Source of the DNA: Candidatus Bathyarchaeota archaeon
Lineage (GTDB): Archaea > Thermoproteota > Bathyarchaeia > TCS64
Reading direction: 5' to 3'
Length of the DNA: 64,000 nucleotides
NCBI GenBank assembly: GCA_026014875.1
Contig: JAOZHO010000037.1
Span: 124,001-188,000 of the forward strand
Shown in pieces: positions 1 to 64,000 of this stretch. A program made the translations under genes and the position numbers. The notes under the pieces are model-generated. The model was given only the letters and a program-made list of their open reading frames with translations, was not told the origin of the DNA and did not search any database. Positions within the stretch are counted from its first letter, which is position 1, and each line of letters starts with the position of its first letter.

Positions 1-333
1 GCGAGGAGGACCCTGGACGCCTCCCCTCGAGCGGCATCCGCATTGTTGAGGCTCGCCATCCGGGGGCTCATCTCCCACCTGGGGGAGACCGACGACATCG
101 CCGAGAACCTGGAGTATCTGAAGAAACAGGGTCTCGATGAGAAAATCCAGGTCGCGCTGCAGCGGGTGAGGATGGTGGGAGAGGAAGCCGTGGAGCCCGG
201 GATGATCGACTCGGGAGACGGGGAGGAGACGGCGAGGGCGCTCTTCGAGATCCTGAATCTGATCGTGGATGCGTTGATGGTGCAGCCTCGGAGGGTCGAC
301 GAGATGCTGGGGAAGCTGCCCGAGAGGGAATAG
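1..333 (+). CDS. C-terminal part of a helical DUF4145-like protein (5' truncated by window)
   Basis: The reading frame is open from the first base, so this is the 3' end of a gene starting outside the window; TTG and ATG codons inside it should not be taken as the start. The visible 110 residues are predicted all-helical. They begin with an A-A-S-A-L-L-R-L-A-I-R-type helix and end with acidic helices, a pattern that resembles the C-terminal DUF4145 domain found at the end of archaeal zinc-ribbon and restriction-associated proteins. The family assignment is by eye and tentative; coding status is well supported by the long open frame. Confidence 0.6.
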   Translation, partial: ARRTLDASPRAASALLRLAIRGLISHLGETDDIAENLEYLKKQGLDEKIQVALQRVRMVGEEAVEPGMIDSGDGEETARALFEILNLIVDALMVQPRRVDEMLGKLPERE

Positions 334-379
334 TTCATCGTTACGGTTCTGACTGGTTTTTCGGGCCGTTGAAGGATTA

Positions 380-1252
380 TCACGCTAGGACGGCGAGGAT
401 GTAGACTCCCAGGAATATGATGGTGGAGCTCATGAGGCGTACCCTGCCATATTTCTCGCGTAGGAGGAGGACTCCCGCGGCGGCGCCGAGGACGACGCTG
501 AGCTGGCGGAGGGCGAGGATGTAGCTGACCTGGACCCGGCTCATGGCGATGAGGACGAGGACGTAGCCGAATCTCATGAGGAAACCCCCGGCGGTGGCGT
601 TGACCCGGGAGTTCCTCCATTCCCGGACAAGGGCGTCTTTTCCTCGCCTCCAGAGGATCGCGACGGTCATCATGGGGACTATGAATGCCTCGAGCCAGAG
701 GGAGTATGCGACGGGGTCCACGGCGGTGACGCCCATCTTGTCGGTGAGTGAGTAGACGGTGGTCCAGAGGGCGGTGAGGAGGGCGAATTGGGAGGCTCGG
801 CCCCTCAGGGAGCGGAGGGGGAGGGTGATGTCCTTGAGGGTGAAGCTCTCGAGGTGGATTGTGTAGACGCCGATGACCATGGTGGCGATGCCCACGACGC
901 CCCAGGCCGAGATGCTCTCGTTGAGGAATAGCACAGCCAGGATGGTGAGGAAAAGGGGGGAGCTGCGGGCGAGGGGGTAGACGACGGAGAGGTCGCCGTG
1001 CTCGTAGGCTTTGCCCAGGGAGATGAAGTAGAGGGTCTCCGCGACGGCGCTCACGAGCATGTAGGGCAGAGCGGCGAGGGGGAAGCTCCAGTCGGGGAGG
1101 ATGATGAGGTAGACGGGGAGGAGGGTGACGAGGGAGGTGGTGACCATGATCCACATGTAGGCCTCCTTGTCTTCCCCTTTCTTCGCGAGGACGTTCCATG
1201 TGGCGTGGGAGAACGCGGAGGCGACCACGAGGAGGAATGGGCCGGGTTCCAT
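380..1252 (-). CDS. EamA/DMT-superfamily transporter
   Basis: A 290-residue polytopic membrane protein with about ten hydrophobic segments arranged as two EamA repeats (roughly residues 1-130 and 150-290), the normal size for drug/metabolite transporters. The second repeat has the usual arrangement of LRQLSVVLGAAAGVLLL followed by REK. It likely sits in the cytoplasmic membrane and exports or imports a small metabolite; the substrate cannot be read from sequence. It is divergent from thpR, with the shared intergenic region at 1253-1386. The ATG at 1252 is followed directly by the first membrane helix. Confidence 0.9.
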   Translation of the reverse strand: MEPGPFLLVVASAFSHATWNVLAKKGEDKEAYMWIMVTTSLVTLLPVYLIILPDWSFPLAALPYMLVSAVAETLYFISLGKAYEHGDLSVVYPLARSSPLFLTILAVLFLNESISAWGVVGIATMVIGVYTIHLESFTLKDITLPLRSLRGRASQFALLTALWTTVYSLTDKMGVTAVDPVAYSLWLEAFIVPMMTVAILWRRGKDALVREWRNSRVNATAGGFLMRFGYVLVLIAMSRVQVSYILALRQLSVVLGAAAGVLLLREKYGRVRLMSSTIIFLGVYILAVLA

Positions 1253-1386
1253 TGCACCTAGGGTAGGGGGATCGCTAATATGCTTGACGTATGAGGGGGA
1301 CGTCCGTCAGACATTTTTTCCCTCTGCTCGGGGTTAGGGTAACTACTTTATCCTGTGCGGTCGTTTGGTTGCAGGGGCGCGGGGCT

Positions 1387-1947
1387 ATGGGTGTCAGGTG
1401 TTTCGTTGCGGTTGAGGTGGATGATCCGGGCGTCTTGAACGCTCTGGGGAGTTTTCAGGCCGGGCTGGTTGGGTCAGGGGGGGATCTGAAGCCTGTGGAG
1501 CGGGAGAATATCCATCTCACGTTGAAGTTCCTAGGGGACGTGGACGATGGGCTCCTGGAGGAGGTGAAGCGGATAGTAAGCAGTTTGAGCTTCGAGCCTT
1601 TCAGGATGGCCCTCGCGGAGACGGGGGCGTTCCCTAATCTGAGGAGGCCCAGGGTGATCTGGGCGGGGGTCTCCGAGGGGGTCGACGAGTTGGCGGCGAT
1701 TTTTGGTGAGTTGGAGGCCGGGTTCGTGGGGCTGGGATTCAAGCGGGAGGGGCGGCGGTTCAGCCCTCACATCACGATAGGCCGGGTGAGGTCGGGGAGG
1801 AACCGGGACTGGCTCATGGAGGAGGTCCTCAGGCACAGGGATGCGGATTTCGGGGGTTTCGAGGTCGGGAGCGTTAAGCTGAAGCGGAGCGTCCTGACGC
1901 CGAGGGGTCCGGTCTATTCGACCCTAGCGGAATCGGGTCGGAGCTAG
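1387..1947 (+). CDS. thpR: RNA 2',3'-cyclic phosphodiesterase (ThpR, 2H family)
   Basis: A 2H phosphoesterase fold protein of 186 residues. Both catalytic H-x-T motifs are visible: HLTLKF near residue 44 and HITIGR near residue 130, at the spacing typical of ThpR / 2'-5' RNA ligase family. Family members open 2',3'-cyclic phosphates on RNA and can ligate tRNA halves in vitro. I chose the ATG at 1387 (MGVRCFVAVEV), because the family starts with (M)RxFVAVE; an in-frame ATG at 1291 would add 32 residues without homology. It lies near cca and tRNA-Pro, consistent with a tRNA-processing neighbourhood. Confidence 0.93.
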   Translation: MGVRCFVAVEVDDPGVLNALGSFQAGLVGSGGDLKPVERENIHLTLKFLGDVDDGLLEEVKRIVSSLSFEPFRMALAETGAFPNLRRPRVIWAGVSEGVDELAAIFGELEAGFVGLGFKREGRRFSPHITIGRVRSGRNRDWLMEEVLRHRDADFGGFEVGSVKLKRSVLTPRGPVYSTLAESGRS

Positions 1948-2098
1948 TGCGATAGCGCCATCCGGCGAGTCTATATTATTCTTAATTTGCGAACGGATCA
2001 CGGGTACAGTTCTTTTTAACTCTGTGTAACTTAGGGGATAGTCTTCGATAATCCCTTTATTAGGCGTGGTCGAAGCTGGAGGCATCGGGGTTGATGCC

Positions 2099-2473
2099 AT
2101 GGGTGCCCTAGCTAGCGTCTACGAGAGGACGGGGCTCTGCCCCCACACCGCTGCCTGCGACAGTTTCAGCGCGATCGTGAACAGCGAGAGCTGGATGGTG
2201 AGGACCCTCTCGGGGCTCCGGAGGGCGAGGCAGGCTGCCCTCAGCCAAGAGGAGGGGGGCTACACGGCGGATGGGCTTCAGGAGCGCCTCTTCCACTTGA
2301 GGCGGGTGAAAGAGCGTTGCTACAGCGGGCATCGGAGGTGTCTCCGGTTTTGGCAGCTGGAGAGGAGGGCTCGCAGCCTCGAGGATAGGTTTGGCTGGAG
2401 ATCGAGGGCCTCGACGGGGGAGAGGATGCTGGACTCTTTCTCGGTCTCCACGGTTAATCAGGAGAGCCGTTGA
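2099..2473 (+). CDS. hypothetical Cys-containing protein
   Basis: I do not recognise this protein. About 124 residues from the ATG at 2099 (a TTG at 2090 and a further upstream start are possible). It has a CPHTAAC segment near residue 14 and a second C-x6-C pair (CYSGHRRC) about 75 residues later, flanked by Arg-rich helices, so a metal-bound cysteine cluster is possible. A T-rich TATA-like segment lies near 2011-2020. The opposite strand is also open here, so coding is probable but not certain. Confidence 0.5.
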   Translation: MGALASVYERTGLCPHTAACDSFSAIVNSESWMVRTLSGLRRARQAALSQEEGGYTADGLQERLFHLRRVKERCYSGHRRCLRFWQLERRARSLEDRFGWRSRASTGERMLDSFSVSTVNQESR

Positions 2474-2591
2474 TTTCTCGCGGGCCACCATGCCCGACGG
2501 CTATTTTTCTTAACTCGGTGGCCGGTTTATCCTGCCCCGGGCATTGAGCTTATAGGATTCTTCCCGGGATCTATTCTCTGCGGTGTATTCG

Positions 2592-4001
2592 ATGGCGGGG
2601 GGCTCGTCCTGGGGGGAGATTCGGGGTAGAGTTCTCGATGTCGTCGTTCCCGGGCGGGCTGAGGTGGAGGCTGTGGGGGTGTTTGCCCGCAGGGTGGTGG
2701 AGGATCTGGGCGTCGGGCTCTCGGAGGCCGGGGTCCGGGGGGTTGCGGAGGTCCACGGGTCCGTTGCTCGGGGGACCTGGATTGCGGGGGATAGGGATTT
2801 CGATGTCTTCATCGTCCTCGAGGAGGGCTACGGGAGGGGGGACCTCCCGGCCGTGCTGGATGTTGTGAAGGGCATCTTGGGGGAGGGTTGGGTCGAGGCG
2901 TACTCCGAGCATCCCTATTTGATCGCCGAGGTCGATGGGTTCCGTGTCGAGTTCGTGCCCTGTTTCCGGGTCGACCCCCGGGAGGGGATTGTCTCTGCGA
3001 CAGATAGGACTCCGCACCACACGGGATTCGTCGTGGAACGCCTCCCCGTGTCTGCGAGGGACGAGGTCCGTCTCCTGAAGCGTTTCATGAAGGGCGTAGG
3101 GGTCTACGGGGCCGAGGTGAAAGTGGGGGGGTTCTCGGGCTATCTCTGCGAGCTGCTGGTGATCGCCCTGGGCTCCTTCGACGGCGTGCTTGAGGCGGCT
3201 TCCAGGTGGAGACGGGGCGAGGTGGTGGACCCCGTGGGGGGTTCGGATAATGATTCTCTCAGGAAGCGGTTCGGTGAGCCCCTCATCGTGCCCGATCCGG
3301 TTGACCCGGGGAGGAATGTGGCTTCCGCGGTCTCGGAGACCCGGTTCTGGGAGTTCTCGGCCGCCGCCAGGGCTTTCCTTGAGGGTCCGCGCTGGGAGTT
3401 CTTCTATCCCGTGGAGGGGGATGTGGATGGTGGGGGGTTGCTGGAGCGGGTTCGGGGTCACGGGTTTGACCTGGTCTTCCTCGTGGTGGGGGATGGAGAG
3501 GTGGAGGTCCCGGACGTGCTCTGGGGCCAGCTCTACAAGTCGGAGAGGGCCCTGGTTGCCGCTCTCGGGGAGGTGGGTTTCGGTGTGGTCCGCTCCGGGG
3601 TCTGGAGCGACGAGGAGTCGCGCCACGTCTTTGTCTTCGAGTTAGAGTCTGCGATTCTACCGGCTTTCGTGAGGAGGATGGGGCCCCCCGTGAGGATGGT
3701 GGAGGGGGGCCGCAGGTTCCTGGAGGCCCATGCGGGTTCGGAGGAGACTGTGTCGGGTCCCTGGGTGGAGGGGGATCGCTGGTGGGTCGTGATGAGGCGG
3801 GGGGAGCGGGGGGCTGGAGCTGCTTTGGGGTCGTTCCTCGTGGACGGGGGGCGGGGCGTCGGGGTCTCCCGGGGGATCGCCGAGAGGGTGTCCCGGGGTT
3901 TCAGTGTTCTCCTCGGAGGGGAGGTTGAGGAGGTCGTGACCCCCGATTTCGCCGCGTACTTGGATGGTTTCTTGAGAGGCAGGCCTGGCTGGCTTGAGTG
4001 A
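2592..4001 (+). CDS. cca: CCA tRNA nucleotidyltransferase, archaeal class I
   Basis: Adds or repairs the 3'-CCA of tRNAs using CTP and ATP. The N-terminal nucleotidyltransferase core shows the class I signature HGSVARGTW near residues 53-61 followed by the catalytic R-D-F-D-V-F (two carboxylates), then an FRVEFVPCF strand carrying the third acidic residue. The length of about 470 residues fits archaeal CCA enzymes of about 450. Start is ATG 2592; a GTG at 2583 is three codons upstream. The final TGA overlaps the TTG start of the next gene. The tRNA-Val gene in this window does not encode CCA, so the enzyme is needed. Confidence 0.95.
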   Translation: MAGGSSWGEIRGRVLDVVVPGRAEVEAVGVFARRVVEDLGVGLSEAGVRGVAEVHGSVARGTWIAGDRDFDVFIVLEEGYGRGDLPAVLDVVKGILGEGWVEAYSEHPYLIAEVDGFRVEFVPCFRVDPREGIVSATDRTPHHTGFVVERLPVSARDEVRLLKRFMKGVGVYGAEVKVGGFSGYLCELLVIALGSFDGVLEAASRWRRGEVVDPVGGSDNDSLRKRFGEPLIVPDPVDPGRNVASAVSETRFWEFSAAARAFLEGPRWEFFYPVEGDVDGGGLLERVRGHGFDLVFLVVGDGEVEVPDVLWGQLYKSERALVAALGEVGFGVVRSGVWSDEESRHVFVFELESAILPAFVRRMGPPVRMVEGGRRFLEAHAGSEETVSGPWVEGDRWWVVMRRGERGAGAALGSFLVDGGRGVGVSRGIAERVSRGFSVLLGGEVEEVVTPDFAAYLDGFLRGRPGWLE

Positions 4002-4755
4002 CGTTATCCCCCTCGAGGCGTTACTTGAGAGTCGGGCGGGTTTCCTGTTATCCTATCCCTCGGGCGATGTGGAGAGGGCGCGGGTTGTGCTGGGGGAGCT
4101 CGATGAGATGGGGATCTCCGCCCTCGTTCTGAGGGGGCGCCATGCGATCGCTGGCGTGCCTATCCTGGGTAAAGGGCACGTGGGGATCGTTATGACCGCT
4201 CTGCTCGGGGGGAAGGAGATGGCGGTGAAGCTGAGGCGTGCTGACGCTGATAGGGTGTCTATGGAGGCGGAGGGGGAGTTTCTGAGGGTGGCGAATGGGG
4301 TCTCGGTGGGACCTCGGTTTCTGGGGGTCTCACGGGAGGTCTTGGCGATGGAGCTCGTGGAGGGGGGCTACCTCGTGGACTGGGTGGGGGGATTGGGGTC
4401 CGGGGATGTTGGGCTGCTGCGGGGGGTTCTGCTGGATCTCATGAAGCAGGCCCGGAGGCTGGACGTTGAGGGTCTGGATCACGGGGAGCTCTCGAGCGCC
4501 CGGCGGCATGTCATCGTGTCGGGGGGCGTGGCGAGGATAGTGGATTTCGAGTCGGCGAGCGTCTCCCGGAGGTGTTCTAATGTGACGTCGATGGCGCAGT
4601 ACCTGTTCATCAATCGGGGGATGGCGGGAGGAGTGGAGGGGGTTATGCCGCTGCCCGACCGGGACGGCCTTGTGGCTGCGTTGTCGGCGTATCGGCGGCG
4701 GCCGGGGGAGGCGTCGTTCCGTAGGGTGCTGGCGGCGTCTGGGCTGGTGGAGTAA
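3994..4755 (+). CDS. predicted serine/threonine protein kinase, RIO/COG2112-like
   Basis: 253 residues with the outline of an archaeal minimal kinase: a glycine-rich LGKGHVGIV loop near residue 57, an A-V-K-L lysine near residue 77, a DHGELSS catalytic-loop equivalent near residue 165, and an I-V-D-F-E metal-binding aspartate near residue 184. This matches the small archaeal kinases grouped as COG2112, whose substrates are unknown. The TTG start overlaps the cca stop (TTGAGTGA), so the two genes are almost certainly translated together. Function is inferred from motifs only. Confidence 0.75.
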   Translation: MSDVIPLEALLESRAGFLLSYPSGDVERARVVLGELDEMGISALVLRGRHAIAGVPILGKGHVGIVMTALLGGKEMAVKLRRADADRVSMEAEGEFLRVANGVSVGPRFLGVSREVLAMELVEGGYLVDWVGGLGSGDVGLLRGVLLDLMKQARRLDVEGLDHGELSSARRHVIVSGGVARIVDFESASVSRRCSNVTSMAQYLFINRGMAGGVEGVMPLPDRDGLVAALSAYRRRPGEASFRRVLAASGLVE

Positions 4756-4792
4756 GAGTTTTAGGTGGGGGGCTGATCGTTGTTAGTTGCTC

Positions 4793-4866
4793 GGGACCGT
4801 GGTCCAGCTTGGCAGGATTCGCGCTTGGGGTGTGCGAGATCGTGGGTTCAAATCCCACCGGTCCCA
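4793..4866 (+). tRNA. tRNA-Pro (anticodon GGG)
   Basis: A complete cloverleaf: acceptor GGGACCG pairs with CGGTCCC, D stem GTCC/GGAT, anticodon stem CGCGC/GTGCG with loop TTGGGGT (anticodon GGG at positions 34-36), and T stem GTGGG/CCCAC around TTCAAAT. The discriminator is A4866 and CCA follows at 4867-4869. The last 34 bp through 4870 are repeated at 6838-6871, so the 3' half of this gene is an integration target and is now supplied by the integrated element. Confidence 0.95.
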
Positions 4867-4870
4867 CCAT
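4837..4870 (+). repeat. attL: 34-bp direct repeat (tRNA-Pro 3' end)
   Basis: Begins AGATCGTGGG and ends GGTCCCACCAT. It covers the T arm, acceptor 3' strand and CCA of the functional tRNA. Identity with 6838-6871 stops abruptly on both sides. Confidence 0.88.
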
Positions 4871-5048
4871 ATCAGAACCTAGGAAGTTTGAGAGTGAGAT
4901 TTTCCATACTTTAAGGGAATTGAAGAAAGCGGGATATGCTGAGAGCACAATTCAGACAACCTCTCAGAGATTGAAGCTTTTTGCAAAGCACTGTAACATG
5001 GATGACCCGGAGTCTGTGAGAAGCTATATCGCCTCAAAGATTGTATGA
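4839..5048 (+). pseudogene. integrase fragment int(C side), N-terminal SAM-like domain only
   Basis: Reading from the att core, the frame gives I-V-G-S-N-P-T-G-P-T (tRNA-derived) and then about 60 residues, including ELKKAGYAESTIQTTSQRLK, that look like the N-terminal core-binding (SAM-like) domain of a tyrosine recombinase. It stops at a TGA at 5046-5048, before any of the catalytic domain (R...H-x-x-R...Y), so the gene is truncated. In the circular form the frame would start at the ATG now at 6792. The assignment rests on this helical pattern and on the location at attL. Confidence 0.7.
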
Positions 5049-5374
5049 TGGCTTACAAGTCTGGGCTTGTGGATTGCATCCACTCCACCCCCTGAGTTGT
5101 ACTTATCTAGTGCCTCCTTTAGTTCATCCGAGTTATCCCGATGCTGGATGCCCTTCCGCTTTACCTTGGATTCCCTGATGATTTCAAGCGTCCCGCCGAA
5201 TGCTTTCACTAGGTCTCTGAACCATGCCTTCCGTGCCGAACCATTGTAATCTTCGTTGATAATTCCCTTCACCTTATTGTCATATAATCGTTTGATCAAA
5301 TAAACGGGGTTTTTCTTTAAATCACAAGATTTAAATAATTTTTCACAGTCATAGATCATATACGCCACCTTCAC
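5024..5374 (-). CDS. hypothetical protein in the tRNA-Pro element
   Basis: 116 residues, not recognised. The sequence is Lys-rich and mixed alpha/beta in appearance, with a central RKAWFRDLVKAFGG helix. Its AT-rich codon use is unlike the surrounding chromosome and matches the rest of the element. Its 3' end overlaps the truncated integrase by 25 bp tail to tail, which could mean that a rearrangement placed it there and removed the rest of int. It could itself be a fragment. Confidence 0.5.
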   Translation of the reverse strand: MKVAYMIYDCEKLFKSCDLKKNPVYLIKRLYDNKVKGIINEDYNGSARKAWFRDLVKAFGGTLEIIRESKVKRKGIQHRDNSDELKEALDKYNSGGGVDAIHKPRLVSHHTIFEAI

Positions 5375-5690
5375 ACCAATGCTTTGTGCATTGTGTGTGA
5401 GTTTTTATTATGCGACACATCAACTTATATTATTGTATTCCTCACTAATAAATGTTTCTATTTTATACTTTTCCTTAATGAAGTTAATATTGGTTGTATC
5501 TGTATTATTTATTATGAAGTGGAGATCATTAAATCTAATCAAAATATATGGCTTTTCACAGAATATTCTGCTAACAATATTTACGGAATTGACTACCTTC
5601 AGGTGTAGTGAGTTGAAGCTGTGGCACATTCCCTTCATGATGTGAAAAGGGGGCATTCAATGTCCGAACTAATGAGTGGATTCATCGTTA
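5375..5690. other. very AT-rich intergenic stretch of the element
   Basis: No gene, RNA or ordered repeat is convincing here. Short open frames occur on both strands, but the base composition makes such frames expected and none shows a ribosome-binding site or recognisable motif. Confidence 0.5.
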
Positions 5691-6356
5691 TCACGTAATA
5701 TCATCTTTTGTGATCTCAATGAAAACTTCCTCACTAAATCTTCCATAATTACCCTTTGAGTCAGTCCACTCATATCCCAGACCAAAACTGAAATCGACTG
5801 GCAACACATCAATGTACACATATGTATTGGCCCAAATAGACCAAGACTCACCAGATGAAATTTCCTCTTCCTCAATGATTCCAGCCTGTCGAATTTCAAG
5901 AACCACGTTTTCAGCAGTCTGCCTCCCCTTATTTTTGAATCTAAGAGTTATCATTTCAAGGTCTGGGTCATATGTCACATCTGAACATTCTAGGAGGGCT
6001 TGATCAGGCTTCGGTGTAAGTGATCCACCTAAGAAAAAGTAATAGATGATTAATCCAAAAACAATCAGCTGCAGACCCGATTTTATTTGATTCGTTGAAG
6101 TTTGAACCTGTTTTTTTTGGTTCAGTTTTTCTTGTTCTTGCTTCAGTTTTATTTCATTAATCCTTTTTCGGTTATTATCTGGACTAGATTCTGTCTTTGT
6201 CGGTTCTCTTTGTTCTTCAGTTAAATCAAATCTCTCTTTTGGGCTAACTCCGCAATTTGGACAAGGTCGATCATCAAAGAAAGAAGTGTAGGTATGCCCG
6301 CACATTGGACATCTGATTTCCTTTTCTTTTCTCCATCCCTGTAAATCTGAATCCAT
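5691..6356 (-). CDS. zinc-ribbon, single-pass membrane protein of the element
   Basis: 221 residues. An N-terminal zinc ribbon is visible: IRCPMCG near residue 14 and PCPNCG near residue 31. It is followed by a Lys/Glu/Gln-rich linker (about 60-115) that may be coiled coil, one transmembrane helix (LQLIVFGLIIYYFFLGG, about 117-133) and a beta-rich extracellular domain containing LRFKNKGRQTAENVVLEIR, typical of CARDB/FxLD-like Ig folds. This layout is common among archaeal membrane proteins of unknown role. Codon use is AT-rich like the rest of the element, so it was probably acquired with it. Confidence 0.7.
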   Translation of the reverse strand: MDSDLQGWRKEKEIRCPMCGHTYTSFFDDRPCPNCGVSPKERFDLTEEQREPTKTESSPDNNRKRINEIKLKQEQEKLNQKKQVQTSTNQIKSGLQLIVFGLIIYYFFLGGSLTPKPDQALLECSDVTYDPDLEMITLRFKNKGRQTAENVVLEIRQAGIIEEEEISSGESWSIWANTYVYIDVLPVDFSFGLGYEWTDSKGNYGRFSEEVFIEITKDDIT

Positions 6357-6791
6357 AAACTGAAGTTTTTACTGTTACAATATAAAAAATCAGCTATCTG
6401 TTTTTAGTTAAAAACGAATCTCAGTTAGCAGGTTTTATGACAATAAAGTCATTGACTAAATCTTTGTACCCCATTGACCCCCTAGGGGGTACATTGATTT
6501 GAAAAAATAGCGTAGATATATTCACTTCGATAAACGCTAAGGAATCCATTCACTCCATCAGGTGACCATAGACTATTCATCTCGGATTATCCACGCATTT
6601 CTTTCATCATTACAAACTCAAGAAAACGAGAAAATGAGTTTGATAGAGAATCAGTCTCAAAGGAAATAACTCGCTGCATTTTTTCTTATATATAGAAAAC
6701 AGGTTTTTTTGAATAAGGGGGCTAATTATGCCTCTATTTGTTATAAGGATCGTTTATAAGGGATATTGGCAACTATACTGAATGGATTGAA
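6357..6791. other. noncoding 435-bp region of the element
   Basis: AT-rich and without a supported gene. It contains a perfect GC-rich palindrome (listed separately) and a TATA-like GTTTATAAGG near 6748-6760 that could serve the integrase start at 6792. It probably holds the promoters and possibly the replication or maintenance signals of the former element. Confidence 0.45.
6477..6490. repeat. perfect 14-bp palindrome ACCCCCTAGGGGGT
   Basis: The palindrome sits in the AT-rich intergenic region of the element, where such a GC block stands out. A half-site-like GTACCCC precedes it at about 6467. It could be a repressor operator or a replication-protein site; no partner protein is visible. Confidence 0.55.
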
Positions 6792-6840
6792 ATGAAATCT
6801 TACGGAGCTGTTAGCGAAGCTGGAGAGCTGAGCCAGAAGA
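6792..6840 (+). pseudogene. integrase start fragment int(N side)
   Basis: An ATG at 6792 opens 16 codons (M-K-S-Y-G-A-V-S-E-A-G-E-L-S-Q-K) that run straight into the right-hand att core in the same frame used by the integrase fragment at attL. On the circular molecule these codons would therefore be the N-terminus of the integrase. In the chromosome the frame runs out of the element into host sequence after the core. Confidence 0.6.
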
Positions 6841-6871
6841 TCGTGGGTTCAAATCCCACCGGTCCCACCAT
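6838..6871 (+). repeat. attR: 34-bp direct repeat (tRNA-Pro 3' end copy)
   Basis: Identical to 4837-4870. It is preceded by sequence that is not tRNA-like (GAGCTGAGCCAGA), so it is only the displaced 3' end of the tRNA gene and not a second tRNA. Confidence 0.88.
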
Positions 6872-6876
6872 CGATA

Positions 6877-7044
6877 TTATAGGGCCCCCAGTAGAGTCGA
6901 TGTTTGTTTAAGACGTCTTGGTTTCTCCGAACCAAGGAGAACTATGTCAAGGTCCTGATGACCCTCTCCAAGAGAGCCGCCCTCACGCCCCCAGAGCACC
7001 ACATACTTCCCGGCATCGATCATCTCCACGGCGCCCTCAGGCAC
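6877..7044 (-). CDS. doubtful small ORF or gene remnant beside attR
   Basis: A 55-residue frame from GTG 7044, with normal-looking composition (contains GKYVVLWGREGG and DLDIVLLGSEKPRR) and three stop codons immediately upstream. It could be a small protein or the 3' remnant of a longer gene. No homology is recognised and there is no clear ribosome-binding site. Confidence 0.22.
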   Translation of the reverse strand: MPEGAVEMIDAGKYVVLWGREGGSLGEGHQDLDIVLLGSEKPRRLKQTSTLLGAL

Positions 7045-7136
7045 GAGACGGAACGCATAGCCCCCGATTCATCATTAACAGGCGCGTGATCCGGACAACC
7101 CGGAGAATAGCGAGTGAAGGATGTGGAAGGCTTCAG

Positions 7137-7349
7137 CTATTCTTCCTCTGAGATCTGCCGCTCGCTGACGGTTTCCATGATCCGCGCGATCTCGTCGAGA
7201 ACGAGGTCCCTGTTCACCGGCTCGGCCCGCCAGCGCTTGTCAAGCTCCCTCCTCTTCTCAGCGGACACCAGCCCCTCGCTGCGGAGGGTGTTCAGCAGCT
7301 CGACGAACTGCCCGTATTTAAACCGTTTATCGTCTTGGATACTATCCAT
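7137..7349 (-). CDS. small hypothetical helical protein
   Basis: 70 residues from ATG 7349, mostly helical, charged, ending in a run of glutamates. I chose this start because GGTGGAG lies just upstream as a good ribosome-binding site and a TATTTATC TATA-like box lies about 45 bp upstream; an ATG at 7409 would place that TATA inside the gene. Function unknown. Confidence 0.58.
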   Translation of the reverse strand: MDSIQDDKRFKYGQFVELLNTLRSEGLVSAEKRRELDKRWRAEPVNRDLVLDEIARIMETVSERQISEEE

Positions 7350-7494
7350 TCCCGTCTCCACCACGATCCCAAATGAACCTGAATCAGATAAATACCCATG
7401 CCTCTTCAAGCAGGGCGGGTGCGGCGGGCCGTTGCACCCCCCCCGTTTGTTGGGAGGTTTGTTGGTGGGGGACGCGACATCCGAGGACAGGGGC

Positions 7495-8130
7495 TCAGCG
7501 AGTCCTCTCCACCAGGGCCTCGACCTTCGCCTTGGCCCCTGTGAGGATGTCCTTCCCGTGGGTGTAGATCAGGGAGTCGAAGTCGTAGTCCAGGAGCCTC
7601 GCGATCTCCCGGGTCGCCTGCTCCACGTCGACGCAGTACTTCTCCGGGGGCTCGAATATGTTGCCCCCCTCGTCCCCGAAGACGGTGTCCCCTGCGACGA
7701 GGACCCCCCGCTCCTTGAGGAGGTAACAGCAGTTCCCCTCGGTGTGACCGGGCACGTGAATCACCTCGATCCCCCCGCAGTAAGGTAGACTGGCCCCGTG
7801 GGCCAAGCCCTCGGGCTCGACCCCGGTCTGCTCTTTGATGGCGGGGACCTCCTCCGCCTGGCAGTAGATGGGGGCTCCGGTGAGCTCCTTCACCTTCGCG
7901 AGGTTCCTGACGTGGTCCCCGTGCCTATGGGTGATCAGGACAATCTTGACGTCCCCCCATCCCTTCCCCAGGGACCCCAGCTCGGCCTCCACCATCCCCA
8001 GAACCTCGTCCCCCATCCCTGTGTCGACGAGAACGATGCCCTCCGGGCAGTCCAGGAACCAGAGCTCCATGCCATGGTTCTTTGACTCGGAAAAGTCGAA
8101 GGAGTGGATCCCATCCATAATCTCGACCAT
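7495..8130 (-). CDS. MBL-fold metallo-hydrolase
   Basis: A 211-residue metallo-beta-lactamase fold enzyme. The metal-binding THRHGDH motif lies near residue 76, HVPGHTEGNC carries the next His, and AGDTVFGD holds the bridging Asp. The family hydrolyses thioesters (glyoxalase II type), lactones or phosphoesters; the substrate is not readable here. The ATG at 8130 is chosen because a TTTAAA-type TATA box lies about 35 bp upstream on the minus strand; longer starts would run through the divergent hxlB promoter. Confidence 0.9.
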   Translation of the reverse strand: MVEIMDGIHSFDFSESKNHGMELWFLDCPEGIVLVDTGMGDEVLGMVEAELGSLGKGWGDVKIVLITHRHGDHVRNLAKVKELTGAPIYCQAEEVPAIKEQTGVEPEGLAHGASLPYCGGIEVIHVPGHTEGNCCYLLKERGVLVAGDTVFGDEGGNIFEPPEKYCVDVEQATREIARLLDYDFDSLIYTHGKDILTGAKAKVEALVERTR

Positions 8131-8229
8131 TAAATCACCACAGATTACAGCCTCGCAGCCGAATTTAAAACAGGGGGGCGAGTCGTTCATCTTTTTAATT
8201 GGTCCACCGATCCTGTTCCGGGGAGCTTC

Positions 8230-8826
8230 TTGAGCTGGTGGGAGGCGTCCGAGGAGATCCTGCGAGAGATGAGCAGGGCGATCAACGCCATCGACCCGGG
8301 CCAGGTGGAGACGTTGCTGGACACCCTGCTGTACACGAAGATAGAGGGGAGAAAGGCCCTCGTGGTGGGTGCGGGGAGGAGCGGGCTCGTGGGGAAAGCC
8401 TTCGCGATGCGCCTCATGCACGTGGGCATCGACGTCTACGTCATGGGGGAGACCATCACCCCCGCCATCGGGGAGGGGGATATAGTCATCATCATCTCGG
8501 GCTCAGGAAGCGGCGCCATGTCCACGACGGCAGCCCACATGGCGAAACGGCTGGGATCCATGATCTTCGCGGTGACCAGCTACCCCGACTCCGAGCTGGC
8601 TCAGATCTCAGACCACGTCATTGTCGTGTCCGGGAGGGAAGCCGTGGCGGAGGAGAGCGACTACCAGAGCCGCCAGCTCCTGGGGGAGCACGAGTCCCTC
8701 GCCCCCATGGGGACCCTCTTCGAGGACGCCTGCATGGTCTTCCTCGACGGCCTCATCGCCGAACTCATGGTCCGCCTCGAGGTCTCCGAGGTCTCGATGA
8801 AGAAAAAGCATAGCACAATAGAGTAA
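8230..8826 (+). CDS. hxlB: 6-phospho-3-hexuloisomerase (SIS domain)
   Basis: 198 residues consisting of one SIS domain. LVVGAGRSGLVGKAFAMRL near residue 39 and IIISGSGSGAMSTTA near residue 82 are the phosphosugar-binding segments typical of hexuloisomerases, and the length is that of the stand-alone archaeal enzyme. It interconverts 3-hexulose-6-phosphate and fructose-6-phosphate in the archaeal ribulose monophosphate route, used for pentose supply or formaldehyde fixation. The partner synthase is not in the window. The TTG start is used; a TTTTTAAT TATA-like box lies at about 8190-8200. Confidence 0.9.
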   Translation: MSWWEASEEILREMSRAINAIDPGQVETLLDTLLYTKIEGRKALVVGAGRSGLVGKAFAMRLMHVGIDVYVMGETITPAIGEGDIVIIISGSGSGAMSTTAAHMAKRLGSMIFAVTSYPDSELAQISDHVIVVSGREAVAEESDYQSRQLLGEHESLAPMGTLFEDACMVFLDGLIAELMVRLEVSEVSMKKKHSTIE

Positions 8827-8865
8827 ACTCACGAAAAACCCCTGATTTTCAAGTGAGCGCCATCC

Positions 8866-9822
8866 TCATGCGCTCGCGCCTCGCTTCTTCCCCAAAGCGA
8901 TCAACGAGATGAACTCGTAGACGATGTTGGCCGCCAGCAGAGCCGTGACTTGGGAGGGATCGTACTGGGGCAGAACCTCCACCATGTCATAAGCCACGAT
9001 GTCGAGGCCGTCCAGGCCCCGGACCAGTCTGAGGGTCTCTCTGCTGGTGAATCCCCCCACCTCGGGGGTGCCCGTCCCGGGAGCGTAGGCGGGGTCGATG
9101 AAATCGATGTCGAAGCTCACGAAAGCTTTCGCATCTCCTACCCTGTCCCGTATGCGCTTGATCAGCGCTTCGAGCCCCATCTCGAACGCCTGGTTGGTGG
9201 TGACGAGGTCGAATCCCATCTCCCTCGCCTCGTCTAGGCTGTCCCGGGCGTAGATGGAGCCCCTCATCCCCACCTGGATCGAGTTCTCGACGAGGAGGAG
9301 CCCCTCCTCCAAGGCCCTCCTCATGGGGGTACCGTGAGTGTACTTTTTCCCGAACCTCTTATCCCCCGTGTCCGAGTGGGAATCAAAGTGGATCAGGGCC
9401 ACGGGACCGTACTTCTTTGCCACAGCCCTGAGCTCGGGGAGGGTGACGGAGTGGTCTCCCCCCAGCATGACCGGGACGACCCCCGCGTCCAGCAGAGGCT
9501 CGAGCCCCTCCTCGATCATCTCGTAAGAGTCCTCGATGTAACCGGGATTCACCGGGAGGTCCCCGTAATCCACCCCAGAGCAGTGATCGAAGATCCCGAC
9601 GTCCAAAACCTCGTTGTAATGGCGCAGCAGCGCCGAGACGCTCCTGATGGCCTCGGGGCCGAATCTCGCCCCCACCCTGAAGGAGGCGCCGGTATCGAAG
9701 GGAACACCCACGACTGCGAAGTCGATCCCCTCCGTCGTCTCCAGATGGGGCAGGCGCATGAACGTCTTTATCCCCGCGAACCGGGGAGACTTGCGAGGAT
9801 CTACCGGTCTATAATCGGGCAT
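8866..9822 (-). CDS. speB: agmatinase / ureohydrolase
   Basis: 318 residues with the full binuclear manganese signature of ureohydrolases: GGDHSV near residue 121, HFDSHSD near residue 145 and SFDIDFIDPAYAPGTGTPE near residue 239. It hydrolyses agmatine to putrescine and urea (an arginase-like or guanidinobutyrase activity cannot be excluded). It converges with hxlB, with a 39-bp gap. The start ATG 9822 gives the normal family N-terminus. Confidence 0.92.
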   Translation of the reverse strand: MPDYRPVDPRKSPRFAGIKTFMRLPHLETTEGIDFAVVGVPFDTGASFRVGARFGPEAIRSVSALLRHYNEVLDVGIFDHCSGVDYGDLPVNPGYIEDSYEMIEEGLEPLLDAGVVPVMLGGDHSVTLPELRAVAKKYGPVALIHFDSHSDTGDKRFGKKYTHGTPMRRALEEGLLLVENSIQVGMRGSIYARDSLDEAREMGFDLVTTNQAFEMGLEALIKRIRDRVGDAKAFVSFDIDFIDPAYAPGTGTPEVGGFTSRETLRLVRGLDGLDIVAYDMVEVLPQYDPSQVTALLAANIVYEFISLIALGKKRGASA

Positions 9823-10382
9823 ACTGGATTCACATTCCTACAACCGTTTTGAAGAATATTTGAACTTTCGTAGCGAGCGCTACCATGAGAAAAGTATACC
9901 CTTAAACGCCACGGAAAGGCGGGCCCGTTTCCGACCCATCGATTAGGGGATAAACTGGCATCGATGACTCGAAAAAATCCGGCGAGATGAAAAAGTCAAA
10001 GGGTATGCCTAAGAAGAAGATATTTGGGATCACACATCCTATGATGATCCCTTTCACAGAAGACGACGAGGTAGGCCTCAAGGCGTGCGCGAAAAATCGC
10101 AGTTTTCAACTTAGTGCAAGACAAAGATCTGCTCTATATCGGGTTCCGCAATAAACTATTCATATACCGTAGGAGAAGCGCTCTGCGTATTTGTGTGTGA
10201 AAGGGGCCACTCCGAAGACGAGACAGGGATGACATTGAGTCGGGGATGAATCCTTCTTTCCACACAGCTTATCTCCCCTACTTGAGCCATGCAAGCGCGA
10301 TTATCACCAAGGGAACACCGATGTCCCCAGTTCCAAGGGCTAAAATTTTAAGTCCATCACCCCGAACAACCAAGCGATAGAG
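9823..10382. other. 560-bp intergenic region with a DapA-like gene remnant
   Basis: The region separates speB and the S9 peptidase gene. It includes the divergent promoters (a TATA-like AAATTTTAAG near 10340 precedes the peptidase by about 40 bp) and a decayed 5' piece of a dihydrodipicolinate synthase family gene, listed separately. Nothing else is supported. Confidence 0.5.
9987..10154 (+). pseudogene. 5' remnant of a dihydrodipicolinate synthase family gene
   Basis: An ATG at 9987 opens a frame whose first 33 residues include IFGITHPMMIPFTEDDEV, the beta-1 strand and P-F-T loop with which DapA/NAL family enzymes begin. After this the homology ends abruptly and the frame runs on to a TAA at 10152. 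An intact member of the same family is encoded at 26214-27152. The rest of the gene appears to have been deleted. Confidence 0.55.
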
Positions 10383-12365
10383 ATGCAGAAACTCGAAGAG
10401 ATCGAGATCATGCCCCTGTTCCCCATGGACCCGGTGGGGGACCCTCAGATCAGCCCCGACGGATCCCATGTCCTCTTCACCTACTCCGAGGTAAACATGG
10501 AGGAGGACAAGTACGAAACCCAGATCTGGATGCTGGATCTGAATAAGAAGAAGCCAGTCCAGTTCACCTTCGGGAAAGAAAACTCCGCCAACCCCCGCTG
10601 GAGCCCCGACGGGAAGAGGATACTGTTCACATCTAACCGCCCCAGCCCGGACGACCCCAAATCCGAGGACGAGAAAAAGAAGAAAGCTCAGTTCTTCGTC
10701 ATTCCCGCTGACGGGGGCGAGGCGAGGCAGATCACCCAAGTCGAGGAGGGCGTCCAGAGCCCCGCCTGGTCCCCCGACGGGAGAAACATCCTGTTCAAGG
10801 CCAACGTATTCAAAGGGGAAAAGGCCGAGGGCAGCGACGTCAAGATAATCCGCCGGATGAAGTACAAGCACGACGGGAAGGGCTTCAGCGTCGGCATGTA
10901 CACCCACCTCTTCGTCGTCCCCTCCAAGGGGGGCAAGGCGAAGCAGCTGACCGACGGCCTGTTCGACGTCGAGGCCTCCGACTGGTCCCCAGACGGGAAG
11001 ACCATAGCCTTCGTCTCCAACTTCGCCGAGGACGCCGACAGGTCCTTCTTCAGGAACATCTACACCGTCCCCGTTAAGGGGGGCGAGCCAGAGCTCCTCT
11101 GGGAGGGGAGGGGCCAGATCGGAGCCATCGCCTGGGCCCCCAGCGGCCAATACCTCGCCTTCATCGGCAGGGATATCGAAGACCCGGGGATGGTCTGGCA
11201 CAGGAACGCGGAGCTCTACCTCCTCCCGGTGGATGGAGGCAAGCCCAAGTGCCTCACCCCCGAGTTCGACAGGACCGCCCGAGGGGCAACGAAGCTGGAG
11301 TGGTCGCCGGACTCCAAGCACATCTACCTTGCATTCCCGGACCGCGGCGCCGCCCACGTCTACAAAGTGAGCGTGGAAGGCGACATCAAGGCCGCGACGG
11401 AGGGCGACATAAGGGTGAGCGCCTTCAGCCTCGACGACTCCGGGGCGAAGATCGCCTTCAACGCCTCCACCGCCGTGAGCCCGACGGAGCTCTGGATCAA
11501 GGATGGGAAGGGGCAGAGGCGCCTCACCGAGATGAACAAGGGCCTCCTCAGGAAGCTCCGGATCAGCACCCCCGAGGAGTTCTGGTTCACCGCCAGCGAC
11601 GGCGTAGAGGTCCAGGGCTGGATCGTGAAGCCCCGGGGATACCAGGAGGAGAAAAAGTACCCCACGGCCATGCAGATCCACGGGGGCCCCCGGAGCGCCT
11701 ACGGCTACAAGCTGGAAGGAGCGGAGCACGAATTCCAGGTCCTCGCCGACCACGGTTACTCCGTCGTCTACACCAACCCCCGGGCCAGCGTTGGCTACGG
11801 GGAGCAGTTCGCCGGCCTCGTCTCGGGGGCATGGGGGGAGAGGGACTACCAGGACATCATGGAGGCCACCGACTACATCATCGAGAACTACGGCTTCGTC
11901 GACCCAGACAGGTTCGGCGTCCTAGGGGGCAGCTACGGGGGCTTCATGACCAACTGGATCGTCGGCCACACCGACAGGTACAAGGCGGCGGTCACCATGA
12001 GGAGCATCAGCAACTGGTACAGCTTCCACGGCACCAGCGACATAGGGTGGATGACCCTCCCCACCCACGAGCTCATAAACGGCAAGGACCCCTGGGACGA
12101 CCCGGAGCTCTGCATGGAGAAGTCCCCCATCACCTACGTCAAGAACATGACGACACCGTTGCTCATCATCCACAGCGAGGAGGACTACCGCTGCCCCATT
12201 GAGCAGGGGGAGCAGCTCTACATCGCCCTCAAGAAGCTGGGGAGGACCACCGAGTTCGTCAGGTTCCCCGGGGAGCCCCACGGCCTCTCCAGGGACGGGA
12301 AGCCGAAGCACAGAAAGGAACGGTTGCAGCACATCGTTCGCTGGTTCGACAGATACCTGAAATAA
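10383..12365 (+). CDS. S9-family prolyl oligopeptidase / acylaminoacyl peptidase
   Basis: 660 residues: an N-terminal seven-bladed beta-propeller (about 1-400, with repeated W-S-P-D-G-K motifs) and a C-terminal alpha/beta-hydrolase domain (about 410-660). The catalytic triad is visible as Ser517 in GGSYGGFM, Asp601 in SEEDYRCP and His633 in EPHGLSR. The enzyme cleaves short peptides or removes acylated N-terminal residues. There is no signal peptide, so it is probably cytoplasmic. A nearly full-length antisense frame is a composition artefact. Confidence 0.94.
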   Translation: MQKLEEIEIMPLFPMDPVGDPQISPDGSHVLFTYSEVNMEEDKYETQIWMLDLNKKKPVQFTFGKENSANPRWSPDGKRILFTSNRPSPDDPKSEDEKKKKAQFFVIPADGGEARQITQVEEGVQSPAWSPDGRNILFKANVFKGEKAEGSDVKIIRRMKYKHDGKGFSVGMYTHLFVVPSKGGKAKQLTDGLFDVEASDWSPDGKTIAFVSNFAEDADRSFFRNIYTVPVKGGEPELLWEGRGQIGAIAWAPSGQYLAFIGRDIEDPGMVWHRNAELYLLPVDGGKPKCLTPEFDRTARGATKLEWSPDSKHIYLAFPDRGAAHVYKVSVEGDIKAATEGDIRVSAFSLDDSGAKIAFNASTAVSPTELWIKDGKGQRRLTEMNKGLLRKLRISTPEEFWFTASDGVEVQGWIVKPRGYQEEKKYPTAMQIHGGPRSAYGYKLEGAEHEFQVLADHGYSVVYTNPRASVGYGEQFAGLVSGAWGERDYQDIMEATDYIIENYGFVDPDRFGVLGGSYGGFMTNWIVGHTDRYKAAVTMRSISNWYSFHGTSDIGWMTLPTHELINGKDPWDDPELCMEKSPITYVKNMTTPLLIIHSEEDYRCPIEQGEQLYIALKKLGRTTEFVRFPGEPHGLSRDGKPKHRKERLQHIVRWFDRYLK

Positions 12366-12462
12366 GCCACATACCCCCCTTTTTCATCCTCGGTCTTTGT
12401 CTACACGCCTAATATCCTAACCAGAAAACTATATCCGGGCTCATTCCGAAGAATTGCCCATC

Positions 12463-13485
12463 ATGGAGGTTACCAACGAGGGCTCGATGGCCCTCTACAA
12501 CCGGCTCCTCAAAAACCCGCCAAGGGGCCCAACTGTGCCTTACAAGCCTTTGAGACCCAACGCGTACACCGAGAAGGGAAAGCACATCGTGGCGATCGTC
12601 AGGTCGGACGACCGGTCCAGAGGAATAAATGAGGCGATCTCCCTCCTCGGGGGAATGGGACCCATCGTCGAGGGCGTCCGAGGGGAGTTCCTCATCAAGC
12701 CCAACTGCAACACCGACGACCCCTACCCCAGGGACACCCACCCGGAGACCGTGAGGGCCATCGCCGATAGCCTCATCGGGGCTGGGGTCCCAGCCGGGAG
12801 GATCGTCCTCGGGGAGACCTCCGGGAGGGCGAGGGGGCTCCCCACCCGCCACACCTTGGAGAATCTGGGGATGCTGGAGGTCGCCGAGGATTTGGGCCTC
12901 GGGGTCTGCTTCTTCGAGGAGGACGAGTGGGTCACCGTGAAGCCCCCGGGGGCAGCCGCGTGGCCCGAGGGTATCAAGATCCCCCGGCGGGTCTACGATG
13001 CCGAGAGGGTGATCCTCACTCCCATCATGAGGCCCCACAGCACCGCCACATTCACCATCAGCCTCAAGCTCGCGGTGGGGATGCTCGACTCCGTGGGCCG
13101 AGAGTGGCTCCACGACGGCCACGCCCACCGCGAGAAGGTGGTGGACCTCAACCTCGCCACCTCGGCCGACCTGATAGTCACCGACGCCACCAAGATCCTC
13201 GTCGACAAGGAGCTCACACACGGGAAAGCCGCGGCGCCCGGAATCATCATCGCGAGCGGTAGCAGGGTCGCCTCCGACGCCGTCTCAGTCGCCCTCATGC
13301 GCCTCCATGGAGTGGACAGGGTCATGGAGAGAACCGTCTGGGATCATGAGCAGTTTAAAATCGCGAAAAGCCGGGGTTTAGGGCCCTCGGGGCTCGAAGG
13401 GATCGCCCTCAGGACATCGAACCTCGCAGGCGACCCCGGTTTCGAGGATACTGTCACGGGAATTGAGAGCGAGCTCGAGAGCTAG
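12463..13485 (+). CDS. DUF362 domain protein
   Basis: About 340 residues with the DUF362 pattern: a nucleotide-like LIKPNCN strand near residue 68, HPETVRAIADSLIGAGV, IVLGETSG and a later SLKLAVGMLDS segment. DUF362 proteins often accompany iron-sulfur proteins, but no Cys cluster is present here. Function is unknown. Start is ATG 12463; a TTG three codons upstream is an alternative. It converges with the SDR gene, the two stop codons overlapping by 4 bp. Confidence 0.85.
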   Translation: MEVTNEGSMALYNRLLKNPPRGPTVPYKPLRPNAYTEKGKHIVAIVRSDDRSRGINEAISLLGGMGPIVEGVRGEFLIKPNCNTDDPYPRDTHPETVRAIADSLIGAGVPAGRIVLGETSGRARGLPTRHTLENLGMLEVAEDLGLGVCFFEEDEWVTVKPPGAAAWPEGIKIPRRVYDAERVILTPIMRPHSTATFTISLKLAVGMLDSVGREWLHDGHAHREKVVDLNLATSADLIVTDATKILVDKELTHGKAAAPGIIIASGSRVASDAVSVALMRLHGVDRVMERTVWDHEQFKIAKSRGLGPSGLEGIALRTSNLAGDPGFEDTVTGIESELES

Positions 13486-14381
13486 GGCTCGAAGACCAAC
13501 TCGTTCCAGCATCCGCCGGGGGTCTGGTAGCGGACCTTCCGGGGGAAATCGTAGGGCTGATAGACAGCCTTGGTCAGCCTGCTCCTCAGCCTCTCCTCGA
13601 CGGCCTCCCACCCATCCCTATTCAGCTCCTCCGCGAGGCCTTTCGTGCTGAGCCTCTGCCCGGTGACCCCGCTTCCCCTCTGCAAGGCTAGAAAAGTCCA
13701 GGCATCCGTGAAAGCCTCAGCCATCTCCGCCTCGCTGGCGATCCTGGGCTGCTCTTCCTCGGACATCTCAGCGGCCTCCCGGAGGGTAAGCTCCGTCGGC
13801 TTGAGCCTCCTCCCCTCGGGGGCCGAGACGTTGAGGCTGTTCACGGCGATGTCGAGGGGCCTAAGCTCCAGCGCGAGGCACTGGGTTAGCCCCTCCAGCC
13901 CGTACTTGGAGGGACAGTAACCGACCTCGGCGACGAAGCCCATCTCCGCCGACCGGGAGGTGACGTTGATGATGCTTCCCCCGCCCCGGGCCGCCATGAA
14001 GTCCTTGAACGCCTTCGCGAGGAGGAAGGGAGCCCGGAGATTCACCGCGAGAACCATGTCCCACTCCTCCACGGTCGTCTCGTCCAGGGTCTTCCAGGGG
14101 CTCGTCGCGGCGTTGTTCACGAGGACGTCGAGGCCCCCGAACACCGCCTCCACTGCCTCTCTCAGTGACTCGATCTCCTCCGGGACTGCGAGGTCCACCC
14201 GCAAGACCTCCGCATCGCCCCCGGATGAAAGAATCAGGTCCCGGGTCCCTTCCAGCTCTGAGACGGTCCTCGCCACGCAGACGACCATCGCCCCCTCAAG
14301 GCCATATGCCAGGGCCATGGAGCGACCGAAACCCCTCCCGGAGCCGGTGACCAATACAACCTTTCCTTCGAGCCTCCTCAT
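13482..14381 (-). CDS. short-chain dehydrogenase/reductase (SDR)
   Basis: 299 residues. The Rossmann motif TGSGRGFGRSMA lies near residue 12, NNAATSP near residue 87, and the catalytic Ser with Y-C-P-S-K (YxxxK) near residues 135-156. An NAD(P)-dependent oxidoreductase; the substrate is not predictable. About 40 C-terminal residues extend past the usual core. Start MRRLEGKVVLVTG at 14381; upstream codons are not family-like. Confidence 0.9.
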   Translation of the reverse strand: MRRLEGKVVLVTGSGRGFGRSMALAYGLEGAMVVCVARTVSELEGTRDLILSSGGDAEVLRVDLAVPEEIESLREAVEAVFGGLDVLVNNAATSPWKTLDETTVEEWDMVLAVNLRAPFLLAKAFKDFMAARGGGSIINVTSRSAEMGFVAEVGYCPSKYGLEGLTQCLALELRPLDIAVNSLNVSAPEGRRLKPTELTLREAAEMSEEEQPRIASEAEMAEAFTDAWTFLALQRGSGVTGQRLSTKGLAEELNRDGWEAVEERLRSRLTKAVYQPYDFPRKVRYQTPGGCWNELVFEP

Positions 14382-14487
14382 GCAGGTCCCACAGAGGGCT
14401 GACACCCCACAAGGGTATTAACCGTTGCTTCCTGCAGGGTGAAAGGCTTATGCGGGAAACGGCGCAATAAGATCAGGTTCGATAACT

Positions 14488-15465
14488 TTGTCCGACATTC
14501 TAAAAGTCCAAGACCTTGTAGCCCCGAAGGGCACCAAGAAGCAGGGATACCTGAACATCGCTGAGAAACCCGCAGGCCCCCACAGGATCCCGCTGACCCT
14601 CGTGAACGGATCCGGAGACGGCCCCACACTGATCATCAACGGGGGGGAGCACGGCTCAGAGTACAACGGCCCCGCCGCGACCCTCACGGTGATGAGGGAC
14701 CTCGACCCAGCCGATGTGAACGGTAAGGTCATCATCGCCCCCATGGTGAACACCCTCGCCTTCGAGGCCCGCTGGATGCACGGTAACCCCGTCGACTACA
14801 GGGACCTCACAGGCCATTACGTCGAGGAGATTCCCCGGGGGGGCAGCGGGGTCCCCAAGATAACCTACCAGGTCGCCACCACGTTCTACCGCGAGGTCCT
14901 CAGCCAGGGTGACTACAGGTTAAACCTCCACGGGGGAGACCTTGAGGAGGATCTCCTCACAGGCACCATGTACCGCCAGAAAGGCGAAGCAGCATATGAC
15001 GCCGAGAACCTCGCCCTCTGCAGGGCCTTCGGCTACGAGTGGATCAGGGAGAGCCCCCCAAGGAAGAGCGGCACCAGCCTCGAGTTCCCCATGACGGTGG
15101 GCACCGAGGCCGGGGGGATGGGGCGTTGCCAGAGCGACATCGTCGAGGGGGTCATCGAGGGCATCTACAACGTGATGAAGAAGCTGGAGATGCTTCCCGG
15201 GGAACCCGAGATCCCCCCGAGAGCCAAGCTCTACAGCCCCTACCACCTCTACGCCGAGCGCGGGGGATTCTTCATATCCAACGTCCGGGCCGGGGACATG
15301 GTGGAGGAGGGCGACGTGCTCGGGGTCATCAAGGACCTCTGGGGGGAGACCCTGGAGGAGATCGCGGTCCCCACAGACGGGGTCATCCACATGGTGACGA
15401 GCCCCGCTATCTGGGAGGGGGACGTCACCTACGAGATAGGGAAGGACATCCGGGAGATCAGCTAA
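14488..15465 (+). CDS. aspartoacylase / AstE-like zinc deacylase (paralogue 1, intact metal site)
   Basis: 325 residues of the succinylglutamate desuccinylase/aspartoacylase (M14-like) fold. The zinc ligands are present: His55 and Glu58 in GGEHGSEY and His148 in LNLHGGD. A T-E-A-G segment near residue 208 supplies the catalytic Glu. A C-terminal beta domain (about 250-325, FFISNVRAGDMVEEGD) resembles the biotinyl-like tail of this family. These enzymes cleave N-acyl bonds on amino acids or release malate-, aspartate- or succinate-like acids. The TTG start is followed two bases after its stop by the next paralogue, so they form an operon leading into the bshB-like gene. Confidence 0.87.
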   Translation: MSDILKVQDLVAPKGTKKQGYLNIAEKPAGPHRIPLTLVNGSGDGPTLIINGGEHGSEYNGPAATLTVMRDLDPADVNGKVIIAPMVNTLAFEARWMHGNPVDYRDLTGHYVEEIPRGGSGVPKITYQVATTFYREVLSQGDYRLNLHGGDLEEDLLTGTMYRQKGEAAYDAENLALCRAFGYEWIRESPPRKSGTSLEFPMTVGTEAGGMGRCQSDIVEGVIEGIYNVMKKLEMLPGEPEIPPRAKLYSPYHLYAERGGFFISNVRAGDMVEEGDVLGVIKDLWGETLEEIAVPTDGVIHMVTSPAIWEGDVTYEIGKDIREIS

Positions 15466-15466
15466 G

Positions 15467-16477
15467 ATGGGAGACTTCAAGCCCCGCGAAGTGGAGCCCG
15501 GGAGCAAGGCCTTCGGATACGTCAATGTGCTTGACAACCTCGCCGCGAAGGTGGAGATGCCCATCGGTGTAGTCAACGGCGGGGAGCCTGGGCCCACCCT
15601 CATCGTGACAGGGGGCCTATACCCGACGGAGTACTGCGGAGTCGAGGCAGCATCCAGGCTCTACCAGCTCATCAAGCCGGAGGGGCTCAAGGGGCGCTTT
15701 ATCACTGTCCCCGTAGTGAACATGCCCGTCTTCAGGTTCCGAACCCGCTGGCTCAACCTCCGGAGTAGCGTCACGCCCTTCGACGGCCTCAACATAAACG
15801 CGGTCTTCCCCGGGGACTCGAACGGTACGCCTACGCGCGCAGTCGCCCACGCCCTCTTCCAGTTTGTCAAGGAGGCGGACTACCACGTCGACTTCAGGGG
15901 GGGCGACCTCCCCGAGAGCCACCTCGACCACACCATCTACCTCAAGATCGGGAAGCCCATCGACGGGACCAGCGAGACCATGGCGAAGGCCTTCGGGCTG
16001 AGGTACGTCCTACCGGGCACCCCGGAGATCGGCCACACCAGCCCCGGCACACTCATCTACGAGGCGGTGGCCGCGGGGACGGCCTCCATCATCAGCGAGG
16101 CGGGCCTCGGATACCGCACCCAGCCCCTGGAGGAGTTCGTGATGGCCCACGTCGACGGGACCGTGAACCTTCTCAAGCACTTTGGGATGCTCGAAGGCGA
16201 GCCCGAGAAGCCCGGGTGGCAGAGGTTCCTGAACATGGAGTGGCGGGGGGTCACTGCGCCAGTCGCCGGGGTTTTCACCGCCATAGCCGACCAGGGAGAC
16301 ATCCCCGAGGAAGGGGAGGTCATCGGCAGGATCACGGACCTCGACGGATCGACCCTGGCCGAGGTGACCTCCCCTGTCACGGGTGTGGTCCATTCGATGT
16401 TCCCGAGGAGAGTAGTCTACCCGGGGGACAGACTCTACACGCTCCTGAAGATCGGCGACGATACAGGCTGGGTCTAG
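15467..16477 (+). CDS. AstE-like paralogue 2 lacking zinc-ligand histidines
   Basis: 336 residues, clearly paralogous to the gene immediately upstream over the whole length, including the C-terminal beta domain. Where paralogue 1 has H-x-x-E, this protein has Y52-P-T-E55, and the third ligand His is replaced by Arg144 in VDFRGGD. The catalytic-Glu region (SEAGLGY) is kept. It is therefore predicted to be a non-catalytic or differently acting partner, perhaps forming a heteromer with paralogue 1. The start ATG lies one base behind the previous stop, which indicates co-translation. Confidence 0.85.
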   Translation: MGDFKPREVEPGSKAFGYVNVLDNLAAKVEMPIGVVNGGEPGPTLIVTGGLYPTEYCGVEAASRLYQLIKPEGLKGRFITVPVVNMPVFRFRTRWLNLRSSVTPFDGLNINAVFPGDSNGTPTRAVAHALFQFVKEADYHVDFRGGDLPESHLDHTIYLKIGKPIDGTSETMAKAFGLRYVLPGTPEIGHTSPGTLIYEAVAAGTASIISEAGLGYRTQPLEEFVMAHVDGTVNLLKHFGMLEGEPEKPGWQRFLNMEWRGVTAPVAGVFTAIADQGDIPEEGEVIGRITDLDGSTLAEVTSPVTGVVHSMFPRRVVYPGDRLYTLLKIGDDTGWV

Positions 16478-16578
16478 GCGAATCGATCAGTGCAGGGGAC
16501 GAGGGTATCTTTGTACACCCAGAATCCCCTCGGAAACCCCTTTTAAGCCCCGGGCAGACGCGAATACCGTTGACTGAG

Positions 16579-17241
16579 ATGTCCGGAGGAATTTTGGCGA
16601 TCTTCGCCCACCCCGATGACGAGACCTTCGGGTGCGGGGGCACCCTCGCCCTCCACGCCGAGGCGGGGCACAGTGTGGGAGCCCTGAGCCTCACATGCTC
16701 GGACGAGGAGCGGGGCCCCGAGCTCAGGCGGGCCGCTGAGGCCCTGGGGATCGAGGAACCAATCATCTTCCCCGAGGAGAGCATCGACCTCGCATCGGAG
16801 CTCATCCGGAGGGTCTCGGATGTCATCGTGGACAGGAGACCCGGGGTCGTCATCACCCACCTCCCCTTCGACTATCACCGGGAGCACCGAGTCGCATACG
16901 AGCTCGTTAAGGAGGCTGTGGAGTGGGCGGGGCATACGACGATCTACGGCGACGCATGGGTCGTGGAGAGGCTCCTGCTCATGGAGGTGAACACCCTCAT
17001 CCCCAGCCCCCATGTCGTCGTCGATGTCTCCGATGTTTGGCCGAGGAAGGAGGCCGCCATCGAGGCGTATGCGTCGCAGCTCGCGAAGTTCCAGTGGGGG
17101 TACTACCAGGATTTCATGGAGAAGAAGGCGGAGCTCAGGGGGGCCCAGGGGGGATGCGGGTACGCCGAGGCGTTCCTCGTGGAGCCCCTCGCGGAGAACA
17201 GCCCCTTCTTCCCCGAGAAGGCGACCAGGTCCCTGTTCTAA
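16579..17241 (+). CDS. bshB: PIG-L family N-acetylglucosaminyl deacetylase, BshB-like
   Basis: 220 residues of the LmbE/PIG-L fold. Zinc site and catalytic base: AHPDDE at residues 10-15 and YHREH with His100 and His103. The family removes acetyl groups from GlcNAc-containing metabolites, and BshB converts GlcNAc-malate to GlcN-malate in bacillithiol synthesis. By itself the fold does not fix the substrate; the assignment comes from the nearby BshC- and BshA-like genes. ATG 16579 is used; a TTG at 16570 is also possible. It follows the two AstE-like genes on the same strand by 101 bp. Confidence 0.8.
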   Translation: MSGGILAIFAHPDDETFGCGGTLALHAEAGHSVGALSLTCSDEERGPELRRAAEALGIEEPIIFPEESIDLASELIRRVSDVIVDRRPGVVITHLPFDYHREHRVAYELVKEAVEWAGHTTIYGDAWVVERLLLMEVNTLIPSPHVVVDVSDVWPRKEAAIEAYASQLAKFQWGYYQDFMEKKAELRGAQGGCGYAEAFLVEPLAENSPFFPEKATRSLF

Positions 17242-17306
17242 TCCCCGACCCCCTGCTTGGGGGATAAGGTTAAAGGTCTCGCTAAATGTGAGATATTCCA
17301 TTACGG

Positions 17307-18260
17307 GTGAATAAAACGAAGCACGGCATCAAAGTCATCGATTTCCACGTCCACTTCCCCACGGCCAACTGGTACGGCAGGAGCGGCCGAAGGCAGAGGC
17401 TAGTCGGCAAGTACGGCGAGGAGAGAATGGGCATCTTCATCGAGCAGTCCAGGAAGTACAGGGACGAGTGGCGGAAACGATGGGGGTTCGAGCCCCCCGA
17501 GGCCCGGGACCGCTCCGACGAGGAGCAGGCCGAACGGTGGGCCGCCGACATGGACTCCAAGGGCGTCGAAAGAGTCAACTTCGTCACCGGCGGGGGGAAC
17601 GACAACCTCGCCAAGGTCGTCGAGACGCACCCCGACAGGTTCACAGGGTTCGCCCACCACGCCCTCTTCGAGGAGGGGGCAGGGGAGGAGGTTGAACGGG
17701 CAGTCAAAGAACTCGGCCTCAAAGGATACAAGGTCATCGCATCGAGCCAGACCCGACCCATCGACGACGAGGCCGGATACCCCGTCTGGGAGGCCTGCGA
17801 GAGGCTCGGCATCCCCGTGGTGATCCACTTCGGGGTCCTCGGCGGCGGGGGCGGCCCATCATACGACCTGAGGAACATGAACCCCCTCAGCCTCTGGGAG
17901 CCCGCCAAGATGTTCCCCCACCTCAACTTCGTGATCCCCCACTTCGCCTCAGGCTACCTCCGGGAGCTCCTCCAGCTCTGCTGGAGCTGTCCCAACGTCC
18001 TCATCGACACCTCGGGATCCAACCAGTGGATGCGCTGGCTCCCCTACGAGCTCGACCTCGAGAAGCTCTTCAAGAAGGCCACCCAGACCGTGGGCCCCGA
18101 CAGGCTCATCTTCGCCACCGACTCTAGCTACTTCCCCCGGGGATTCAGCGAGATCTACCTCGTGAAACAGCTCGAGGCGTGCCACGCCATCGGCCTCGAC
18201 GAGGAGAGCATCGAGAAGATCTTCTACGGGAACGCCGCGAGGCTCCTGAAGCTCGGCTGA
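17307..18260 (+). CDS. amidohydrolase-2 family metal-dependent hydrolase
   Basis: 317 residues with a TIM-barrel amidohydrolase pattern: VIDFHVHFP near residue 11 (first metal H-x-H), VVIHFGV near residue 171, VIPHFASGY and the terminal ATDSSYFPRG aspartate. Members hydrolyse or decarboxylate small carboxylic acids. It lies between the bshB-like and bshC-like genes with short gaps and may act on a thiol conjugate or precursor, but that is inference from position. GTG start. Confidence 0.85.
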   Translation: MNKTKHGIKVIDFHVHFPTANWYGRSGRRQRLVGKYGEERMGIFIEQSRKYRDEWRKRWGFEPPEARDRSDEEQAERWAADMDSKGVERVNFVTGGGNDNLAKVVETHPDRFTGFAHHALFEEGAGEEVERAVKELGLKGYKVIASSQTRPIDDEAGYPVWEACERLGIPVVIHFGVLGGGGGPSYDLRNMNPLSLWEPAKMFPHLNFVIPHFASGYLRELLQLCWSCPNVLIDTSGSNQWMRWLPYELDLEKLFKKATQTVGPDRLIFATDSSYFPRGFSEIYLVKQLEACHAIGLDEESIEKIFYGNAARLLKLG

Positions 18261-18317
18261 TCCGCCTCCACAAGGATTTTTAGGCTGGGAAGGGATGATC
18301 AGCCGTCAGCTAGATTT

Positions 18318-20072
18318 GTGGTCGATTTGACTCAGGAAGATAACCGCCCCGCCGCCCACAGGCTCTACACGGACTATGTTGAGAGCGGGGCCCGGGGGGA
18401 GACGGCGACGGAGCTCTGGGGGCGCATACCCGCCACCATGGGGGAAGCCTACAGGCTGTTGGGTGGCATAAGGGAGGTTTACGGTTCAGCCCCCGACGAA
18501 CTCGAGGACCTCAAGAAGGCGATGAAGGCCAACATGAGGGGGCTCGGAGTCCTCACCTCGAAGGCCTCCGAGAACATCGACCGCCTCGACCGGGGAGCCA
18601 TCGAGACGGGGCAGCAGCCCTACGCCCTCGGGGGATCCAGCCTCATCCTCAACAAGATCGCTTACATCAGCAGCCTGAGCGGCCTCGGAGGGGAGGGCTA
18701 TGCCCCTCTCTTCTTCGTCGCTGACTACGACGGGGTCCAGGCCGAGCTCCTCAACACCCGGGTCCCCAGTCCCTCCCCCAGGGGCCTCCTCTTCAGCTAC
18801 CCCGCGGGCCCGGAGTACGAGAACGCCCCCATCTACGAGCTCCCCAACCCCCCTGAGCCCTGGCTCGACAAAGCCCTGGAGAGCCTCCGGGGTAACTACC
18901 GGGGCCTCCTCAGGGACGCCGACCCTCAAGTCAGGGACAGGGGGCTCCTCAATCTGGAGCATGCGATCACCATCCTGAGGGGGGCCTACTTCTCGACGGA
19001 GAACGTCTCGGACTGGTCCACAAAGACCATTGGCACCCTCGTCAACCTGGAATCGGACCTAGGCGTCCCCATTCTGCCCTTCTCGATGCCCGGGTCCCGT
19101 CGGCTGTTCCAGTCAGGGTATGAACTCCTCCTCTCGGCCGCCAACCGGGAGAGGTTCATCGAAGCCACGAATAAGGCGGCAGCCCTCGTCGAAGCCTCAG
19201 GCCATAGAGCCGGGATCGGTCTCAGGGAGCCCGACTATGTGCCATTCTTCCTTGAATGCCGAGCATCGGGATGCAATGGGTCCCGGATCGAGCTCAAATA
19301 CAGCCGTGGGGCAGGCTCCGCCACCGCCAGCGTCTCGGGGAAGTGCCCGCGGTGCGGCGAGGCTTACGAGTTCTCCTTCGATGCAGGAAGCCCCGACCTC
19401 ACAGATATCGTCGAAAGCATCTCCCCGAGGGTCGACTCCCGCCAGGTCGTCGTCGACTCCGTCGTCCCGATACTCGCCCACGTCGGGGGGCCCGGGGAGA
19501 CAAGCTACTACGCCGAGGTTATACCCGCCGCCAGGGCCCTCAGCCTACCCTTCCCAGTCTTCGTGCGATACACCAGGCTCTTCTACAATACCCCGTGGAA
19601 TGACGGCTACGCCCGGGCCCTTGTGTCCCGAGGATGCTGCTGCCTCACGGACGGCGGGCTCTTCGAGGCTCTGAGCGACTGGGTCGAGGCCAGGAACACC
19701 AACGACCCCGACGGACTTAGGAAAGCCCACGTAGCCATCAGGGGCTGCATCGAGACGACAGCGAGGATGCTTGAAGGGACCCTCGCAGGGCTCAGGAAGG
19801 AGATCGAGGAGATCAAAGGGAAGCTCAGAAACCCGGAGAACCGGCAAGCGCTGATAAAGGAGATGCGGAAGAAGCAGGCGCAGGCCCATGAGATCGAACT
19901 CTACATGTCCTCGGCCCTGGGCAGGTTCAGCCCGGAGCGCTTCGGCCAAGAGGTTAGCTGGGCTTGGTTTGACGTCGCTACGGTCGCAGGGGTCGGGGAT
20001 CTCATGGGGGTCTTCCTTCGCCAGTACAGCGGGAACACCCCGAACTCGTCGATGTTCTTCGCGAACCTCTAA
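18318..20072 (+). CDS. bshC: BshC-like cysteine ligase with inserted zinc ribbon
   Basis: 584 residues; BshC (putative cysteine ligase of bacillithiol synthesis) is about 540. Family hallmarks are visible: IETGQQPYALGGSS at 95-108 (the T-G-Q-Q motif), LFFVADYDGVQAE at 131-143 (equivalent of the W-x-x-x-E-D-H-D segment), and the diagnostic HVGGPGETSYYAEV at 388-401 with PFPVFVR after it. A coiled coil (about 470-520, Glu/Lys-rich) sits at the same place as in bacterial BshC. Unusual is a C-x4-C...C-P-R-C cluster (Cys314, 319, 343, 346), an apparent zinc ribbon. It would join Cys to GlcN-malate. The gene converges with the BshA-like gene, overlapping it by 4 bp. Confidence 0.8.
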   Translation: MVDLTQEDNRPAAHRLYTDYVESGARGETATELWGRIPATMGEAYRLLGGIREVYGSAPDELEDLKKAMKANMRGLGVLTSKASENIDRLDRGAIETGQQPYALGGSSLILNKIAYISSLSGLGGEGYAPLFFVADYDGVQAELLNTRVPSPSPRGLLFSYPAGPEYENAPIYELPNPPEPWLDKALESLRGNYRGLLRDADPQVRDRGLLNLEHAITILRGAYFSTENVSDWSTKTIGTLVNLESDLGVPILPFSMPGSRRLFQSGYELLLSAANRERFIEATNKAAALVEASGHRAGIGLREPDYVPFFLECRASGCNGSRIELKYSRGAGSATASVSGKCPRCGEAYEFSFDAGSPDLTDIVESISPRVDSRQVVVDSVVPILAHVGGPGETSYYAEVIPAARALSLPFPVFVRYTRLFYNTPWNDGYARALVSRGCCCLTDGGLFEALSDWVEARNTNDPDGLRKAHVAIRGCIETTARMLEGTLAGLRKEIEEIKGKLRNPENRQALIKEMRKKQAQAHEIELYMSSALGRFSPERFGQEVSWAWFDVATVAGVGDLMGVFLRQYSGNTPNSSMFFANL

Positions 20073-21181
20073 CCGTTAGTCACTCTCTCGTAGATCTCCA
20101 GGTATTGCCCAACTACCTTCTCTGCGGTGTACCTCTCCAAGACGGTTTTCCTCGCCGCTTCCCCGAGGCGACGCCCCAGCTTGGGGTCTGCATTTAGATC
20201 CAAGATTCTTTCGGCTATCGCTTCGGGGTTCTTTGACTGCACCAGGAATCCGTTGACACCGTCTTCGACGATCTCGGGTATTCCCCCCACGTTCGTTGCG
20301 ACCACGGGGAGCCCGCTGCTCATCCCCTCCAGGAGGGTGAGGGGCGCGCTCTCAGTCTCGCTGCACAGGACCACCACGTCGCTGCAGTTGAGCACATTCG
20401 CGACGTCGCTCCTGAAACCCGTGAGCATCACGTGCTTCTCGATGCCGAGGCGCTTCACGAGTCGCTCGACGCTGATCCTGTCGGGGCCGTCCCCCACCAG
20501 CATGAGCCTAGCCCCCGGAGCCTTCCTCGAAACCATCTTCATCGCGTAGACGAGGTCGTGAACCCGCTTCACCGGCCGGAAGTTGGAGATATGAGTTATC
20601 ACCACGTCCCTTGCGTTGCGTAGGCCATTCTCAGAGCATGGGATCGGAGCGAAGGCGTCAGCGTCGACGAAGTTGGGGATGACGCTGATCTTCTTCTTGA
20701 GCCCGAGCCTAGAGTAGGCCTCGTTGGCCATGAACCGGGAGACGGCGGTGACGGCGTCCGCCTCCTCGATGGTGTGGGTGTTCACCGGAAGATACGACGG
20801 GTCGCTCCCGAGAATGGTGACGTCGGAGCCGTGGAGGGTCACCACGTAAGGCACCCCGCTCATCTGACGGGCCAGGTGGGCCGCCGTGGAGTGGGGGATC
20901 GAGTAATGCACGTGGAGGACGTCTAGGTCCTGCTGCTCCGAAACCCTGAACATCTCCGAGGCGAGGGCAATAGTGTATGGGGGATACTTGAAGAGAGGAT
21001 ATTCGAGGACGGAGACGAGGTGAACGTGAACATTCTCGGGGTCACCGCCCTGGATCGCGAAGGGCCTCTCGTAGGTGATGAAATGGACCTCGTGGCCCCT
21101 CTTAGCGAACTCGACGCCGAGGCGGGTCGCGAGGATGCCGCTGCCCCCCACGGTGGGATAACATGTGACTCCGATCTTCAC
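20069..21181 (-). CDS. bshA: BshA-like GT4 glycosyltransferase (GlcNAc-malate synthase)
   Basis: 370 residues. The N-terminus KIGVTCYPTVGGSG, then EVHFITYERPF, the PLFKYPPY segment, LHVHYSIPH and THISNFRPVKRV reproduce the known BshA sequence pattern almost word for word. GT4 catalytic features follow: VGDGPD and E-x7-E (ETESAPLTLLE). BshA transfers GlcNAc from UDP-GlcNAc to L-malate, the first step of bacillithiol synthesis. UDP-GlcNAc enzymes are encoded at 46743-49192. Tail-to-tail with bshC. Another GT4 role cannot be excluded without experiment, but the match is unusually specific. Confidence 0.83.
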   Translation of the reverse strand: MKIGVTCYPTVGGSGILATRLGVEFAKRGHEVHFITYERPFAIQGGDPENVHVHLVSVLEYPLFKYPPYTIALASEMFRVSEQQDLDVLHVHYSIPHSTAAHLARQMSGVPYVVTLHGSDVTILGSDPSYLPVNTHTIEEADAVTAVSRFMANEAYSRLGLKKKISVIPNFVDADAFAPIPCSENGLRNARDVVITHISNFRPVKRVHDLVYAMKMVSRKAPGARLMLVGDGPDRISVERLVKRLGIEKHVMLTGFRSDVANVLNCSDVVVLCSETESAPLTLLEGMSSGLPVVATNVGGIPEIVEDGVNGFLVQSKNPEAIAERILDLNADPKLGRRLGEAARKTVLERYTAEKVVGQYLEIYERVTNG

Positions 21182-21253
21182 AGCTCATCATTCCCCAGTA
21201 TATTTTCAGAAAAGCTTCACTAAAGCACGATATAAAAACCAGATGGTCGGAGC

Positions 21254-21784
21254 TTATTCGCCGCCCCGCTGCGTCGTTAAGGAGAGGATGCCCACGATGG
21301 TCTTGGCGTCCTCGATGACGTTCTCCTCGATCATCCTCCGGACCTCCTCAGGGCCGTGGAGCTCCAGGGTTATCTCCTCGTCGATCTCCGGGTCGGCCCC
21401 CACGGCCGTTAAGCCCCTAGCCACGAAGAAATGGATCACCTCGTCGCTGTAACCAGGGGCCATGAAGCAGCTGAGAAGGGGCTCAAGCGCCTCCGCCTCG
21501 AAGCCGGTCTCCTCCCTCAGCTCCCGCGCAGCGCACTTCAGGGGTGGCTCCCCCTGCTCCAGGGTCCCCGCGGGGATTTCGAGGAGAGTCTTCCCGGTTG
21601 CGTATCGGAACTGCCTGATGAGTGCGACCCTACCGTCGCCGAGTATTGGGACGATGGCCACTGCTCCGGGGTGGCGGACTATGTCCCTCTGGGTGACGTG
21701 ACCGTTGGGGAGCTCCACCTCGTCGACGAGGAAGTCGAAGTTCCTCCCCTCATGTAGGAGCCGTGAGCTCAATTTCTTCTCCAT
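21254..21784 (-). CDS. NUDIX hydrolase (ADP-ribose pyrophosphatase type)
   Basis: 176 residues. The NUDIX box is seen as G-T-L-E-Q-G-E-P-P...AARELREETGFEAE around residues 75-98, followed by a Pro-containing loop (YSDEVIHFF) typical of ADP-ribose or sugar-nucleotide pyrophosphatases. It hydrolyses nucleoside diphosphate derivatives. Transcribed in the same direction as bshA, which lies 72 bp downstream. Confidence 0.92.
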   Translation of the reverse strand: MEKKLSSRLLHEGRNFDFLVDEVELPNGHVTQRDIVRHPGAVAIVPILGDGRVALIRQFRYATGKTLLEIPAGTLEQGEPPLKCAARELREETGFEAEALEPLLSCFMAPGYSDEVIHFFVARGLTAVGADPEIDEEITLELHGPEEVRRMIEENVIEDAKTIVGILSLTTQRGGE

Positions 21785-21946
21785 TTCAACACACCTCTCC
21801 GCTCAAGTTAGCCGAATATGCCTCCTTACTGTCTCCCAATCTATCCAGAAAACGTTTTTCACGGAACCCAGCCAGGAGACGAACAACGCCGCTTGTTATG
21901 ATAGTCAACACGGAGGTGCATGGATACCGGGCGACTTGGTTGCTTT

Positions 21947-22066
21947 TCACGCCCAGATGGAGAAATCTTTCTGGCATTTAGGGCATCTGAGCTCTGTCTT
22001 CCCGGATCTGGCTCTGACTCTGGCGATGTAGCCGCAGGAGGGGCAGGCCACTGTGCGTCCGCTCAT
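21947..22066 (-). CDS. 39-residue zinc-ribbon protein
   Basis: A mini-protein from ATG 22066 with two Cys pairs, ACPSCG and RCPKCQ, separated by a basic strand, ending FSIWA. This is the outline of a single zinc ribbon of unknown role. It is short, but the Cys spacing is unlikely by chance. Confidence 0.6.
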   Translation of the reverse strand: MSGRTVACPSCGYIARVRARSGKTELRCPKCQKDFSIWA

Positions 22067-22161
22067 GGTTAACCCAGATTGTCTTCGCAGAACTCCTGAT
22101 AAGCCTTGTCCGATAGCCGACGTTGGCCTCAGTACGGAACGTTGAACTATAGGATTTAGAC

Positions 22162-22521
22162 CTACTGCACTACCTTGGCCTTTTGCTCGGAGCCGTGCTC
22201 CTGGAAGATCTCCCCGTAGGCCCTGCAAAAGTATTCGCAGGAGACCCTGGCGCTCTCCCTGCCCTGCTCGGTGAGGCGGTAGATCTTCTTCCTGCCCTCC
22301 TTCCGGGTTTCCACGTGGCCTCTCTTCTCGAGCTCTGCTAGAGCCGGGTACAGTGTGCCCGGGTTGGGTCGTGTGCCCCTGCGCTGGGCGAGCTCGTCGG
22401 CTATCTCTTGGCCGTACATGTCTCTCTTGGTGAGGAGCCAGAGGATGCTGAACGAGAGGAGCCCCCTCATGTCGCAGCAGGTGGGGGGGGTGTTGGTGTT
22501 ATCGCAGCAGTCCTCGGACAT
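22162..22521 (-). CDS. PadR-family regulator with N-terminal Cys pairs
   Basis: About 119 residues. The winged helix is clear: FSILWLLTKRDMYGQEIADEL near residue 26, then NPGTLYPALAELEKRGHVE and a wing with Y-R-L-T. The first 18 residues carry CC...CC pairs (E-D-C-C-D, T-C-C-D), unusual for PadR and suggestive of thiophilic metal or arsenite sensing. Divergent from arsM across a symmetric promoter, so it is the likely arsM repressor. Start ATG 22521; an upstream ATG at 22527 is possible. Confidence 0.87.
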   Translation of the reverse strand: MSEDCCDNTNTPPTCCDMRGLLSFSILWLLTKRDMYGQEIADELAQRRGTRPNPGTLYPALAELEKRGHVETRKEGRKKIYRLTEQGRESARVSCEYFCRAYGEIFQEHGSEQKAKVVQ

Positions 22522-22530
22522 GGTCAATCA

Positions 22531-22585
22531 TATTGGAGAACCGATACTTTTAAATCGTTCCAGACATGTTATCGGGTATCCAATA
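22531..22585. promoter_or_regulatory. symmetric divergent padR/arsM promoter with inverted repeat
   Basis: Two 16-bp arms, TATTGGAGAACCGATA (22531-22546) and TATCGGGTATCCAATA (22570-22585), are inverted with 14 of 16 matches. Centred between them is CTTTTAAA, which reads as a TATA box on either strand and is correctly placed for arsM (about 50 bp to ATG) and for padR. This is probably the operator through which PadR represses both genes. Confidence 0.65.
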
Positions 22586-22598
22586 ATAAGGTGGATAG

Positions 22599-23366
22599 AT
22601 GACTGAAAGCGAAACCATCAAAGAAAACGTGAGAGAACGCTACGCAGAAGTAGCCAAGAGGGCGCAAGCCAGCACGACCGCGAGCTGCTGTGCCCCCAGC
22701 ACGGCCTCATGCTGCGGACCAACCTCCACCGGGGACTATGCCAAAAAGATAGGGTACGCTTTGAACGAGCTCAGCGACCTCCCGGACGCAGCCCAGCTGG
22801 CCAGCGCGGGATGCGGCAACCCCACGGCCCTCGCGAGCCTCAAAGAGGGCGAGGTCGTCCTAGACCTGGGCTCCGGGGGAGGCATCGATGTCTTCATCGC
22901 GGCCAAGAAGGTGGGGCCCACCGGGAAGGCCATAGGCGTCGACATGACCCAGGAGATGCTGGACCTCGCGACCAAGAACGCCGAGGAGCTCGGGTTCGAG
23001 AACGTCGAGTTCAGGAAGGGGGACATCGAGGACCTCCCCGTGGAGGATGGGACCATCGATGTAATCATCAGCAACTGCGTCATCAACCTCGCCCCCGACA
23101 AGGACAAAGTCTTCAGAGAGGCATACAGGGTGCTCAAACCCGGGGGGAGGATCACGGTTTCGGACATCGTCACAGATGGCGACCTCCCGGAGGAGATCCG
23201 GAACAACCCCGACCAGTGGGCCGCGTGCGTGTCCGGCGCCCTAGACGAGAAACTCTACCTGGAGAAGATACGGAACGCCGGCTTCGAGCGGGTGAAGGTC
23301 CTAGACAAGAGGGACTTTTCGGGGATCGTGAAGAGCGCCGAGGTCGAGGCGTTCAAGCCCATCTAA
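22599..23366 (+). CDS. arsM: arsenite S-adenosylmethionine methyltransferase
   Basis: 255 residues. The SAM-binding [14 protein letters not shown] motif lies near residue 87 and GVDMTQEML near 113. The three arsenite-binding cysteines of ArsM are present: Cys72 (ASAGCGNP), Cys160 (SNCVINL) and Cys210 (AACVSGAL). An N-terminal SCC...SCC region is also typical. It methylates As(III), giving volatile or less toxic forms, and uses thiols as reductant, which would fit a local low-molecular-weight thiol pathway. AAGGTGG at 22588-22594 serves as ribosome-binding site. Confidence 0.93.
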
Positions 23367-23386
23367 GCTGAGCCCAAGTTTTTTCC

Positions 23387-23726
23387 TTATTTTTCCAGAG
23401 ACTTTAACGCGTCTCTGAACTCTCGCTGCAGCTGCTGTTTCTTTTCGAACTCTTCATCCGTACTCGCGATGAGCGTCCCGAAGTCCTTGACGAGCGCTAG
23501 CGTGTTGTTGTCGATGTCGTCCAGAGTATCCTTCAGGTTCTCCTCGTAGTCCTTCTCACGCAGCATTTGAGGAGCTCGTCCTGTTTCTCGATGAGGCACT
23601 GAATGTCGTCCTCGTCGTACTCCAGTTTGAAGCCGATCTTGACGAGGAAGTCGAGGGTTGTCTTGGTCTGCTTCTCGAAGAACTCCCGGCCACTCGGGAT
23701 GACCCCTTGGAAAACGATTTAATCAC
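23387..23726 (-). pseudogene. small helical protein gene, frameshifted
   Basis: The 3' part (23387 to about 23560) encodes a charged coiled-coil-like segment (EENLKDTLDDIDNNTLALVKDF...). Directly upstream another frame continues the same kind of protein (SGREFFEKQTKTTLDFLVKIGF...IEKQDELLK), without a start codon of its own. A one-base shift near 23562 and another in the GGGG run near 23703-23706 would fuse them into one protein of about 110 residues starting at GTG 23726. Either a decayed gene or sequencing errors. Confidence 0.5.
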
Positions 23727-23754
23727 CCGCCATCCTTAACCCTAGGGATCAGGA

Positions 23755-24677
23755 ATGGATTTCGGCGCTCAGACAGAGTACGGCAGGCTCAGGAAGGTGC
23801 TGATGCACAGGCCCTCCGAGGAGCTGAAGCGCATCACCCCCGGGAACAAGGACGCCTACCTCTTCAGGGACGTCGTCTACTGGAAGGAGTTCCAGCGGGA
23901 GCATGATGCCTTCACCGACATCCTCAGGGGTGAGGGGATCGAGGTCTGCCTCCTAGGGGACTTTCTCGACGAGGAGCACAGGCAGATCGCAGAGAGGCTC
24001 CCCAACCTCGTCTACACCCGGGACGCCATCGCAATCAACAACTTGGGGGCCATGATCCTCAGGATGACCTACCAGTCCCGCTTCCCGGAGCCCTTCCTCA
24101 CCGAGAAGGCGATGGAGAAGCTGGGGGTTCCAGTCGCTCTGAAGGTGACGCCCCCCGGTCTCGTGGAGGGGGGAGACTTCGTCTGGCTCGACGAGGAGAC
24201 GGTGATGATGGGCTACGGGACCCGCTCCAACGAGGTGGGCGTCGAGCAGGTCAAGGAGAGGATGATGGGGGAGACGGTGAAGGAGTTCGTGGCGGTGCCC
24301 CTCCCCAGCTTCAGGGTTCACCTCGACGGCGCCCTCATGGTGATGTCCCCCGACCTCGCCCTGTTCCACAAGGGCAGCCTCGGCCTCTTCCCCAGCTACG
24401 TCTACGACGGGGACGGCGTCAAGCTCCAGTTCCTCGAGGACTACCTCAAGGGAAAGGCCTGGAACTCGTCTACGCCAACGACAGCGAGGTCAGGATGTTC
24501 GGCACCAACATCGTGGGGCTCGGAGGGGGCAAGTGCGTCTCTTATGAGTGGAACGAGAGGATCATGGCCATCCTCGAGGAACGGGGCTTCGACGTCATCG
24601 GGATCCCCGGTAGCCAGCTCAGCATCGGAGGGGGAGGCCCCCACTGCATGACCGCCCCCATCCACAGGGAGGCGTAG
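23755..24677 (+). pseudogene. arcA: arginine deiminase family gene with one frameshift
   Basis: The first frame (23755 to about 24456) encodes the N-terminal part of an amidinotransferase-fold enzyme (FGAQTEYGRLRKVLMHRPS, then LVEGGDFVWLDEETV). After the AAAGGCC at 24453-24459 the homologous sequence continues in another frame (LELVYANDSEVRMFGTNIVGLGGG) and ends with the catalytic GGGPHCMTAP Cys motif and TAG at 24675. Restoring one G gives an uninterrupted enzyme of about 307 residues. It would hydrolyse arginine to citrulline and ammonia. A true mutation and a base-call error both remain possible. Confidence 0.75.
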
Positions 24678-24681
24678 CACC

Positions 24682-25134
24682 ACGGACCTCGAGACCTACC
24701 TGGAAGAGAACGGGATCTGGCACAGGTTCATCGAGAAATCGGAGACTGTGCACACCGCGGACGCCTCCGAGGCCACGGGCATCGACCTCCACAGGATAAC
24801 CAAGAACCTCGTCTCCAAGACCCGGAAAGGAGAGTACGCCCTGCTGGTCGTCCCCGGGGACAGGAGAGTCGACCTCAAGGCTGCCGCCAAGGCGCTGGGC
24901 ACCAAGAACGTCAGGCTCATGCCCTTCTCGGAGGCGGAGGCCATCAGCGGCTACCCCCCCGGGGGGACCCCGACCATCGGCCACAAGACACCGATGAAGG
25001 TGATCCTAGACGAGGAGCTTGCGGGCTTCGAGACGTTCTTTTGCGGGGGCGGGTCCAAGGATAGGCTGCTCGAGCTCAGGGTCGACGACGTGAAAAGGCT
25101 GACCGACGCAATCGTGGCAAAGATCTCAGCGTAG
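24682..25134 (+). CDS. YbaK/ProX-type aminoacyl-tRNA deacylase, apparent ACG start
   Basis: About 150 residues of the YbaK fold: LETYLEENGIWHRFIEKSETVHTADA at the N-terminus, LVSKTRKGEYALLVVPGDRRVDL with the conserved Lys, and the GYPPGGTPTIGH loop. The family hydrolyses mischarged tRNAs. The first standard start codon in frame is GTG 24748, inside conserved sequence, but ACG 24682 stands nine bases behind a strong GGGAGG ribosome-binding site and just after the arcA stop, and gives the normal family length. It is either a rare ACG start or a miscalled ATG. Confidence 0.8.
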   Translation, partial: TDLETYLEENGIWHRFIEKSETVHTADASEATGIDLHRITKNLVSKTRKGEYALLVVPGDRRVDLKAAAKALGTKNVRLMPFSEAEAISGYPPGGTPTIGHKTPMKVILDEELAGFETFFCGGGSKDRLLELRVDDVKRLTDAIVAKISA

Positions 25135-25284
25135 ACTCTGAGGATTACACGAGAAGGCCTATCGTCGACTTGGAGTGGCCCTCAGAGATGCATTTTGTCA
25201 TAATATAATGCCCTTTTTTTATTTCACCTGTCCAGGGCCCACCATCTCTCAAGACATAAACAATAGGGAGACGTAGGTTATCCC

Positions 25285-26187
25285 ATGGAGCCCATCGATA
25301 GCGTGTGCCTCTGCGGGGCTGGCTTCCTGGGGTGGCAGATAAGTCTCCAGTGCGCAAGCCACGGGACCCCCGTGAGGCTGTTCGACATATCCGAGGAAGC
25401 CCTGGAGAAAGCCTCCGAGCACATCCGGCACGAGCTCAAAACCTGGACGAGCGAGGGAAAGATCACCCCCGAAGAAGTCGAGGCCACCCTGAGCCGTGTC
25501 TCTTTTCACGACGACATGGCCGAGGCCGTCGAGGGAGTCGACATCGTCATCGAGGCTGTCCCCGAGCGCCTCGATCTCAAACGGGAGGTCTTCGCCCAGC
25601 TCGACAGCGTCTGCGACGACGCCACCATTCTCGCGACGAACAGTTCATCGATCCGCGTTTCGAAGATAGAGGACGCCACGGGGCGCCTAGATAGGGTGCT
25701 CAACACCCATTTCTACAATACGCCGTGGAGGAGGAGCATCGTGGAGCTGATGCGGGGGACGGGGACCAGCGATGAGACCTTGGAGAGGGTGCGGCTGTTC
25801 ATGGTCTCCATAGGGATCACCCCCCTCATGGTCCTCAGTGAGAGCACCGGGTTCATCTTCAACAGGGTCTGGAGGGCCATCAAGCGGGAGTGCCTCCACC
25901 TCGTGGACCAGGGCGTCGCGAGCTTCCAGGACGTGGACAGGGCCTGGATGGCCCTATACGAAACCCCCTACGGCCCCTTCGGGATGATGGACCGCGTGGG
26001 CCTCGACGTGGTCCGGGACATCGAGATGGTCTACTACGAGGAGTCCGGGGCGAATAGGGACGCCCCACCCAGAATGCTCTTGGAGATGATCGAGCGGGGG
26101 GAGCTGGGGGTCAAGACCGGGATGGGTTTCTACACGTATCCTGATCCAGCTTTCCTCAAGCCAGGCTTCCTGAAAGGAAAATCCTAA
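25285..26187 (+). CDS. 3-hydroxyacyl-CoA dehydrogenase
   Basis: 300 residues. The NAD-binding Rossmann start is CLCGAGFLGWQIS (G-x-G-x-x-G) followed by VRLFDIS. The catalytic region shows NTHFYNTPW (His), and ESTGFIFNRVW then the C-terminal domain with YGPFGMMDRVGLD. Normal length for the short form of the family. It oxidises 3-hydroxyacyl-CoA or a related beta-hydroxy acid. The DapA-like gene follows by 26 bp. The upstream 150 bp contain inverted CTCTGAGG / CCTCAGAG at 25136 and 25180 and a TATA-like ATAATATAAT. Confidence 0.88.
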   Translation: MEPIDSVCLCGAGFLGWQISLQCASHGTPVRLFDISEEALEKASEHIRHELKTWTSEGKITPEEVEATLSRVSFHDDMAEAVEGVDIVIEAVPERLDLKREVFAQLDSVCDDATILATNSSSIRVSKIEDATGRLDRVLNTHFYNTPWRRSIVELMRGTGTSDETLERVRLFMVSIGITPLMVLSESTGFIFNRVWRAIKRECLHLVDQGVASFQDVDRAWMALYETPYGPFGMMDRVGLDVVRDIEMVYYEESGANRDAPPRMLLEMIERGELGVKTGMGFYTYPDPAFLKPGFLKGKS

Positions 26188-26213
26188 TCCATCCGGGCAC
26201 CCAATAGATCGGT

Positions 26214-27152
26214 ATGAAGAAGCTCGACGTCGCGGGATCCTGGCCGGCCCTAGTCACCCCCTTCAACGATGACGACGAGGTCGACTACGACATCCTACGG
26301 AGCCTCGTCGACTTCCAAGTGGAGAACAGGAGCGACGGGATACTCCTCCTCGGCTCCACCAGCGAGGCGACCCTCCTGAGCCCCAGCGAGAGGACCAAGA
26401 TCATCGACGAATCCCTCGCCGCGGCGAAGGGCAGGATCCCCGCCCTCGTCGGGGTCTCGGCGTCCACCACCAAGCAGACCATCGAGAACGCCCGGTACGC
26501 CAAGGACGCCGGAGCAGACGGGGGGCTCATCGTCCAACCAGGCTACATCAGGCCGAGCCAGGACGCCCTCTACAGGTACTTTAAGGATGTCGCAGAGGCT
26601 GTGGACCTGCCCCTGGTGATCTACAACAACCCCTCGAGGACGGGGGTGAACGTGGAGCCGGAGACCATGGCCCGGCTGGCTCATCTGGAGAACATCGTGG
26701 CCCTCAAGGAGGCGGGGCCCAACCCCTACGGGGTCCTCAGGGTCGTGGAGCTCACCCGGGGCAGGCTCAACGTTCTCTGCTGCGACTGCCCCACGTACGC
26801 CCTTATCTTCCCGGTGCTCGCGTCGGGGGGGAAGGGCACCAGCAACGTGACGGGTTCCATCGCCCCCCGGGAGCTCGCGGTCATCTCGAAGCCATGGGAG
26901 AGCTACGAGGATGTGGTGGAGTGTCGGGAGACCTTTTTCAGGTACTTCCCGCTGATGCGGATGATGTACGCCGAGACGAACCCGGTGCCCCTCAAAGCGG
27001 CCCTGAACATGGTGGGGGCGAACGTGGGGAAGCCCCGGAAGCCCCTCCAAGAGTTCAGCAAGGAGAACACGGCCACCCTGAGGCTCACAATGAAGAGGCT
27101 CGGCATCCTCGACGAGGACTCTTACCAGATGGAGTTCTTCTCCGGGAAGTAA
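26214..27152 (+). CDS. dihydrodipicolinate synthase / N-acetylneuraminate lyase family aldolase
   Basis: 312 residues with the whole class I aldolase barrel: WPALVTPFNDDDEVD at the start, LLGSTSEATLLS near residue 46, LVIYNNPSRTGVNV with the catalytic Tyr near residue 138, and IVALKEAG with the Schiff-base Lys near residue 166. The family condenses pyruvate with an aldehyde (DapA) or cleaves keto acids. With an acyl-CoA dehydrogenase next door rather than lysine genes, a catabolic aldolase is as likely as DapA. Confidence 0.88.
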   Translation: MKKLDVAGSWPALVTPFNDDDEVDYDILRSLVDFQVENRSDGILLLGSTSEATLLSPSERTKIIDESLAAAKGRIPALVGVSASTTKQTIENARYAKDAGADGGLIVQPGYIRPSQDALYRYFKDVAEAVDLPLVIYNNPSRTGVNVEPETMARLAHLENIVALKEAGPNPYGVLRVVELTRGRLNVLCCDCPTYALIFPVLASGGKGTSNVTGSIAPRELAVISKPWESYEDVVECRETFFRYFPLMRMMYAETNPVPLKAALNMVGANVGKPRKPLQEFSKENTATLRLTMKRLGILDEDSYQMEFFSGK

Positions 27153-27183
27153 CTAGATACTATAGCCTAGAGAGCCCACACGC

Positions 27184-27303
27184 GTGAGCCGGACCTCCGT
27201 AAAAGAGAACCTCATCAGCAACACGAGCTCAAGATTGCATATGCTCGCGAATAGAAGGGCTATCTCCGTCATAGCCGAGAAGATCGGGAAAGCCCTCCCG
27301 TAG
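27184..27303 (+). CDS. possible 39-residue basic peptide
   Basis: From GTG 27184 to the TAG at 27301, with a composition of Ser, Asn, Arg and Lys and a helical end (ISVIAEKIGKALP). No ribosome-binding site or homologue is recognised. It lies in the short gap between convergent genes and may be spurious. Confidence 0.3.
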   Translation: MSRTSVKENLISNTSSRLHMLANRRAISVIAEKIGKALP

Positions 27304-27305
27304 CC

Positions 27306-28076
27306 CTAAAGCCTGTATCCCTCGGGAGCGGGGGCCCCATCGACGTATAAGCCCCCGGCTCCGTCGAGGGCGAATCTTCCCTCTGCTATCATCTGGATCG
27401 TCAGGGGAAAGATCACCCAGTCTCCCCGTTCCTTCAGCCGTTCCTGGTGCTCATCGATGATAGCCCCGAGGAGCTTCTTATCCTGAGCTAGCTCCGCCGG
27501 GACGACGCCCTCCGGTAGCCTGACGGGAACGGGCTCGGAGACGACGAGGACCTCCCCGTGGTCCACCTTCTCCCGGACCACATGGGTGCTAGCCCTGAGC
27601 TTTTGTTCCCCGGCGAGGATGGCGTCCCTCACCACGTGGATCCCTACGTACTTCCGGTCGTCCCCCTCCATGATGGAGAGGTCCGCGGGATGGACGTTAA
27701 TCATCCTCCCTTCATAGGCCTCGAGGAGGGGGCGCGTCGTGATGCTCATGTAGCCCGCGAGGGCGACGATGTCGACCCCGTGGGGGGCCACCTTCTCCAC
27801 GACGAGGCGGTCGAACTCGGGGCGGAGGCGGAGGTCGGTCCTCTTCACCCCCCGTTCTCTATAGAAGTCCCGGATGTCCTCACACTCGTAAGATATGCCG
27901 TACTCGCCTGCGATGTCCCTAGCCCTGCACCGTTTCTCCCCGCTCTTCCGGAGGCGATCGTCCCGGACATCCGTGAAGATCAGTGAGACCTCGTAGCGTG
28001 AGTCCTCTTCGAGGGCCCTCTCGATGATCCTCCTCGCGTTGGTCCCAGAACCGGAGACGAAGCAGGCCACCCGCAT
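27306..28076 (-). CDS. purN: phosphoribosylglycinamide formyltransferase (PurN-like)
   Basis: 256 residues. The formyltransferase motifs are visible: CFVSGSGTNARRI at the N-terminus, LAGYMSITTRPLL, INVHPADLSIM (the H-P-A/S-L-L equivalent with catalytic His) and HVVREKVDHGEV (catalytic Asp). It uses 10-formyl-THF to formylate GAR in purine synthesis. It is longer than bacterial PurN (about 212) because of an inserted region near 60-90. ATG 28076 is the family-like start; the frame extends to 28118. Confidence 0.85.
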   Translation of the reverse strand: MRVACFVSGSGTNARRIIERALEEDSRYEVSLIFTDVRDDRLRKSGEKRCRARDIAGEYGISYECEDIRDFYRERGVKRTDLRLRPEFDRLVVEKVAPHGVDIVALAGYMSITTRPLLEAYEGRMINVHPADLSIMEGDDRKYVGIHVVRDAILAGEQKLRASTHVVREKVDHGEVLVVSEPVPVRLPEGVVPAELAQDKKLLGAIIDEHQERLKERGDWVIFPLTIQMIAEGRFALDGAGGLYVDGAPAPEGYRL

Positions 28077-28271
28077 CTGCGCGTCTCCCTTCGGAGTGTA
28101 GACTGGTTGGGCCCTCATGGTTCCAATTCAACTCGAGTTCCCATATAAGAATTGGCTGCGTAGCCGTCCCTGTGAAGCACAAACGCATGAGCATCGGCCT
28201 TACACTTTCAGCCGCCTCTCCCGACCCGGAGCCTGCGATCCTTTTATAACACCAGAGGAGGATTTCACCCG

Positions 28272-28427
28272 ATGCGCATGGCCCAAGAGGCTCTCCTGGA
28301 AAACATCGATGTGCTGAAGCCCATCCACGAGGCACTATACCTGTGTGAAGCTTGCCACCACGTCGTCCCCAGGACTGTGGTGTGCCTCTACTGCGGCGTA
28401 TTAATCCCCGGCGAGAACAATCGGTAG
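28272..28427 (+). CDS. 51-residue zinc-ribbon protein
   Basis: From ATG 28272 to TAG 28425. An N-terminal helix is followed by a ribbon L-C-E-A-C-H-H...V-C-L-Y-C-G, that is, two C-x2-C knuckles 11 residues apart. Size and layout match small archaeal one-ribbon proteins of unknown function. Divergent from purN across about 195 bp. Confidence 0.65.
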   Translation: MRMAQEALLENIDVLKPIHEALYLCEACHHVVPRTVVCLYCGVLIPGENNR

Positions 28428-28558
28428 CCTTCGGCATTCGTTTTAACGAAGATCCGGGTTTACTCTGAGACCCACTATCGAATCTGTTTTGCATTATAAG
28501 CGACGGCATTCATCGGATTCAAAAGAGATTTATTTGATGCGTCCCCCGTCACAGGGAA

Positions 28559-29137
28559 ATGGATCTGACGCCCCTCATCGCCTCTTTCACCCTCTTCTCC
28601 CTGATGGAGTTCGGGGATAAGACCCACATCGCCGTCATCACACTATCCATGAAGCACAAGCCCCTCCTCGTCTTCGCCGGGGCCCTCGGGGCCTTCGCCG
28701 TTGTGGACGGGGCCAGCGTGTTGGCTGGGGGGTTCATAGCTGACCTGATACCCTCCTTCTGGATCAACGTGATCTCCGGCGGACTGTTCCTGTTATTCGG
28801 ATTACTGACTCTTAGAAAAGAGGACGATGAAAGTGAGGTCGAGGAGTCCGGAAGGGGGGCCCTCGCCTCGACGTTCAGCATCGTCTCCCTCATGGAGCTC
28901 GGGGATAAGACCCAGTTCGCCTCCTTCGTCCTGGCAGCCCGATACGGGAACCCCGGCATGGTGTTCCTAGGGATCCTGCTAGGAGCCGCCCTCATCACGG
29001 GAAGCGGGGTAGTCATCGGAAAAGGATTGATGAAGTTCATACCGGAGCACTACCTGAGATACGTCGCCGCCGCACTCTTCATCCTCTTCGGCATCATCTT
29101 CCTCGCCAATGCCTTCCTCGGCATCGAACTCTTCTGA
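28559..29137 (+). CDS. GDT1/TMEM165 family divalent cation transporter
   Basis: 192 residues, six predicted membrane helices in two repeats. Each repeat has the hallmark E-x-G-D-K-T: MEFGDKTH near residue 16 and MELGDKTQ near residue 113. The family (formerly UPF0016) exchanges Mn2+ or Ca2+ for protons. The acidic loop between the repeats (EDDESEVEESG) is typical. An iron permease lies 1.3 kb downstream, so metal transport clusters here. Confidence 0.93.
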   Translation: MDLTPLIASFTLFSLMEFGDKTHIAVITLSMKHKPLLVFAGALGAFAVVDGASVLAGGFIADLIPSFWINVISGGLFLLFGLLTLRKEDDESEVEESGRGALASTFSIVSLMELGDKTQFASFVLAARYGNPGMVFLGILLGAALITGSGVVIGKGLMKFIPEHYLRYVAAALFILFGIIFLANAFLGIELF

Positions 29138-29183
29138 CCCCTCAAACGTTTTATGACCTAGATTTACCCACTAACTGATCTTC

Positions 29184-30470
29184 ATGACCCCCCGCATAGT
29201 CCTCATCGGGGCAGGGAGCAGCGTCTTCGGATACAACTCCGTCCTCGACGCCTCCAACATCAAGGCTCTCCACGGAGCCAACCTGGTCCTACACGACATC
29301 GACGAGGCGAGGCTCCAAAAGATGGGCTCCCTCGCGGAGAGGATCGTCGAGGCCACCGGGAGCAGCATTGAGGTGGAGTGGACCGCTGACAGGGAGAACG
29401 CCCTCTCGGACGCCGACTTTGTGGTCCTCTCCATCGCTGTCGATAGAATGAAACGTTGGCGCATGGACTGGGAGATCCCCTTCAACCTCGGGATCAAGCA
29501 GGTGATCGGGGAGAACGGGGGGCCGGGGGGACTCTTCCATACCATGAGGAATATCCCTCCCGTCCTCGCGATTTGCTCAGACATGGAGGAACACTGCCCC
29601 GACGCCCTCCTCCTCAACTACACCAATCCCGTTCCCCGTATCTGCCTCGCCATCGACAGATACACCGACATCAAGGTCGTAGGGCTCTGCCACGAGGTGG
29701 AGGCCCAGCTCAAACGAGTGTCAAAGGTGATGGGCGTCCCCAAGAGTCTCCTCGATGCAGTCTCCGCCGGGCTCAACCACTTCAGCTGGTTCAAGCACCT
29801 CCGGCTCACCAATGGCGACGACGCCTACCCCCTCCTCGACGATGCCCTCGAGAACACCCCCGGGTTCCAGCCTCTCTGCAGGGCATTGTACAACAAGTTC
29901 GGGCTCTACCCCAGCACCGACGACAACCACGCCGGGGAGTACCTCGCCTACGCCTGGCAGGCCTGCCCCAAGGAAGTCAGGGGCTTCAACTGGATCGACA
30001 GGATGGCGGAGCACGGGGAGAGGAACTGGAGGAAGATCAACGGGATCATCGAGGGCGAGGGACCCCTCGACGTCAAGGGCAAGTTTTCGGGGGAGAGGGC
30101 GATGCGCATCATAGGGGGAATAGTCTCCAACAGCCACCACACGGAGCTCCAGGCCAACCTCCCCAACGAGGGCCAGATCCCCAACCTCCTCGACGGGGCC
30201 ATCGTCGAGACCCCGGCCCTCGTTGACAGCAGCGGCATAAATCCCATCGACGTCGGGAAGCTCCCTGAGAGCCTCGCCGCCCTCTGTAACATCCAGACCC
30301 TAGTCACTGACCTCGTTGTCGAGGCCGGGGTTCACGGAGACAGGGACCTCGCACTCCAGGCGATCCTCGCTGACCCCGTGGTCCACGATCTGGAGGCGGG
30401 CAAAAAGGCGTTCAATGCCCTCATGGAGGCCCACGCAGACCTCCTCCCCCAGTTCACCGATGCAGCCTAG
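29184..30470 (+). CDS. glycoside hydrolase family 4 enzyme
   Basis: 428 residues. Features of GH4: the NAD-binding LIGAGSSVFG at the N-terminus, ENGGPGGLFH near residue 112, NYTNPVP near 150, and the metal-binding GLCHEVE (Cys and His) near 174 and GLNHFSW near 203. GH4 enzymes use NAD+ and Mn2+ to cleave alpha- or beta-glycosides by a redox elimination mechanism; whether this is an alpha-glucosidase, galactosidase or galacturonidase cannot be told. Convergent with ftr1 (overlap 4 bp). Confidence 0.92.
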   Translation: MTPRIVLIGAGSSVFGYNSVLDASNIKALHGANLVLHDIDEARLQKMGSLAERIVEATGSSIEVEWTADRENALSDADFVVLSIAVDRMKRWRMDWEIPFNLGIKQVIGENGGPGGLFHTMRNIPPVLAICSDMEEHCPDALLLNYTNPVPRICLAIDRYTDIKVVGLCHEVEAQLKRVSKVMGVPKSLLDAVSAGLNHFSWFKHLRLTNGDDAYPLLDDALENTPGFQPLCRALYNKFGLYPSTDDNHAGEYLAYAWQACPKEVRGFNWIDRMAEHGERNWRKINGIIEGEGPLDVKGKFSGERAMRIIGGIVSNSHHTELQANLPNEGQIPNLLDGAIVETPALVDSSGINPIDVGKLPESLAALCNIQTLVTDLVVEAGVHGDRDLALQAILADPVVHDLEAGKKAFNALMEAHADLLPQFTDAA

Positions 30471-31330
30471 ATATCCCGAGGCTTCCAATATGCCCTGAAG
30501 ACATATGTCCCGATGACGGCCCAGTAGCCCAAGTAGACGATGATCCTGAGCCACTCCGGGTTCCCGTCGTAGCCGACCAGCGCCTTCAGTATCGAGCCCA
30601 CGCCCCCCTTCTCATGGAGGATGGGGTAGGTCCCATCGGGATTCAACGGAGGGTTGATGTCGTAGGGCTTTTGCCCCATCACGCCAAAGTCGTAGCCCAT
30701 GTTCTCCCCGGCCTCGATGAGCTCGTGGACCCCGTAGCCTGCGAGCCCCGCCGAGAAGACGATGAGGAGGATACTGGTGTACCCGAAGAATTTTTTGATG
30801 TCCAGCTGGTAGGTCCCCCTCATCAGGAGCACCGCCAGCACCAGCACTATCGCGGTACCAGCTATTACGCCTATGATGGTCCCCGCCGCATCCTGAACGA
30901 ATGTGGTGGTGAGGAAAAGCACGGTCTCGAGACCCTCCCGGAAGACAGCCACGAAAGCGAGGGAGGCGATGCTGAAAAGCTCTCCCTGGCTCACGGCGAT
31001 GTCGATCTTATCCTGTAGCTCCCCCCGGATGTTCTTCGAGTGCTTGGTCATCCAGAAGATCATGTAAGTGAGGACGACCACCGCGGTCAGAGATGCGACC
31101 CCTTCGAAGAGCTCTGAGTTCACATCGCTCATCCCGCCGTAGACCATCTGTATCGCGACGCCTAGGACGAGGCTTATCACCACGGCTGCCCCGGAGCCCA
31201 GATAGGCGTAACGGGTCAACTCGCCTTTCCCCACCTTCTTGAGATAGGTGACCATGATGGCCACGATCAGCGCAGCCTCGAGAGCTTCCCTGAACGTGAT
31301 GACCAGGCTGGGAATAAATCCTTCAAACAT
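30467..31330 (-). CDS. FTR1-family iron permease
   Basis: About 287 residues with seven membrane helices. The two R-E-x-x-E iron motifs are clear: FREALEAAL near residue 14 and FREGLETVLF near residue 147. FTR1-type proteins import ferric or ferrous iron; the partner oxidase or periplasmic proteins are not nearby. The promoter carries two DtxR-like boxes (listed separately), so iron repression is expected. ATG 31330 is preferred; a GTG three codons upstream is possible. Confidence 0.92.
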   Translation of the reverse strand: MFEGFIPSLVITFREALEAALIVAIMVTYLKKVGKGELTRYAYLGSGAAVVISLVLGVAIQMVYGGMSDVNSELFEGVASLTAVVVLTYMIFWMTKHSKNIRGELQDKIDIAVSQGELFSIASLAFVAVFREGLETVLFLTTTFVQDAAGTIIGVIAGTAIVLVLAVLLMRGTYQLDIKKFFGYTSILLIVFSAGLAGYGVHELIEAGENMGYDFGVMGQKPYDINPPLNPDGTYPILHEKGGVGSILKALVGYDGNPEWLRIIVYLGYWAVIGTYVFRAYWKPRDI

Positions 31331-31341
31331 TTTAATCACTT

Positions 31342-31394
31342 TTTAGGATTGCCTAAATCCGCACCAATGGATTTAGTCCAGCCTAATATTTATA
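31342..31394 (-). promoter_or_regulatory. ftr1 promoter with two DtxR/IdeR-like boxes
   Basis: Box 1 is a perfect inverted repeat, TTTAGG-ATTG-CCTAAA (31342-31357). Box 2, TTTAGTCCAGCCTAAT (31372-31387), keeps the TTTAG...GCCTAA pattern exactly 30 bp away, about three helical turns. On the minus strand the TATA box TATAAATA (31387-31394) touches box 2 and the expected transcription start falls between the boxes. The sequence resembles the DtxR-family consensus (TTAGG...CCTAA); the regulator is not in the window. Confidence 0.65.
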
Positions 31395-31533
31395 CGTTTT
31401 GTTTTATAAAAAGAGGAAAAGAGAAGAAAAAGGTCACTAAATGCAAAAATAGCAGCAGATTTGGAAAGAGGAGGGTCGCCTCAGGCCCTCAAAATCCTTA
31501 AGCGACGTTTTCACCTAGCTAGGATGAACAAGA

Positions 31534-32391
31534 TTGACGCTCACAAGGCAGGCGGACAAGCCCGCAACCGGCAATGATTCCCCCAGGGTGGACTACCACT
31601 GCCACATCTCCATGACGGAATACGCAGACATCAAGAACCCGACCGTCGTCTCAGTCACTCTGGAGGAGTTCCTCGCCGACCTCGATGAGGCGGGGTTCCA
31701 GAAAGCCGTCGTCCTATCCGACAAGAGGACATCCCCGGAACAGGTTTCTGCTTTCGTCTCCCGGGCCCCCGACAGGTTCATCGGGTTCGGCTACGTCAAT
31801 CCCACACACGTGGGGTCAGGGGACGAGGTCCTGAAGCAGAGGGAGGAACTCGGACTCTTTGGGCTCAAGCTCTATCCCACCACCGACGGATACTTCGTGA
31901 ACGATCCAGACGTTTTCCCGGTCTACGAGGCCGCCTCGGGCATCGGGATGCCCATAATGTTCCACCACGCGGGGATGCCCGACCCCGGGGACCTGCTGAA
32001 ACACTCGGATCCCGCCCTCATCGACGAGGTCGCTTACAGCTTCCCTGAACTCAAGATCGTCCTGGCCCACCTCGGCTATCCCAGGGTGGACGAGACCCTC
32101 TACGTCGCCCGGAAACACGCCAACGTTTGGTGCGATATAAGCTGGCCCTACGGGAACGTCAACCATCCGAGCTATTCCTTCATGCTCTGGAGGGACCTCC
32201 TCACAGCCCTCAATCTCGGAGTCATCAACAAGCTCATATTTGGGACCGACTACCCGGGGGTCCGCCAGAGACCCTACATGGATATGCTGTTGAACATCAA
32301 CAGGTATGCGACCCACGAAGACCTCAAGATCCCCCAGGAGATGCTCCGCTCCATTGCAACCGATAACATCGATCCGCTAACACCCCCGTGA
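31534..32391 (+). CDS. amidohydrolase-2 family hydrolase
   Basis: 285 residues, TIM-barrel metal hydrolase. DYHCHISM near residue 20 gives the first metal H-x-H, LKLYPTTDGY and PIMFHHAGMPD the middle ligands, VLAHLGYPRVDE the next His and FGTDYPGVR the terminal Asp. The substrate is unknown. It is distinct from the amidohydrolase at 17307, though of the same broad family. The TTG start is followed by about 18 residues of non-conserved sequence, so a later GTG (VDYHCH) is also possible. Confidence 0.85.
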   Translation: MTLTRQADKPATGNDSPRVDYHCHISMTEYADIKNPTVVSVTLEEFLADLDEAGFQKAVVLSDKRTSPEQVSAFVSRAPDRFIGFGYVNPTHVGSGDEVLKQREELGLFGLKLYPTTDGYFVNDPDVFPVYEAASGIGMPIMFHHAGMPDPGDLLKHSDPALIDEVAYSFPELKIVLAHLGYPRVDETLYVARKHANVWCDISWPYGNVNHPSYSFMLWRDLLTALNLGVINKLIFGTDYPGVRQRPYMDMLLNINRYATHEDLKIPQEMLRSIATDNIDPLTPP

Positions 32392-32683
32392 CTGTTGTGA
32401 GAGGTTAGAGATCACGATAATCCCGCCTCGTTCCTCGGTGTGCGGGAGACACCACCGGAAGAGCCCCCAGCATCATAATATTAATACTTCACTAAAATGC
32501 CGGAATCTTGGAAATATTGGTTTTTTAATTGTTACTTTTAAATATAAGATATAAAACCCATCCTGTGCAAGAAAAATGTAAAAAAAATACTAGTTTTTTA
32601 CAAATAGTAAAAAATATCGGTTATCTCATACAAAACGTTTATATTTTAACCCCAACGATGTGCTGGTATTCGGTGACTTGAAT

Positions 32684-33058
32684 ATGACACTGATATTTAA
32701 TCCGGCGAGCGACGGTCTCTCAAAGGTCTTCCGGGACTACCAGGAGGAAGCCTTGAGGTTCGTCTGGGAAAGAAACAAAGAGGGCGCCATCTCGAGAGAG
32801 GTCTGGAGCCACACCAACGACAGGCTTGTGGGCAAGACAATCAGCCGCGCATCCATAATCAACTTCCTCAACGCAATGGTGGACGAGGGCGTCCTCGACT
32901 ACGATGAGCGGACAGGCAAGGGCGGCTACCACAGGGTCTACAGGCCAAAGCTGAATGAGACCGCTTTCAAAAAGTACGTCGCGCAGACCGTGATATCCAG
33001 CCTTATGAAGGACTTTCCTGCGGAAACCAAGGAAGTCCTCAAGCTGGTCATTTCCTGA
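32684..33058 (+). CDS. winged-helix regulator, BlaI/MecI-like
   Basis: About 124 residues: an N-terminal winged helix-turn-helix (QEEALRFVWERNKEGAISREVW...SRASIINFLNAMVDEGVLDY) with a Y-H-R-V-Y wing, and a C-terminal helix for dimerisation. This matches the penicillinase-repressor-like regulators widespread in archaea. The 290 bp upstream are very AT-rich and contain no other gene, only TATA-like runs. Start ATG 32684; a further ATG at 32660 is less likely. Confidence 0.82.
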   Translation: MTLIFNPASDGLSKVFRDYQEEALRFVWERNKEGAISREVWSHTNDRLVGKTISRASIINFLNAMVDEGVLDYDERTGKGGYHRVYRPKLNETAFKKYVAQTVISSLMKDFPAETKEVLKLVIS

Positions 33059-33311
33059 TATTTTATCAGATCTCTCATTTTTTATTTAATATCTCAACTC
33101 TAGAGGAAGCTCACTGAACAGGCTACGACGCTGGATTTCCGCCAGTTCAGGCTCCTCGACGATAGCTATGAAAGCGATGCCCATGACGAGGAGGGCGCGC
33201 GTGCGAGCCCATCCAGCCCACCGGAATAACCATCATCTCCGGGGCGATGTTTTAAGCTTAACTACGCTTAAGAGCACCTTAATAACATTCAAAAATATAT
33301 GACAGTATACG

Positions 33312-34844
33312 ATGGGGTTCGACGAACGCATCTACCCAATCCTTTCGAATCCCAAATACACGTACATATTCTTCTCCCTGATCGCCTTCATACCACGCAT
33401 CCTCGTCTGGGCCTCCATCCCCGTCGACTGGAACTCCGACTCTTACCACCACTGGCAGATATCCTACATGACGCTCAAGATCGGCCTCCAGAGGGGGAGG
33501 CTCTGGGACCTCAACGGGTGCGAGTACTACTGGGGGGTCGTACCCCACTTGGTTCAGGCCCTCCTCTTGGGGGTGCTGTCTACAGCCTCCATCCTGCCCT
33601 ACCGAATACTGAACATCATTCTCGCCGGAGCGAACACGTACCTGATCTACATCATCGGGCGGGACAACTTCTACTGGAGAGTCGGACTCTCCGCCGGCCT
33701 GATCTACGCCCTATACCCCGTGGCCGCGATATTCGACATCGTCGCCCTCCAGGAACCCCTCGCCCTGTTCTTCGCCCTCCTCTCCCTCGCCCTCTTCAAC
33801 ACCAAGCCCGGCTGGTCGGGGCTGTTCCTCGCCCTCGCGGCGCAGTCCAGGACCGAGTATTGGCTCGTCTCCCTGATGTTCGTCGCCGGGGTCGTCGCGA
33901 TCGAGAGGGCCTCCCAGAGGACCCAAGCCTTCGCCCTCAGCTGGCTCATAGCCATGACCCTGTTCTGCTTCCTGTTCAGGCACTGGACCTCGAACGCCGT
34001 CTATCCCCTCTACTGGAGCCTCTTCAGCGTCTTCGGAGGCTGGACCCAGCGAGGGCTGGGCCTACCCCTCCCCCGCCTCATGATGATGTGGCTGGGAGAC
34101 AAGCTGCGCGCCTGGCCCGGGAAGGCCACGGGCCAACTCCTGCTGGGATCGGCGGTCGTCCTCTCAGGCTCCTTTGCTCACATGGTTCGGTGCCGATGGA
34201 GGAGATACCATCTTTTCCTCTTCTTCCTCATATCCGCGGTGGTGTTCGGGCCCATCTTCATCACGTACTACCCGGGGAATCCGAAGCATCTCCTATACAT
34301 GCTCAGGATGAGCCTGCCCCTGGCAGCGGTGGGATCAGTGCTCCTCGCCTACCTCATCTATAGAGTGGAGTTGAGGGTGTCCCGGAGCCATGCTAGGCTG
34401 ATCCCCCTTACCCTCGCGGTTGTGGTGCTGGAACTGATATGCATGAACGCCATACTCCCCGCCTACGGGACTTTCCAGAGCGAGACCCTCGACATCTTCG
34501 ACGTCGCAGATGCGGCATCAAGCCACTACGTTAATGGGACCATCGTCTGCGACCATCCAACGGCGAACTATAGGCTCATCTCAAGGTGGGGGGTAAGCCC
34601 CGAGGATCTCCTGAGTAATCATTATGCCCCCCACTACTACGGAGTGACCGACCCCGCCAGATACGCCAGATGGTTTGCTAGGCACAACGTGACCCTATGG
34701 CTCCACTGCGGAAGCCGATCCCACCCTGTCTGGGCCGTGGTGAACCAGAAATATCCGGACCTGCTGTTACTCAAGGAGGAGGTGCACGGTATCCGGATCT
34801 ACGTGGTGAATCAGACCCGCCTAGAGAGTATCATCATTGAATAG
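33312..34844 (+). CDS. polytopic membrane glycosyltransferase (GT-C/ArnT-like)
   Basis: 510 residues with about ten membrane helices in the N-terminal 360 residues, the first external loop carrying DWNSDSYHHW, typical of the acidic catalytic loop of GT-C enzymes of the ArnT/PMT/AglB type. The C-terminal 130 residues form a soluble domain outside the membrane. It probably transfers a sugar from a polyprenyl-phosphate carrier to protein or lipid. No oligosaccharyltransferase W-W-D motif is seen, so it is not AglB. Confidence 0.8.
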   Translation: MGFDERIYPILSNPKYTYIFFSLIAFIPRILVWASIPVDWNSDSYHHWQISYMTLKIGLQRGRLWDLNGCEYYWGVVPHLVQALLLGVLSTASILPYRILNIILAGANTYLIYIIGRDNFYWRVGLSAGLIYALYPVAAIFDIVALQEPLALFFALLSLALFNTKPGWSGLFLALAAQSRTEYWLVSLMFVAGVVAIERASQRTQAFALSWLIAMTLFCFLFRHWTSNAVYPLYWSLFSVFGGWTQRGLGLPLPRLMMMWLGDKLRAWPGKATGQLLLGSAVVLSGSFAHMVRCRWRRYHLFLFFLISAVVFGPIFITYYPGNPKHLLYMLRMSLPLAAVGSVLLAYLIYRVELRVSRSHARLIPLTLAVVVLELICMNAILPAYGTFQSETLDIFDVADAASSHYVNGTIVCDHPTANYRLISRWGVSPEDLLSNHYAPHYYGVTDPARYARWFARHNVTLWLHCGSRSHPVWAVVNQKYPDLLLLKEEVHGIRIYVVNQTRLESIIIE

Positions 34845-34927
34845 TTCGCAGCAAGCGCCATCTAAGCAGTCAGGGATATCTCTTTATCTTTCCCGATAGG
34901 GAGTGAAGATGCATCAGGTGAAGCTTG

Positions 34928-35989
34928 ATGGAACCGGTCGCCGTGGTCTACCATGAAGGGATCTCAGGATACGACTTCGGCCCAAGCCATCCCTTCAGGA
35001 GCGACAGGTTCCAAAAGTTCATGGACCTCCTGGAGACCCATGGTTTTCTAGACGATCCGAGAGTCTCCGTCGTGGAGCCCGAACCCGCCGGCGATGAGCT
35101 TCTGAAGCTGATCCATCCGGAAACCTACATCAGGAAAGTTGAGACTCGAAGCGAAAACTACATCCCGCTGTCGGGTGACACCCCCCTCAGCCCGTCCATA
35201 CTCGAGGCGGCGCGTCTCATCGTCGGGGGGTCCGTACTGGCCGGGGAACTAGTCGCCACGGGAGCCGCCGAGATAGGTTTCGGTGTGGGCGGGGGGCTCC
35301 ACCACGCCGGGCGGGGATACGGGGGAGGTTTCTGCGTCTTCAACGACGTCGCTGTTTGTGCTCAGAGCCTCATCGAGCGCCACGGCCTAGGGAGGGTGCT
35401 CATCCTCGACTCCGATGTCCACGCGGGGAATGGCACCATGGATATCTTCTATGAGGATCCCCGGATCCTATACGTCTCGGTGCACCAGAACCCTCGCACC
35501 ATCTACCCCGGAACGGGCTTCATCGACCAAATTGGGGAGGGAAAAGGGGCTGGATTCACGGTGAACGTGCCACTCCCTCCGGGTGCCGGTGACCGCTGCA
35601 TGTCCCTGTTCCTCGAGGAGATCTTCAAACCCCTAGCAGACGAGTTCAAGCCCCAGGCGATCATCAGAAACGGGGGCACAGACCCCCACTTCATGGACGG
35701 CCTCGGGAACCTCAACTTGACCTTCCAAGGGCTCTGGACAATCGGGAAGGCCGTGTCCCAAGCAGCCGAGGAGGCCGGTTGCGGCGTCGTCGACCTCTGC
35801 TGCAGCGGCTACAACCCGACTACCGTCGCCGAAGGGTGGCTCTCACTCCTCACCGGGGCGATGGGCGAGGAGAATCCGATTGTGGAATCGGCTCCGCCCC
35901 CGAGAAGCTCCGAGTCCGTCTTCAAGGAGACCGAGAAAATTATCGGGGACGTTAAGAGACACCTCCGAGAATATTGGAAATTCCGTTGA
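34928..35989 (+). CDS. histone deacetylase / acetoin utilisation family deacetylase
   Basis: 353 residues of the arginase-deacetylase fold. The active site is intact: GGGLHHA near residue 120 (tandem His), DSDVHAGNGT near residue 157 (zinc Asp and His), and NGGTDPH near residue 236 (second zinc Asp), with a C-S-G-Y-N segment for the transition-state Tyr. Substrates could be acetyl-lysine on proteins such as Alba or archaeal histones, or acetylpolyamines. ATG 34928 is preferred over the TTG three bases before. Confidence 0.92.
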   Translation: MEPVAVVYHEGISGYDFGPSHPFRSDRFQKFMDLLETHGFLDDPRVSVVEPEPAGDELLKLIHPETYIRKVETRSENYIPLSGDTPLSPSILEAARLIVGGSVLAGELVATGAAEIGFGVGGGLHHAGRGYGGGFCVFNDVAVCAQSLIERHGLGRVLILDSDVHAGNGTMDIFYEDPRILYVSVHQNPRTIYPGTGFIDQIGEGKGAGFTVNVPLPPGAGDRCMSLFLEEIFKPLADEFKPQAIIRNGGTDPHFMDGLGNLNLTFQGLWTIGKAVSQAAEEAGCGVVDLCCSGYNPTTVAEGWLSLLTGAMGEENPIVESAPPPRSSESVFKETEKIIGDVKRHLREYWKFR

Positions 35990-36047
35990 TGGGATACAAT
36001 ACCGTATTTTTTTAGGCGAGAATGTAATCTAGTTTAGGGAAGGTTCC

Positions 36048-37619
36048 ATGAGCTCGAAGAGACTGACTGTCCCATATGTTCTAGACGACGGCAGCAGAGG
36101 CCAACCATTCACCAAGGAGCTCGAACTCGCCTCGCTCTACATAGTGGGGGACTCCCGGAGAGGGACGGGGGTCCTGGAGGCTGCCTCCTTCGCGACCTAC
36201 CCGCTTCTCTTCAAGCGATACGATGGGGGCTCGGTGATGATCGATCTCCTCGGGCTCCACAGGGTCAACCTCAGGTACGATCTCATCCCGGACGTGAAGC
36301 CCTTCATCAAGGCCGTTGACAAGGTCTCGGTGGAGCCCGAGAAATATCTCAAAGGGCTCAAGGGGCTCTCAGGCCATTTCAAGGATTTCACAGGGCAGGA
36401 GACCCTGACGTTCAACGGGTTAGTGGCTCAGCCTCCGAAGCTCTGGGAAATAAACGGGTTCCTCGAAAGGACCATGGAGCCAGAGTCCAATGTTAATTTC
36501 AGTATTTTCAATCCGATCCTCGAAGACGCGGAGGTCAAAGTTGTGTTGGACTCCCTTAAAAGGCTCAATAAATCTCTCAAGGGAGACCAGAAAACCTTGG
36601 AGAAGGCCAAGAAGGGTCTCCAAGAATCCCTTGACACAGTCCGAAAAGTGTTGAAGGAAGAGTCCCTGAACATCAAGGATAGCAGCTTAAAGATCCAGGA
36701 ACGCCTGAAAGGAGTCCTCGAGAAGAAGAGGGGTAGGCTCAAGAAGAAGGTGGACAGGGATATCGTCCGTGTCCGCTTATCCTACAAGAGGCAGACGGGC
36801 CCATTGAGGGAGGAGCGGACCAAGCGCAAGAGGAAGCTCACCCGGGCAGAGAAACGGGTGGACCGGCTGAAGTCAACGGATGACAAAGAGAAACTTGATT
36901 CCGAGAAGAAAGCCCTGAAGGAGCTCAAGAAAAAGTTCGGGGAGCTCGAGAAGGCGGTGAAGAGCCTCGAGAGGAAGAGAGACGCTGAGATCAAGGCCCT
37001 GAGGGCCCAGTTCGACGCCGAGCTGAGGGGCGACGAGGAGAAGCTGGAGGATGAACGAGCCCAGACTCGGGACAGGCTCGAGGAGGTCCAATCCCTCGAA
37101 GCGGAGATACTGGCTGAAGCCAAGGCGATCGCGGGTCAGATCGATGCCCTCAGCCGGAAAAAGAGAAAAAAGCTCAAATCCCTCGACAAATACAAGGTGG
37201 AGCTGGACGAGGGGGACCTAGAGATAAACATACCCTTCTATGTCTTCCACTTCGGTCGGAAGAGGTTCGACTTCTATCCCCCGGTGGAGGTGGTGGGTAG
37301 CCCCGGCTTATTCTCGAGGTTCAGGCGGATGCTCGCGGACGACCTTGAGAGTAAGGTGAACATGTTGATCAGGCCCCGGGGGGGGTTCTCGAATCGGTTC
37401 CTGGAGAGGGCGGTGAGGAGCCTCGGGAGGGATAACCAGGTGGGCCGGGCATACCGCCAGGAGGCGGAGAAGCTGAACCTGTTCCGGAGCAGGGAGGCGG
37501 TGGACCAGATGATGCTAGGGCTCACGAGGCTCCGGCGGGGAGGCTGGATAAGCGACGGCGACTATATCAGGCTCCAAGAGGCTATCGTCGACCAGATAGG
37601 GTCCATCTCCCAGCCCTGA
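36048..37619 (+). CDS. long coiled-coil protein of unknown function
   Basis: 523 residues. An N-terminal globular part (1-150) is followed by a long, highly charged coiled coil (about 165-385, nearly all Glu, Lys, Arg, Leu) and a C-terminal globular domain (about 390-523) with a beta segment INIPFYVFHFGRKRF then an Arg-rich helical tail. No ATPase motif is present, so it is not SMC-like. I do not recognise the family. Together the two end domains could be brought together by a hairpin coiled coil. purM follows by 55 bp. Confidence 0.75.
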   Translation: MSSKRLTVPYVLDDGSRGQPFTKELELASLYIVGDSRRGTGVLEAASFATYPLLFKRYDGGSVMIDLLGLHRVNLRYDLIPDVKPFIKAVDKVSVEPEKYLKGLKGLSGHFKDFTGQETLTFNGLVAQPPKLWEINGFLERTMEPESNVNFSIFNPILEDAEVKVVLDSLKRLNKSLKGDQKTLEKAKKGLQESLDTVRKVLKEESLNIKDSSLKIQERLKGVLEKKRGRLKKKVDRDIVRVRLSYKRQTGPLREERTKRKRKLTRAEKRVDRLKSTDDKEKLDSEKKALKELKKKFGELEKAVKSLERKRDAEIKALRAQFDAELRGDEEKLEDERAQTRDRLEEVQSLEAEILAEAKAIAGQIDALSRKKRKKLKSLDKYKVELDEGDLEINIPFYVFHFGRKRFDFYPPVEVVGSPGLFSRFRRMLADDLESKVNMLIRPRGGFSNRFLERAVRSLGRDNQVGRAYRQEAEKLNLFRSREAVDQMMLGLTRLRRGGWISDGDYIRLQEAIVDQIGSISQP

Positions 37620-37673
37620 GATCGCTAGCCTCGTCCATAACCTTAAGATGGCTGAATCCATATTTTCGCCGAG

Positions 37674-38828
37674 ATGTCCCGATATAAGGCCCTCGGCGTC
37701 GACGTGAAGAAGGAGGGCATCCAGGCGTTCAGAGGCGTCGTGGACAACCTCTACCCGGGAGCCTTCTGCGTCATCACCCGGGACCCCACGAACCCGGGGA
37801 TGGGTCTCGTCTCCCACGCGGACTCGGCGGGGAGCAAACCCATCATGAGCTACCTCGGCTACAAAGAGTCGGGGGATCCCTCATGGTTCAAAGGGCTGGC
37901 CCAGGACGCCGTCGCGATGAACATCGACGATATAATCTGTGTCGGGGCTGAAGCCATATCCTTCATAGACTACATAGCGTACAACCCCCTTCTCATCGAC
38001 AGGGTGGGGATGCTCGAGGCCCTCTCCCAGGGATTCGCGGATACGTTCAAGATGCTCGAGGAGAACGGGCTGCCCGTTTTATTCGGGGGTGGAGAGACCG
38101 CTGACCTCCCCGACCAGATGAAGACCCTGGATGTCTGCGGGGCCCTCTTCGCTAAAGTGGACCTCGACAAAGCTGTGACGGGTTACGAGATCTCCCCAGG
38201 GGACGTGATAGTCGGCCTGCATAGCGGCGGAAAGGTTGGCTACGAGGAGGGAGTGAACAGCGGGATAATGTGCAACGGGCACACCCTCGCAAGGAACTGT
38301 CTGATGCGCGGAGAGTACCTCGAAAGGTATCCCGAGCTCGCTCACCCAGACAGGGCGAGATTCACGGGGAGTTACGGCTACGAGGATCGCCCGGATGGGC
38401 TCGAGATGACTGTCGGTGAAGCCCTGACGTCGCCCACGAGGATATTCGCCCCTATCGCAGCGAAGGTCTTGGAAGGCGTCGGGGACTCGGTTCACGGCAT
38501 GGTCCACAACACGGGTGGAGGCCAGACGAAGTGCCTCGGCCTCGGGAAGGTAGTGTGTTATGTCAAGGACGCCCTGCCCGAGCCCGACCCCATCTTTCAC
38601 CTCATCCAAGAGGAGGGGCGGGTGGAGTGGAGAGAGATGTACGAGGACTTCAACATGGGGATAGGGTTCGAGTTCATCGTGGAACCCGAGGCCGCCGGGG
38701 ACGTGATCCGCATCGCCGAGAGATTCGGGATAGGGGTCCAGATCATCGGACGCTGCGAGAAGAGCGAGAAAGGCAACGCCCTCAAGATAACGAGCAGGCT
38801 CGGCGAGTTCAGTTACTCCAGCGATTGA
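37674..38828 (+). CDS. purM: PurM-like AIR synthase family protein
   Basis: 384 residues with the PurM fold: YKALGVDVKKEG at the N-terminus, SHADSAGSKP near residue 47, DAVAMNIDDIICVGAEA near 83, LFGGGETADLPDQ near 138, and the C-terminal VHNTGGGQTKCLG and NMGIGFEFIVE segments. These are the ATP- and FGAM-binding motifs of phosphoribosylformylglycinamidine cyclo-ligase. It is about 40 residues longer than usual, with an insert around residues 195-240. A paralogous AIR synthase-related enzyme is the main alternative. Confidence 0.85.
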   Translation: MSRYKALGVDVKKEGIQAFRGVVDNLYPGAFCVITRDPTNPGMGLVSHADSAGSKPIMSYLGYKESGDPSWFKGLAQDAVAMNIDDIICVGAEAISFIDYIAYNPLLIDRVGMLEALSQGFADTFKMLEENGLPVLFGGGETADLPDQMKTLDVCGALFAKVDLDKAVTGYEISPGDVIVGLHSGGKVGYEEGVNSGIMCNGHTLARNCLMRGEYLERYPELAHPDRARFTGSYGYEDRPDGLEMTVGEALTSPTRIFAPIAAKVLEGVGDSVHGMVHNTGGGQTKCLGLGKVVCYVKDALPEPDPIFHLIQEEGRVEWREMYEDFNMGIGFEFIVEPEAAGDVIRIAERFGIGVQIIGRCEKSEKGNALKITSRLGEFSYSSD

Positions 38829-38896
38829 CCATTAGACCTATTGAAAATTGGGTAAAATAATAAGGGGAACCACCCATCATTTCCTCCGGTGGCTGA

Positions 38897-39790
38897 ATGA
38901 TCGTCAACCTGGGCACCGTCGGCCTCGACACGACTGAGACCCCCTTCAAGAGCGTATCCAAGCTGGTTGGGGGCTCGGGGACCTATTCCAGCATCGCCGC
39001 GAGCTTCTTCGCCGAGTCGGGCCTCATCGGGATCGTGGGGGACGATTTCCCGGAGGAGTATATGAACCTCTTCAGGGACAGGCTAGACATTGCAGGCCTC
39101 GTGGTCGAGAAGGGGAAGAGCTTCCACTACGTCTCGAGCTTCGGATTCGACCTGGGGGCCCGGACCTCAATCGCCACGGAGCTGAACGTCTTCGGAGGCT
39201 GGGACCCCGTCGTGCCCGAGGAGTACAAGGATGCGGAGTTTCTCTACCTGGGTAACGTGGGCCCCCAGCAGCAGCTCAGCGTCCTCGACCAGGTTGACGG
39301 CCCCCGCCTAACCATTGCGGACACCATAGAGTACTGGATCAACACCGATAGGGAGGGGCTCATCGAGGTCATCTCCAGGGTCGACGGCATGGTCCTCAAC
39401 GACGACGAGGTGAGGCAGATATGCCAGACCCCGAACATAATCGGGGGAGCCAAGGAGATCCTCGATTGGGGTCCGAGGTTTATCGTCGTCAAGAAGGGGG
39501 AACACGGCGCCATCCTCTTCACCCGGGAAAAGATCTTCCCCACGTGTGGCTATCCCTTGGAGAAGATCACGGATCCCACGGGGGCGGGTGACTGCTTCGC
39601 GGGGGGATTCATGGGCCACCTGGCCCGGAGCGGGAGCCTAGGCGAGTCCGTCATGAGGGAGGCCGTGGTCTACGGGAACGTGATGGGCTCATTCGCCGTT
39701 GAGGAGTTCAGCATCGAGAGGTTCCTGCCCCTGACCATTGAGGACATCGAGCGACGGTACAATCTCTATAAATCGATGGTCTCATTCTGA
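38897..39790 (+). CDS. PfkB-family carbohydrate kinase
   Basis: 297 residues. The N-terminal LVGGSGTYSSIAASFF and the C-terminal DPTGAGDCFAGGFMGHL signature (anion hole and catalytic Asp) identify a ribokinase-like sugar or nucleoside kinase. The specificity is not clear. An IMPase-fold phosphatase follows after 104 bp and SfsA after that. Confidence 0.92.
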   Translation: MIVNLGTVGLDTTETPFKSVSKLVGGSGTYSSIAASFFAESGLIGIVGDDFPEEYMNLFRDRLDIAGLVVEKGKSFHYVSSFGFDLGARTSIATELNVFGGWDPVVPEEYKDAEFLYLGNVGPQQQLSVLDQVDGPRLTIADTIEYWINTDREGLIEVISRVDGMVLNDDEVRQICQTPNIIGGAKEILDWGPRFIVVKKGEHGAILFTREKIFPTCGYPLEKITDPTGAGDCFAGGFMGHLARSGSLGESVMREAVVYGNVMGSFAVEEFSIERFLPLTIEDIERRYNLYKSMVSF

Positions 39791-39894
39791 TGGAAATAGT
39801 TCTTTGTTTCTCGGTGCCTTACCCCTATTCATGCTTCGAAAGTGGTGTTTGGCTCAAAAAAGTTAACCATGATGATAACATGTGATGAAGGAGA

Positions 39895-40686
39895 ATGACT
39901 CAACCCATTGTAAGCGCTCGGTGGACTCCCGTACTGCTTGAGGCCGCGGAGAACGTCCGCACAAAGATCAGGAAAGCCCTCCTGAGCAGGGCTTCCCTTG
40001 ACGTAGACGGTCTTAAAAAACTCCTGGACTCCGAAGCCCAGCAGGCGATCAAGGAGACTCTCGGCGATGCCGGTTTTCCAGTCCGGGTCGTGAGCGAGGA
40101 AGGCGATTACGAAATCGGGGAGCAGGGCCCCGTGCTCGTCGTCGATCCCGTCGACGGGACCACCAACTTGGCGAGAGGCATCCCCTTCGCCTGCACCAGC
40201 ATGGCTCTATCGGCGACCCCCCGCATGTCGGGGGTGACGTTAGGCCTCGTCAAAGATCTATATTCCGGGGATGTTTACAGGGCTGAAAGGAATAAAGGAG
40301 CATGGAGAGCAGGGAAACGCATCGCCCCCTCCAAATCGAAGCTCGTGAAAGAGGCCCTCGTCTCCCTGGATATCAGCAAGGGCGCCCCCGTCGATAGGGT
40401 CAAACAGCTCATAGCGAGCGCAGGGCACCTCCGCCAGACGGGGTCCTCCGCCCTCGCTCTGTGCCACCTCGCCGCGGGAATCGTGGACGCCCACGTCGAC
40501 TTGAGGGGAAAGCTCAGGATCACAGATGTCGCAGCGGGGCTCCTCATCCTCAGGGAGGCCGGGGGAGCATATGTCACCGAGGGCGCTACGGCAGACGAAC
40601 TGAAGCTCACTAGGGAGACTACGCTGAAGCTCGTGGCCGCTTCGAGCCAGTGGAGCCTCGAGGAGATCCTGAAGACCCTAGGGTAG
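39895..40686 (+). CDS. inositol monophosphatase / FBPase-fold phosphatase
   Basis: 263 residues. Metal motifs: EEGDYEIGEQGP near residue 66, VDPVDGTTNL near residue 82 (the W/V-D-P-x-D-G-T signature) and ITDVAAGLLILREAGG near 206 (third Asp). In archaea such enzymes act on inositol phosphate, fructose-1,6-bisphosphate or both. It ends 9 bp before sfsA and is probably co-transcribed with it. Confidence 0.9.
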   Translation: MTQPIVSARWTPVLLEAAENVRTKIRKALLSRASLDVDGLKKLLDSEAQQAIKETLGDAGFPVRVVSEEGDYEIGEQGPVLVVDPVDGTTNLARGIPFACTSMALSATPRMSGVTLGLVKDLYSGDVYRAERNKGAWRAGKRIAPSKSKLVKEALVSLDISKGAPVDRVKQLIASAGHLRQTGSSALALCHLAAGIVDAHVDLRGKLRITDVAAGLLILREAGGAYVTEGATADELKLTRETTLKLVAASSQWSLEEILKTLG

Positions 40687-40695
40687 GGTTACTAT

Positions 40696-41382
40696 TTGAG
40701 GTTCAGTGGGCGCCTCGTGCCGGCGGTTTTCCAGTCTAGGCCCAACCGGTTCCTCGGTGTGGTCCTCGTGGATGGCGTTGAGACCCTCTGCTTCATCCCG
40801 AATCCCGGCAGGATGAAGGAGCTCATTTATCGTGGCGCCCGTGTCTACCTCATAGCCGTGCAATCAGATATCAGGAAGACACGGTACAACCTCACTCTCG
40901 TTGACCACCAGGGGACCCTGGTGAGCGTCGACTCCAATGTCCCGAACAAGGTTGTCAGCGAGGCAGTCGACAGAGGCATCATCGAACCATTCGAAGGCTT
41001 CCGTGTCAAAAAAGCAGAGTACACTTTCGGGGAGTCCCGCCTCGACTTTCTCCTCGAAAGTGATTCAGGGAATCTCCTCCTGGAGGTCAAGTCATGCACC
41101 CTCATCAGGGACGGCGTCGCTCTATTCCCAGACGCCCCCACTAAGAGGGGGAGCCGCCATCTCCTGACTCTGACCAGGGGCCTCACGCAGGGTAGGTCAG
41201 CCGTATTCTTCCTCATCCAACGGTCTGATGCGAACAGCTTCAGGCCCAATATGGAGACGGACCCCGATTTCGCAGCGAACCTTGAAGAGGCAAATAGGAA
41301 GGGTGTCAAGGTCTACGCGTATTCTTCCCGGGTGACCTTTGACGGAGTGTTCCTCGGAAGCAGGGTCCCCATCGATCTGTGA
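40696..41382 (+). CDS. sfsA: SfsA-family DNA/RNA nuclease-like protein
   Basis: 228 residues over the whole SfsA length: an OB-like N-terminal part (FIPNPGRMKELI near residue 34) and a PD-(D/E)xK-type core (ESRLDFLLE...LLLEVKSCTL near residues 112-134, PDAPTKRGSRHL). Called sugar fermentation stimulation protein in bacteria; a nuclease role is inferred from the fold. TTG start, 9 bp after the IMPase stop. Confidence 0.92.
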   Translation: MRFSGRLVPAVFQSRPNRFLGVVLVDGVETLCFIPNPGRMKELIYRGARVYLIAVQSDIRKTRYNLTLVDHQGTLVSVDSNVPNKVVSEAVDRGIIEPFEGFRVKKAEYTFGESRLDFLLESDSGNLLLEVKSCTLIRDGVALFPDAPTKRGSRHLLTLTRGLTQGRSAVFFLIQRSDANSFRPNMETDPDFAANLEEANRKGVKVYAYSSRVTFDGVFLGSRVPIDL

Positions 41383-41465
41383 ATAAGGAACCCCGGAAGA
41401 GGACAATATTCCCGTTTTATCTAGGAAATAAGGTGATTTTCGGAGCGGTTTAAGAGATATTGAGA

Positions 41466-41509
41466 TAAAAATCGGTTTTATAGTCAAATCGGCATGGAAA
41501 CGATTTTTA
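41466..41509. repeat. 9-bp perfect inverted repeat TAAAAATCG / CGATTTTTA
   Basis: The arms lie at 41466-41474 and 41501-41509, between sfsA and the rio1 operon. A TATA box (CTATAAAGG, about 41523) follows, so it could be an operator for that promoter; the U-rich right arm could also serve as a terminator for sfsA. Confidence 0.4.
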
Positions 41510-41548
41510 AGATTCGGATCACTCTATAAAGGGATAAGAGGAGGACCG

Positions 41549-41728
41549 GTGAGAAACCGATCCCGAGTGAGCGAACTCGGAGACATCGTCCTCGTCTCTT
41601 TCAAGGACCAATTCGAGGAGAGGGCGGAGACCAGGCAGGCATATACAAATGTCAGATCGAGAACGCATGGAGAAAAAGGCCGAGGCAGCCGAGAGGAGCG
41701 CGGAGGAGAGAAATCGCATGCTCAATAA
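41549..41728 (+). pseudogene. aIF1A-like C-terminal remnant upstream of rio1
   Basis: A 59-codon frame from GTG 41549, preceded by GAGGAGG. It contains SRVSELGDIVLVSFKDQF then a Tyr-Thr, which resembles the second half of the OB fold of archaeal initiation factor 1A (G-D-x-V-x-V...R-Y-T). In many archaea aIF1A stands directly before rio1 and the KH gene, as here. The N-terminal half is missing and the tail overlaps rio1 in another frame, so this looks like a truncated copy. The match is short. Confidence 0.35.
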
Positions 41729-42452
41729 ACGGCAGGAGGACTACAAGGTCATCGAGGAGGTCTTCGACCGCCTCACCGTCGAGGGCGTCGACAAGCTCAT
41801 ACGCCAGGGAAAAATCAAGGACCTAGAAGGAGTCATCAAAGCCGGGAAGGAGGCTCGGGTCTACTGGGGCATCGGACCCGAGGACAAGGAGCTGGCCATC
41901 AAGATCTACTATACGACCACGGCGGACTTTCGGAGAGGGATGCTCAAGTACATCGAGGGCGACCGTAGGTTCAAACGGATAAGGAGAACTCCTCGAGGGA
42001 TAGTCTATACCTGGACTCAGAAGGAGTTCAAGAACCTCCAGCTCGCGGAGAAGGCAGGGGTTAACAGCCCCAGGGCTATAGCGTTCAACAGGAACATCCT
42101 CGTCATGTCCTTCATCGGGAAGGACGGTGTCCCCGCCCCCCTGCTCAGGGAGATCGACCCCGAGGACCCGAGTGCGTTCTACCTCAAGATCCTCGAAGAG
42201 ATGAGGAGCCTCTACACGAAGGCCGGCGTGGTCCACGGCGACCTGAGCGAGTACAACATCATGGTCTGGGAGGAGGTCCCAGTCATCTTCGACGTCTCTC
42301 AGGCCCTCCTCATAGAGCACCCCTTGGCAGCGCCCCTCCTGAAGCGGGATATATCCAACATAAACACTTATTTCAACCGGCTCGGAGTGGATGTCGTCGA
42401 TTCCGAGGATGTGGAGACGTGGGTGAAGGGTGAGTCAGAAGACCTATCTTAA
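41649..42452 (+). CDS. rio1: RIO1-family serine protein kinase
   Basis: 267 residues with the RIO1 motifs: GVIKAGKEARVYWG (RIO nucleotide loop) near residue 59, ELAIKIYY lysine near 83, VHGDLSEYNIMVW catalytic loop near 195 and FDVSQAL (metal Asp) near 216. RIO1 acts in maturation of the small ribosomal subunit. The next gene encodes a KH protein of the same pathway and overlaps by 23 bp, so they are co-translated. Transcription may begin near 41550, giving a leader of about 100 nt. Confidence 0.95.
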   Translation: MSDRERMEKKAEAAERSAEERNRMLNKRQEDYKVIEEVFDRLTVEGVDKLIRQGKIKDLEGVIKAGKEARVYWGIGPEDKELAIKIYYTTTADFRRGMLKYIEGDRRFKRIRRTPRGIVYTWTQKEFKNLQLAEKAGVNSPRAIAFNRNILVMSFIGKDGVPAPLLREIDPEDPSAFYLKILEEMRSLYTKAGVVHGDLSEYNIMVWEEVPVIFDVSQALLIEHPLAAPLLKRDISNINTYFNRLGVDVVDSEDVETWVKGESEDLS

Positions 42453-43023
42453 GATCCCCAGGGATCGGGTCGGCGTCCTCATCGGCCCCAAGGGGAAGGC
42501 CAAGAGGAGGATAGAGAGTTACTTCGGCGTCACCATAGAGGTCGAGAGCGAGTCGGGCTCAGTCGAGATCACCCTCAACCCCGGGAACAGGGACTTCGCG
42601 GCCATCTTCACGGTCAGGAACGTCGTGAAGGCCATCGGGAGGGGCTTCAGCCCCCGGCGAGCGGAGATCTTGGCCAAGGAGGATTATGACCTCCACATCA
42701 TCGATCTCAACGAGTTCGTCGGTAACTCGAAGAGCGCCATCGCGAGGGTGAAGGGCAGAATTATAGGGAAGAACGGGCGTTCCAGGGAGCTCATCGAGGA
42801 GCTCACGGAAACCCATATCAGCGTCTACGGGGGCACCGTCGCCTACATCGGGAACCCCGAGGGCCTCGAGGCGGCCCGGGAGGCCCTCATGAAGCTCATC
42901 AAGGGCTCATTCCACAAGACCGTGTGGAACTACCTCTACGCGTGGCGAAGGAAAATGAAAAAAGACAGGGGCGAACTCTGGTATGAGAGCCCCGAGCAGA
43001 GTGCGGACTTGAGAAAAAGATGA
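42430..43023 (+). CDS. KH-domain ribosome biogenesis protein (Pno1/Dim2-like)
   Basis: 197 residues with two KH domains: RVGVLIGPKGKAKRRIE near residue 8 and GRIIGKNGRSRELIEEL near residue 110 (both G-x-x-G loops). This is the archaeal counterpart of Pno1/Dim2, which binds pre-16S rRNA 3' ends with RIO and Nob1 proteins. GTG start inside the rio1 3' end; the stop overlaps the ATG of top6B by 4 bp. Confidence 0.93.
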   Translation: MSQKTYLKIPRDRVGVLIGPKGKAKRRIESYFGVTIEVESESGSVEITLNPGNRDFAAIFTVRNVVKAIGRGFSPRRAEILAKEDYDLHIIDLNEFVGNSKSAIARVKGRIIGKNGRSRELIEELTETHISVYGGTVAYIGNPEGLEAAREALMKLIKGSFHKTVWNYLYAWRRKMKKDRGELWYESPEQSADLRKR

Positions 43024-44594
43024 CGGAGATAGTCTACCAGTCGATTAGCCCCTCGGACTTTTTCTACAGGAACAGGGAGATCGCGGGGTTCAGCAACCCT
43101 AGCAGAGCAGTATACGCAGCGGTTAGGGAACTCCTCGAGAACTCGCTAGACGCCTGTGAGAGGCAGAGAGTCCCACCCGACATCTTCCTGAGGCTCACGG
43201 AGGTTTCCGCCTCCGAGGGGGGCACGAGCATCTATATTATGAGGATCGAGGATAACGGCACCGGCCTCCCCTCAGACCAGATCCCCTCAGCTTTCTGCCG
43301 GGTATTCTATGGCTCAAAGTACACCCTCCAGCAGTCGAGGGGAACCTTCGGCCTAGGTGGCACTATCACGATCCTCTACGGGCAGATCACCACCCATCAA
43401 CCCGTCACAGTCACCTCGAGCACCGGTGGCGACATCCACGAGTTCACAATGATGATCGACATCGAGCGCAACGAGCCCATGATCCTCAAGCACAAGGTAC
43501 TGGGAAACAAGAAAGGCTGGAGGGGCACCGTGGTCCAGCTCCAGATGGAGGGCGATTACAGCAGGATCAAGAGCCGCCTACTGGACTATCTGAAGCAGAC
43601 GGCGATGGTGAGCCCCTACGCTGACCTAACCTTTGTGGATCCAGGGGGGCGGCTGTACCGATTCGAGAGGGGGACCGATATGATGCCCCCGCTGCCCCAG
43701 CCTGTGAAGCCCCACCCTCACGGGATCGACGTGGAGAACTTTCGCAGGCTGGTCTCTGTCACCAAGGCGAGGTCCATGAAGGAGTTCATGACGGGGCATT
43801 TCCAAGGGGTGGGCTCCAAGACCGCAGATAAATTCCTGAAATTAGCGGGGATTGGGAACAGGACGAGGCCCAGCTCTATGAAACCGGAGGATATAGTCAC
43901 CCTGGTCCGGGCTGCAAGGGAGTTCAAAGATTTCAAGCGCCCCGATGCGAGTTGCCTCTCACCAATAGGAGAGGAGCTCCTCGAGAAAGGTATAAGGAAG
44001 GAACTAGGCCTCACGGAGAACGATTTCCTCAAAGTGGTCTCAAGGAAACCCTCCACCTACCTCGGATTCCCCTTCATCGTCGAGACGGCCCTCGCCACGG
44101 GCCCCACGATCAGGAAGCAGTACAAGGCTGGCACCACAATCATCAGGTTCGCTAACAGGATACCTCTCCTCTTCGACGAGTCGAGCGGGGTCATCTGGAA
44201 GGTCGTCAACAGGAACATCCACTGGGACACCTACAACGTCTCCAGCGACACCCCCATGGTGGTCGTCGTCCACGTGTGCTCCACGAAGATCCCCTACAAG
44301 ACCGTCGGGAAGGAGTACATGGCCGACCAGCCCGAGGTGGAGAAGGAGATCACCAACGTGATCAGGACAGCGGCCCGAAGCCTGAGGCTATTCATTTCCC
44401 GCAGCATCAGGATCGAAAGGGAGCGGCGGAGGCTAGACATCTTCGCCAAGTATCTGCCCAAGATAGCTGAGTTCTCCACCAAGCTGTCCGACAAGGAGAT
44501 CCTGCCAGACATCGAGCCCCTTCTCATCGCGGTGGGCAGACCTCTCCCAGAGGTTGAGCAGAAGATCAAGGAGGTTCCCACCATTGACGGATAG
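43020..44594 (+). CDS. top6B: DNA topoisomerase VI subunit B
   Basis: 524 residues. GHKL ATPase motifs: ELLENSLDACER (N box Asn), RIEDNGTGLP (G1) and GTFGLGGT (G2). A helix-two-turn-helix region follows (KEFMTGHFQGVGSKTADKFLKLAGIG), then the transducer domain with the switch Lys region (ATGPTIRKQYKAGTT). Subunit B hydrolyses ATP and controls DNA strand passage by the A2B2 enzyme. ATGA overlap with the KH gene; the 3' end overlaps top6A. Confidence 0.96.
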   Translation: MTEIVYQSISPSDFFYRNREIAGFSNPSRAVYAAVRELLENSLDACERQRVPPDIFLRLTEVSASEGGTSIYIMRIEDNGTGLPSDQIPSAFCRVFYGSKYTLQQSRGTFGLGGTITILYGQITTHQPVTVTSSTGGDIHEFTMMIDIERNEPMILKHKVLGNKKGWRGTVVQLQMEGDYSRIKSRLLDYLKQTAMVSPYADLTFVDPGGRLYRFERGTDMMPPLPQPVKPHPHGIDVENFRRLVSVTKARSMKEFMTGHFQGVGSKTADKFLKLAGIGNRTRPSSMKPEDIVTLVRAAREFKDFKRPDASCLSPIGEELLEKGIRKELGLTENDFLKVVSRKPSTYLGFPFIVETALATGPTIRKQYKAGTTIIRFANRIPLLFDESSGVIWKVVNRNIHWDTYNVSSDTPMVVVVHVCSTKIPYKTVGKEYMADQPEVEKEITNVIRTAARSLRLFISRSIRIERERRRLDIFAKYLPKIAEFSTKLSDKEILPDIEPLLIAVGRPLPEVEQKIKEVPTIDG

Positions 44595-45675
44595 CGTGAT
44601 TGATGAAACAGAGCGGCGGAGGGAGGCCACGGAGACCAGCCTCAAGCAGCTGGGCTCCCTCATCTACGAGCAGATCCAGAACAGGGAGTTCCCCTGGATC
44701 ATGATGCAGAGCAGGAGCTCCGACAACATCAACTACGACGACGAGCTCCGCCAGTTCATCCTCGGCGACAGGACGGTGCGCCGGCACAGCAGGAACGTCC
44801 GGAACATCCGCCCCTTCACCCAGTTCATATGGACAGCGTGGTTCGCCCGGGAGCTCGTCCGCCTCAGGAAGACCAGCACCCTCAGGGAGGTCTACTACTC
44901 AGCAAGGGGGCAGAGGGACATCGAGTTCACAGGCCAGACGGAGTCGGACTATACCATCACCGACCTCGAGGTCGCCCTGAACACGCCCCGGGAGTCCTTC
45001 AACATCTACCCCAAGGACAGGGGCGCCATCTTCGGAGACCTTAACATCGAGTATACATTCCCACCCGCTTATGAGGGGCGGATGAAGAATCTCACAGACA
45101 ACCCCGATGGGGCGCCCATAGGTCGCAGCCTCACAAGCTCTAAACTAGTCGGCACTACCGCAGACAAGGTCATCGTCATCGAGAAGGACGCCATGTTCTC
45201 CCGGTTCGTCGAGGAGAAGGTCCACGAGAAACATAACGCCATACTCATACAGACGGAGGGGATCCCCAGCCGCTCCGCCCGCATGGTGATTCAACGGCTA
45301 AACAAGGACATGGGGCTCCCCATCTACATCTTAACCGACGGGGACCCTTGGGGGCTCCACATCGCGATGGTCATCATCTCAGGCTCAGCCGTAGCGGCTC
45401 ACCTCAGGGGACTCACCACCCCCGATGCCAAGTGGATCGGGGTCTGGGGCACAGATGTCCTGAAGTATAAGCTGCCCACGGAGAACCTGACGGAGAATGA
45501 CCTGAAGAGGCTCAACGAGCTCAAAAAAGACCCCCGATACGTCGACGACCTCTGGCAGAGAGAGATCGACATCTTCCTAAAGATGGGGAGGAAAGCGGAG
45601 CTCGAGGCCTTCAGCGCCCTGGGGCTCACCTACATCGTCGACGAGTATCTCCCGGAGAAGCTGGAGAGCCTCTGA
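44584..45675 (+). CDS. top6A: DNA topoisomerase VI subunit A
   Basis: 363 residues, Spo11-like. The catalytic Tyr is in LREVYYSARG (residues 104-105), in the winged-helix (CAP-like) domain. The TOPRIM domain shows VIVIEKDAMF (Glu) and YILTDGDPWGLH (D-x-D) for Mg2+. It cuts both DNA strands with a covalent 5' link. The TTG at 44584 is placed 11 bp inside top6B; a GTG at 44596 is the alternative. Confidence 0.96.
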   Translation: MTDSVIDETERRREATETSLKQLGSLIYEQIQNREFPWIMMQSRSSDNINYDDELRQFILGDRTVRRHSRNVRNIRPFTQFIWTAWFARELVRLRKTSTLREVYYSARGQRDIEFTGQTESDYTITDLEVALNTPRESFNIYPKDRGAIFGDLNIEYTFPPAYEGRMKNLTDNPDGAPIGRSLTSSKLVGTTADKVIVIEKDAMFSRFVEEKVHEKHNAILIQTEGIPSRSARMVIQRLNKDMGLPIYILTDGDPWGLHIAMVIISGSAVAAHLRGLTTPDAKWIGVWGTDVLKYKLPTENLTENDLKRLNELKKDPRYVDDLWQREIDIFLKMGRKAELEAFSALGLTYIVDEYLPEKLESL

Positions 45676-45724
45676 TCCGCCTCAATTTTATATTAGCCCA
45701 AGGGATGTAACAGGTGAAAGATCC

Positions 45725-45922
45725 ATGTCAGAGGATGAAGGCCTCACTTTCTCGAAGCTCGCAGTGAACATATTCGGAGTCATACTGCTGGCCCTCGGGC
45801 TCGTCATCACATACTACTCGATGCAAGCAGATGCGGGGGCCATCGACCCAAGCATCTTCGCCCCCGCCGGCATCCTCGTCGCCCTCGCCGGCGGGATCAT
45901 GACAGCCGCTTGGGAGGAATGA
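45725..45922 (+). CDS. 65-residue two-helix membrane protein
   Basis: A charged N-terminus, then two hydrophobic helices (about 14-31 and 42-61) joined by an acidic loop (QADAGAIDPS). Function unknown. Its stop codon overlaps the ATG of the next gene (ATGA), suggesting that it is produced together with the nucleotidyltransferase. Confidence 0.75.
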   Translation: MSEDEGLTFSKLAVNIFGVILLALGLVITYYSMQADAGAIDPSIFAPAGILVALAGGIMTAAWEE

Positions 45923-46683
45923 AGGTGGGTGAGCCCAAGGTCCGAGGGGTGATCTTGGCCGGGGGCCAGGGTACACGGTTCCGCCCCCTCACATACTATA
46001 TCCAGAAATGCATGATCCCCGTCGGTGACGACGAGAAGCCGGTCCTCGACTACATTGTCCGTCTCTTCGCCCACCACGAGATAAGCGACCTAGTGCTCCT
46101 CGTGGGCTACAAGCACCAGCAGATCCAGAACTACTTCAATGACGGCGACAGATTCGGGGTAAAGCTCCACTACGTCCTCGACGAGCCCGGTTACAAGGGG
46201 AGCGCCGGCGCCATCGTGAACGCGTACAGGCAGGGGATCATCAACAGCGATGATCATCTCGTAGTCTATTACGGCGACATTCTTTCAGACTTTGACCTGA
46301 AGAAGATGGTTTCACAGCACATCGAGTCGGGTGCTGTAGCGACAGTGGCCCTGGCCCGCGGATTCCGCATAAGGGTCGGGACGGCCGATATTGAGAACGG
46401 ATTCATCAAGGGGTTCCACGAGAAGCCGGAGATAGATGACCCTGTGAGCGTCGGTATCCTTGTGATCAGCGGATCGGTCGTCAAGGAGATGAGTGAGATG
46501 CACAAGGGGGAGGATGAAGGCTCTTTCGATATCATGGGGGACGTGGTCCCATACCTCATCGAGAAGGGAAAGCCGGTCGGCGCATATGTGAGCAAGGCTT
46601 TCTGGTACGACCTCGGTTCCTTGGAGCGTTACGAGCGGTTCGAGCAGGAGAGGCTCAGCAGGATGCTGAAATACGCCGGCTAG
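45919..46683 (+). CDS. sugar-1-phosphate nucleotidyltransferase
   Basis: 254 residues with one Rossmann-like NTP-transferase domain: VILAGGQGTRFRPLT near residue 8, sugar-binding YYGDILSD near 114 (Mg2+ Asp) and FHEKPEIDDP near 172. It makes an NDP-sugar (glucose or mannose type) from sugar-1-phosphate and an NTP. No left-handed helix domain is present. ATGA overlap with the small membrane gene selects ATG 45919 over the TTG at 45910. Confidence 0.9.
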   Translation: MKVGEPKVRGVILAGGQGTRFRPLTYYIQKCMIPVGDDEKPVLDYIVRLFAHHEISDLVLLVGYKHQQIQNYFNDGDRFGVKLHYVLDEPGYKGSAGAIVNAYRQGIINSDDHLVVYYGDILSDFDLKKMVSQHIESGAVATVALARGFRIRVGTADIENGFIKGFHEKPEIDDPVSVGILVISGSVVKEMSEMHKGEDEGSFDIMGDVVPYLIEKGKPVGAYVSKAFWYDLGSLERYERFEQERLSRMLKYAG

Positions 46684-46742
46684 CTGTACAACCCACAAAA
46701 CGTTCATAAACAGTTCTGTGCCATGATAGAATCGATCTATAA

Positions 46743-47834
46743 ATGAAGGCCCTCGTTTTAGCGGGAGGGTTCGGCACCAGGCTTAGGCCTCTGAGCTGCA
46801 CCCGTCCCAAGATGCTTTTCCCGCTGGCCAATCAGGCCATGCTGGACTGGACGATGAAGAATCTCTCCGAGGGGGGGGTGGACACCGTCGTCCTCGCCGT
46901 TAATTACATGGCTGAGGCGTTGGTGAGATATTTTGGTCCGACGAAGTTCGATCTGGGTATAATTTACTCTCGGGAAGGGAGGCCCTTGGGAACGGGGGGT
47001 CCCATCAAGAAGGCCCAGGAGCACCTCGTAGACGGTGAGCCTTTCCTGATCCTCAACGGCGATGTCATATCGGACATCGACTACAGGCGCCTCGTGGAAT
47101 TCCACAAATCCAACGGGGGGATAGCAACCATCGCCCTCGTCCGGGTGCCAGACCCAAGCCGGTATGGCGCTGTCGAGCTCGACGACGACGGCAGGGTCGC
47201 GAGGTTCGTCGAGAAGCCGGAGTTTGGGACAGCCCCGAGCAACCTCATCAACGCTGGAATCTATGTCTTCGACAAGGAGGTTCTGGACTATATCCCGGAC
47301 GGGAGGAAGGTCTCCACGGAAAAAGAGGTGTTCCCGATCCTCGCAAATCAGGGAAAGCTTTACGGCTACGAGGTCCACGGCCTCTGGCTCGATGTCGGGG
47401 TCCCCGAAGCGTACCTCGAGGCGAACCGGCTCATCCTCGAGAGACTCACCAGCGAGGATATGGGCGAGGACCACGTGGTCCATGAGACCGCGAAGATTCT
47501 GGAGCCAACATATTTGGGTGCGAGTGTCAAGGTGGGGGCTCATTCTGTCATCGGGCCTAATGTTTCGATCTCCGATCATGTCCATGTCGGGGAGGGGTGC
47601 AGGATCGAGAACTCCATCATCTTTCCCGGGGCGACCATCGGGGATTACTCCTCGGTGAGGAACGCTATCATTGGGGAGAACGCGAGCATCGAAAAGTGGG
47701 TCAAGATTGAGTCGGGGAGCCTCATCGGGGACTATGTCACCATCACCGATGGGGTCACGATAACCGAGGGGGTCGCCATCTGCCCCTCTAAGACGGTGAG
47801 CGAGAGCATCCTCAAGCCGGGCCAGGTGATGTGA
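46743..47834 (+). CDS. nucleotidyltransferase with left-handed beta-helix domain (GlmU/GMP-like)
   Basis: 363 residues. N-terminal NTP transferase (LVLAGGFGTRLRPLS, then LNGDVISD) and, from about residue 255, a left-handed parallel beta-helix of hexapeptide repeats (VKVGAHSVIGPNVSI..., IENSIIFPG, IGDYSSV). This is the architecture of archaeal UDP-GlcNAc pyrophosphorylase/acetyltransferase and of GDP-mannose pyrophosphorylase. Because phosphoglucosamine mutase follows with a 1-bp overlap, a role in UDP-GlcNAc synthesis is favoured. Confidence 0.88.
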   Translation: MKALVLAGGFGTRLRPLSCTRPKMLFPLANQAMLDWTMKNLSEGGVDTVVLAVNYMAEALVRYFGPTKFDLGIIYSREGRPLGTGGPIKKAQEHLVDGEPFLILNGDVISDIDYRRLVEFHKSNGGIATIALVRVPDPSRYGAVELDDDGRVARFVEKPEFGTAPSNLINAGIYVFDKEVLDYIPDGRKVSTEKEVFPILANQGKLYGYEVHGLWLDVGVPEAYLEANRLILERLTSEDMGEDHVVHETAKILEPTYLGASVKVGAHSVIGPNVSISDHVHVGEGCRIENSIIFPGATIGDYSSVRNAIIGENASIEKWVKIESGSLIGDYVTITDGVTITEGVAICPSKTVSESILKPGQVM

Positions 47835-49192
47835 TGGGGCGCCTCTTCGGCACGAACGGGGTCCGGGGAGTCGCCAACAGGGAGCTGACGGTGGAGATGG
47901 TCACGAGGCTCGCCGCCTCCATCGGCGCATATTTCGGGGGGAGCGTCGCCGTCGGGAGGGACGGGAGGATCACGAGCCCCATGTTCAGGGACGCCGCTGT
48001 ATGCGGCCTCCTCTCCGTCGGGTGCAACGTATACGATGCTGGGATGCTGCCCACCCCGGCTCTCCAGCATGCCGTGAGGAGTAACGGGCTTAGCGCAGGG
48101 ATCATGATCACCGCCTCTCATAATCCACCTGAGTTTAACGGGATGAAGGTGATCGCCGCTGATGGGGTGGAGGCCTCCAGGGGTCAGGAGACTGAGATCG
48201 AGGAGATCTTTTTCGGGGATGGCCCCAAACTCTCGCCGTGGGATGGGATCGGGACGGTGCAGCGGCTTGAGGCCCTCGAGGCGTATCAGGAAGCCGTTAT
48301 CTCCCATGTGGACCTCGGGAGAGTCCGGGATGCGGGGCTGAAGGTCGCAGTCGATCCGGGGAACGGTGTCGCCGCATTATCTGCCCCTGGGATCGCCCGG
48401 GCTCTGGCGGGGGAGGTCTTCACGGTAAACGTCGATGTGGACGGTAGATTCCCGAACCGGGTCTCCGAGCCCAGGCCGGATAATCTGGGGGGGCTGCAGA
48501 CTCTCGTGAGGGCTTCGGGGGCTGACCTCGGCGTGGCCTATGATGGGGACGGGGATCGCTCCATCTTCGTGGATGAGCTTGGGGAGGTTCACTGGGGGGA
48601 CCGTTCCTTCGCGCTTTTGGCGAGGGAGTTCATCCTGAAGAATCCCGGGGAGCGCGTGGCTTCCCCCGTGAACTCGTCCAGGGCTCTGGAAGAGGTGGTA
48701 TCGGGGGCGGGGGGGAGCGTGGTTTGGACCCAGGTGGGGAGCGTCGTGGTCTCCCGGAGGATGGTCGAGGAGGGAATACCCTTCGGGGGGGAGGAGAACG
48801 GGGGAATCATGTATGGCCCGCATCTCCAGGTCCGGGACGGCTCCATGGCGCTGGCGTTGATCATGGAGGTCATGGCCGAGACGGGTAAACCCCTCTCGCA
48901 GCTCTTCGGGGAGCTGCCCCAGTACTCTCAGCGTAAAGACCGGATCTCGTGCCCCGAGGAGCTGAAGGGGACGGTTTTGGAGGCCCTCCGGGGGAGGGTG
49001 GATGCGCCGCGGGTGGAGACCATCGACGGCGTGAAGCTGATCTACGACGATGACAGCTGGGTGCTGTTCAGGCCCAGCGGGACGGAGCCCATTTTCAGGA
49101 TCTACGCCGAGGCCGGGAGCCCCGAGAGGGTTGAAACCCTCGTTGAGGAGCATAAGTCGCTCATCGAGTCGGTAGTGGAGTCCCTGAAGTAG
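47834..49192 (+). CDS. glmM: phosphoglucosamine / phosphohexose mutase
   Basis: 452 residues. Alpha-D-phosphohexomutase motifs: FGTNGVRG start, TASHNPP (phosphoserine loop) near residue 93, DGDGDRS (metal loop) near 235, GGEENGG (sugar loop) and RPSGTEP (phosphate loop) at the end. Interconverts GlcN-6-P and GlcN-1-P, or mannose/glucose phosphates. The ATG shares its A with the previous stop. Product could feed UDP-GlcNAc and so the BshA-like enzyme at 20069-21181. Confidence 0.92.
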   Translation: MGRLFGTNGVRGVANRELTVEMVTRLAASIGAYFGGSVAVGRDGRITSPMFRDAAVCGLLSVGCNVYDAGMLPTPALQHAVRSNGLSAGIMITASHNPPEFNGMKVIAADGVEASRGQETEIEEIFFGDGPKLSPWDGIGTVQRLEALEAYQEAVISHVDLGRVRDAGLKVAVDPGNGVAALSAPGIARALAGEVFTVNVDVDGRFPNRVSEPRPDNLGGLQTLVRASGADLGVAYDGDGDRSIFVDELGEVHWGDRSFALLAREFILKNPGERVASPVNSSRALEEVVSGAGGSVVWTQVGSVVVSRRMVEEGIPFGGEENGGIMYGPHLQVRDGSMALALIMEVMAETGKPLSQLFGELPQYSQRKDRISCPEELKGTVLEALRGRVDAPRVETIDGVKLIYDDDSWVLFRPSGTEPIFRIYAEAGSPERVETLVEEHKSLIESVVESLK

Positions 49193-49198
49193 GGGAGT

Positions 49199-49885
49199 CT
49201 ACCCCTGCATCGCCTCGGCCAGGTCCAGGAGCTTCGCCCGGGGGTCCGCAGCCTTTACGACTCCGCTGGCGACGAGGACCCCGGCGGAGCCGAGCCGCAG
49301 GGCTGCTGCAACGTCCTCTCCGCTGGTGATTCCTGCTCCGCAGAGGACTTTGACGTCGGGGTTGACCTTTCTGCATTCATCCACGGACCCCGAGACGACC
49401 TCGGGCCTCGCCTTGGAGACGGGTATCCCGGATCCGATGAGTTCCGGGGGCTCTATGGCGATGACGTTGGGGGAGAAGGGGGCGACGGATCGCCCGGTTT
49501 CCACCGAGTCGACGCAGACCACCTGGAATAGGCCGGCTTCCTTCGCCCTTTTCACCGTGGCTTCGATGGTTTCCAGGGGGAGCCGTCTCTCCGAGTGGTT
49601 GATCAGTGTCCCCACGCATCCGGCTTCGGCTATGGCCTCTGGTAGGACGTGGCCTGTGAAGCGGCCGTATCCCACGGGGTCTATGTGCTGGGCGAAGACG
49701 GGGATGTTGACGGCTTTGATGACGGGGCTGAGGTCGATGGTCTGGGGGGCGACGGCGATGCAGACGCCGGTCTCCTGGGAGATCTCCCTCGCGATGGATG
49801 CGAGGGCCACTGCTTTGGGTCCGAGGCTTTCCTCGTAGGTCTTGAGGTTGACCAGGATGAATGGGTATTCTATCGTGGTTGTCAT
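49199..49885 (-). CDS. tpiA: triosephosphate isomerase, archaeal type
   Basis: 228 residues, the short archaeal form. VNLKTYEES (catalytic Lys loop) near residue 12, LINHSERR (catalytic His region) near 94, VIAIEPPELIG (catalytic Glu) near 140 and CGAGITSGEDV (phosphate loop) near 182. Interconverts DHAP and glyceraldehyde-3-phosphate. Convergent with glmM, gap 6 bp. Confidence 0.95.
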   Translation of the reverse strand: MTTTIEYPFILVNLKTYEESLGPKAVALASIAREISQETGVCIAVAPQTIDLSPVIKAVNIPVFAQHIDPVGYGRFTGHVLPEAIAEAGCVGTLINHSERRLPLETIEATVKRAKEAGLFQVVCVDSVETGRSVAPFSPNVIAIEPPELIGSGIPVSKARPEVVSGSVDECRKVNPDVKVLCGAGITSGEDVAAALRLGSAGVLVASGVVKAADPRAKLLDLAEAMQG

Positions 49886-49934
49886 GGTTCAGTAGTGTTG
49901 TGTTCTGCACTATATCCTTTGCTGGCCCAGGGCT

Positions 49935-50549
49935 TTATGGGGCGCCCTCTTTGACGCGGGTTCCCTTCGGGGTGAGGGTGACGGTCTTGACGCTGAGTCT
50001 CCTGATACGTTTCCCTAGTTTCTGGGCGAAGGCCTTGGGGTTGGCGGGGGTGATCATGTAGATCTTTTCTCCGGTGTGGACGAGGGCTATCTTGGTTTCG
50101 TTGTTGGTGTAGTCGATGAACTTGAATCCGGTTTTCCGTAGATCGTTGACATGATCCCTCGCGTATTGGAGGGCTTCCTTGGAGGGCTTTCCTCGCCTCT
50201 CGTCTCTGATGTAGAGTTCCAGTCGGTCTATCGTGTCGTATGGGAGGATCTTTGTTCCTTTGAGGGGGCGTGTGATTTTGAGGCCTTTGGGGGTTAGCCA
50301 GTAGTGGTTGGTGTAGAGGGGGCTGTGGTTGGGGATGAGTAGGAGGAGCACGAGGCTGAATGAGACGGTGACGAGGTCGTTGAGGAGCTCTAGGCCGCTC
50401 AGCGGGGGGCTGGGTTGGGATAGGATGAGGGAGATGGAGTAGGCCTTCCAGATGAGGATGGGGATGCTGACGAGGGGCACGAGGTAGCCGAGGAGCCTCC
50501 TCTGTGTGTGGAGTGGGAGGCTCGGTATCTCCTCATCTCGCGCGGTCAT
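49935..50549 (-). CDS. membrane protein with PH-like domain
   Basis: 204 residues: two adjacent membrane helices (about 20-45 and 58-82) followed by a soluble domain with Y-T-N-H-Y-W-L-T-P-K-G-L-K-I then ILPYDTIDRLEL, the pattern of bacterial PH (bPH) domains. Role unknown. Transcribed toward tpiA, 49 bp upstream of it. Confidence 0.7.
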   Translation of the reverse strand: MTARDEEIPSLPLHTQRRLLGYLVPLVSIPILIWKAYSISLILSQPSPPLSGLELLNDLVTVSFSLVLLLLIPNHSPLYTNHYWLTPKGLKITRPLKGTKILPYDTIDRLELYIRDERRGKPSKEALQYARDHVNDLRKTGFKFIDYTNNETKIALVHTGEKIYMITPANPKAFAQKLGKRIRRLSVKTVTLTPKGTRVKEGAP

Positions 50550-50644
50550 GGGATCGACGGTGAGTTTGGTCCTTCAGGGATTTAACGGTGTGGTCGCTTT
50601 CGGGGACCGAAAAGTCTTAGGTGTCTCGGCTCCTTTGCCACGGT

Positions 50645-51166
50645 ATGGATGTGCATGTCCTCCGCCTCGGGCATCGCCCCTCTAGGGATAAGCGGTTGAG
50701 CACCCACGTGATATTGGCGGCTCGGGCCTTCGGGGCCTCGGGGGCCACCTATACGGGGGATAGGGATCCGGGTTTGGAGGAGTCGATCGGTAGGGTTGTC
50801 TCGGAGTGGGGGGGGTCTTTCACTTTCGGGTTCTCCGGGAGCTGGAGGCGGGTGATCTCAGGGTGGAGGGGGCGGGTCGTTCATCTCACCATGTACGGGC
50901 TCCCGGTTCAGGAGGTGATCCCCGAGATCAGGGGGGACGGTTCGGATATCCTTGTGGTCGTGGGCGGGGCGAAAGTGCCGGGGGAGATATATGGTTTGGC
51001 GGATTGGAACGTGAGTGTGACTTCTCAGCCCCATTCGGAGGTGAGTGCATTAGCGGTGTTCCTCCACGAGCTCCGGGAGGGGGAGGAACTGGGGATCTCG
51101 TTCCAGGGGGCGAGGAGGAGGGTGGTTCCCCAGGCTCGGGGGAAGCGGGTCGAGGCCGGGGTTTAA
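50645..51166 (+). CDS. trm56: tRNA (cytidine(56)-2'-O)-methyltransferase
   Basis: 173 residues of the archaea-specific SPOUT enzyme aTrm56: VLRLGHRPSRDKRLSTHVILAARAFGA at the N-terminus, VVHLTMYGLPVQE near 80, and the knot ILVVVGGAKVPGEIYGLADWNVSVTSQPHSEVSALAVFL near 100-140. Methylates C56 in the T loop of tRNAs with SAM. Start ATG 50645, family-like. Confidence 0.95.
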   Translation: MDVHVLRLGHRPSRDKRLSTHVILAARAFGASGATYTGDRDPGLEESIGRVVSEWGGSFTFGFSGSWRRVISGWRGRVVHLTMYGLPVQEVIPEIRGDGSDILVVVGGAKVPGEIYGLADWNVSVTSQPHSEVSALAVFLHELREGEELGISFQGARRRVVPQARGKRVEAGV

Positions 51167-51214
51167 GCTTTAAGTCCGGCGATGTGGCTATAGTAGTGGA
51201 ATCCGGGAACTGTC

Positions 51215-51733
51215 ATGAGCTTGTATAGTAATGTCAGCGATGAGACCGTGGACCAGATCGCGATGATCATCGGGGGGGAGGAGGGGGTCATGATAATAGA
51301 TGCGATCAGGAATGTGAAGGAGATCACGGTGGAGGAGATCGCTGAGCAGACGGAGATACAGATAAACCAGGTGCGGAAGATCCTGTACCGGTTCTACAAT
51401 CACAGCCTGGTGACCTCTAGGCGGTTCAGGGATAAAGAGACTGGTTGGTTCATCTTCCAGTGGACCCTCCAGCAGGAGCTGATCGAGGCTTTCCTCACGG
51501 GGATGAAGCAGAAGATCCTGAGAAAGCTGAAGGCGAGGCTGAGGCATGAGCTGGATCACGAGTTCTATCGTTGTGAGTCGGGGGAGTGTCCCCGGATCAC
51601 TTTCGAGGAGGCCATGGATACTGTGTTTAATTGTCCGGTTTGCGGGGAGCCCACTAAGCCGATGAATAATGAGGTTTACATAGATTTCCTCGATGTTAAG
51701 ATCGCGGAGATCGAGGGAGAGCTCGAGGCTTGA
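51215..51733 (+). CDS. tfe: transcription factor E (TFE alpha)
   Basis: 172 residues. N-terminal winged helix (VMIIDAIRNVKEITVEEIAEQTEIQINQVRKILYRFYNHSLV), linker helix and C-terminal zinc ribbon with C-E-S-G-E-C and CPVCGEP. Helps promoter opening by binding the RNA polymerase clamp. The final TGA overlaps the TTG of the HD gene (CTTGAG), so they are co-translated. Confidence 0.95.
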   Translation: MSLYSNVSDETVDQIAMIIGGEEGVMIIDAIRNVKEITVEEIAEQTEIQINQVRKILYRFYNHSLVTSRRFRDKETGWFIFQWTLQQELIEAFLTGMKQKILRKLKARLRHELDHEFYRCESGECPRITFEEAMDTVFNCPVCGEPTKPMNNEVYIDFLDVKIAEIEGELEA

Positions 51734-52263
51734 GCCTCCCGGGGCGGGGGGAGGCCCTGGGGATTCTTAGGGATGCGGGTTGTAGCCGTGGCGTTGTGAG
51801 TCACTGTTTGAATGTGGCGGGGTTGGCGGCTCGGATCGGGGGTGAGCTTGTGGATGCGGGGTTTGAGGTGGATCTCGCTTTGGTGGAGGCGGGGGCGTTG
51901 CTCCATGATCTGGGTAGGAGTGTGACTCATGGTATCGGGCATGGTGCTGTGGGGGGTGAGTTGGCGAGGGGGTTGGGGCTGCCGTTGGCTGTGGTGAGGA
52001 TCGTGGAGAGGCATGTGGGGGCGGGGATTCCGGCGGATGAGGCGGCGGAGCTGGGGTTGCCCGTGGGGGTGTATGTGCCTGAGTCGTTGGAGGAGAAGCT
52101 GGTGTGTTACGCTGATAAGCTGGCGGAGGGGCGGGGTGAGGTGGAGTTCGGTGTGACCGTGGGGAGGATGGCGGAGGAGCTGGGGGCGGATCATCCGGCG
52201 ATCGGGCGGATGTGGGCTCTCCACGCTGAGATCACGGGGATGCTGGGCTCGGGTCCTCGATAG
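51730..52263 (+). CDS. HD-domain phosphohydrolase-like protein
   Basis: 177 residues. HD motifs: VVSHCLNVAGLA (first His) near residue 21, GALLHDLGRS (H-D) near 56, and H-x-x-G regions (ERHVGAGI). This matches the archaeal HDIG-type family found next to tfe or tRNA genes. Probably a metal-dependent phosphatase on nucleotides or RNA; substrate unknown. Start TTG overlapping the tfe stop. Confidence 0.87.
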   Translation: MSLPGRGEALGILRDAGCSRGVVSHCLNVAGLAARIGGELVDAGFEVDLALVEAGALLHDLGRSVTHGIGHGAVGGELARGLGLPLAVVRIVERHVGAGIPADEAAELGLPVGVYVPESLEEKLVCYADKLAEGRGEVEFGVTVGRMAEELGADHPAIGRMWALHAEITGMLGSGPR

Positions 52264-52295
52264 TTGTTTATTTGGGTTGCGGGTGTTGTATCTGG

Positions 52296-52370
52296 GGGCC
52301 GGTGGTCCAGCCTGGTTAGGACGCCGCCTTTACGAGGCGGAAGCCGCCGGTTCGAATCCGGCTCGGCCCA
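52296..52370 (+). tRNA. tRNA-Val (anticodon TAC)
   Basis: Acceptor GGGCCGG pairs with TCGGCCC (one G-T), anticodon stem CCGCC/GGCGG around TTTACGA (anticodon TAC), T stem CCGG/CCGG around TTCGAAT. CCA is not encoded; the gene ends with discriminator A at 52370 and a CTTTTT tract follows as terminator. Confidence 0.95.
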
Positions 52371-52378
52371 CTTTTTAT

Positions 52379-52480
52379 GTGGTGGTTTTTTTTCTGTGGT
52401 GGGGGGTGTGGTTTGGGGTTGTTTGGGGGGTTGTTTTGGGTTTTGGGTTGTTTTTTTGGGTTGTTTGGGTGTTGTTTTGG
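52379..52480 (+). repeat. G/T-only low-complexity tract
   Basis: About 100 bases that are almost purely G and T on this strand (one C), with at least seven runs of three or more G. It starts a few bases behind the tRNA-Val terminator. The tract could form G-quadruplexes. Open frames across it are composition artefacts. Confidence 0.8.
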
Positions 52481-52513
52481 TACTGTTTAGCTACTGAATA
52501 GCTACTGTTCAGC
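52481..52513 (+). repeat. three tandem 11-bp repeats TACTGnnTAGC
   Basis: TACTGTTTAGC, TACTGAATAGC and TACTGTTCAGC follow each other with no gap, a period of about one helical turn. Tandem sites of this spacing usually bind a protein cooperatively on one DNA face (iteron or operator). They lie between the G/T tract and the cupin gene. Confidence 0.7.
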
Positions 52514-52667
52514 TCGGGGGGTTGTTTTCGTTGGGAGGAGGGTTGGAACGGTTTGGATGGCGTATTCTGCGTGGGGAAACGTGTTTCTCTTATCCTCTTG
52601 TAATCAGCATTTGAGGGGTCATCGACTAGAGAAATGATATATGTGTTTTCTGGACTGGTAACTCTTG

Positions 52668-53036
52668 ATGAAATATACTAGAGTATTCGCTGACGAAGAG
52701 GGAGAGACGCATTTTGAGGATGTTGAAGTGGAACTCGAATTAGTTGATTTTGCGCCCCCGGCGTCGCCTCTGATGTTGTCCCGGTTTAAACCGGCCACTC
52801 GGTATGCGTTTTGCATGTTTCCATCTGGGTGGTTTGGGGATTGGCATCCGACTCCGAGAAAGCAGTTTTTCTTTGGGCTTTCTGGGGAGTACGAGGTGAA
52901 GGTGAGCGATGGTGAGAGCAGGGTATTTGGTCCTGGGAGCGTCGTTCTGGTGGAGGATGTCGCGGGTAAGGGTCATGTGACTAGAGTAGTGGGTTCAGAG
53001 GGTGTTCTCACAGCGATAGTGCAGCTTGAGGATTGA
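52668..53036 (+). CDS. cupin-fold protein
   Basis: About 122 residues with a single cupin barrel: GDWHPTPRKQFFFGLSGEYEVKVSDGE (first cupin motif, His present) and GPGSVVLVEDVAGKGHVTRVVG (second motif, His present). Metal-binding with an unknown substrate. Codon use is more AT-rich than in genes upstream of 52380. ATG 52668 is preferred over the TTG just before. Confidence 0.8.
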   Translation: MKYTRVFADEEGETHFEDVEVELELVDFAPPASPLMLSRFKPATRYAFCMFPSGWFGDWHPTPRKQFFFGLSGEYEVKVSDGESRVFGPGSVVLVEDVAGKGHVTRVVGSEGVLTAIVQLED

Positions 53037-53081
53037 TCAAAGCCGTTTCTCTCTATTCGCGGATCTTATCCAGAGGGAATT

Positions 53082-53110
53082 GGCATCTGAGTGATAGAAA
53101 AAAAGGGAGA
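53082..53110 (-). terminator. 3' repeat with T-rich tract behind small gene 1
   Basis: On the minus strand, GACTCTCCCTTTTTTTCT followed by ATCACTCAGATGCC, 10 bp past the stop of the 53120-53371 gene. The same arrangement follows the paralogous gene at 53541-53580, and a shorter version occurs at 54331-54350. The T tract fits an archaeal terminator. Confidence 0.5.
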
Positions 53111-53119
53111 GTCTATTGT

Positions 53120-53371
53120 TTAGAACTTTATCACTACGTGGGTTCTCGTGTTGGTGTAAGGGGCCTCGGCATTTGGTATCTTCATATAGTTTTCAGGACT
53201 GCCCTTTATGACGCATAACGCATTCTCTGGGACACCTAGTGCTGCACCCCAAAGTTTCACTTTGCATCCGGCGTCTTCGATGGCTTTAGTCCATTTGTCC
53301 ATGGCCTTCTTGAAGCCCTCTGGTCCCTGATGTTCTGGTTTCCAGTTTGCGTATACGATGTAGTATTTCAT
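53120..53371 (-). CDS. small alpha+beta protein, cassette copy 1
   Basis: 83 residues (M-K-Y-Y-I-V-Y-A-N-W-K-P...). The strand-helix-strand pattern and length suggest a ferredoxin-like dimeric barrel (as in DUF3303-type proteins). It shares the layout YxxxxxWxP...K-K...W...G-x-K-x-K-x-W-G-x-x-L-G with the product of 53601-53900, so the two are probably distant paralogues. A leader ORF lies 36 bp upstream. Start ATG 53371; the frame extends to 53389. Confidence 0.65.
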   Translation of the reverse strand: MKYYIVYANWKPEHQGPEGFKKAMDKWTKAIEDAGCKVKLWGAALGVPENALCVIKGSPENYMKIPNAEAPYTNTRTHVVIKF

Positions 53372-53407
53372 TTCAGGCATTTTCTTCAACCTCGGAGTTA
53401 GGTTCCA

Positions 53408-53488
53408 CTATCTCAGCAGAACCTTAAACTTCATCTGATCCTCCCTGTCTATAATGTTTTGGACAGTCCAAATGAGAGATGCAAGCAT
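53408..53488 (-). CDS. leader-like short ORF 1 (LIWTVQ family)
   Basis: 26 codons from an ATG, upstream of and co-directional with the small gene at 53120-53371. Its centre L-I-W-T-V-Q-N-I-I-D matches L-I-W-T-V-Q-T-V-I-D of the short ORF at 53906-53974, which stands in the same place before the paralogous gene. The DNA behind W-T-V-Q is the palindrome TTTGGACAGTCCAAA, so conservation may be of DNA rather than peptide. Confidence 0.35.
   Translation of the reverse strand: MLASLIWTVQNIIDREDQMKFKVLLR
53458..53472. repeat. 15-bp palindrome TTTGGACAGTCCAAA, copy 1
   Basis: Perfect 7-bp arms around a central A; an identical copy is at 53956-53970. Both stand upstream of a paralogous small gene, at similar distance, which suggests an operator or duplicated control region. 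Confidence 0.7.
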
Positions 53489-53540
53489 TTTGGAAAGTAT
53501 AATGCTTCATTCATTCCCTAAGCTCTACCCTTCACTAGAT

Positions 53541-53580
53541 TCAGCATCTGAGTGATTTCAAGAAAAAGAAGGGGAGTCTC
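53541..53580 (-). terminator. 3' repeat with T-rich tract behind small gene 2
   Basis: Minus strand GACTCCCCTTCTTTTTCT, then GAAATCACTCAGATGCTGA, just past the stop of 53601-53900. Copy of the element at 53082-53110. Confidence 0.5.
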
Positions 53581-53600
53581 TGTGATCATTACGATCCGAT

Positions 53601-53900
53601 TTAGATTACTTCACGAAGGATTCGGCTGGTGAAATTATCGACCAGATAGGACAGTTGGACAATTCCTTTCTTGTATTTGTCATCGTTCCATATCTTACCG
53701 AAGTCTTCCACCGTCTCGAATGTAGTTAGACTAACTATTCGTCCCGTGCCATCGGATAGACCTAGGCCTTTCCATTTTACTCCTTCCTTGATCTTTTTCT
53801 CATAATAAGGATACAGCCAGTCAACTTCGTGTTTGAGGCGTTTCTTGTTTCTCTCCTCATCTTTGGGACAAGTGAATTCCATTAGAAGGTACACAGACAT
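53601..53900 (-). CDS. small alpha+beta protein, cassette copy 2
   Basis: 99 residues (M-S-V-Y-L-L-M-E-F...) with the same fold pattern as 53120-53371: an opening strand, a long Lys/Glu-rich helix, V-K-W-K-G-L-G-L strand, then S-L-T-T-F-E-T-V-E-D-F. Function not recognised. The preceding short ORF ends in TGA only a few bases before the ATG at 53900 (a GTG at 53909 overlaps that stop), so translational coupling is possible. Confidence 0.65.
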   Translation of the reverse strand: MSVYLLMEFTCPKDEERNKKRLKHEVDWLYPYYEKKIKEGVKWKGLGLSDGTGRIVSLTTFETVEDFGKIWNDDKYKKGIVQLSYLVDNFTSRILREVI

Positions 53901-53905
53901 ACGTT

Positions 53906-53974
53906 TCACCTTTCCAGAGCCTTGAGTGTCACCTGACCCTTAGAATCTATAACGGTTTGGACAGTCCAAATCAA
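53906..53974 (-). CDS. leader-like short ORF 2 (LIWTVQ family)
   Basis: 22 codons from TTG 53974, whose middle shares W-T-V-Q-x-x-I-D with short ORF 1. It begins immediately behind the parS-like palindrome and ends at the start of the small gene at 53601-53900. A longer frame upstream exists but lacks support. Coding is uncertain. Confidence 0.33.
   Translation of the reverse strand: MIWTVQTVIDSKGQVTLKALER
53956..53970. repeat. 15-bp palindrome TTTGGACAGTCCAAA, copy 2
   Basis: Identical to copy 1 at 53458-53472; here it lies four bases from the parS-like site. Confidence 0.7.
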
Positions 53975-53990
53975 TGTTTCACGTGAAACA
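53975..53990. promoter_or_regulatory. perfect match to bacterial parS (TGTTTCACGTGAAACA)
   Basis: A 16-bp perfect palindrome identical to the well-known ParB/Spo0J binding consensus. There is no parA or parB in the window. It lies in the control region of the small gene at 53601-53900 and so could alternatively be an operator that only resembles parS. Confidence 0.6.
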
Positions 53991-54014
53991 ATGTTAGTGT
54001 CGTATATCCCAACA

Positions 54015-54251
54015 CTATCTCGTGGAGCGAACCAATCCCCGCGGAGGTTCAAAGCTGGCATGGTAGATCCTTGTCCCCACCAGTCTGACCTTCTCAAGCT
54101 CCTCAAGGTCATGAACATAGCCCTTGATGGTGGACAGCCTGAATCCCCATCTCTCATAGTAGTTCTTCACCAGATCCTTCATCTCGATACCATCGCTGCC
54201 AGCCTCTTCGATCGCATTCAACATGTCCTCCATCCGGTCCTTAACGGACAA
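54015..54251 (-). CDS. small winged-helix protein
   Basis: 78 residues: helix-turn-helix pattern M-L-N-A-I-E-E-A-G-S-D-G-I-E-M-K-D-L...R-L-S-T-I-K-G-Y-V-H-D-L then a short wing (V-G-T-R-I-Y-H). Likely a DNA-binding regulator of the neighbouring cassette. Start ATG 54251. Confidence 0.62.
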   Translation of the reverse strand: MSVKDRMEDMLNAIEEAGSDGIEMKDLVKNYYERWGFRLSTIKGYVHDLEELEKVRLVGTRIYHASFEPPRGLVRSTR

Positions 54252-54330
54252 CCATGGACCTCCTCAATCAAGAAATCCTCATAGAATTATATACAACTAA
54301 CTATGGAACTCCCCACTATCATCCTATGAA

Positions 54331-54350
54331 TCAGCATCCGAGTGGTTTCA
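54331..54350 (-). repeat. partial copy of the CACTCAGATGCTGA 3' repeat
   Basis: TCAGCATCCGAGTGGTTTCA matches the repeat at 53541 with two substitutions but lacks the T-rich part. It lies just past the stop of the mini zinc-protein gene at 54356. A weaker copy of the core (TCAGCATTTGAG) is at 52604. Confidence 0.5.
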
Positions 54351-54355
54351 AGCCC

Positions 54356-54454
54356 TCAACTGACCGAGGGTTGTTTAAAGTCATCTAACCTCACGACCTT
54401 GAACACTTCACCACATTCGGGGCACTTGGGCTTTCTCGACGCTTTGTTGCTCAC
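54356..54454 (-). CDS. 32-residue CxxC mini-protein behind eL33
   Basis: From GTG 54454, with a basic N-terminus, one knuckle K-C-P-E-C-G and a V-F-K-V-V-R strand. A TTG at 54493 would extend it to 45 residues and overlap the eL33 gene. One C-x2-C would need a partner to hold zinc. Same strand and 16 bp behind the eL33 stop. Confidence 0.42.
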   Translation of the reverse strand: MSNKASRKPKCPECGEVFKVVRLDDFKQPSVS

Positions 54455-54470
54455 GCGTCTCGTTGAGCGT

Positions 54471-54770
54471 TTATTTCCTCCACTTTTTTGCAATTCTAAC
54501 CTTTGTACTCAGGGCCTGCCCGGGTAATCCCTTTTTGAATTTTACTCTCAAAGTCCCCGTTCTGCCATGTGGCTTCAATATGACCCCGAACACTCTGGGA
54601 TTTTCTATGGGCCAACTGACCTTCCAACCGATAAGCATCGATGATTCTTCAGGTTCAACATCCAGGACCTTTAGTAGGCACTCCCGGTTCCTCGGGAATT
54701 TAGAGCCGCTCCTATAGTTTAGAACCACCCCGGTATACTCTTCAGTCATATTTTGATTCACCATTTTCAT
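54471..54770 (-). CDS. rpl35ae: ribosomal protein eL33 (L35Ae)
   Basis: 99 residues. The L35Ae pattern is seen as GVVLNYRSGSKFPRNRECLL near residue 14, IGWKVSWP in the middle, and the hallmark KPHGRTGTLRVKFKKGLPGQAL near residue 67. It is a large-subunit protein found in only part of the archaea. Start is uncertain among ATG 54770, 54764 and 54749. It follows the Rpb5-like gene by 24 bp. Confidence 0.88.
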   Translation of the reverse strand: MKMVNQNMTEEYTGVVLNYRSGSKFPRNRECLLKVLDVEPEESSMLIGWKVSWPIENPRVFGVILKPHGRTGTLRVKFKKGLPGQALSTKVRIAKKWRK

Positions 54771-54794
54771 GCTTCATTTCCTTTTCCTAATTGA

Positions 54795-55334
54795 TTAAGT
54801 TACGTAACGATACTTTACATACGTGCCCGCGGTCATACTTTCTAACGTGAACCGTACAATATCTCCACTCTTGGCGCCTAAGATGATGGAAATGGGGTCT
54901 TTTGACTTCATCCAGGGGAACTGATAAGGCTCTGCGTGATATTTCTCAAGGACGGCACACCCTTCTTCCTTTGACAATAACACAGCACGGGGCACAAGTT
55001 TATGGTTGAAGATATCGAAGGTGGGAATCGTGGAGGGTATGAGTTCCACATCGAGACTTGGAGCATTGTGTCTCGCCGACCAGGTGAACTTCGAATCGGT
55101 GAGCATGATCCCGTTTTCGGTTTCGGTCTCATCCAGGAGTTTCTTCAAGTCTCTAACGAATGCGATCCCCACGGTTCTCTGGTTGCAGACACACTGCATT
55201 ATAGATCTTCTATCGCCCGTGGTTAGATGGTATATGATCAGATCCCCATCCTTCTCTTTCTTCGTGACCTTCATATTCCGGTATTTTATGATCAATTTGG
55301 CACGTTTCTCGATGGCGGTATCTTTTCGAGGCAA
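54795..55334 (-). CDS. rpoH: RNA polymerase subunit H / Rpb5-like, with N-terminal jaw-like domain
   Basis: 179 residues. Residues 106-179 are the conserved RpoH/Rpb5 assembly domain: FNHKLVPRAVLLSKEE, then KSKDPISIILGAKSGDIVRF and TAGTYVKYRYV. Archaeal RpoH is normally only this domain (about 80 residues). Here about 105 residues precede it, with G-I-M-L-T-D-S-K-F-T-W-S-A-R resembling the G-I-F-V...T-P-S-A segment of the eukaryotic Rpb5 jaw domain. It lies in an AT-rich block, away from rpoB, 16 bp behind a glycosyltransferase gene. Confidence 0.87.
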   Translation of the reverse strand: MPRKDTAIEKRAKLIIKYRNMKVTKKEKDGDLIIYHLTTGDRRSIMQCVCNQRTVGIAFVRDLKKLLDETETENGIMLTDSKFTWSARHNAPSLDVELIPSTIPTFDIFNHKLVPRAVLLSKEEGCAVLEKYHAEPYQFPWMKSKDPISIILGAKSGDIVRFTLESMTAGTYVKYRYVT

Positions 55335-55350
55335 ATATTTTCACCCCCGG

Positions 55351-56448
55351 TTAATGATAGACGTGTGAATCGATGAGTTTCTCATAGAAATCAGTGAGGT
55401 CAATTATTTTTCCCTCGATCGTGTAATCGAATCTTTTTTTCATTACATTCTCACGAAGGTCTTCTGCATCGACCAGTTTATCTTTGAAATTCAAGTCGTC
55501 AACTACTATGCCGACTTTCTCTTTCTCGACAAAATCTTTCATAGTCCGATGTGGGAATGTTAGGATGGGGAGACCGCAGGCTATATACTCGAAAGCCTTG
55601 TTCGGTAGCACGGCGTCCAAGTGCTCCCAATTTTTTTCACCGTTGAATCCAGCCCAGCCGTAATCATACTGGGTTAACTCTTTCAGGAGTTCGCTCTGTT
55701 TCAGGTGGCCATGATAATGGATGTATTTACTTTCAGAGGATAGGCGTCGAAAAGATTCGTCTTCCCTCGATGCATAGATGTGAATGTGGAGGTCATTTAG
55801 AGCTATCTTCCTGAAAATGTCTCTTAGATCGTAGTGATGTCCCTCAATCCTGCTCGTGATAGTTCCCGCGTAAACGATGTGAATCTCCCCATCCTTTGAA
55901 GACAGCCGTTCCCTGAATTCTTGGGGAATTAGGTCTCTTGAGACATAGTTGGGAAAAATCAGTTCGGGGGTATTTTCGATGTTATAGCGATCCACGATAA
56001 AATCCCTAAGGACCTTTGATACGAACACCAATCCATCGGAGTTTAAACAAGAGCTTTTTTCGTCAGCCGCATAGTTCATTATCTGGGTCTCGTCGTCGTC
56101 TTCCGTGTAACCCGTGTTTCTCATCGTGAGGGAGTCGTGGACATCATGGATTATCGGCCTCTCAGGGACGCCTTTCAACGCTTCAACTGTGAGGTAATCC
56201 GGTGCGTTATGGCTATGGATTATTTGAGGATCATACTCCTCAACTAGTTTTTTTACACTCCCCCCTAGGTCTTCAGCGTCTAGTTTCACGGTTTCATCAA
56301 AGAATTCATCTCCGAAACCGTAAAGATCTGATAACGATGTTTGGAGGTACCCAAAGATGATTGAGACATTCTTATGTTGGTCTCGGATACCGCGAGCCAG
56401 CTTTAACGCCCTGATGCATGGTTGAGGCTGGAGGAACATCACCCTCAT
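55351..56448 (-). CDS. GT4-type glycosyltransferase
   Basis: 365 residues of the GT-B fold: N-terminal LQPQPCIRALKLARGI and IIHSHNAPDY, then C-terminal VYAGTITSRIEGH and the acceptor/donor loop PNKAFEYIACGLPILTFP (E-x7-E region). An unspecified sugar transferase acting on lipid or surface glycans. Its mRNA begins in a strong hairpin that includes the start codon. First gene of an apparent minus-strand operon with rpoH, eL33 and the mini zinc protein. Confidence 0.85.
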   Translation of the reverse strand: MRVMFLQPQPCIRALKLARGIRDQHKNVSIIFGYLQTSLSDLYGFGDEFFDETVKLDAEDLGGSVKKLVEEYDPQIIHSHNAPDYLTVEALKGVPERPIIHDVHDSLTMRNTGYTEDDDETQIMNYAADEKSSCLNSDGLVFVSKVLRDFIVDRYNIENTPELIFPNYVSRDLIPQEFRERLSSKDGEIHIVYAGTITSRIEGHHYDLRDIFRKIALNDLHIHIYASREDESFRRLSSESKYIHYHGHLKQSELLKELTQYDYGWAGFNGEKNWEHLDAVLPNKAFEYIACGLPILTFPHRTMKDFVEKEKVGIVVDDLNFKDKLVDAEDLRENVMKKRFDYTIEGKIIDLTDFYEKLIDSHVYH

Positions 56449-56477
56449 CTACAGACCACCGTGGTCTGCGGTAGATG
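56446..56477 (-). promoter_or_regulatory. inverted repeat enclosing the glycosyltransferase start codon
   Basis: On the minus strand CATCTAC and AGACCAC pair with GTGGTCT and GTAGATG, interrupted by CGC on one side only. The ATG of the gene at 55351-56448 is the last triplet of the hairpin. Folded RNA would hide the start codon, suggesting translational control; a palindromic operator is the alternative. Confidence 0.55.
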
Positions 56478-57193
56478 CACAATTCCCGTTGCTGGTCGTG
56501 TTGAGAGTCTCCTACTTTTCGATTTTCTAATATTTACAGTCATATGTTAACCTTCCAGTCGCGTTGTGGAGACCACGCCCGTCGCGTGTGCGAGCCAAGC
56601 GCGATGCTAGGGAAACTCAGGTGGCTCCAGGATAGTATGCTTTCAGGAATACTATACGAAACCTACGTCTAACCACACGTTTCCCCCTATTAGACGAGAG
56701 GATAGGAGTAGTTCTACATTATAAGTCCTCAGTTCGCGCCCGCGAGCGACGTCATGATTGCCTGAAAACATCTAAAACCCCACATTACACACGTGTGATC
56801 TTGTCAATCTGAACGCATCCAATCAATAGTTTACTAGAAATATTCATAATTAAAACAAGAATTACTGCGCATATAGTCAGTGAATGATTAATATAAACAT
56901 CAATTTACAGATTTTCCTAAGAATGTAATCTATTAGGGTTTTTTCACCTAGACCGTATGTTGTTGAAATGCGGTATATTGGTTGGATTCATAAGTTACCA
57001 TGGAAGATGAACCCGTTTCAAAGATGAAATTCGATTTGCGCGCGTAACAAAAACTTTACAAAGATTTCACCTCCAAACTGGTGCTAACTTTTTCTGGTAA
57101 ACAACCACACGCGCGCTATCCAGTTGAGTTCGGGGTATATCGCGAATTGTAAGAACACATATAGACGGGTCAAGGAAATTCTACCTGTCCGCC
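56449..57193. other. 745-bp noncoding region between divergent genes
   Basis: AT-rich with scattered CG-rich islands and no convincing gene on either strand. It includes the hairpin above, a second hairpin ATAGTAT (56632-56638) / ATACTAT (56649-56655) and CG-rich repeats such as GTCGCGT around 56556-56590. Divergent promoters must lie here. A structured RNA is possible between about 56550 and 56680 but I cannot assign one. Confidence 0.45.
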
Positions 57194-59902
57194 ATGGTAC
57201 AGCCAGGACCATCTCCCAGACCCAGCACCATCCGTGTCCTCCACGTCGACGATGAGCAAAGCCAGCTCAAGTTTACAAAGTCGTTCGTCAATCTTTCAGA
57301 CAGCACCATTCACATGGAATCCGTCGCGACGCCCGAAGCAGCCCTGAGGAGATTAAAGGAGGAGAATTTCGACTGCATAGTCTCCGACTACCAGATGCCC
57401 ATCCTCAACGGCATCGAGCTCGCGAGAAGAATCCGAGGCTTCAGCGACATCCCCATCATCATCTACACGGGGCGGGGCAGCGAGGAGGTCGCCGAGACCG
57501 CCTTCACCGTGGGCATAGATGACTACATCCGCAAGGAGATAACCCCCAGCCATTACCAAGTTCTGGCGAGGCGGATAAGATCCGCCGTCGACAAGAAACG
57601 CGCCGAGGATAAAGTGATCCAGGAAAGGGACTTGGCCCAGAAATACCTCGACGTCGCCGGCGTCATGCTGGTGATCCTGGACACGGAGGGCAGGGTCATG
57701 CTGCTCAATCAGAAGGGCTGCGAGATTCTCGGGGTATCCCAGGAGGAGGCCCTGGGTAAGAACTGGTTCGACAGCTTCCTTCTTTCCCCCAACGTCGAGG
57801 AGGTGAAGGGGGTAGTCCGGGAGCTGATGGCGGGGAACATTGAGCCGGTGAGGTTCTACGAGAACCCTGTTGTCTCCAGCTCCGGTGAAGAGCGCATAAT
57901 CGCCTGGCATAACTCGTTGCTCCATGATGACGAGGGAAACATTACGGGCATCCTCAGCTCTGGCTCCGATATAACCGAGCAGAGGAGGACAGAGGAGAAG
58001 TTCAGGGCTCTCTTGGATGAGTCGAGGGACGCCATCCTAGTCCTCGACAACGAGAGATATCTGTATGGAAACTCGAAAGCAGCGGAACTCCTGGGGTTCA
58101 GCGACCCTAGCGAACTGATCGGAAGAGACGCGTTCGAGTTCGTCGCCCCGGAGGACAGGGAGAAGGTTAGAGAGATAGCCTTCAGGAGGCAGAAGGGCGA
58201 GGTTGTCCCCAGCCGTTATGAATTCAACCTCTTCAACAGGGAGGGCAAAAGGGTTCCTGTCGAGGTCAATGTATCCCTCATCGAGTATGATGGCAAGCCC
58301 GCTTCCCTCTCCATAAACCGAGACATCACCGAGCGGAGAAGGGCAGAGGAGGCAATGAAGGCAAGTGAGGCAAAGTACCGTTCTTTTCTTGAGGAAGGAT
58401 TGGATGGCGTTGTAGTCACTCGGAATGGGAACTATCTCTATATCAATCAGAGATACGCCGAAATGCTGGGATACTCCGACCCCTCTGAGCTGCTCGGGAG
58501 AAACACCCGCGAGGTGATTGACCCAAGAGACGCGGAGCGTTTGGATGCCATACGCGAGCAGAGACAGAGGGGGGACATGCAACGGTTCATCTATGAGGTG
58601 AGATCCCGAAAGAAGGACGGCTCCTCGATCTGGGTGGGCGTTGCCTCATCGGGCATCGAGTTCGAAGGAAACCAAGCTGTGATCACATATGCCCAGGACA
58701 TCACCGAACGCAAACGGCTGGAGGAGGATACTAAACAGTATCAAAAACGGCTTGAGGCTCTGCATAGCAGCTCGTTTAGGTTATCGAAGCATGATCACCT
58801 GAATGGAATGTTCATGGAAACGTTGGATATCATCAAGGACGTCCTGGGTTTCCAGTATCTGGGAATAGCCCAGATAAAAGGGGATGAGATCACCTTTGAC
58901 GTAGCGGTGGAAGCGTACTATCCAGGAGATTTCAAGATCCCATTAAGCCAGCCAAGCATTGTGGGGCGTATCTTCAAGACTGGAAAACCCGAACTGATAT
59001 CGGACACTCGCCTTGACCCAGATTACTATTTCGGCCCGGAGATGGATGAGGCGGAGCAGAGGCTATCGATGCTCGCAGTCCCTGTGATGATCGAGGGCGA
59101 AGTCGTGGCGGTAATCGATGTCGAGGGCGTTGAAACCGGAGCGTTCTCGGAGGAAGACAGAAAGATTCTCGAAATCCTGGCTGACCACGTCGCCTCGGCC
59201 ATGGAGAGGATTCAATCCCGGCGGAGGCTCGAAGAGCTCCACGAACAGCACAACCGGGAACTGGTCGAGGGAGTCCAGAGGGTCTCCTCCATGGTCCGCC
59301 ACGACCTCAGGGGCCCCCTCCAGACCATCATGAACGCCGCATACGTCGCCGAGACGAACCCCCAGAGAATCGGCGAGATGGTGGAGATCATCATGAGGAG
59401 CGTCAGGCATCAATCCGACATCATGGAGGACTGGAAAAATCAAGACCTCGAGGAGACCCTGAACGCCACCGAGGAGGACCTAGGCCAGCTGATCTCCGAC
59501 TCACTGGCCGCATCACTGATACCCTCCCACATCACGGTCGACGTGAACGTGGACCCGATGAACGTGACCCTGGACAACGTGAAGATGAGGCGGGTCATGG
59601 ACAACCTCATCAGAAACGCGATCGAGGCCATGGAGGACGGAGGCAGGCTGACGATCTCCGCCCGGGAAGCCAAGGACGAGATAGTCATCGAGGTAACCGA
59701 CACCGGGATCGGCATCCTGGAGACCGAGATGAAGAACCTCTTCAAACCATTCTACACCACCAAACCCTCGGGCATCGGCCTCGGCCTCACATACTGCAAA
59801 CGGACGGTGGAGGCCCACAAGGGCATCATAGAGCTGGAGTCGAAGGCGGGCGAGGGAACCAAGATCACGATATCCATGCCCAAAACACCGGAAGCGGAAT
59901 AG
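57194..59902 (+). CDS. hybrid sensor histidine kinase (REC-PAS3-GAF-HisKA-HATPase)
   Basis: 902 residues, soluble. Domains in order: REC (about 10-125, phospho-acceptor Asp65 in VSDYQMP), PAS (150-270), PAS (275-395), PAS (400-510), GAF (530-680), dimerisation/phosphotransfer helix with His703 in VRHDLRGP, and the HATPase domain (790-900; N box NLIRNAIEAM, DTGIGI, GIGLGL). The receiver at the N-terminus is characteristic of archaeal phosphorelay kinases. No membrane helix, so it senses a cytoplasmic signal; no dedicated response regulator is nearby. Confidence 0.94.
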   Translation: MVQPGPSPRPSTIRVLHVDDEQSQLKFTKSFVNLSDSTIHMESVATPEAALRRLKEENFDCIVSDYQMPILNGIELARRIRGFSDIPIIIYTGRGSEEVAETAFTVGIDDYIRKEITPSHYQVLARRIRSAVDKKRAEDKVIQERDLAQKYLDVAGVMLVILDTEGRVMLLNQKGCEILGVSQEEALGKNWFDSFLLSPNVEEVKGVVRELMAGNIEPVRFYENPVVSSSGEERIIAWHNSLLHDDEGNITGILSSGSDITEQRRTEEKFRALLDESRDAILVLDNERYLYGNSKAAELLGFSDPSELIGRDAFEFVAPEDREKVREIAFRRQKGEVVPSRYEFNLFNREGKRVPVEVNVSLIEYDGKPASLSINRDITERRRAEEAMKASEAKYRSFLEEGLDGVVVTRNGNYLYINQRYAEMLGYSDPSELLGRNTREVIDPRDAERLDAIREQRQRGDMQRFIYEVRSRKKDGSSIWVGVASSGIEFEGNQAVITYAQDITERKRLEEDTKQYQKRLEALHSSSFRLSKHDHLNGMFMETLDIIKDVLGFQYLGIAQIKGDEITFDVAVEAYYPGDFKIPLSQPSIVGRIFKTGKPELISDTRLDPDYYFGPEMDEAEQRLSMLAVPVMIEGEVVAVIDVEGVETGAFSEEDRKILEILADHVASAMERIQSRRRLEELHEQHNRELVEGVQRVSSMVRHDLRGPLQTIMNAAYVAETNPQRIGEMVEIIMRSVRHQSDIMEDWKNQDLEETLNATEEDLGQLISDSLAASLIPSHITVDVNVDPMNVTLDNVKMRRVMDNLIRNAIEAMEDGGRLTISAREAKDEIVIEVTDTGIGILETEMKNLFKPFYTTKPSGIGLGLTYCKRTVEAHKGIIELESKAGEGTKITISMPKTPEAE

Positions 59903-59995
59903 CCCTCCGACCAGTGGGACAACCACTTCCCCGACGAAAGTATCTTTCAGACGTTCACGAAACCCATAAGATATAGTAAGAACTAAAACGAGACT

Positions 59996-61990
59996 ATGAG
60001 GGTAATGAAGGTGTCCAGAAGGCTCCATGCGCTCCTGCCGCTCATCCTAGTCCTGTCCACGTTAACCGGATCGGCCATCGTCGAGGCCGAGGACGGCACA
60101 CCCACCCTCCAGGTCACCATCCACAGGATCCAGAGCATCGACCCCATCGAGGGCCCCCTCGAAGGGGAACCTGACTGGATATACAGGATCGAGGTCTGGG
60201 ACGGCGGAGGCTGGCAGAGGGTCACCACGGACACCACCGTGGGGGACGGGGACCTCACCGGGGACCACACCCACGCCTTCACCCTGGACGCCCTCTCCGT
60301 CAACTCCACCAACGTCTACATCACCCTCTTCGAAGTGGACACATTCATCACCTCTTGGGGGGTCGCCGACATCAGCGGAGACCCCGGAGCGATACAGCAA
60401 GACCAGAGGGAGCCGGCGCCCCTCACCGCCGTCTTCAAGGGGGTGTACAATCTGGTCACAGGCTCCTTCACCGGTGACCCCCTCATAATGGACGGGGGCC
60501 TCCTCATGACCTCCGGAGAATTCGACGGGAGCACCGACTCCGACGAGAACGATGCTGCCATCTGGTTCACAGTCCAGGACGACTACGAGACCCCCACGGC
60601 CGAGGCGGGGCTCGACCAATCCTCCCTGACTGGGGAGAAGCTCTCCTTCGACGGATCCGCCTCCCAGGCCTCCGCAGGCTCCACCCTCGTGGCCTACGAG
60701 TGGGACTTTGAGAGCGACGGCGTCATCGACGCAACCGGGGCGAAGCCGAGCCGCGTATTCCCGCTGATGGGATCCTACACAGTGACCCTGAGGGTCACCG
60801 ACTCCCTGGGGGAGACCAGCACGGACGCCCTCACCGTCACCGTGCTGAACCGGGAGCCCACGGCATCCTTCAACCACACCCCCCTGGAGCCCACCTTATT
60901 CCAGACCATCCAGTTCAGGGACAACTCCACAGACCCCGACGGAAACGTCACTGCCTGGGCCTGGGACTTCGGGGACGGCACAGCATCGACCCAGAAGGAC
61001 CCCACCCACAAATACGGTGACAGGGGAAGCTACACGGTCACCCTCACCGTCACGGACAACGACGGGGGCACCGACGCATCCACCCGGGTCATAACCACGA
61101 GGAATCTGGAGCCCACGGCGAGCTTCCGGGCCCCGGGCACGGCCAACGTGGGGGACGGGGTCAGGTTCGTGGATGAGTCCACCGACCCCGAGGGGGGGCC
61201 CTTGACGTATCTCTGGAACTTCGGGGACGGCTCCACGTCGACGGCGAGGAACCCCATCCACGAGTACGACGCCCCCGATGCGGTCCTCGTCACCCTCCTG
61301 ATCACAGACGACGAGGGAGCCACCCACACCGCCACGCTGACCATAGTCATCTTCCCCACCATCCGCCCCGACGCCGACTTTAGCCACGAGCCCGAAGGGG
61401 GCACCATCCACGACACCGTGGCGTTCTTCGACGAGTCATGGGACTTGGACGGCTCCATCCTCGCCTGGGAGTGGGACTTCGGGGACGGGGAGACCTCCCG
61501 CCGGAAGGACCCCACCCACCGCTTCGAGGACAAGGGGATCCACAGGGTCACCCTCACCGTGGAGGACGACGACGGGAACACCGACACGGTCACCAAGTCC
61601 GTCATCATAGAGAACCTCCCCCCCACAGCAGAGTTCACGGCCTCCACCACCGCGGCCCAGATAGACGATGAGATCCGGTTCACCGACTCCTCCGCGGACC
61701 CCGAGGACCACCGGCTCAGGTACTCCTGGGACTTCGGGGACGGAAGCTCCTCCGACGCCTCCAATCCGAGCCACAGATATGATGAGGCTGGAACCTACAC
61801 CGTGGCGCTCACCGTCACCGACGACGAGGGGGAGACCGACACCGCGAGCGCGAGCGTGAGGGTCGAGGGGGCTCCGGCGGGGGGAGGCGGCATACCCGGG
61901 TTCCCAATCGCATCGCTGGCCATCGGGGCGCTCCTGGGAGCCCTCATCCTGTCCAGGTTGGGCGCCCCCCATAGAAGAGAAATGATTTAG
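59996..61990 (+). CDS. exported PKD-repeat surface protein with C-terminal anchor
   Basis: 664 residues. Signal peptide (about 1-31, LLPLILVLSTLTGSAIVEA), an N-terminal domain of unknown type (about 35-195), five PKD domains in a row (about 200-285, 286-370, 371-455, 456-542, 543-630, four with the W-x-F-G-D-G motif and the first with W-D-F-E-S-D-G) and a C-terminal G-G-G-I-P-G-F-P then a hydrophobic helix and basic tail. The tail resembles archaeal PGF-type sorting signals processed by archaeosortases. Probably a cell-surface adhesion or scaffold protein. Confidence 0.9.
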   Translation: MRVMKVSRRLHALLPLILVLSTLTGSAIVEAEDGTPTLQVTIHRIQSIDPIEGPLEGEPDWIYRIEVWDGGGWQRVTTDTTVGDGDLTGDHTHAFTLDALSVNSTNVYITLFEVDTFITSWGVADISGDPGAIQQDQREPAPLTAVFKGVYNLVTGSFTGDPLIMDGGLLMTSGEFDGSTDSDENDAAIWFTVQDDYETPTAEAGLDQSSLTGEKLSFDGSASQASAGSTLVAYEWDFESDGVIDATGAKPSRVFPLMGSYTVTLRVTDSLGETSTDALTVTVLNREPTASFNHTPLEPTLFQTIQFRDNSTDPDGNVTAWAWDFGDGTASTQKDPTHKYGDRGSYTVTLTVTDNDGGTDASTRVITTRNLEPTASFRAPGTANVGDGVRFVDESTDPEGGPLTYLWNFGDGSTSTARNPIHEYDAPDAVLVTLLITDDEGATHTATLTIVIFPTIRPDADFSHEPEGGTIHDTVAFFDESWDLDGSILAWEWDFGDGETSRRKDPTHRFEDKGIHRVTLTVEDDDGNTDTVTKSVIIENLPPTAEFTASTTAAQIDDEIRFTDSSADPEDHRLRYSWDFGDGSSSDASNPSHRYDEAGTYTVALTVTDDEGETDTASASVRVEGAPAGGGGIPGFPIASLAIGALLGALILSRLGAPHRREMI

Positions 61991-62020
61991 CCTCTCGCCC
62001 CCGAATCCAGTACGGGCGCA

Positions 62021-63298
62021 ATGATCCGGGACATCCTCGTCATAGGAGCCGGGGTGCTGGGCCTCAGCTCGGCCCTCCACATCAAGCGGCTCAACCCCGA
62101 GAGATCCGTGGCGGTCATCGACAGGCTCCCCGGTCCGGGACAGGGGAACACCGCTAAGGCCGCGGGTATCTACCTCAACCTCCACACGACCCGGGTCAAC
62201 TACCTCCTCGGGGACTCCACCATTGACTGGCTCCACCACCTCCAGGGCGACCTCGGATACCAGATCGGACTCCACCAGTACGGCTACCTCTACCTCCTGG
62301 ACGAGGGAAGATACGAGAAGCTGAAGCAGGCCATCCCCCGGGCCAGGGGGCTGGGGGTCGAGGTGAAGACCTACGAGGCCGAGGAGCTGAGGCCCCTCAT
62401 CCCGGACCTCACATTGGAGTTCGGGGACGAGGAGGCCGAGCAGATGGGGCTCAAACCCATCGCAGGGGGGGTCCTCGGGGTGAGATGCGGGAACGTCGAC
62501 CCCGACGCCCTCGCCCAGAGCCTCGAAGCCGAGTTCACCAAGCTCGGGGGCGAGGTGTTCTACGGGACGGAGGCCAAGGGACTCACCATCAAACCCAAGA
62601 GGGAGCTGGGGCTCCCCGGCGAGCCGTACGTCTGGCAGGACCTCACGGTGACGGGGGCTGAGACTAGCCGTGGGCTCATCGAGGCGGAGACCACCGTCGT
62701 CGCGGCGGGGGTCTGGGCGGAGAGGCTCCTCGCCCCCCTGGGGTTCGACCCCCTCATGAGGCCCAAGAACCGTGTGATCTTCGTCTTCGACGATCCCCGC
62801 CTCAGAAGGCTGAGGCTGACCTCGGGGTTCAGCGAGGTTGGGTCCCTCCCCTTCACCAGTATTCCGGGGATCAGCGTCTACCTCAAGGCGGATCCCTCCG
62901 AGGGGACCCTCTGGCTGGGGTGCGCCGACGACCTGGGGAGGAGGTATGGCCTAGAGGACGACCCCCAGCCCGAGCGGGGGCTCTACGAGGACGACATGTA
63001 CCACGCCCTGGTCAGGTATCTCCCCTGCTTCGAGGGGGTCCGCCCCGTGAACTCCTGGGCGGGGCAGAGGGCCGTCAACATGCTGGACAGGAGCCCCGTG
63101 GTGGCTCCGGGGCCAGGGATGATCTACGTCGGTTCCGCCTCGGGGTACGGGATCACCAAGAGCGATGGCCTGGGGAGGGTGGTGGCCGCGGTCTACGGGG
63201 GGGAGGAGGAGGCGGAGCTCTACGGGGGGAGGCGCATCAGGGTCAGCGACATAGGGATCGACGGGCGGAACGTGGGCAAGGAGACCTTCAAGGTCTGA
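62021..63298 (+). CDS. FAD-dependent oxidoreductase (DAO family)
   Basis: 425 residues. FAD-binding ILVIGAGVLGLSSALH at the N-terminus followed by VAVIDR, and the DAO-fold ending PVVAPGPGMIYVGSASGYGITKSDGLG. Oxidises an amino acid, amine or 2-hydroxy acid; the substrate is unknown. It starts 31 bp behind the PKD gene, on the same strand. Confidence 0.88.
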   Translation: MIRDILVIGAGVLGLSSALHIKRLNPERSVAVIDRLPGPGQGNTAKAAGIYLNLHTTRVNYLLGDSTIDWLHHLQGDLGYQIGLHQYGYLYLLDEGRYEKLKQAIPRARGLGVEVKTYEAEELRPLIPDLTLEFGDEEAEQMGLKPIAGGVLGVRCGNVDPDALAQSLEAEFTKLGGEVFYGTEAKGLTIKPKRELGLPGEPYVWQDLTVTGAETSRGLIEAETTVVAAGVWAERLLAPLGFDPLMRPKNRVIFVFDDPRLRRLRLTSGFSEVGSLPFTSIPGISVYLKADPSEGTLWLGCADDLGRRYGLEDDPQPERGLYEDDMYHALVRYLPCFEGVRPVNSWAGQRAVNMLDRSPVVAPGPGMIYVGSASGYGITKSDGLGRVVAAVYGGEEEAELYGGRRIRVSDIGIDGRNVGKETFKV

Positions 63299-63372
63299 GG
63301 GCTCCTCCATCGCCAGCCGTTCCCCGGGGTTAAGGTTGATAAACCGCCGTTCTGCATGCTCTCAGGTTCGTT

Positions 63373-63777
63373 ATGGAAAAACGGTCTCAGATGATCGTCG
63401 TCTTCGCGGGGATGGTCCTCGCCGTAGCGGCGTACTATGTGCAGATGGGCTCGGGGGGCTCCGGCTACGGGAACGTCGATGTGGCGGAGGCCTGGGACCT
63501 CATCGCGGATAAGGCTGACCTCGTCATCCTCGACGTCAGGACGGTCTCCGAGTACGAGAGCGGCCACCTGGAGGGGTCCATCAACATCCCCGTCGAGGTG
63601 CTGAGAGGGCGCCTCTCGGAGCTCAACCCGGACGACGAGCTGCTGGTCTACTGCAGGACGGGGAACAGGAGCACCACCGCCGTGGGAATCCTCAGGGAGA
63701 ACGATTACGACCATGTCTACCACATGGACGGGGGCATAACCGCTTGGATGAGCGCGGGGTTCCCCACCGTCTCATAG
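63373..63777 (+). CDS. membrane-anchored rhodanese-like protein
   Basis: 134 residues: an N-terminal helix (about 8-24) acting as signal anchor, then a rhodanese domain (ILDVRTVSEYESGHLEGSINIPVE) with the active loop Y-C-R-T-G-N-R-S (catalytic Cys). It carries sulfane sulfur or transfers it, probably outside the membrane. Co-directional with the oxidoreductase. Confidence 0.92.
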   Translation: MEKRSQMIVVFAGMVLAVAAYYVQMGSGGSGYGNVDVAEAWDLIADKADLVILDVRTVSEYESGHLEGSINIPVEVLRGRLSELNPDDELLVYCRTGNRSTTAVGILRENDYDHVYHMDGGITAWMSAGFPTVS

Positions 63778-63822
63778 ATCAGACTCTTTTCAAGCTGTTA
63801 TTCTCAAAAAAGATGGGTGGCG

Positions 63823-64000
63823 CTACCTCTGTCTAGTCACGACGCCCGGGGCGCCCTGGGCGAGGCGCTTCCCGGCGTGCTCGAGCATGGGGAGCTTGTG
63901 GTCCCTCGAGAACTTGGTGATTGTGACGAGGTCCACGAGCTCTAGGCCCACCCGCTTCAAATAGTCCTCGAGGTTGTGGAGGGCCCGCGCAGCCCCGTTC
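63823..64000 (-). CDS. C-terminal end of a flavodoxin-like NADPH-FMN reductase (cut by window)
   Basis: 58 residues, open to the window edge, reading N-G-A-A-R-A-L-H-N-L-E-D-Y-L-K-R-V-G-L-E-L-V-D, then K-L-P-M-L-E-H-A-G-K-R-L-A. The pattern of a helix, strand and final helix resembles the end of NAD(P)H-dependent FMN reductases. The start is outside the window and the family call is tentative. Confidence 0.5.
   Translation of the reverse strand, partial: NGAARALHNLEDYLKRVGLELVDLVTITKFSRDHKLPMLEHAGKRLAQGAPGVVTRQR

Follow-up and report, generated by a model that had tools for sequence, protein, structure and literature searches.

The window, a stretch of 64,000 nucleotides from a member of Bathyarchaeia (contig C50, 124001-188000, of a 2.5-Mb draft genome in 51 contigs), contains an intact tRNA-Pro gene followed by a 2-kb segment that ends in a second copy of the tRNA 3' end. 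The features of the locus are listed below.

2583-4001: gene for a CCA-adding enzyme, further upstream of the tRNA-Pro
3994..4755, + strand: host gene upstream of the tRNA-Pro, encoding a protein of 253 aa that looks kinase-like on inspection but has no Pfam family; in 26 of 31 genomes searched
4793..4869, + strand: tRNA-Pro(GGG), the integration target, still intact (ARAGORN; the order kinase-like gene, tRNA-Pro is syntenic in relatives)
4837..4870, + strand: left attachment core, 34 bp, the tRNA 3' end plus one base (exact direct repeat)
4839..5048, + strand: int(C)-side remnant, 69 codons that run from the tRNA 3' end on into the N-terminal (core-binding) domain of an integrase, then a stop; lacks the catalytic part
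5024..5374, - strand: 116-aa ORF with no function assigned, its 3' end antisense to the integrase remnant
5039..5095, + strand: possible, weakly indicated, frameshifted continuation of the integrase (KDCMMAYKSGLVD; local alignment, collinear position of relative L012)
5420..5656, - strand: ORF of 78 aa without matches, unlikely to be a gene
5691..6356, - strand: 221-aa ORF with N-terminal Cys pairs (zinc-ribbon-like), a hydrophobic stretch and an extracytoplasmic-looking tail; possible cargo gene
6753..6759, + strand: TATA-like box TTTATAA read from the sequence, 33 nt ahead of the ATG at 6792; candidate promoter of the original integrase
6792..6839, + strand: int(N) remnant, an ATG and 15 codons into the right core in the integrase frame (same layout in relatives)
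6838..6871, + strand: right attachment core, 34 bp, same sequence as the left (exact direct repeat)

The two 34-bp copies (4837-4870 and 6838-6871) are 100% identical at a spacing of 2001, far above chance expectation in a 5-kb stretch, and they duplicate only the 3' half of the tRNA-Pro. GC content falls from ~0.65 before the repeats to 0.32-0.39 between them and returns to ~0.6 past 7000 (neighbourhood ~62%). The repeat and the drop in GC are thus as given in a preliminary description of this DNA, which had identical tRNA-Pro 3'-end copies flanking an AT-rich 2 kb. Among the ORFs inside the segment, that of 221 aa has weak relatives in five genomes of the class, and relatives of the 116-aa ORF were sought in the class and none found. 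Pfam and relative searches with the cargo ORFs gave no functional match.

Both repeats carry parts of an integrase reading frame. The frame of the left core encodes IVGSNPTGPT from tRNA sequence and continues as ISEPRKFESEIFHTLRELKKAGYAESTIQTTSQRLKLFAKHCNMDDPESVRSYIASKIV to a stop (end at 5048), with no ATG ahead of the domain. The same phase of the right core is open upstream and has one ATG, at 6792, encoding MKSYGAVSEAGELSQK before the core and then IVGSNPTGPTIDII. The frames therefore read as first described, with 16 codons that lead into the right core in the phase of the left-hand integrase. In the window taken alone, this right-end open frame is weak as evidence (one of three phases would do). 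Joined, the right and left ends give 85 aa, for which a search of 101 genomes returned recombinase frames in 43; within the class, 31 of 257 genomes have a match at 1e-7 (best in G137, E 2.7e-18, 48% over 69 aa). The matched full-length proteins are tyrosine recombinases of 309-343 aa. The left core had been said to open into an integrase N-terminal fragment, an assertion that stood or fell with integrase similarity, and these matches provide it. A Pfam search with the fragment gave no family above cut-off (PF13495, E 0.17, below it), and single-protein scans of genome-contig and viral-contig collections gave no confirmed relative. No homology to the catalytic half was found within 4871-6871, in agreement with its reported absence. 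The best alignment score of KDCMMAYKSGLVD to L012 was equalled by 26 of 500 shuffles, so that an integrase continuing past a frameshift at ~5040 is suggestive only.

We conclude, at a probability of about 0.92, that 4837-6871 is the decayed remnant of an integrated element whose tyrosine-recombinase gene contained the element's own attP, close to the start codon. The repeats, frames and homology are joined in this reading by a single core at the same tRNA elsewhere and by the same architecture in intact relatives. In the former circle, the gene would have begun with the ATG at 6792, entered the 34-bp core (IVGSNPTGPT, matching the tRNA-Pro 3' end) after 16 codons and continued into the core-binding and catalytic domains. 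Recombination between attP and the tRNA-Pro 3' end would have restored the tRNA at the left, moved the 5' part of the gene (promoter, start codon and ~16 leading codons) to the right end and left the rest of the gene behind. A later deletion is likely to have taken the catalytic half and probably most of the cargo. As a consequence of that loss, the element is predicted to be incapable of excising itself.

A non-autonomous element of ~2 kb that is still mobilized in trans by a related integrase is the alternative that survives best, and we regard it as unlikely. Both of its att sites are intact and identical across 34 bp, and related integrases have been documented to excise split elements in trans, both SSV2 and, through the pTN3 integrase, TKV4 (PMC8371274). 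Identity of the cores, however, mainly says that insertion is not very old, because the tRNA copy is under selection. A search for an intact integrase of the family elsewhere in the same genome found none. Besides the fragment in the window, the genome contains another decayed element of this type (L088; contig C28:90000-99242, reverse strand 1454-2895), in which a tRNA-like core, GSNPIPGT, is repeated 1396 bp apart and the integrase frame is shortened, with two in-frame stops relative to a full-length relative. Autonomous or resident-assisted excision is therefore unlikely, but excision by an incoming relative is possible because both cores are intact. The preliminary description left a choice between a fossil and dependence on another integrase; the former holds, and the latter gains no support from this genome, where the sole other family member found is broken.

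The decayed, self-split integrase has full-length relatives that are common in the host's class (best 48% identical). Their integrases read in frame out of the 3' ends of tRNA-Thr, -Leu, -Ala, -Val, -Met and -Pro, an outcome in favor of the preliminary description, which had proposed a search for full-length relatives. The phase of the tRNA 3' end that is used varies between elements. The closest matches to the window fragment (L094, L177 and L178) start from tRNA-like 3' ends in the phase used in the window. According to ARAGORN, the tRNA of L177 is a tRNA-Pro with an intron, and the integrase reads out of it in frame (...VKVVGSNPAGPTTSRTGPARAKIFGTLWELKKRGYC...). An interpretation of L138/L177 and L094 as unsplit genes was dropped because L177 lies in this intron-containing tRNA-Pro. 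Among intact relatives whose two ends can be seen, most measure ~3.4-6 kb.

In-phase right ends in these relatives bear on a second alternative, a classical element of the pNOB8 type with an integrase at attL that has its own start, a right-end frame that is open by chance and an integrase that simply decayed. The tRNA-side frame indeed has nearly the whole conserved protein in many relatives (305 aa past the core in L010 and L075), and internal ATGs are present, so translation without the right-end codons is possible in principle. Yet 16 of the 17 relatives with an integrase frame of at least 190 aa and an exact downstream repeat have an ATG ahead of the right core copy in the phase of the left, integrase frame (the exception is L118). 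The integrase phase is the sole phase with an ATG in 13 of these 16. By our own arithmetic, the chance of such agreement in phase is ~1.5e-5 when near-copies are collapsed to nine single-phase and three two-phase cases. Short N-termini also recur, MYEPTIREIMSIEKITKAKG in L075 and L092 and a variant, IMSIDKITKAKG, in L202. Further, L175, an IMG/VR contig, has an uninterrupted integrase gene with an in-frame segment of tRNA T-arm, GSRVQIPPG, and the left frame of the window lacks an ATG ahead of the domain. A pNOB8-type history is accordingly quite improbable, and the right ends together with L175 uphold the proposal of an integrase that is continuous through attP in the circle. The T-arm segment of L175 lies between an N-terminal zinc ribbon and the recombinase; integration would therefore cut the ribbon off. 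The ribbon (CPxCGS...QRWLCRxCGYRFS) marks a sub-branch that includes L175, L112, L128, L171 and others. Four loci labeled 'bathy_other' in our tree, a label meant for unsplit integrases (L095, L104, L210 and L211), have repeats with an in-frame ATG too, and we thus make no claim that the split trait is absent in that group.

Orthologous tRNA-Pro sites, located through the conserved upstream neighbor gene (3994..4755), differ in occupancy among genomes. Four genomes (G001, G003, G005 and G016) have one core at this tRNA and not both repeats, in line with the empty site that the preliminary description proposed to look for. In G001, of the same genus, there is no integrase coding beyond the tRNA-encoded stretch, and synteny resumes from window position 7136; the sequence from 6872, after the right core, reads CGATATTATAGG, and its first ~265 bp are not alignable to G001, so that the single core there does not confirm the precise join expected at CGATATTATAGG. 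In G003, this frame may have left a very short trace, most of it encoded by the tRNA (E 1.6e-4). G006, of another genus in the same family, has a decayed sibling at the same tRNA-Pro (CEVVGSNPTDPTIEITDPVESKIFKTLWS). In G030, of the same order, the orthologous tRNA-Pro opens into a full-length split integrase, and 3.76 kb downstream there is another core with an in-frame ATG. A tandem tRNA duplication or assembly artefact without integration has in its favor that the genome is a draft and that contig C31 of the closest relative, G002, ends inside the upstream gene, but it is scarcely credible given that the repeat takes in just the 3' half of the tRNA, that host synteny is present on both sides and that the left copy leads into a recombinase. 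In a separate case (L072; G011:C14), a family integrase lies on the opposite strand, 31-267 bp after the tRNA-Pro.

The integrases of ten relatives match PF00589 (E 1e-9 to 8e-22) and not PF16795, a membership test that rests on these ten, as the window fragment itself lacks the catalytic half. The SSV1 Int control matches PF16795 (E 1.5e-61) and also PF07935. Relatives of 309-349 aa have the complete PF00589 catalytic domain, and the catalytic motifs (R, RH, GH and Y) are conserved in intact relatives, with R138, R231, H232, H254 and Y263 invariant in the alignment (L010 numbering). For the relatives tested, the best NCBIfam profile is recomb_XerA_Arch, at 51-99 bits versus a cut-off of 220 for the XerA equivalog (NF040815), and thus far below the score for that assignment. 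The best match among solved structures is 4a8e (XerC-like), followed by IntI4 (2a3v) and XerA (5hxy). In the final tree, from which L001 was left out, SSV1, pXZ1, pT26-2, pGE2 and bathyarchaeal PF16795 sequences fall together in a single branch (100/100). The family of the window fragment has a separate branch (99/94) and is not grouped with SSV1/pT26-2. A union of the two branches has support of 78/27 and is neither supported nor rejected. Judged by profiles and tree, the family is PF00589/XerA-like and not a member of the SSV/pTN3/pT26-2 integrase family. Its members differ from archaeal XerA in being mobile and tRNA-targeting, in a conserved C-terminus (LIExGFEYVTE..KLFRKRK) and in forming their own branch.

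The organization of the elements is nevertheless that of SSV1-type systems (SSV1, SSV2 and pXZ1, and the pTN3 and pT26-2 families), in which the att core is a tRNA 3' end inside the integrase gene and, after integration, int(N) and int(C) are at opposite ends and the tRNA is intact. Likewise, attP of the present family lies in frame inside integrase coding sequence, and integration sends int(N) and int(C) to opposite borders and restores the tRNA. These likenesses support a mode of action like SSV-type (self-splitting, 'suicidal') integration, with a predicted recombinase activity; the logic of such integrases has been described (PMC3293823, PMC8371274). Of the 'SSV-type' label in the preliminary description, the mechanism is retained on the basis of the split frames and the relatives, whereas the protein family is PF00589 instead of the PF16795 and PF07935 of SSV1 Int. 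The position of the split differs as well. In SSV1, a 44-bp site is annotated within int, starting ~63 codons into a gene of 335 codons, whereas int(N) is 16 codons in the window and ~8-27 in most relatives; being this short, it implies a gene that is beheaded and not halved as in SSV1. Like pNOB8-type elements, those of the family target a tRNA 3' end and have an integrase adjoining the reconstituted tRNA, but a pNOB8-type gene is whole after integration (PMC3293823, PMC8371274) and here the start codon and promoter are parted from the gene.

A review assigns suicidal integrases to PF16795 and proposes a single origin for them (PMC8371274). In the open-licence literature we found neither split PF00589 integrases nor SSV-type integration in Bathyarchaeia described, and a paper on Bathyarchaeia viruses mentions integrases in general terms only. 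We lean, by a modest margin of confidence, toward a second self-splitting lineage, PF00589/XerA-like and spread across Bathyarchaeia, that gained an in-gene tRNA att site independently of SSV/PF16795 and that beheads its gene near the start in any of the three frames of the tRNA 3' end. Independent origin of self-splitting in the family is, taken by itself, possible but unproven. Self-splitting integrases have been treated as an archaeal speciality, and a distinct PF00589 family extends the phenomenon beyond hyperthermophile models. The persistence of such integrases is an open puzzle (PMC8371274), and a split family in PF00589 makes the questions of origin and persistence testable. The locus in the window is only a fossil, and the interest lies in the family from which it derives; one orthologous tRNA-Pro offers natural pairs of occupied, decayed and single-core sites.

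Several loci of the family vary in content and arrangement. The interiors of three intact relatives inspected (L075, L099 and L203) encode a conserved Cys-rich protein with a PHxHxLG motif, which has one weak match to Rep_1 (E 0.0046), otherwise almost no Pfam signal, and is possibly a candidate (rolling-circle) replication initiator. L076 (G070:C35) is a tandem array of three tRNA-Thr cores, at 311, 3877 and 7234, with an intact integrase at the first and shortened integrases at the other two, an arrangement that suggests that elements entered the same site more than once. Integrase frames of L034, L020, L133 and L191 resemble antisense tRNA translations, and in L034 a tRNA-Val on the opposite strand spans the start of the frame; such elements may use their att site in antisense orientation. 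Lastly, archaeal integrase loci of this kind are present in metagenome-assembled genomes named Clostridiales (L093, JAFGAC010000163.1) and Desulfobacterales (L149, JABXJW010000342.1), the contigs of which are probably mis-binned.
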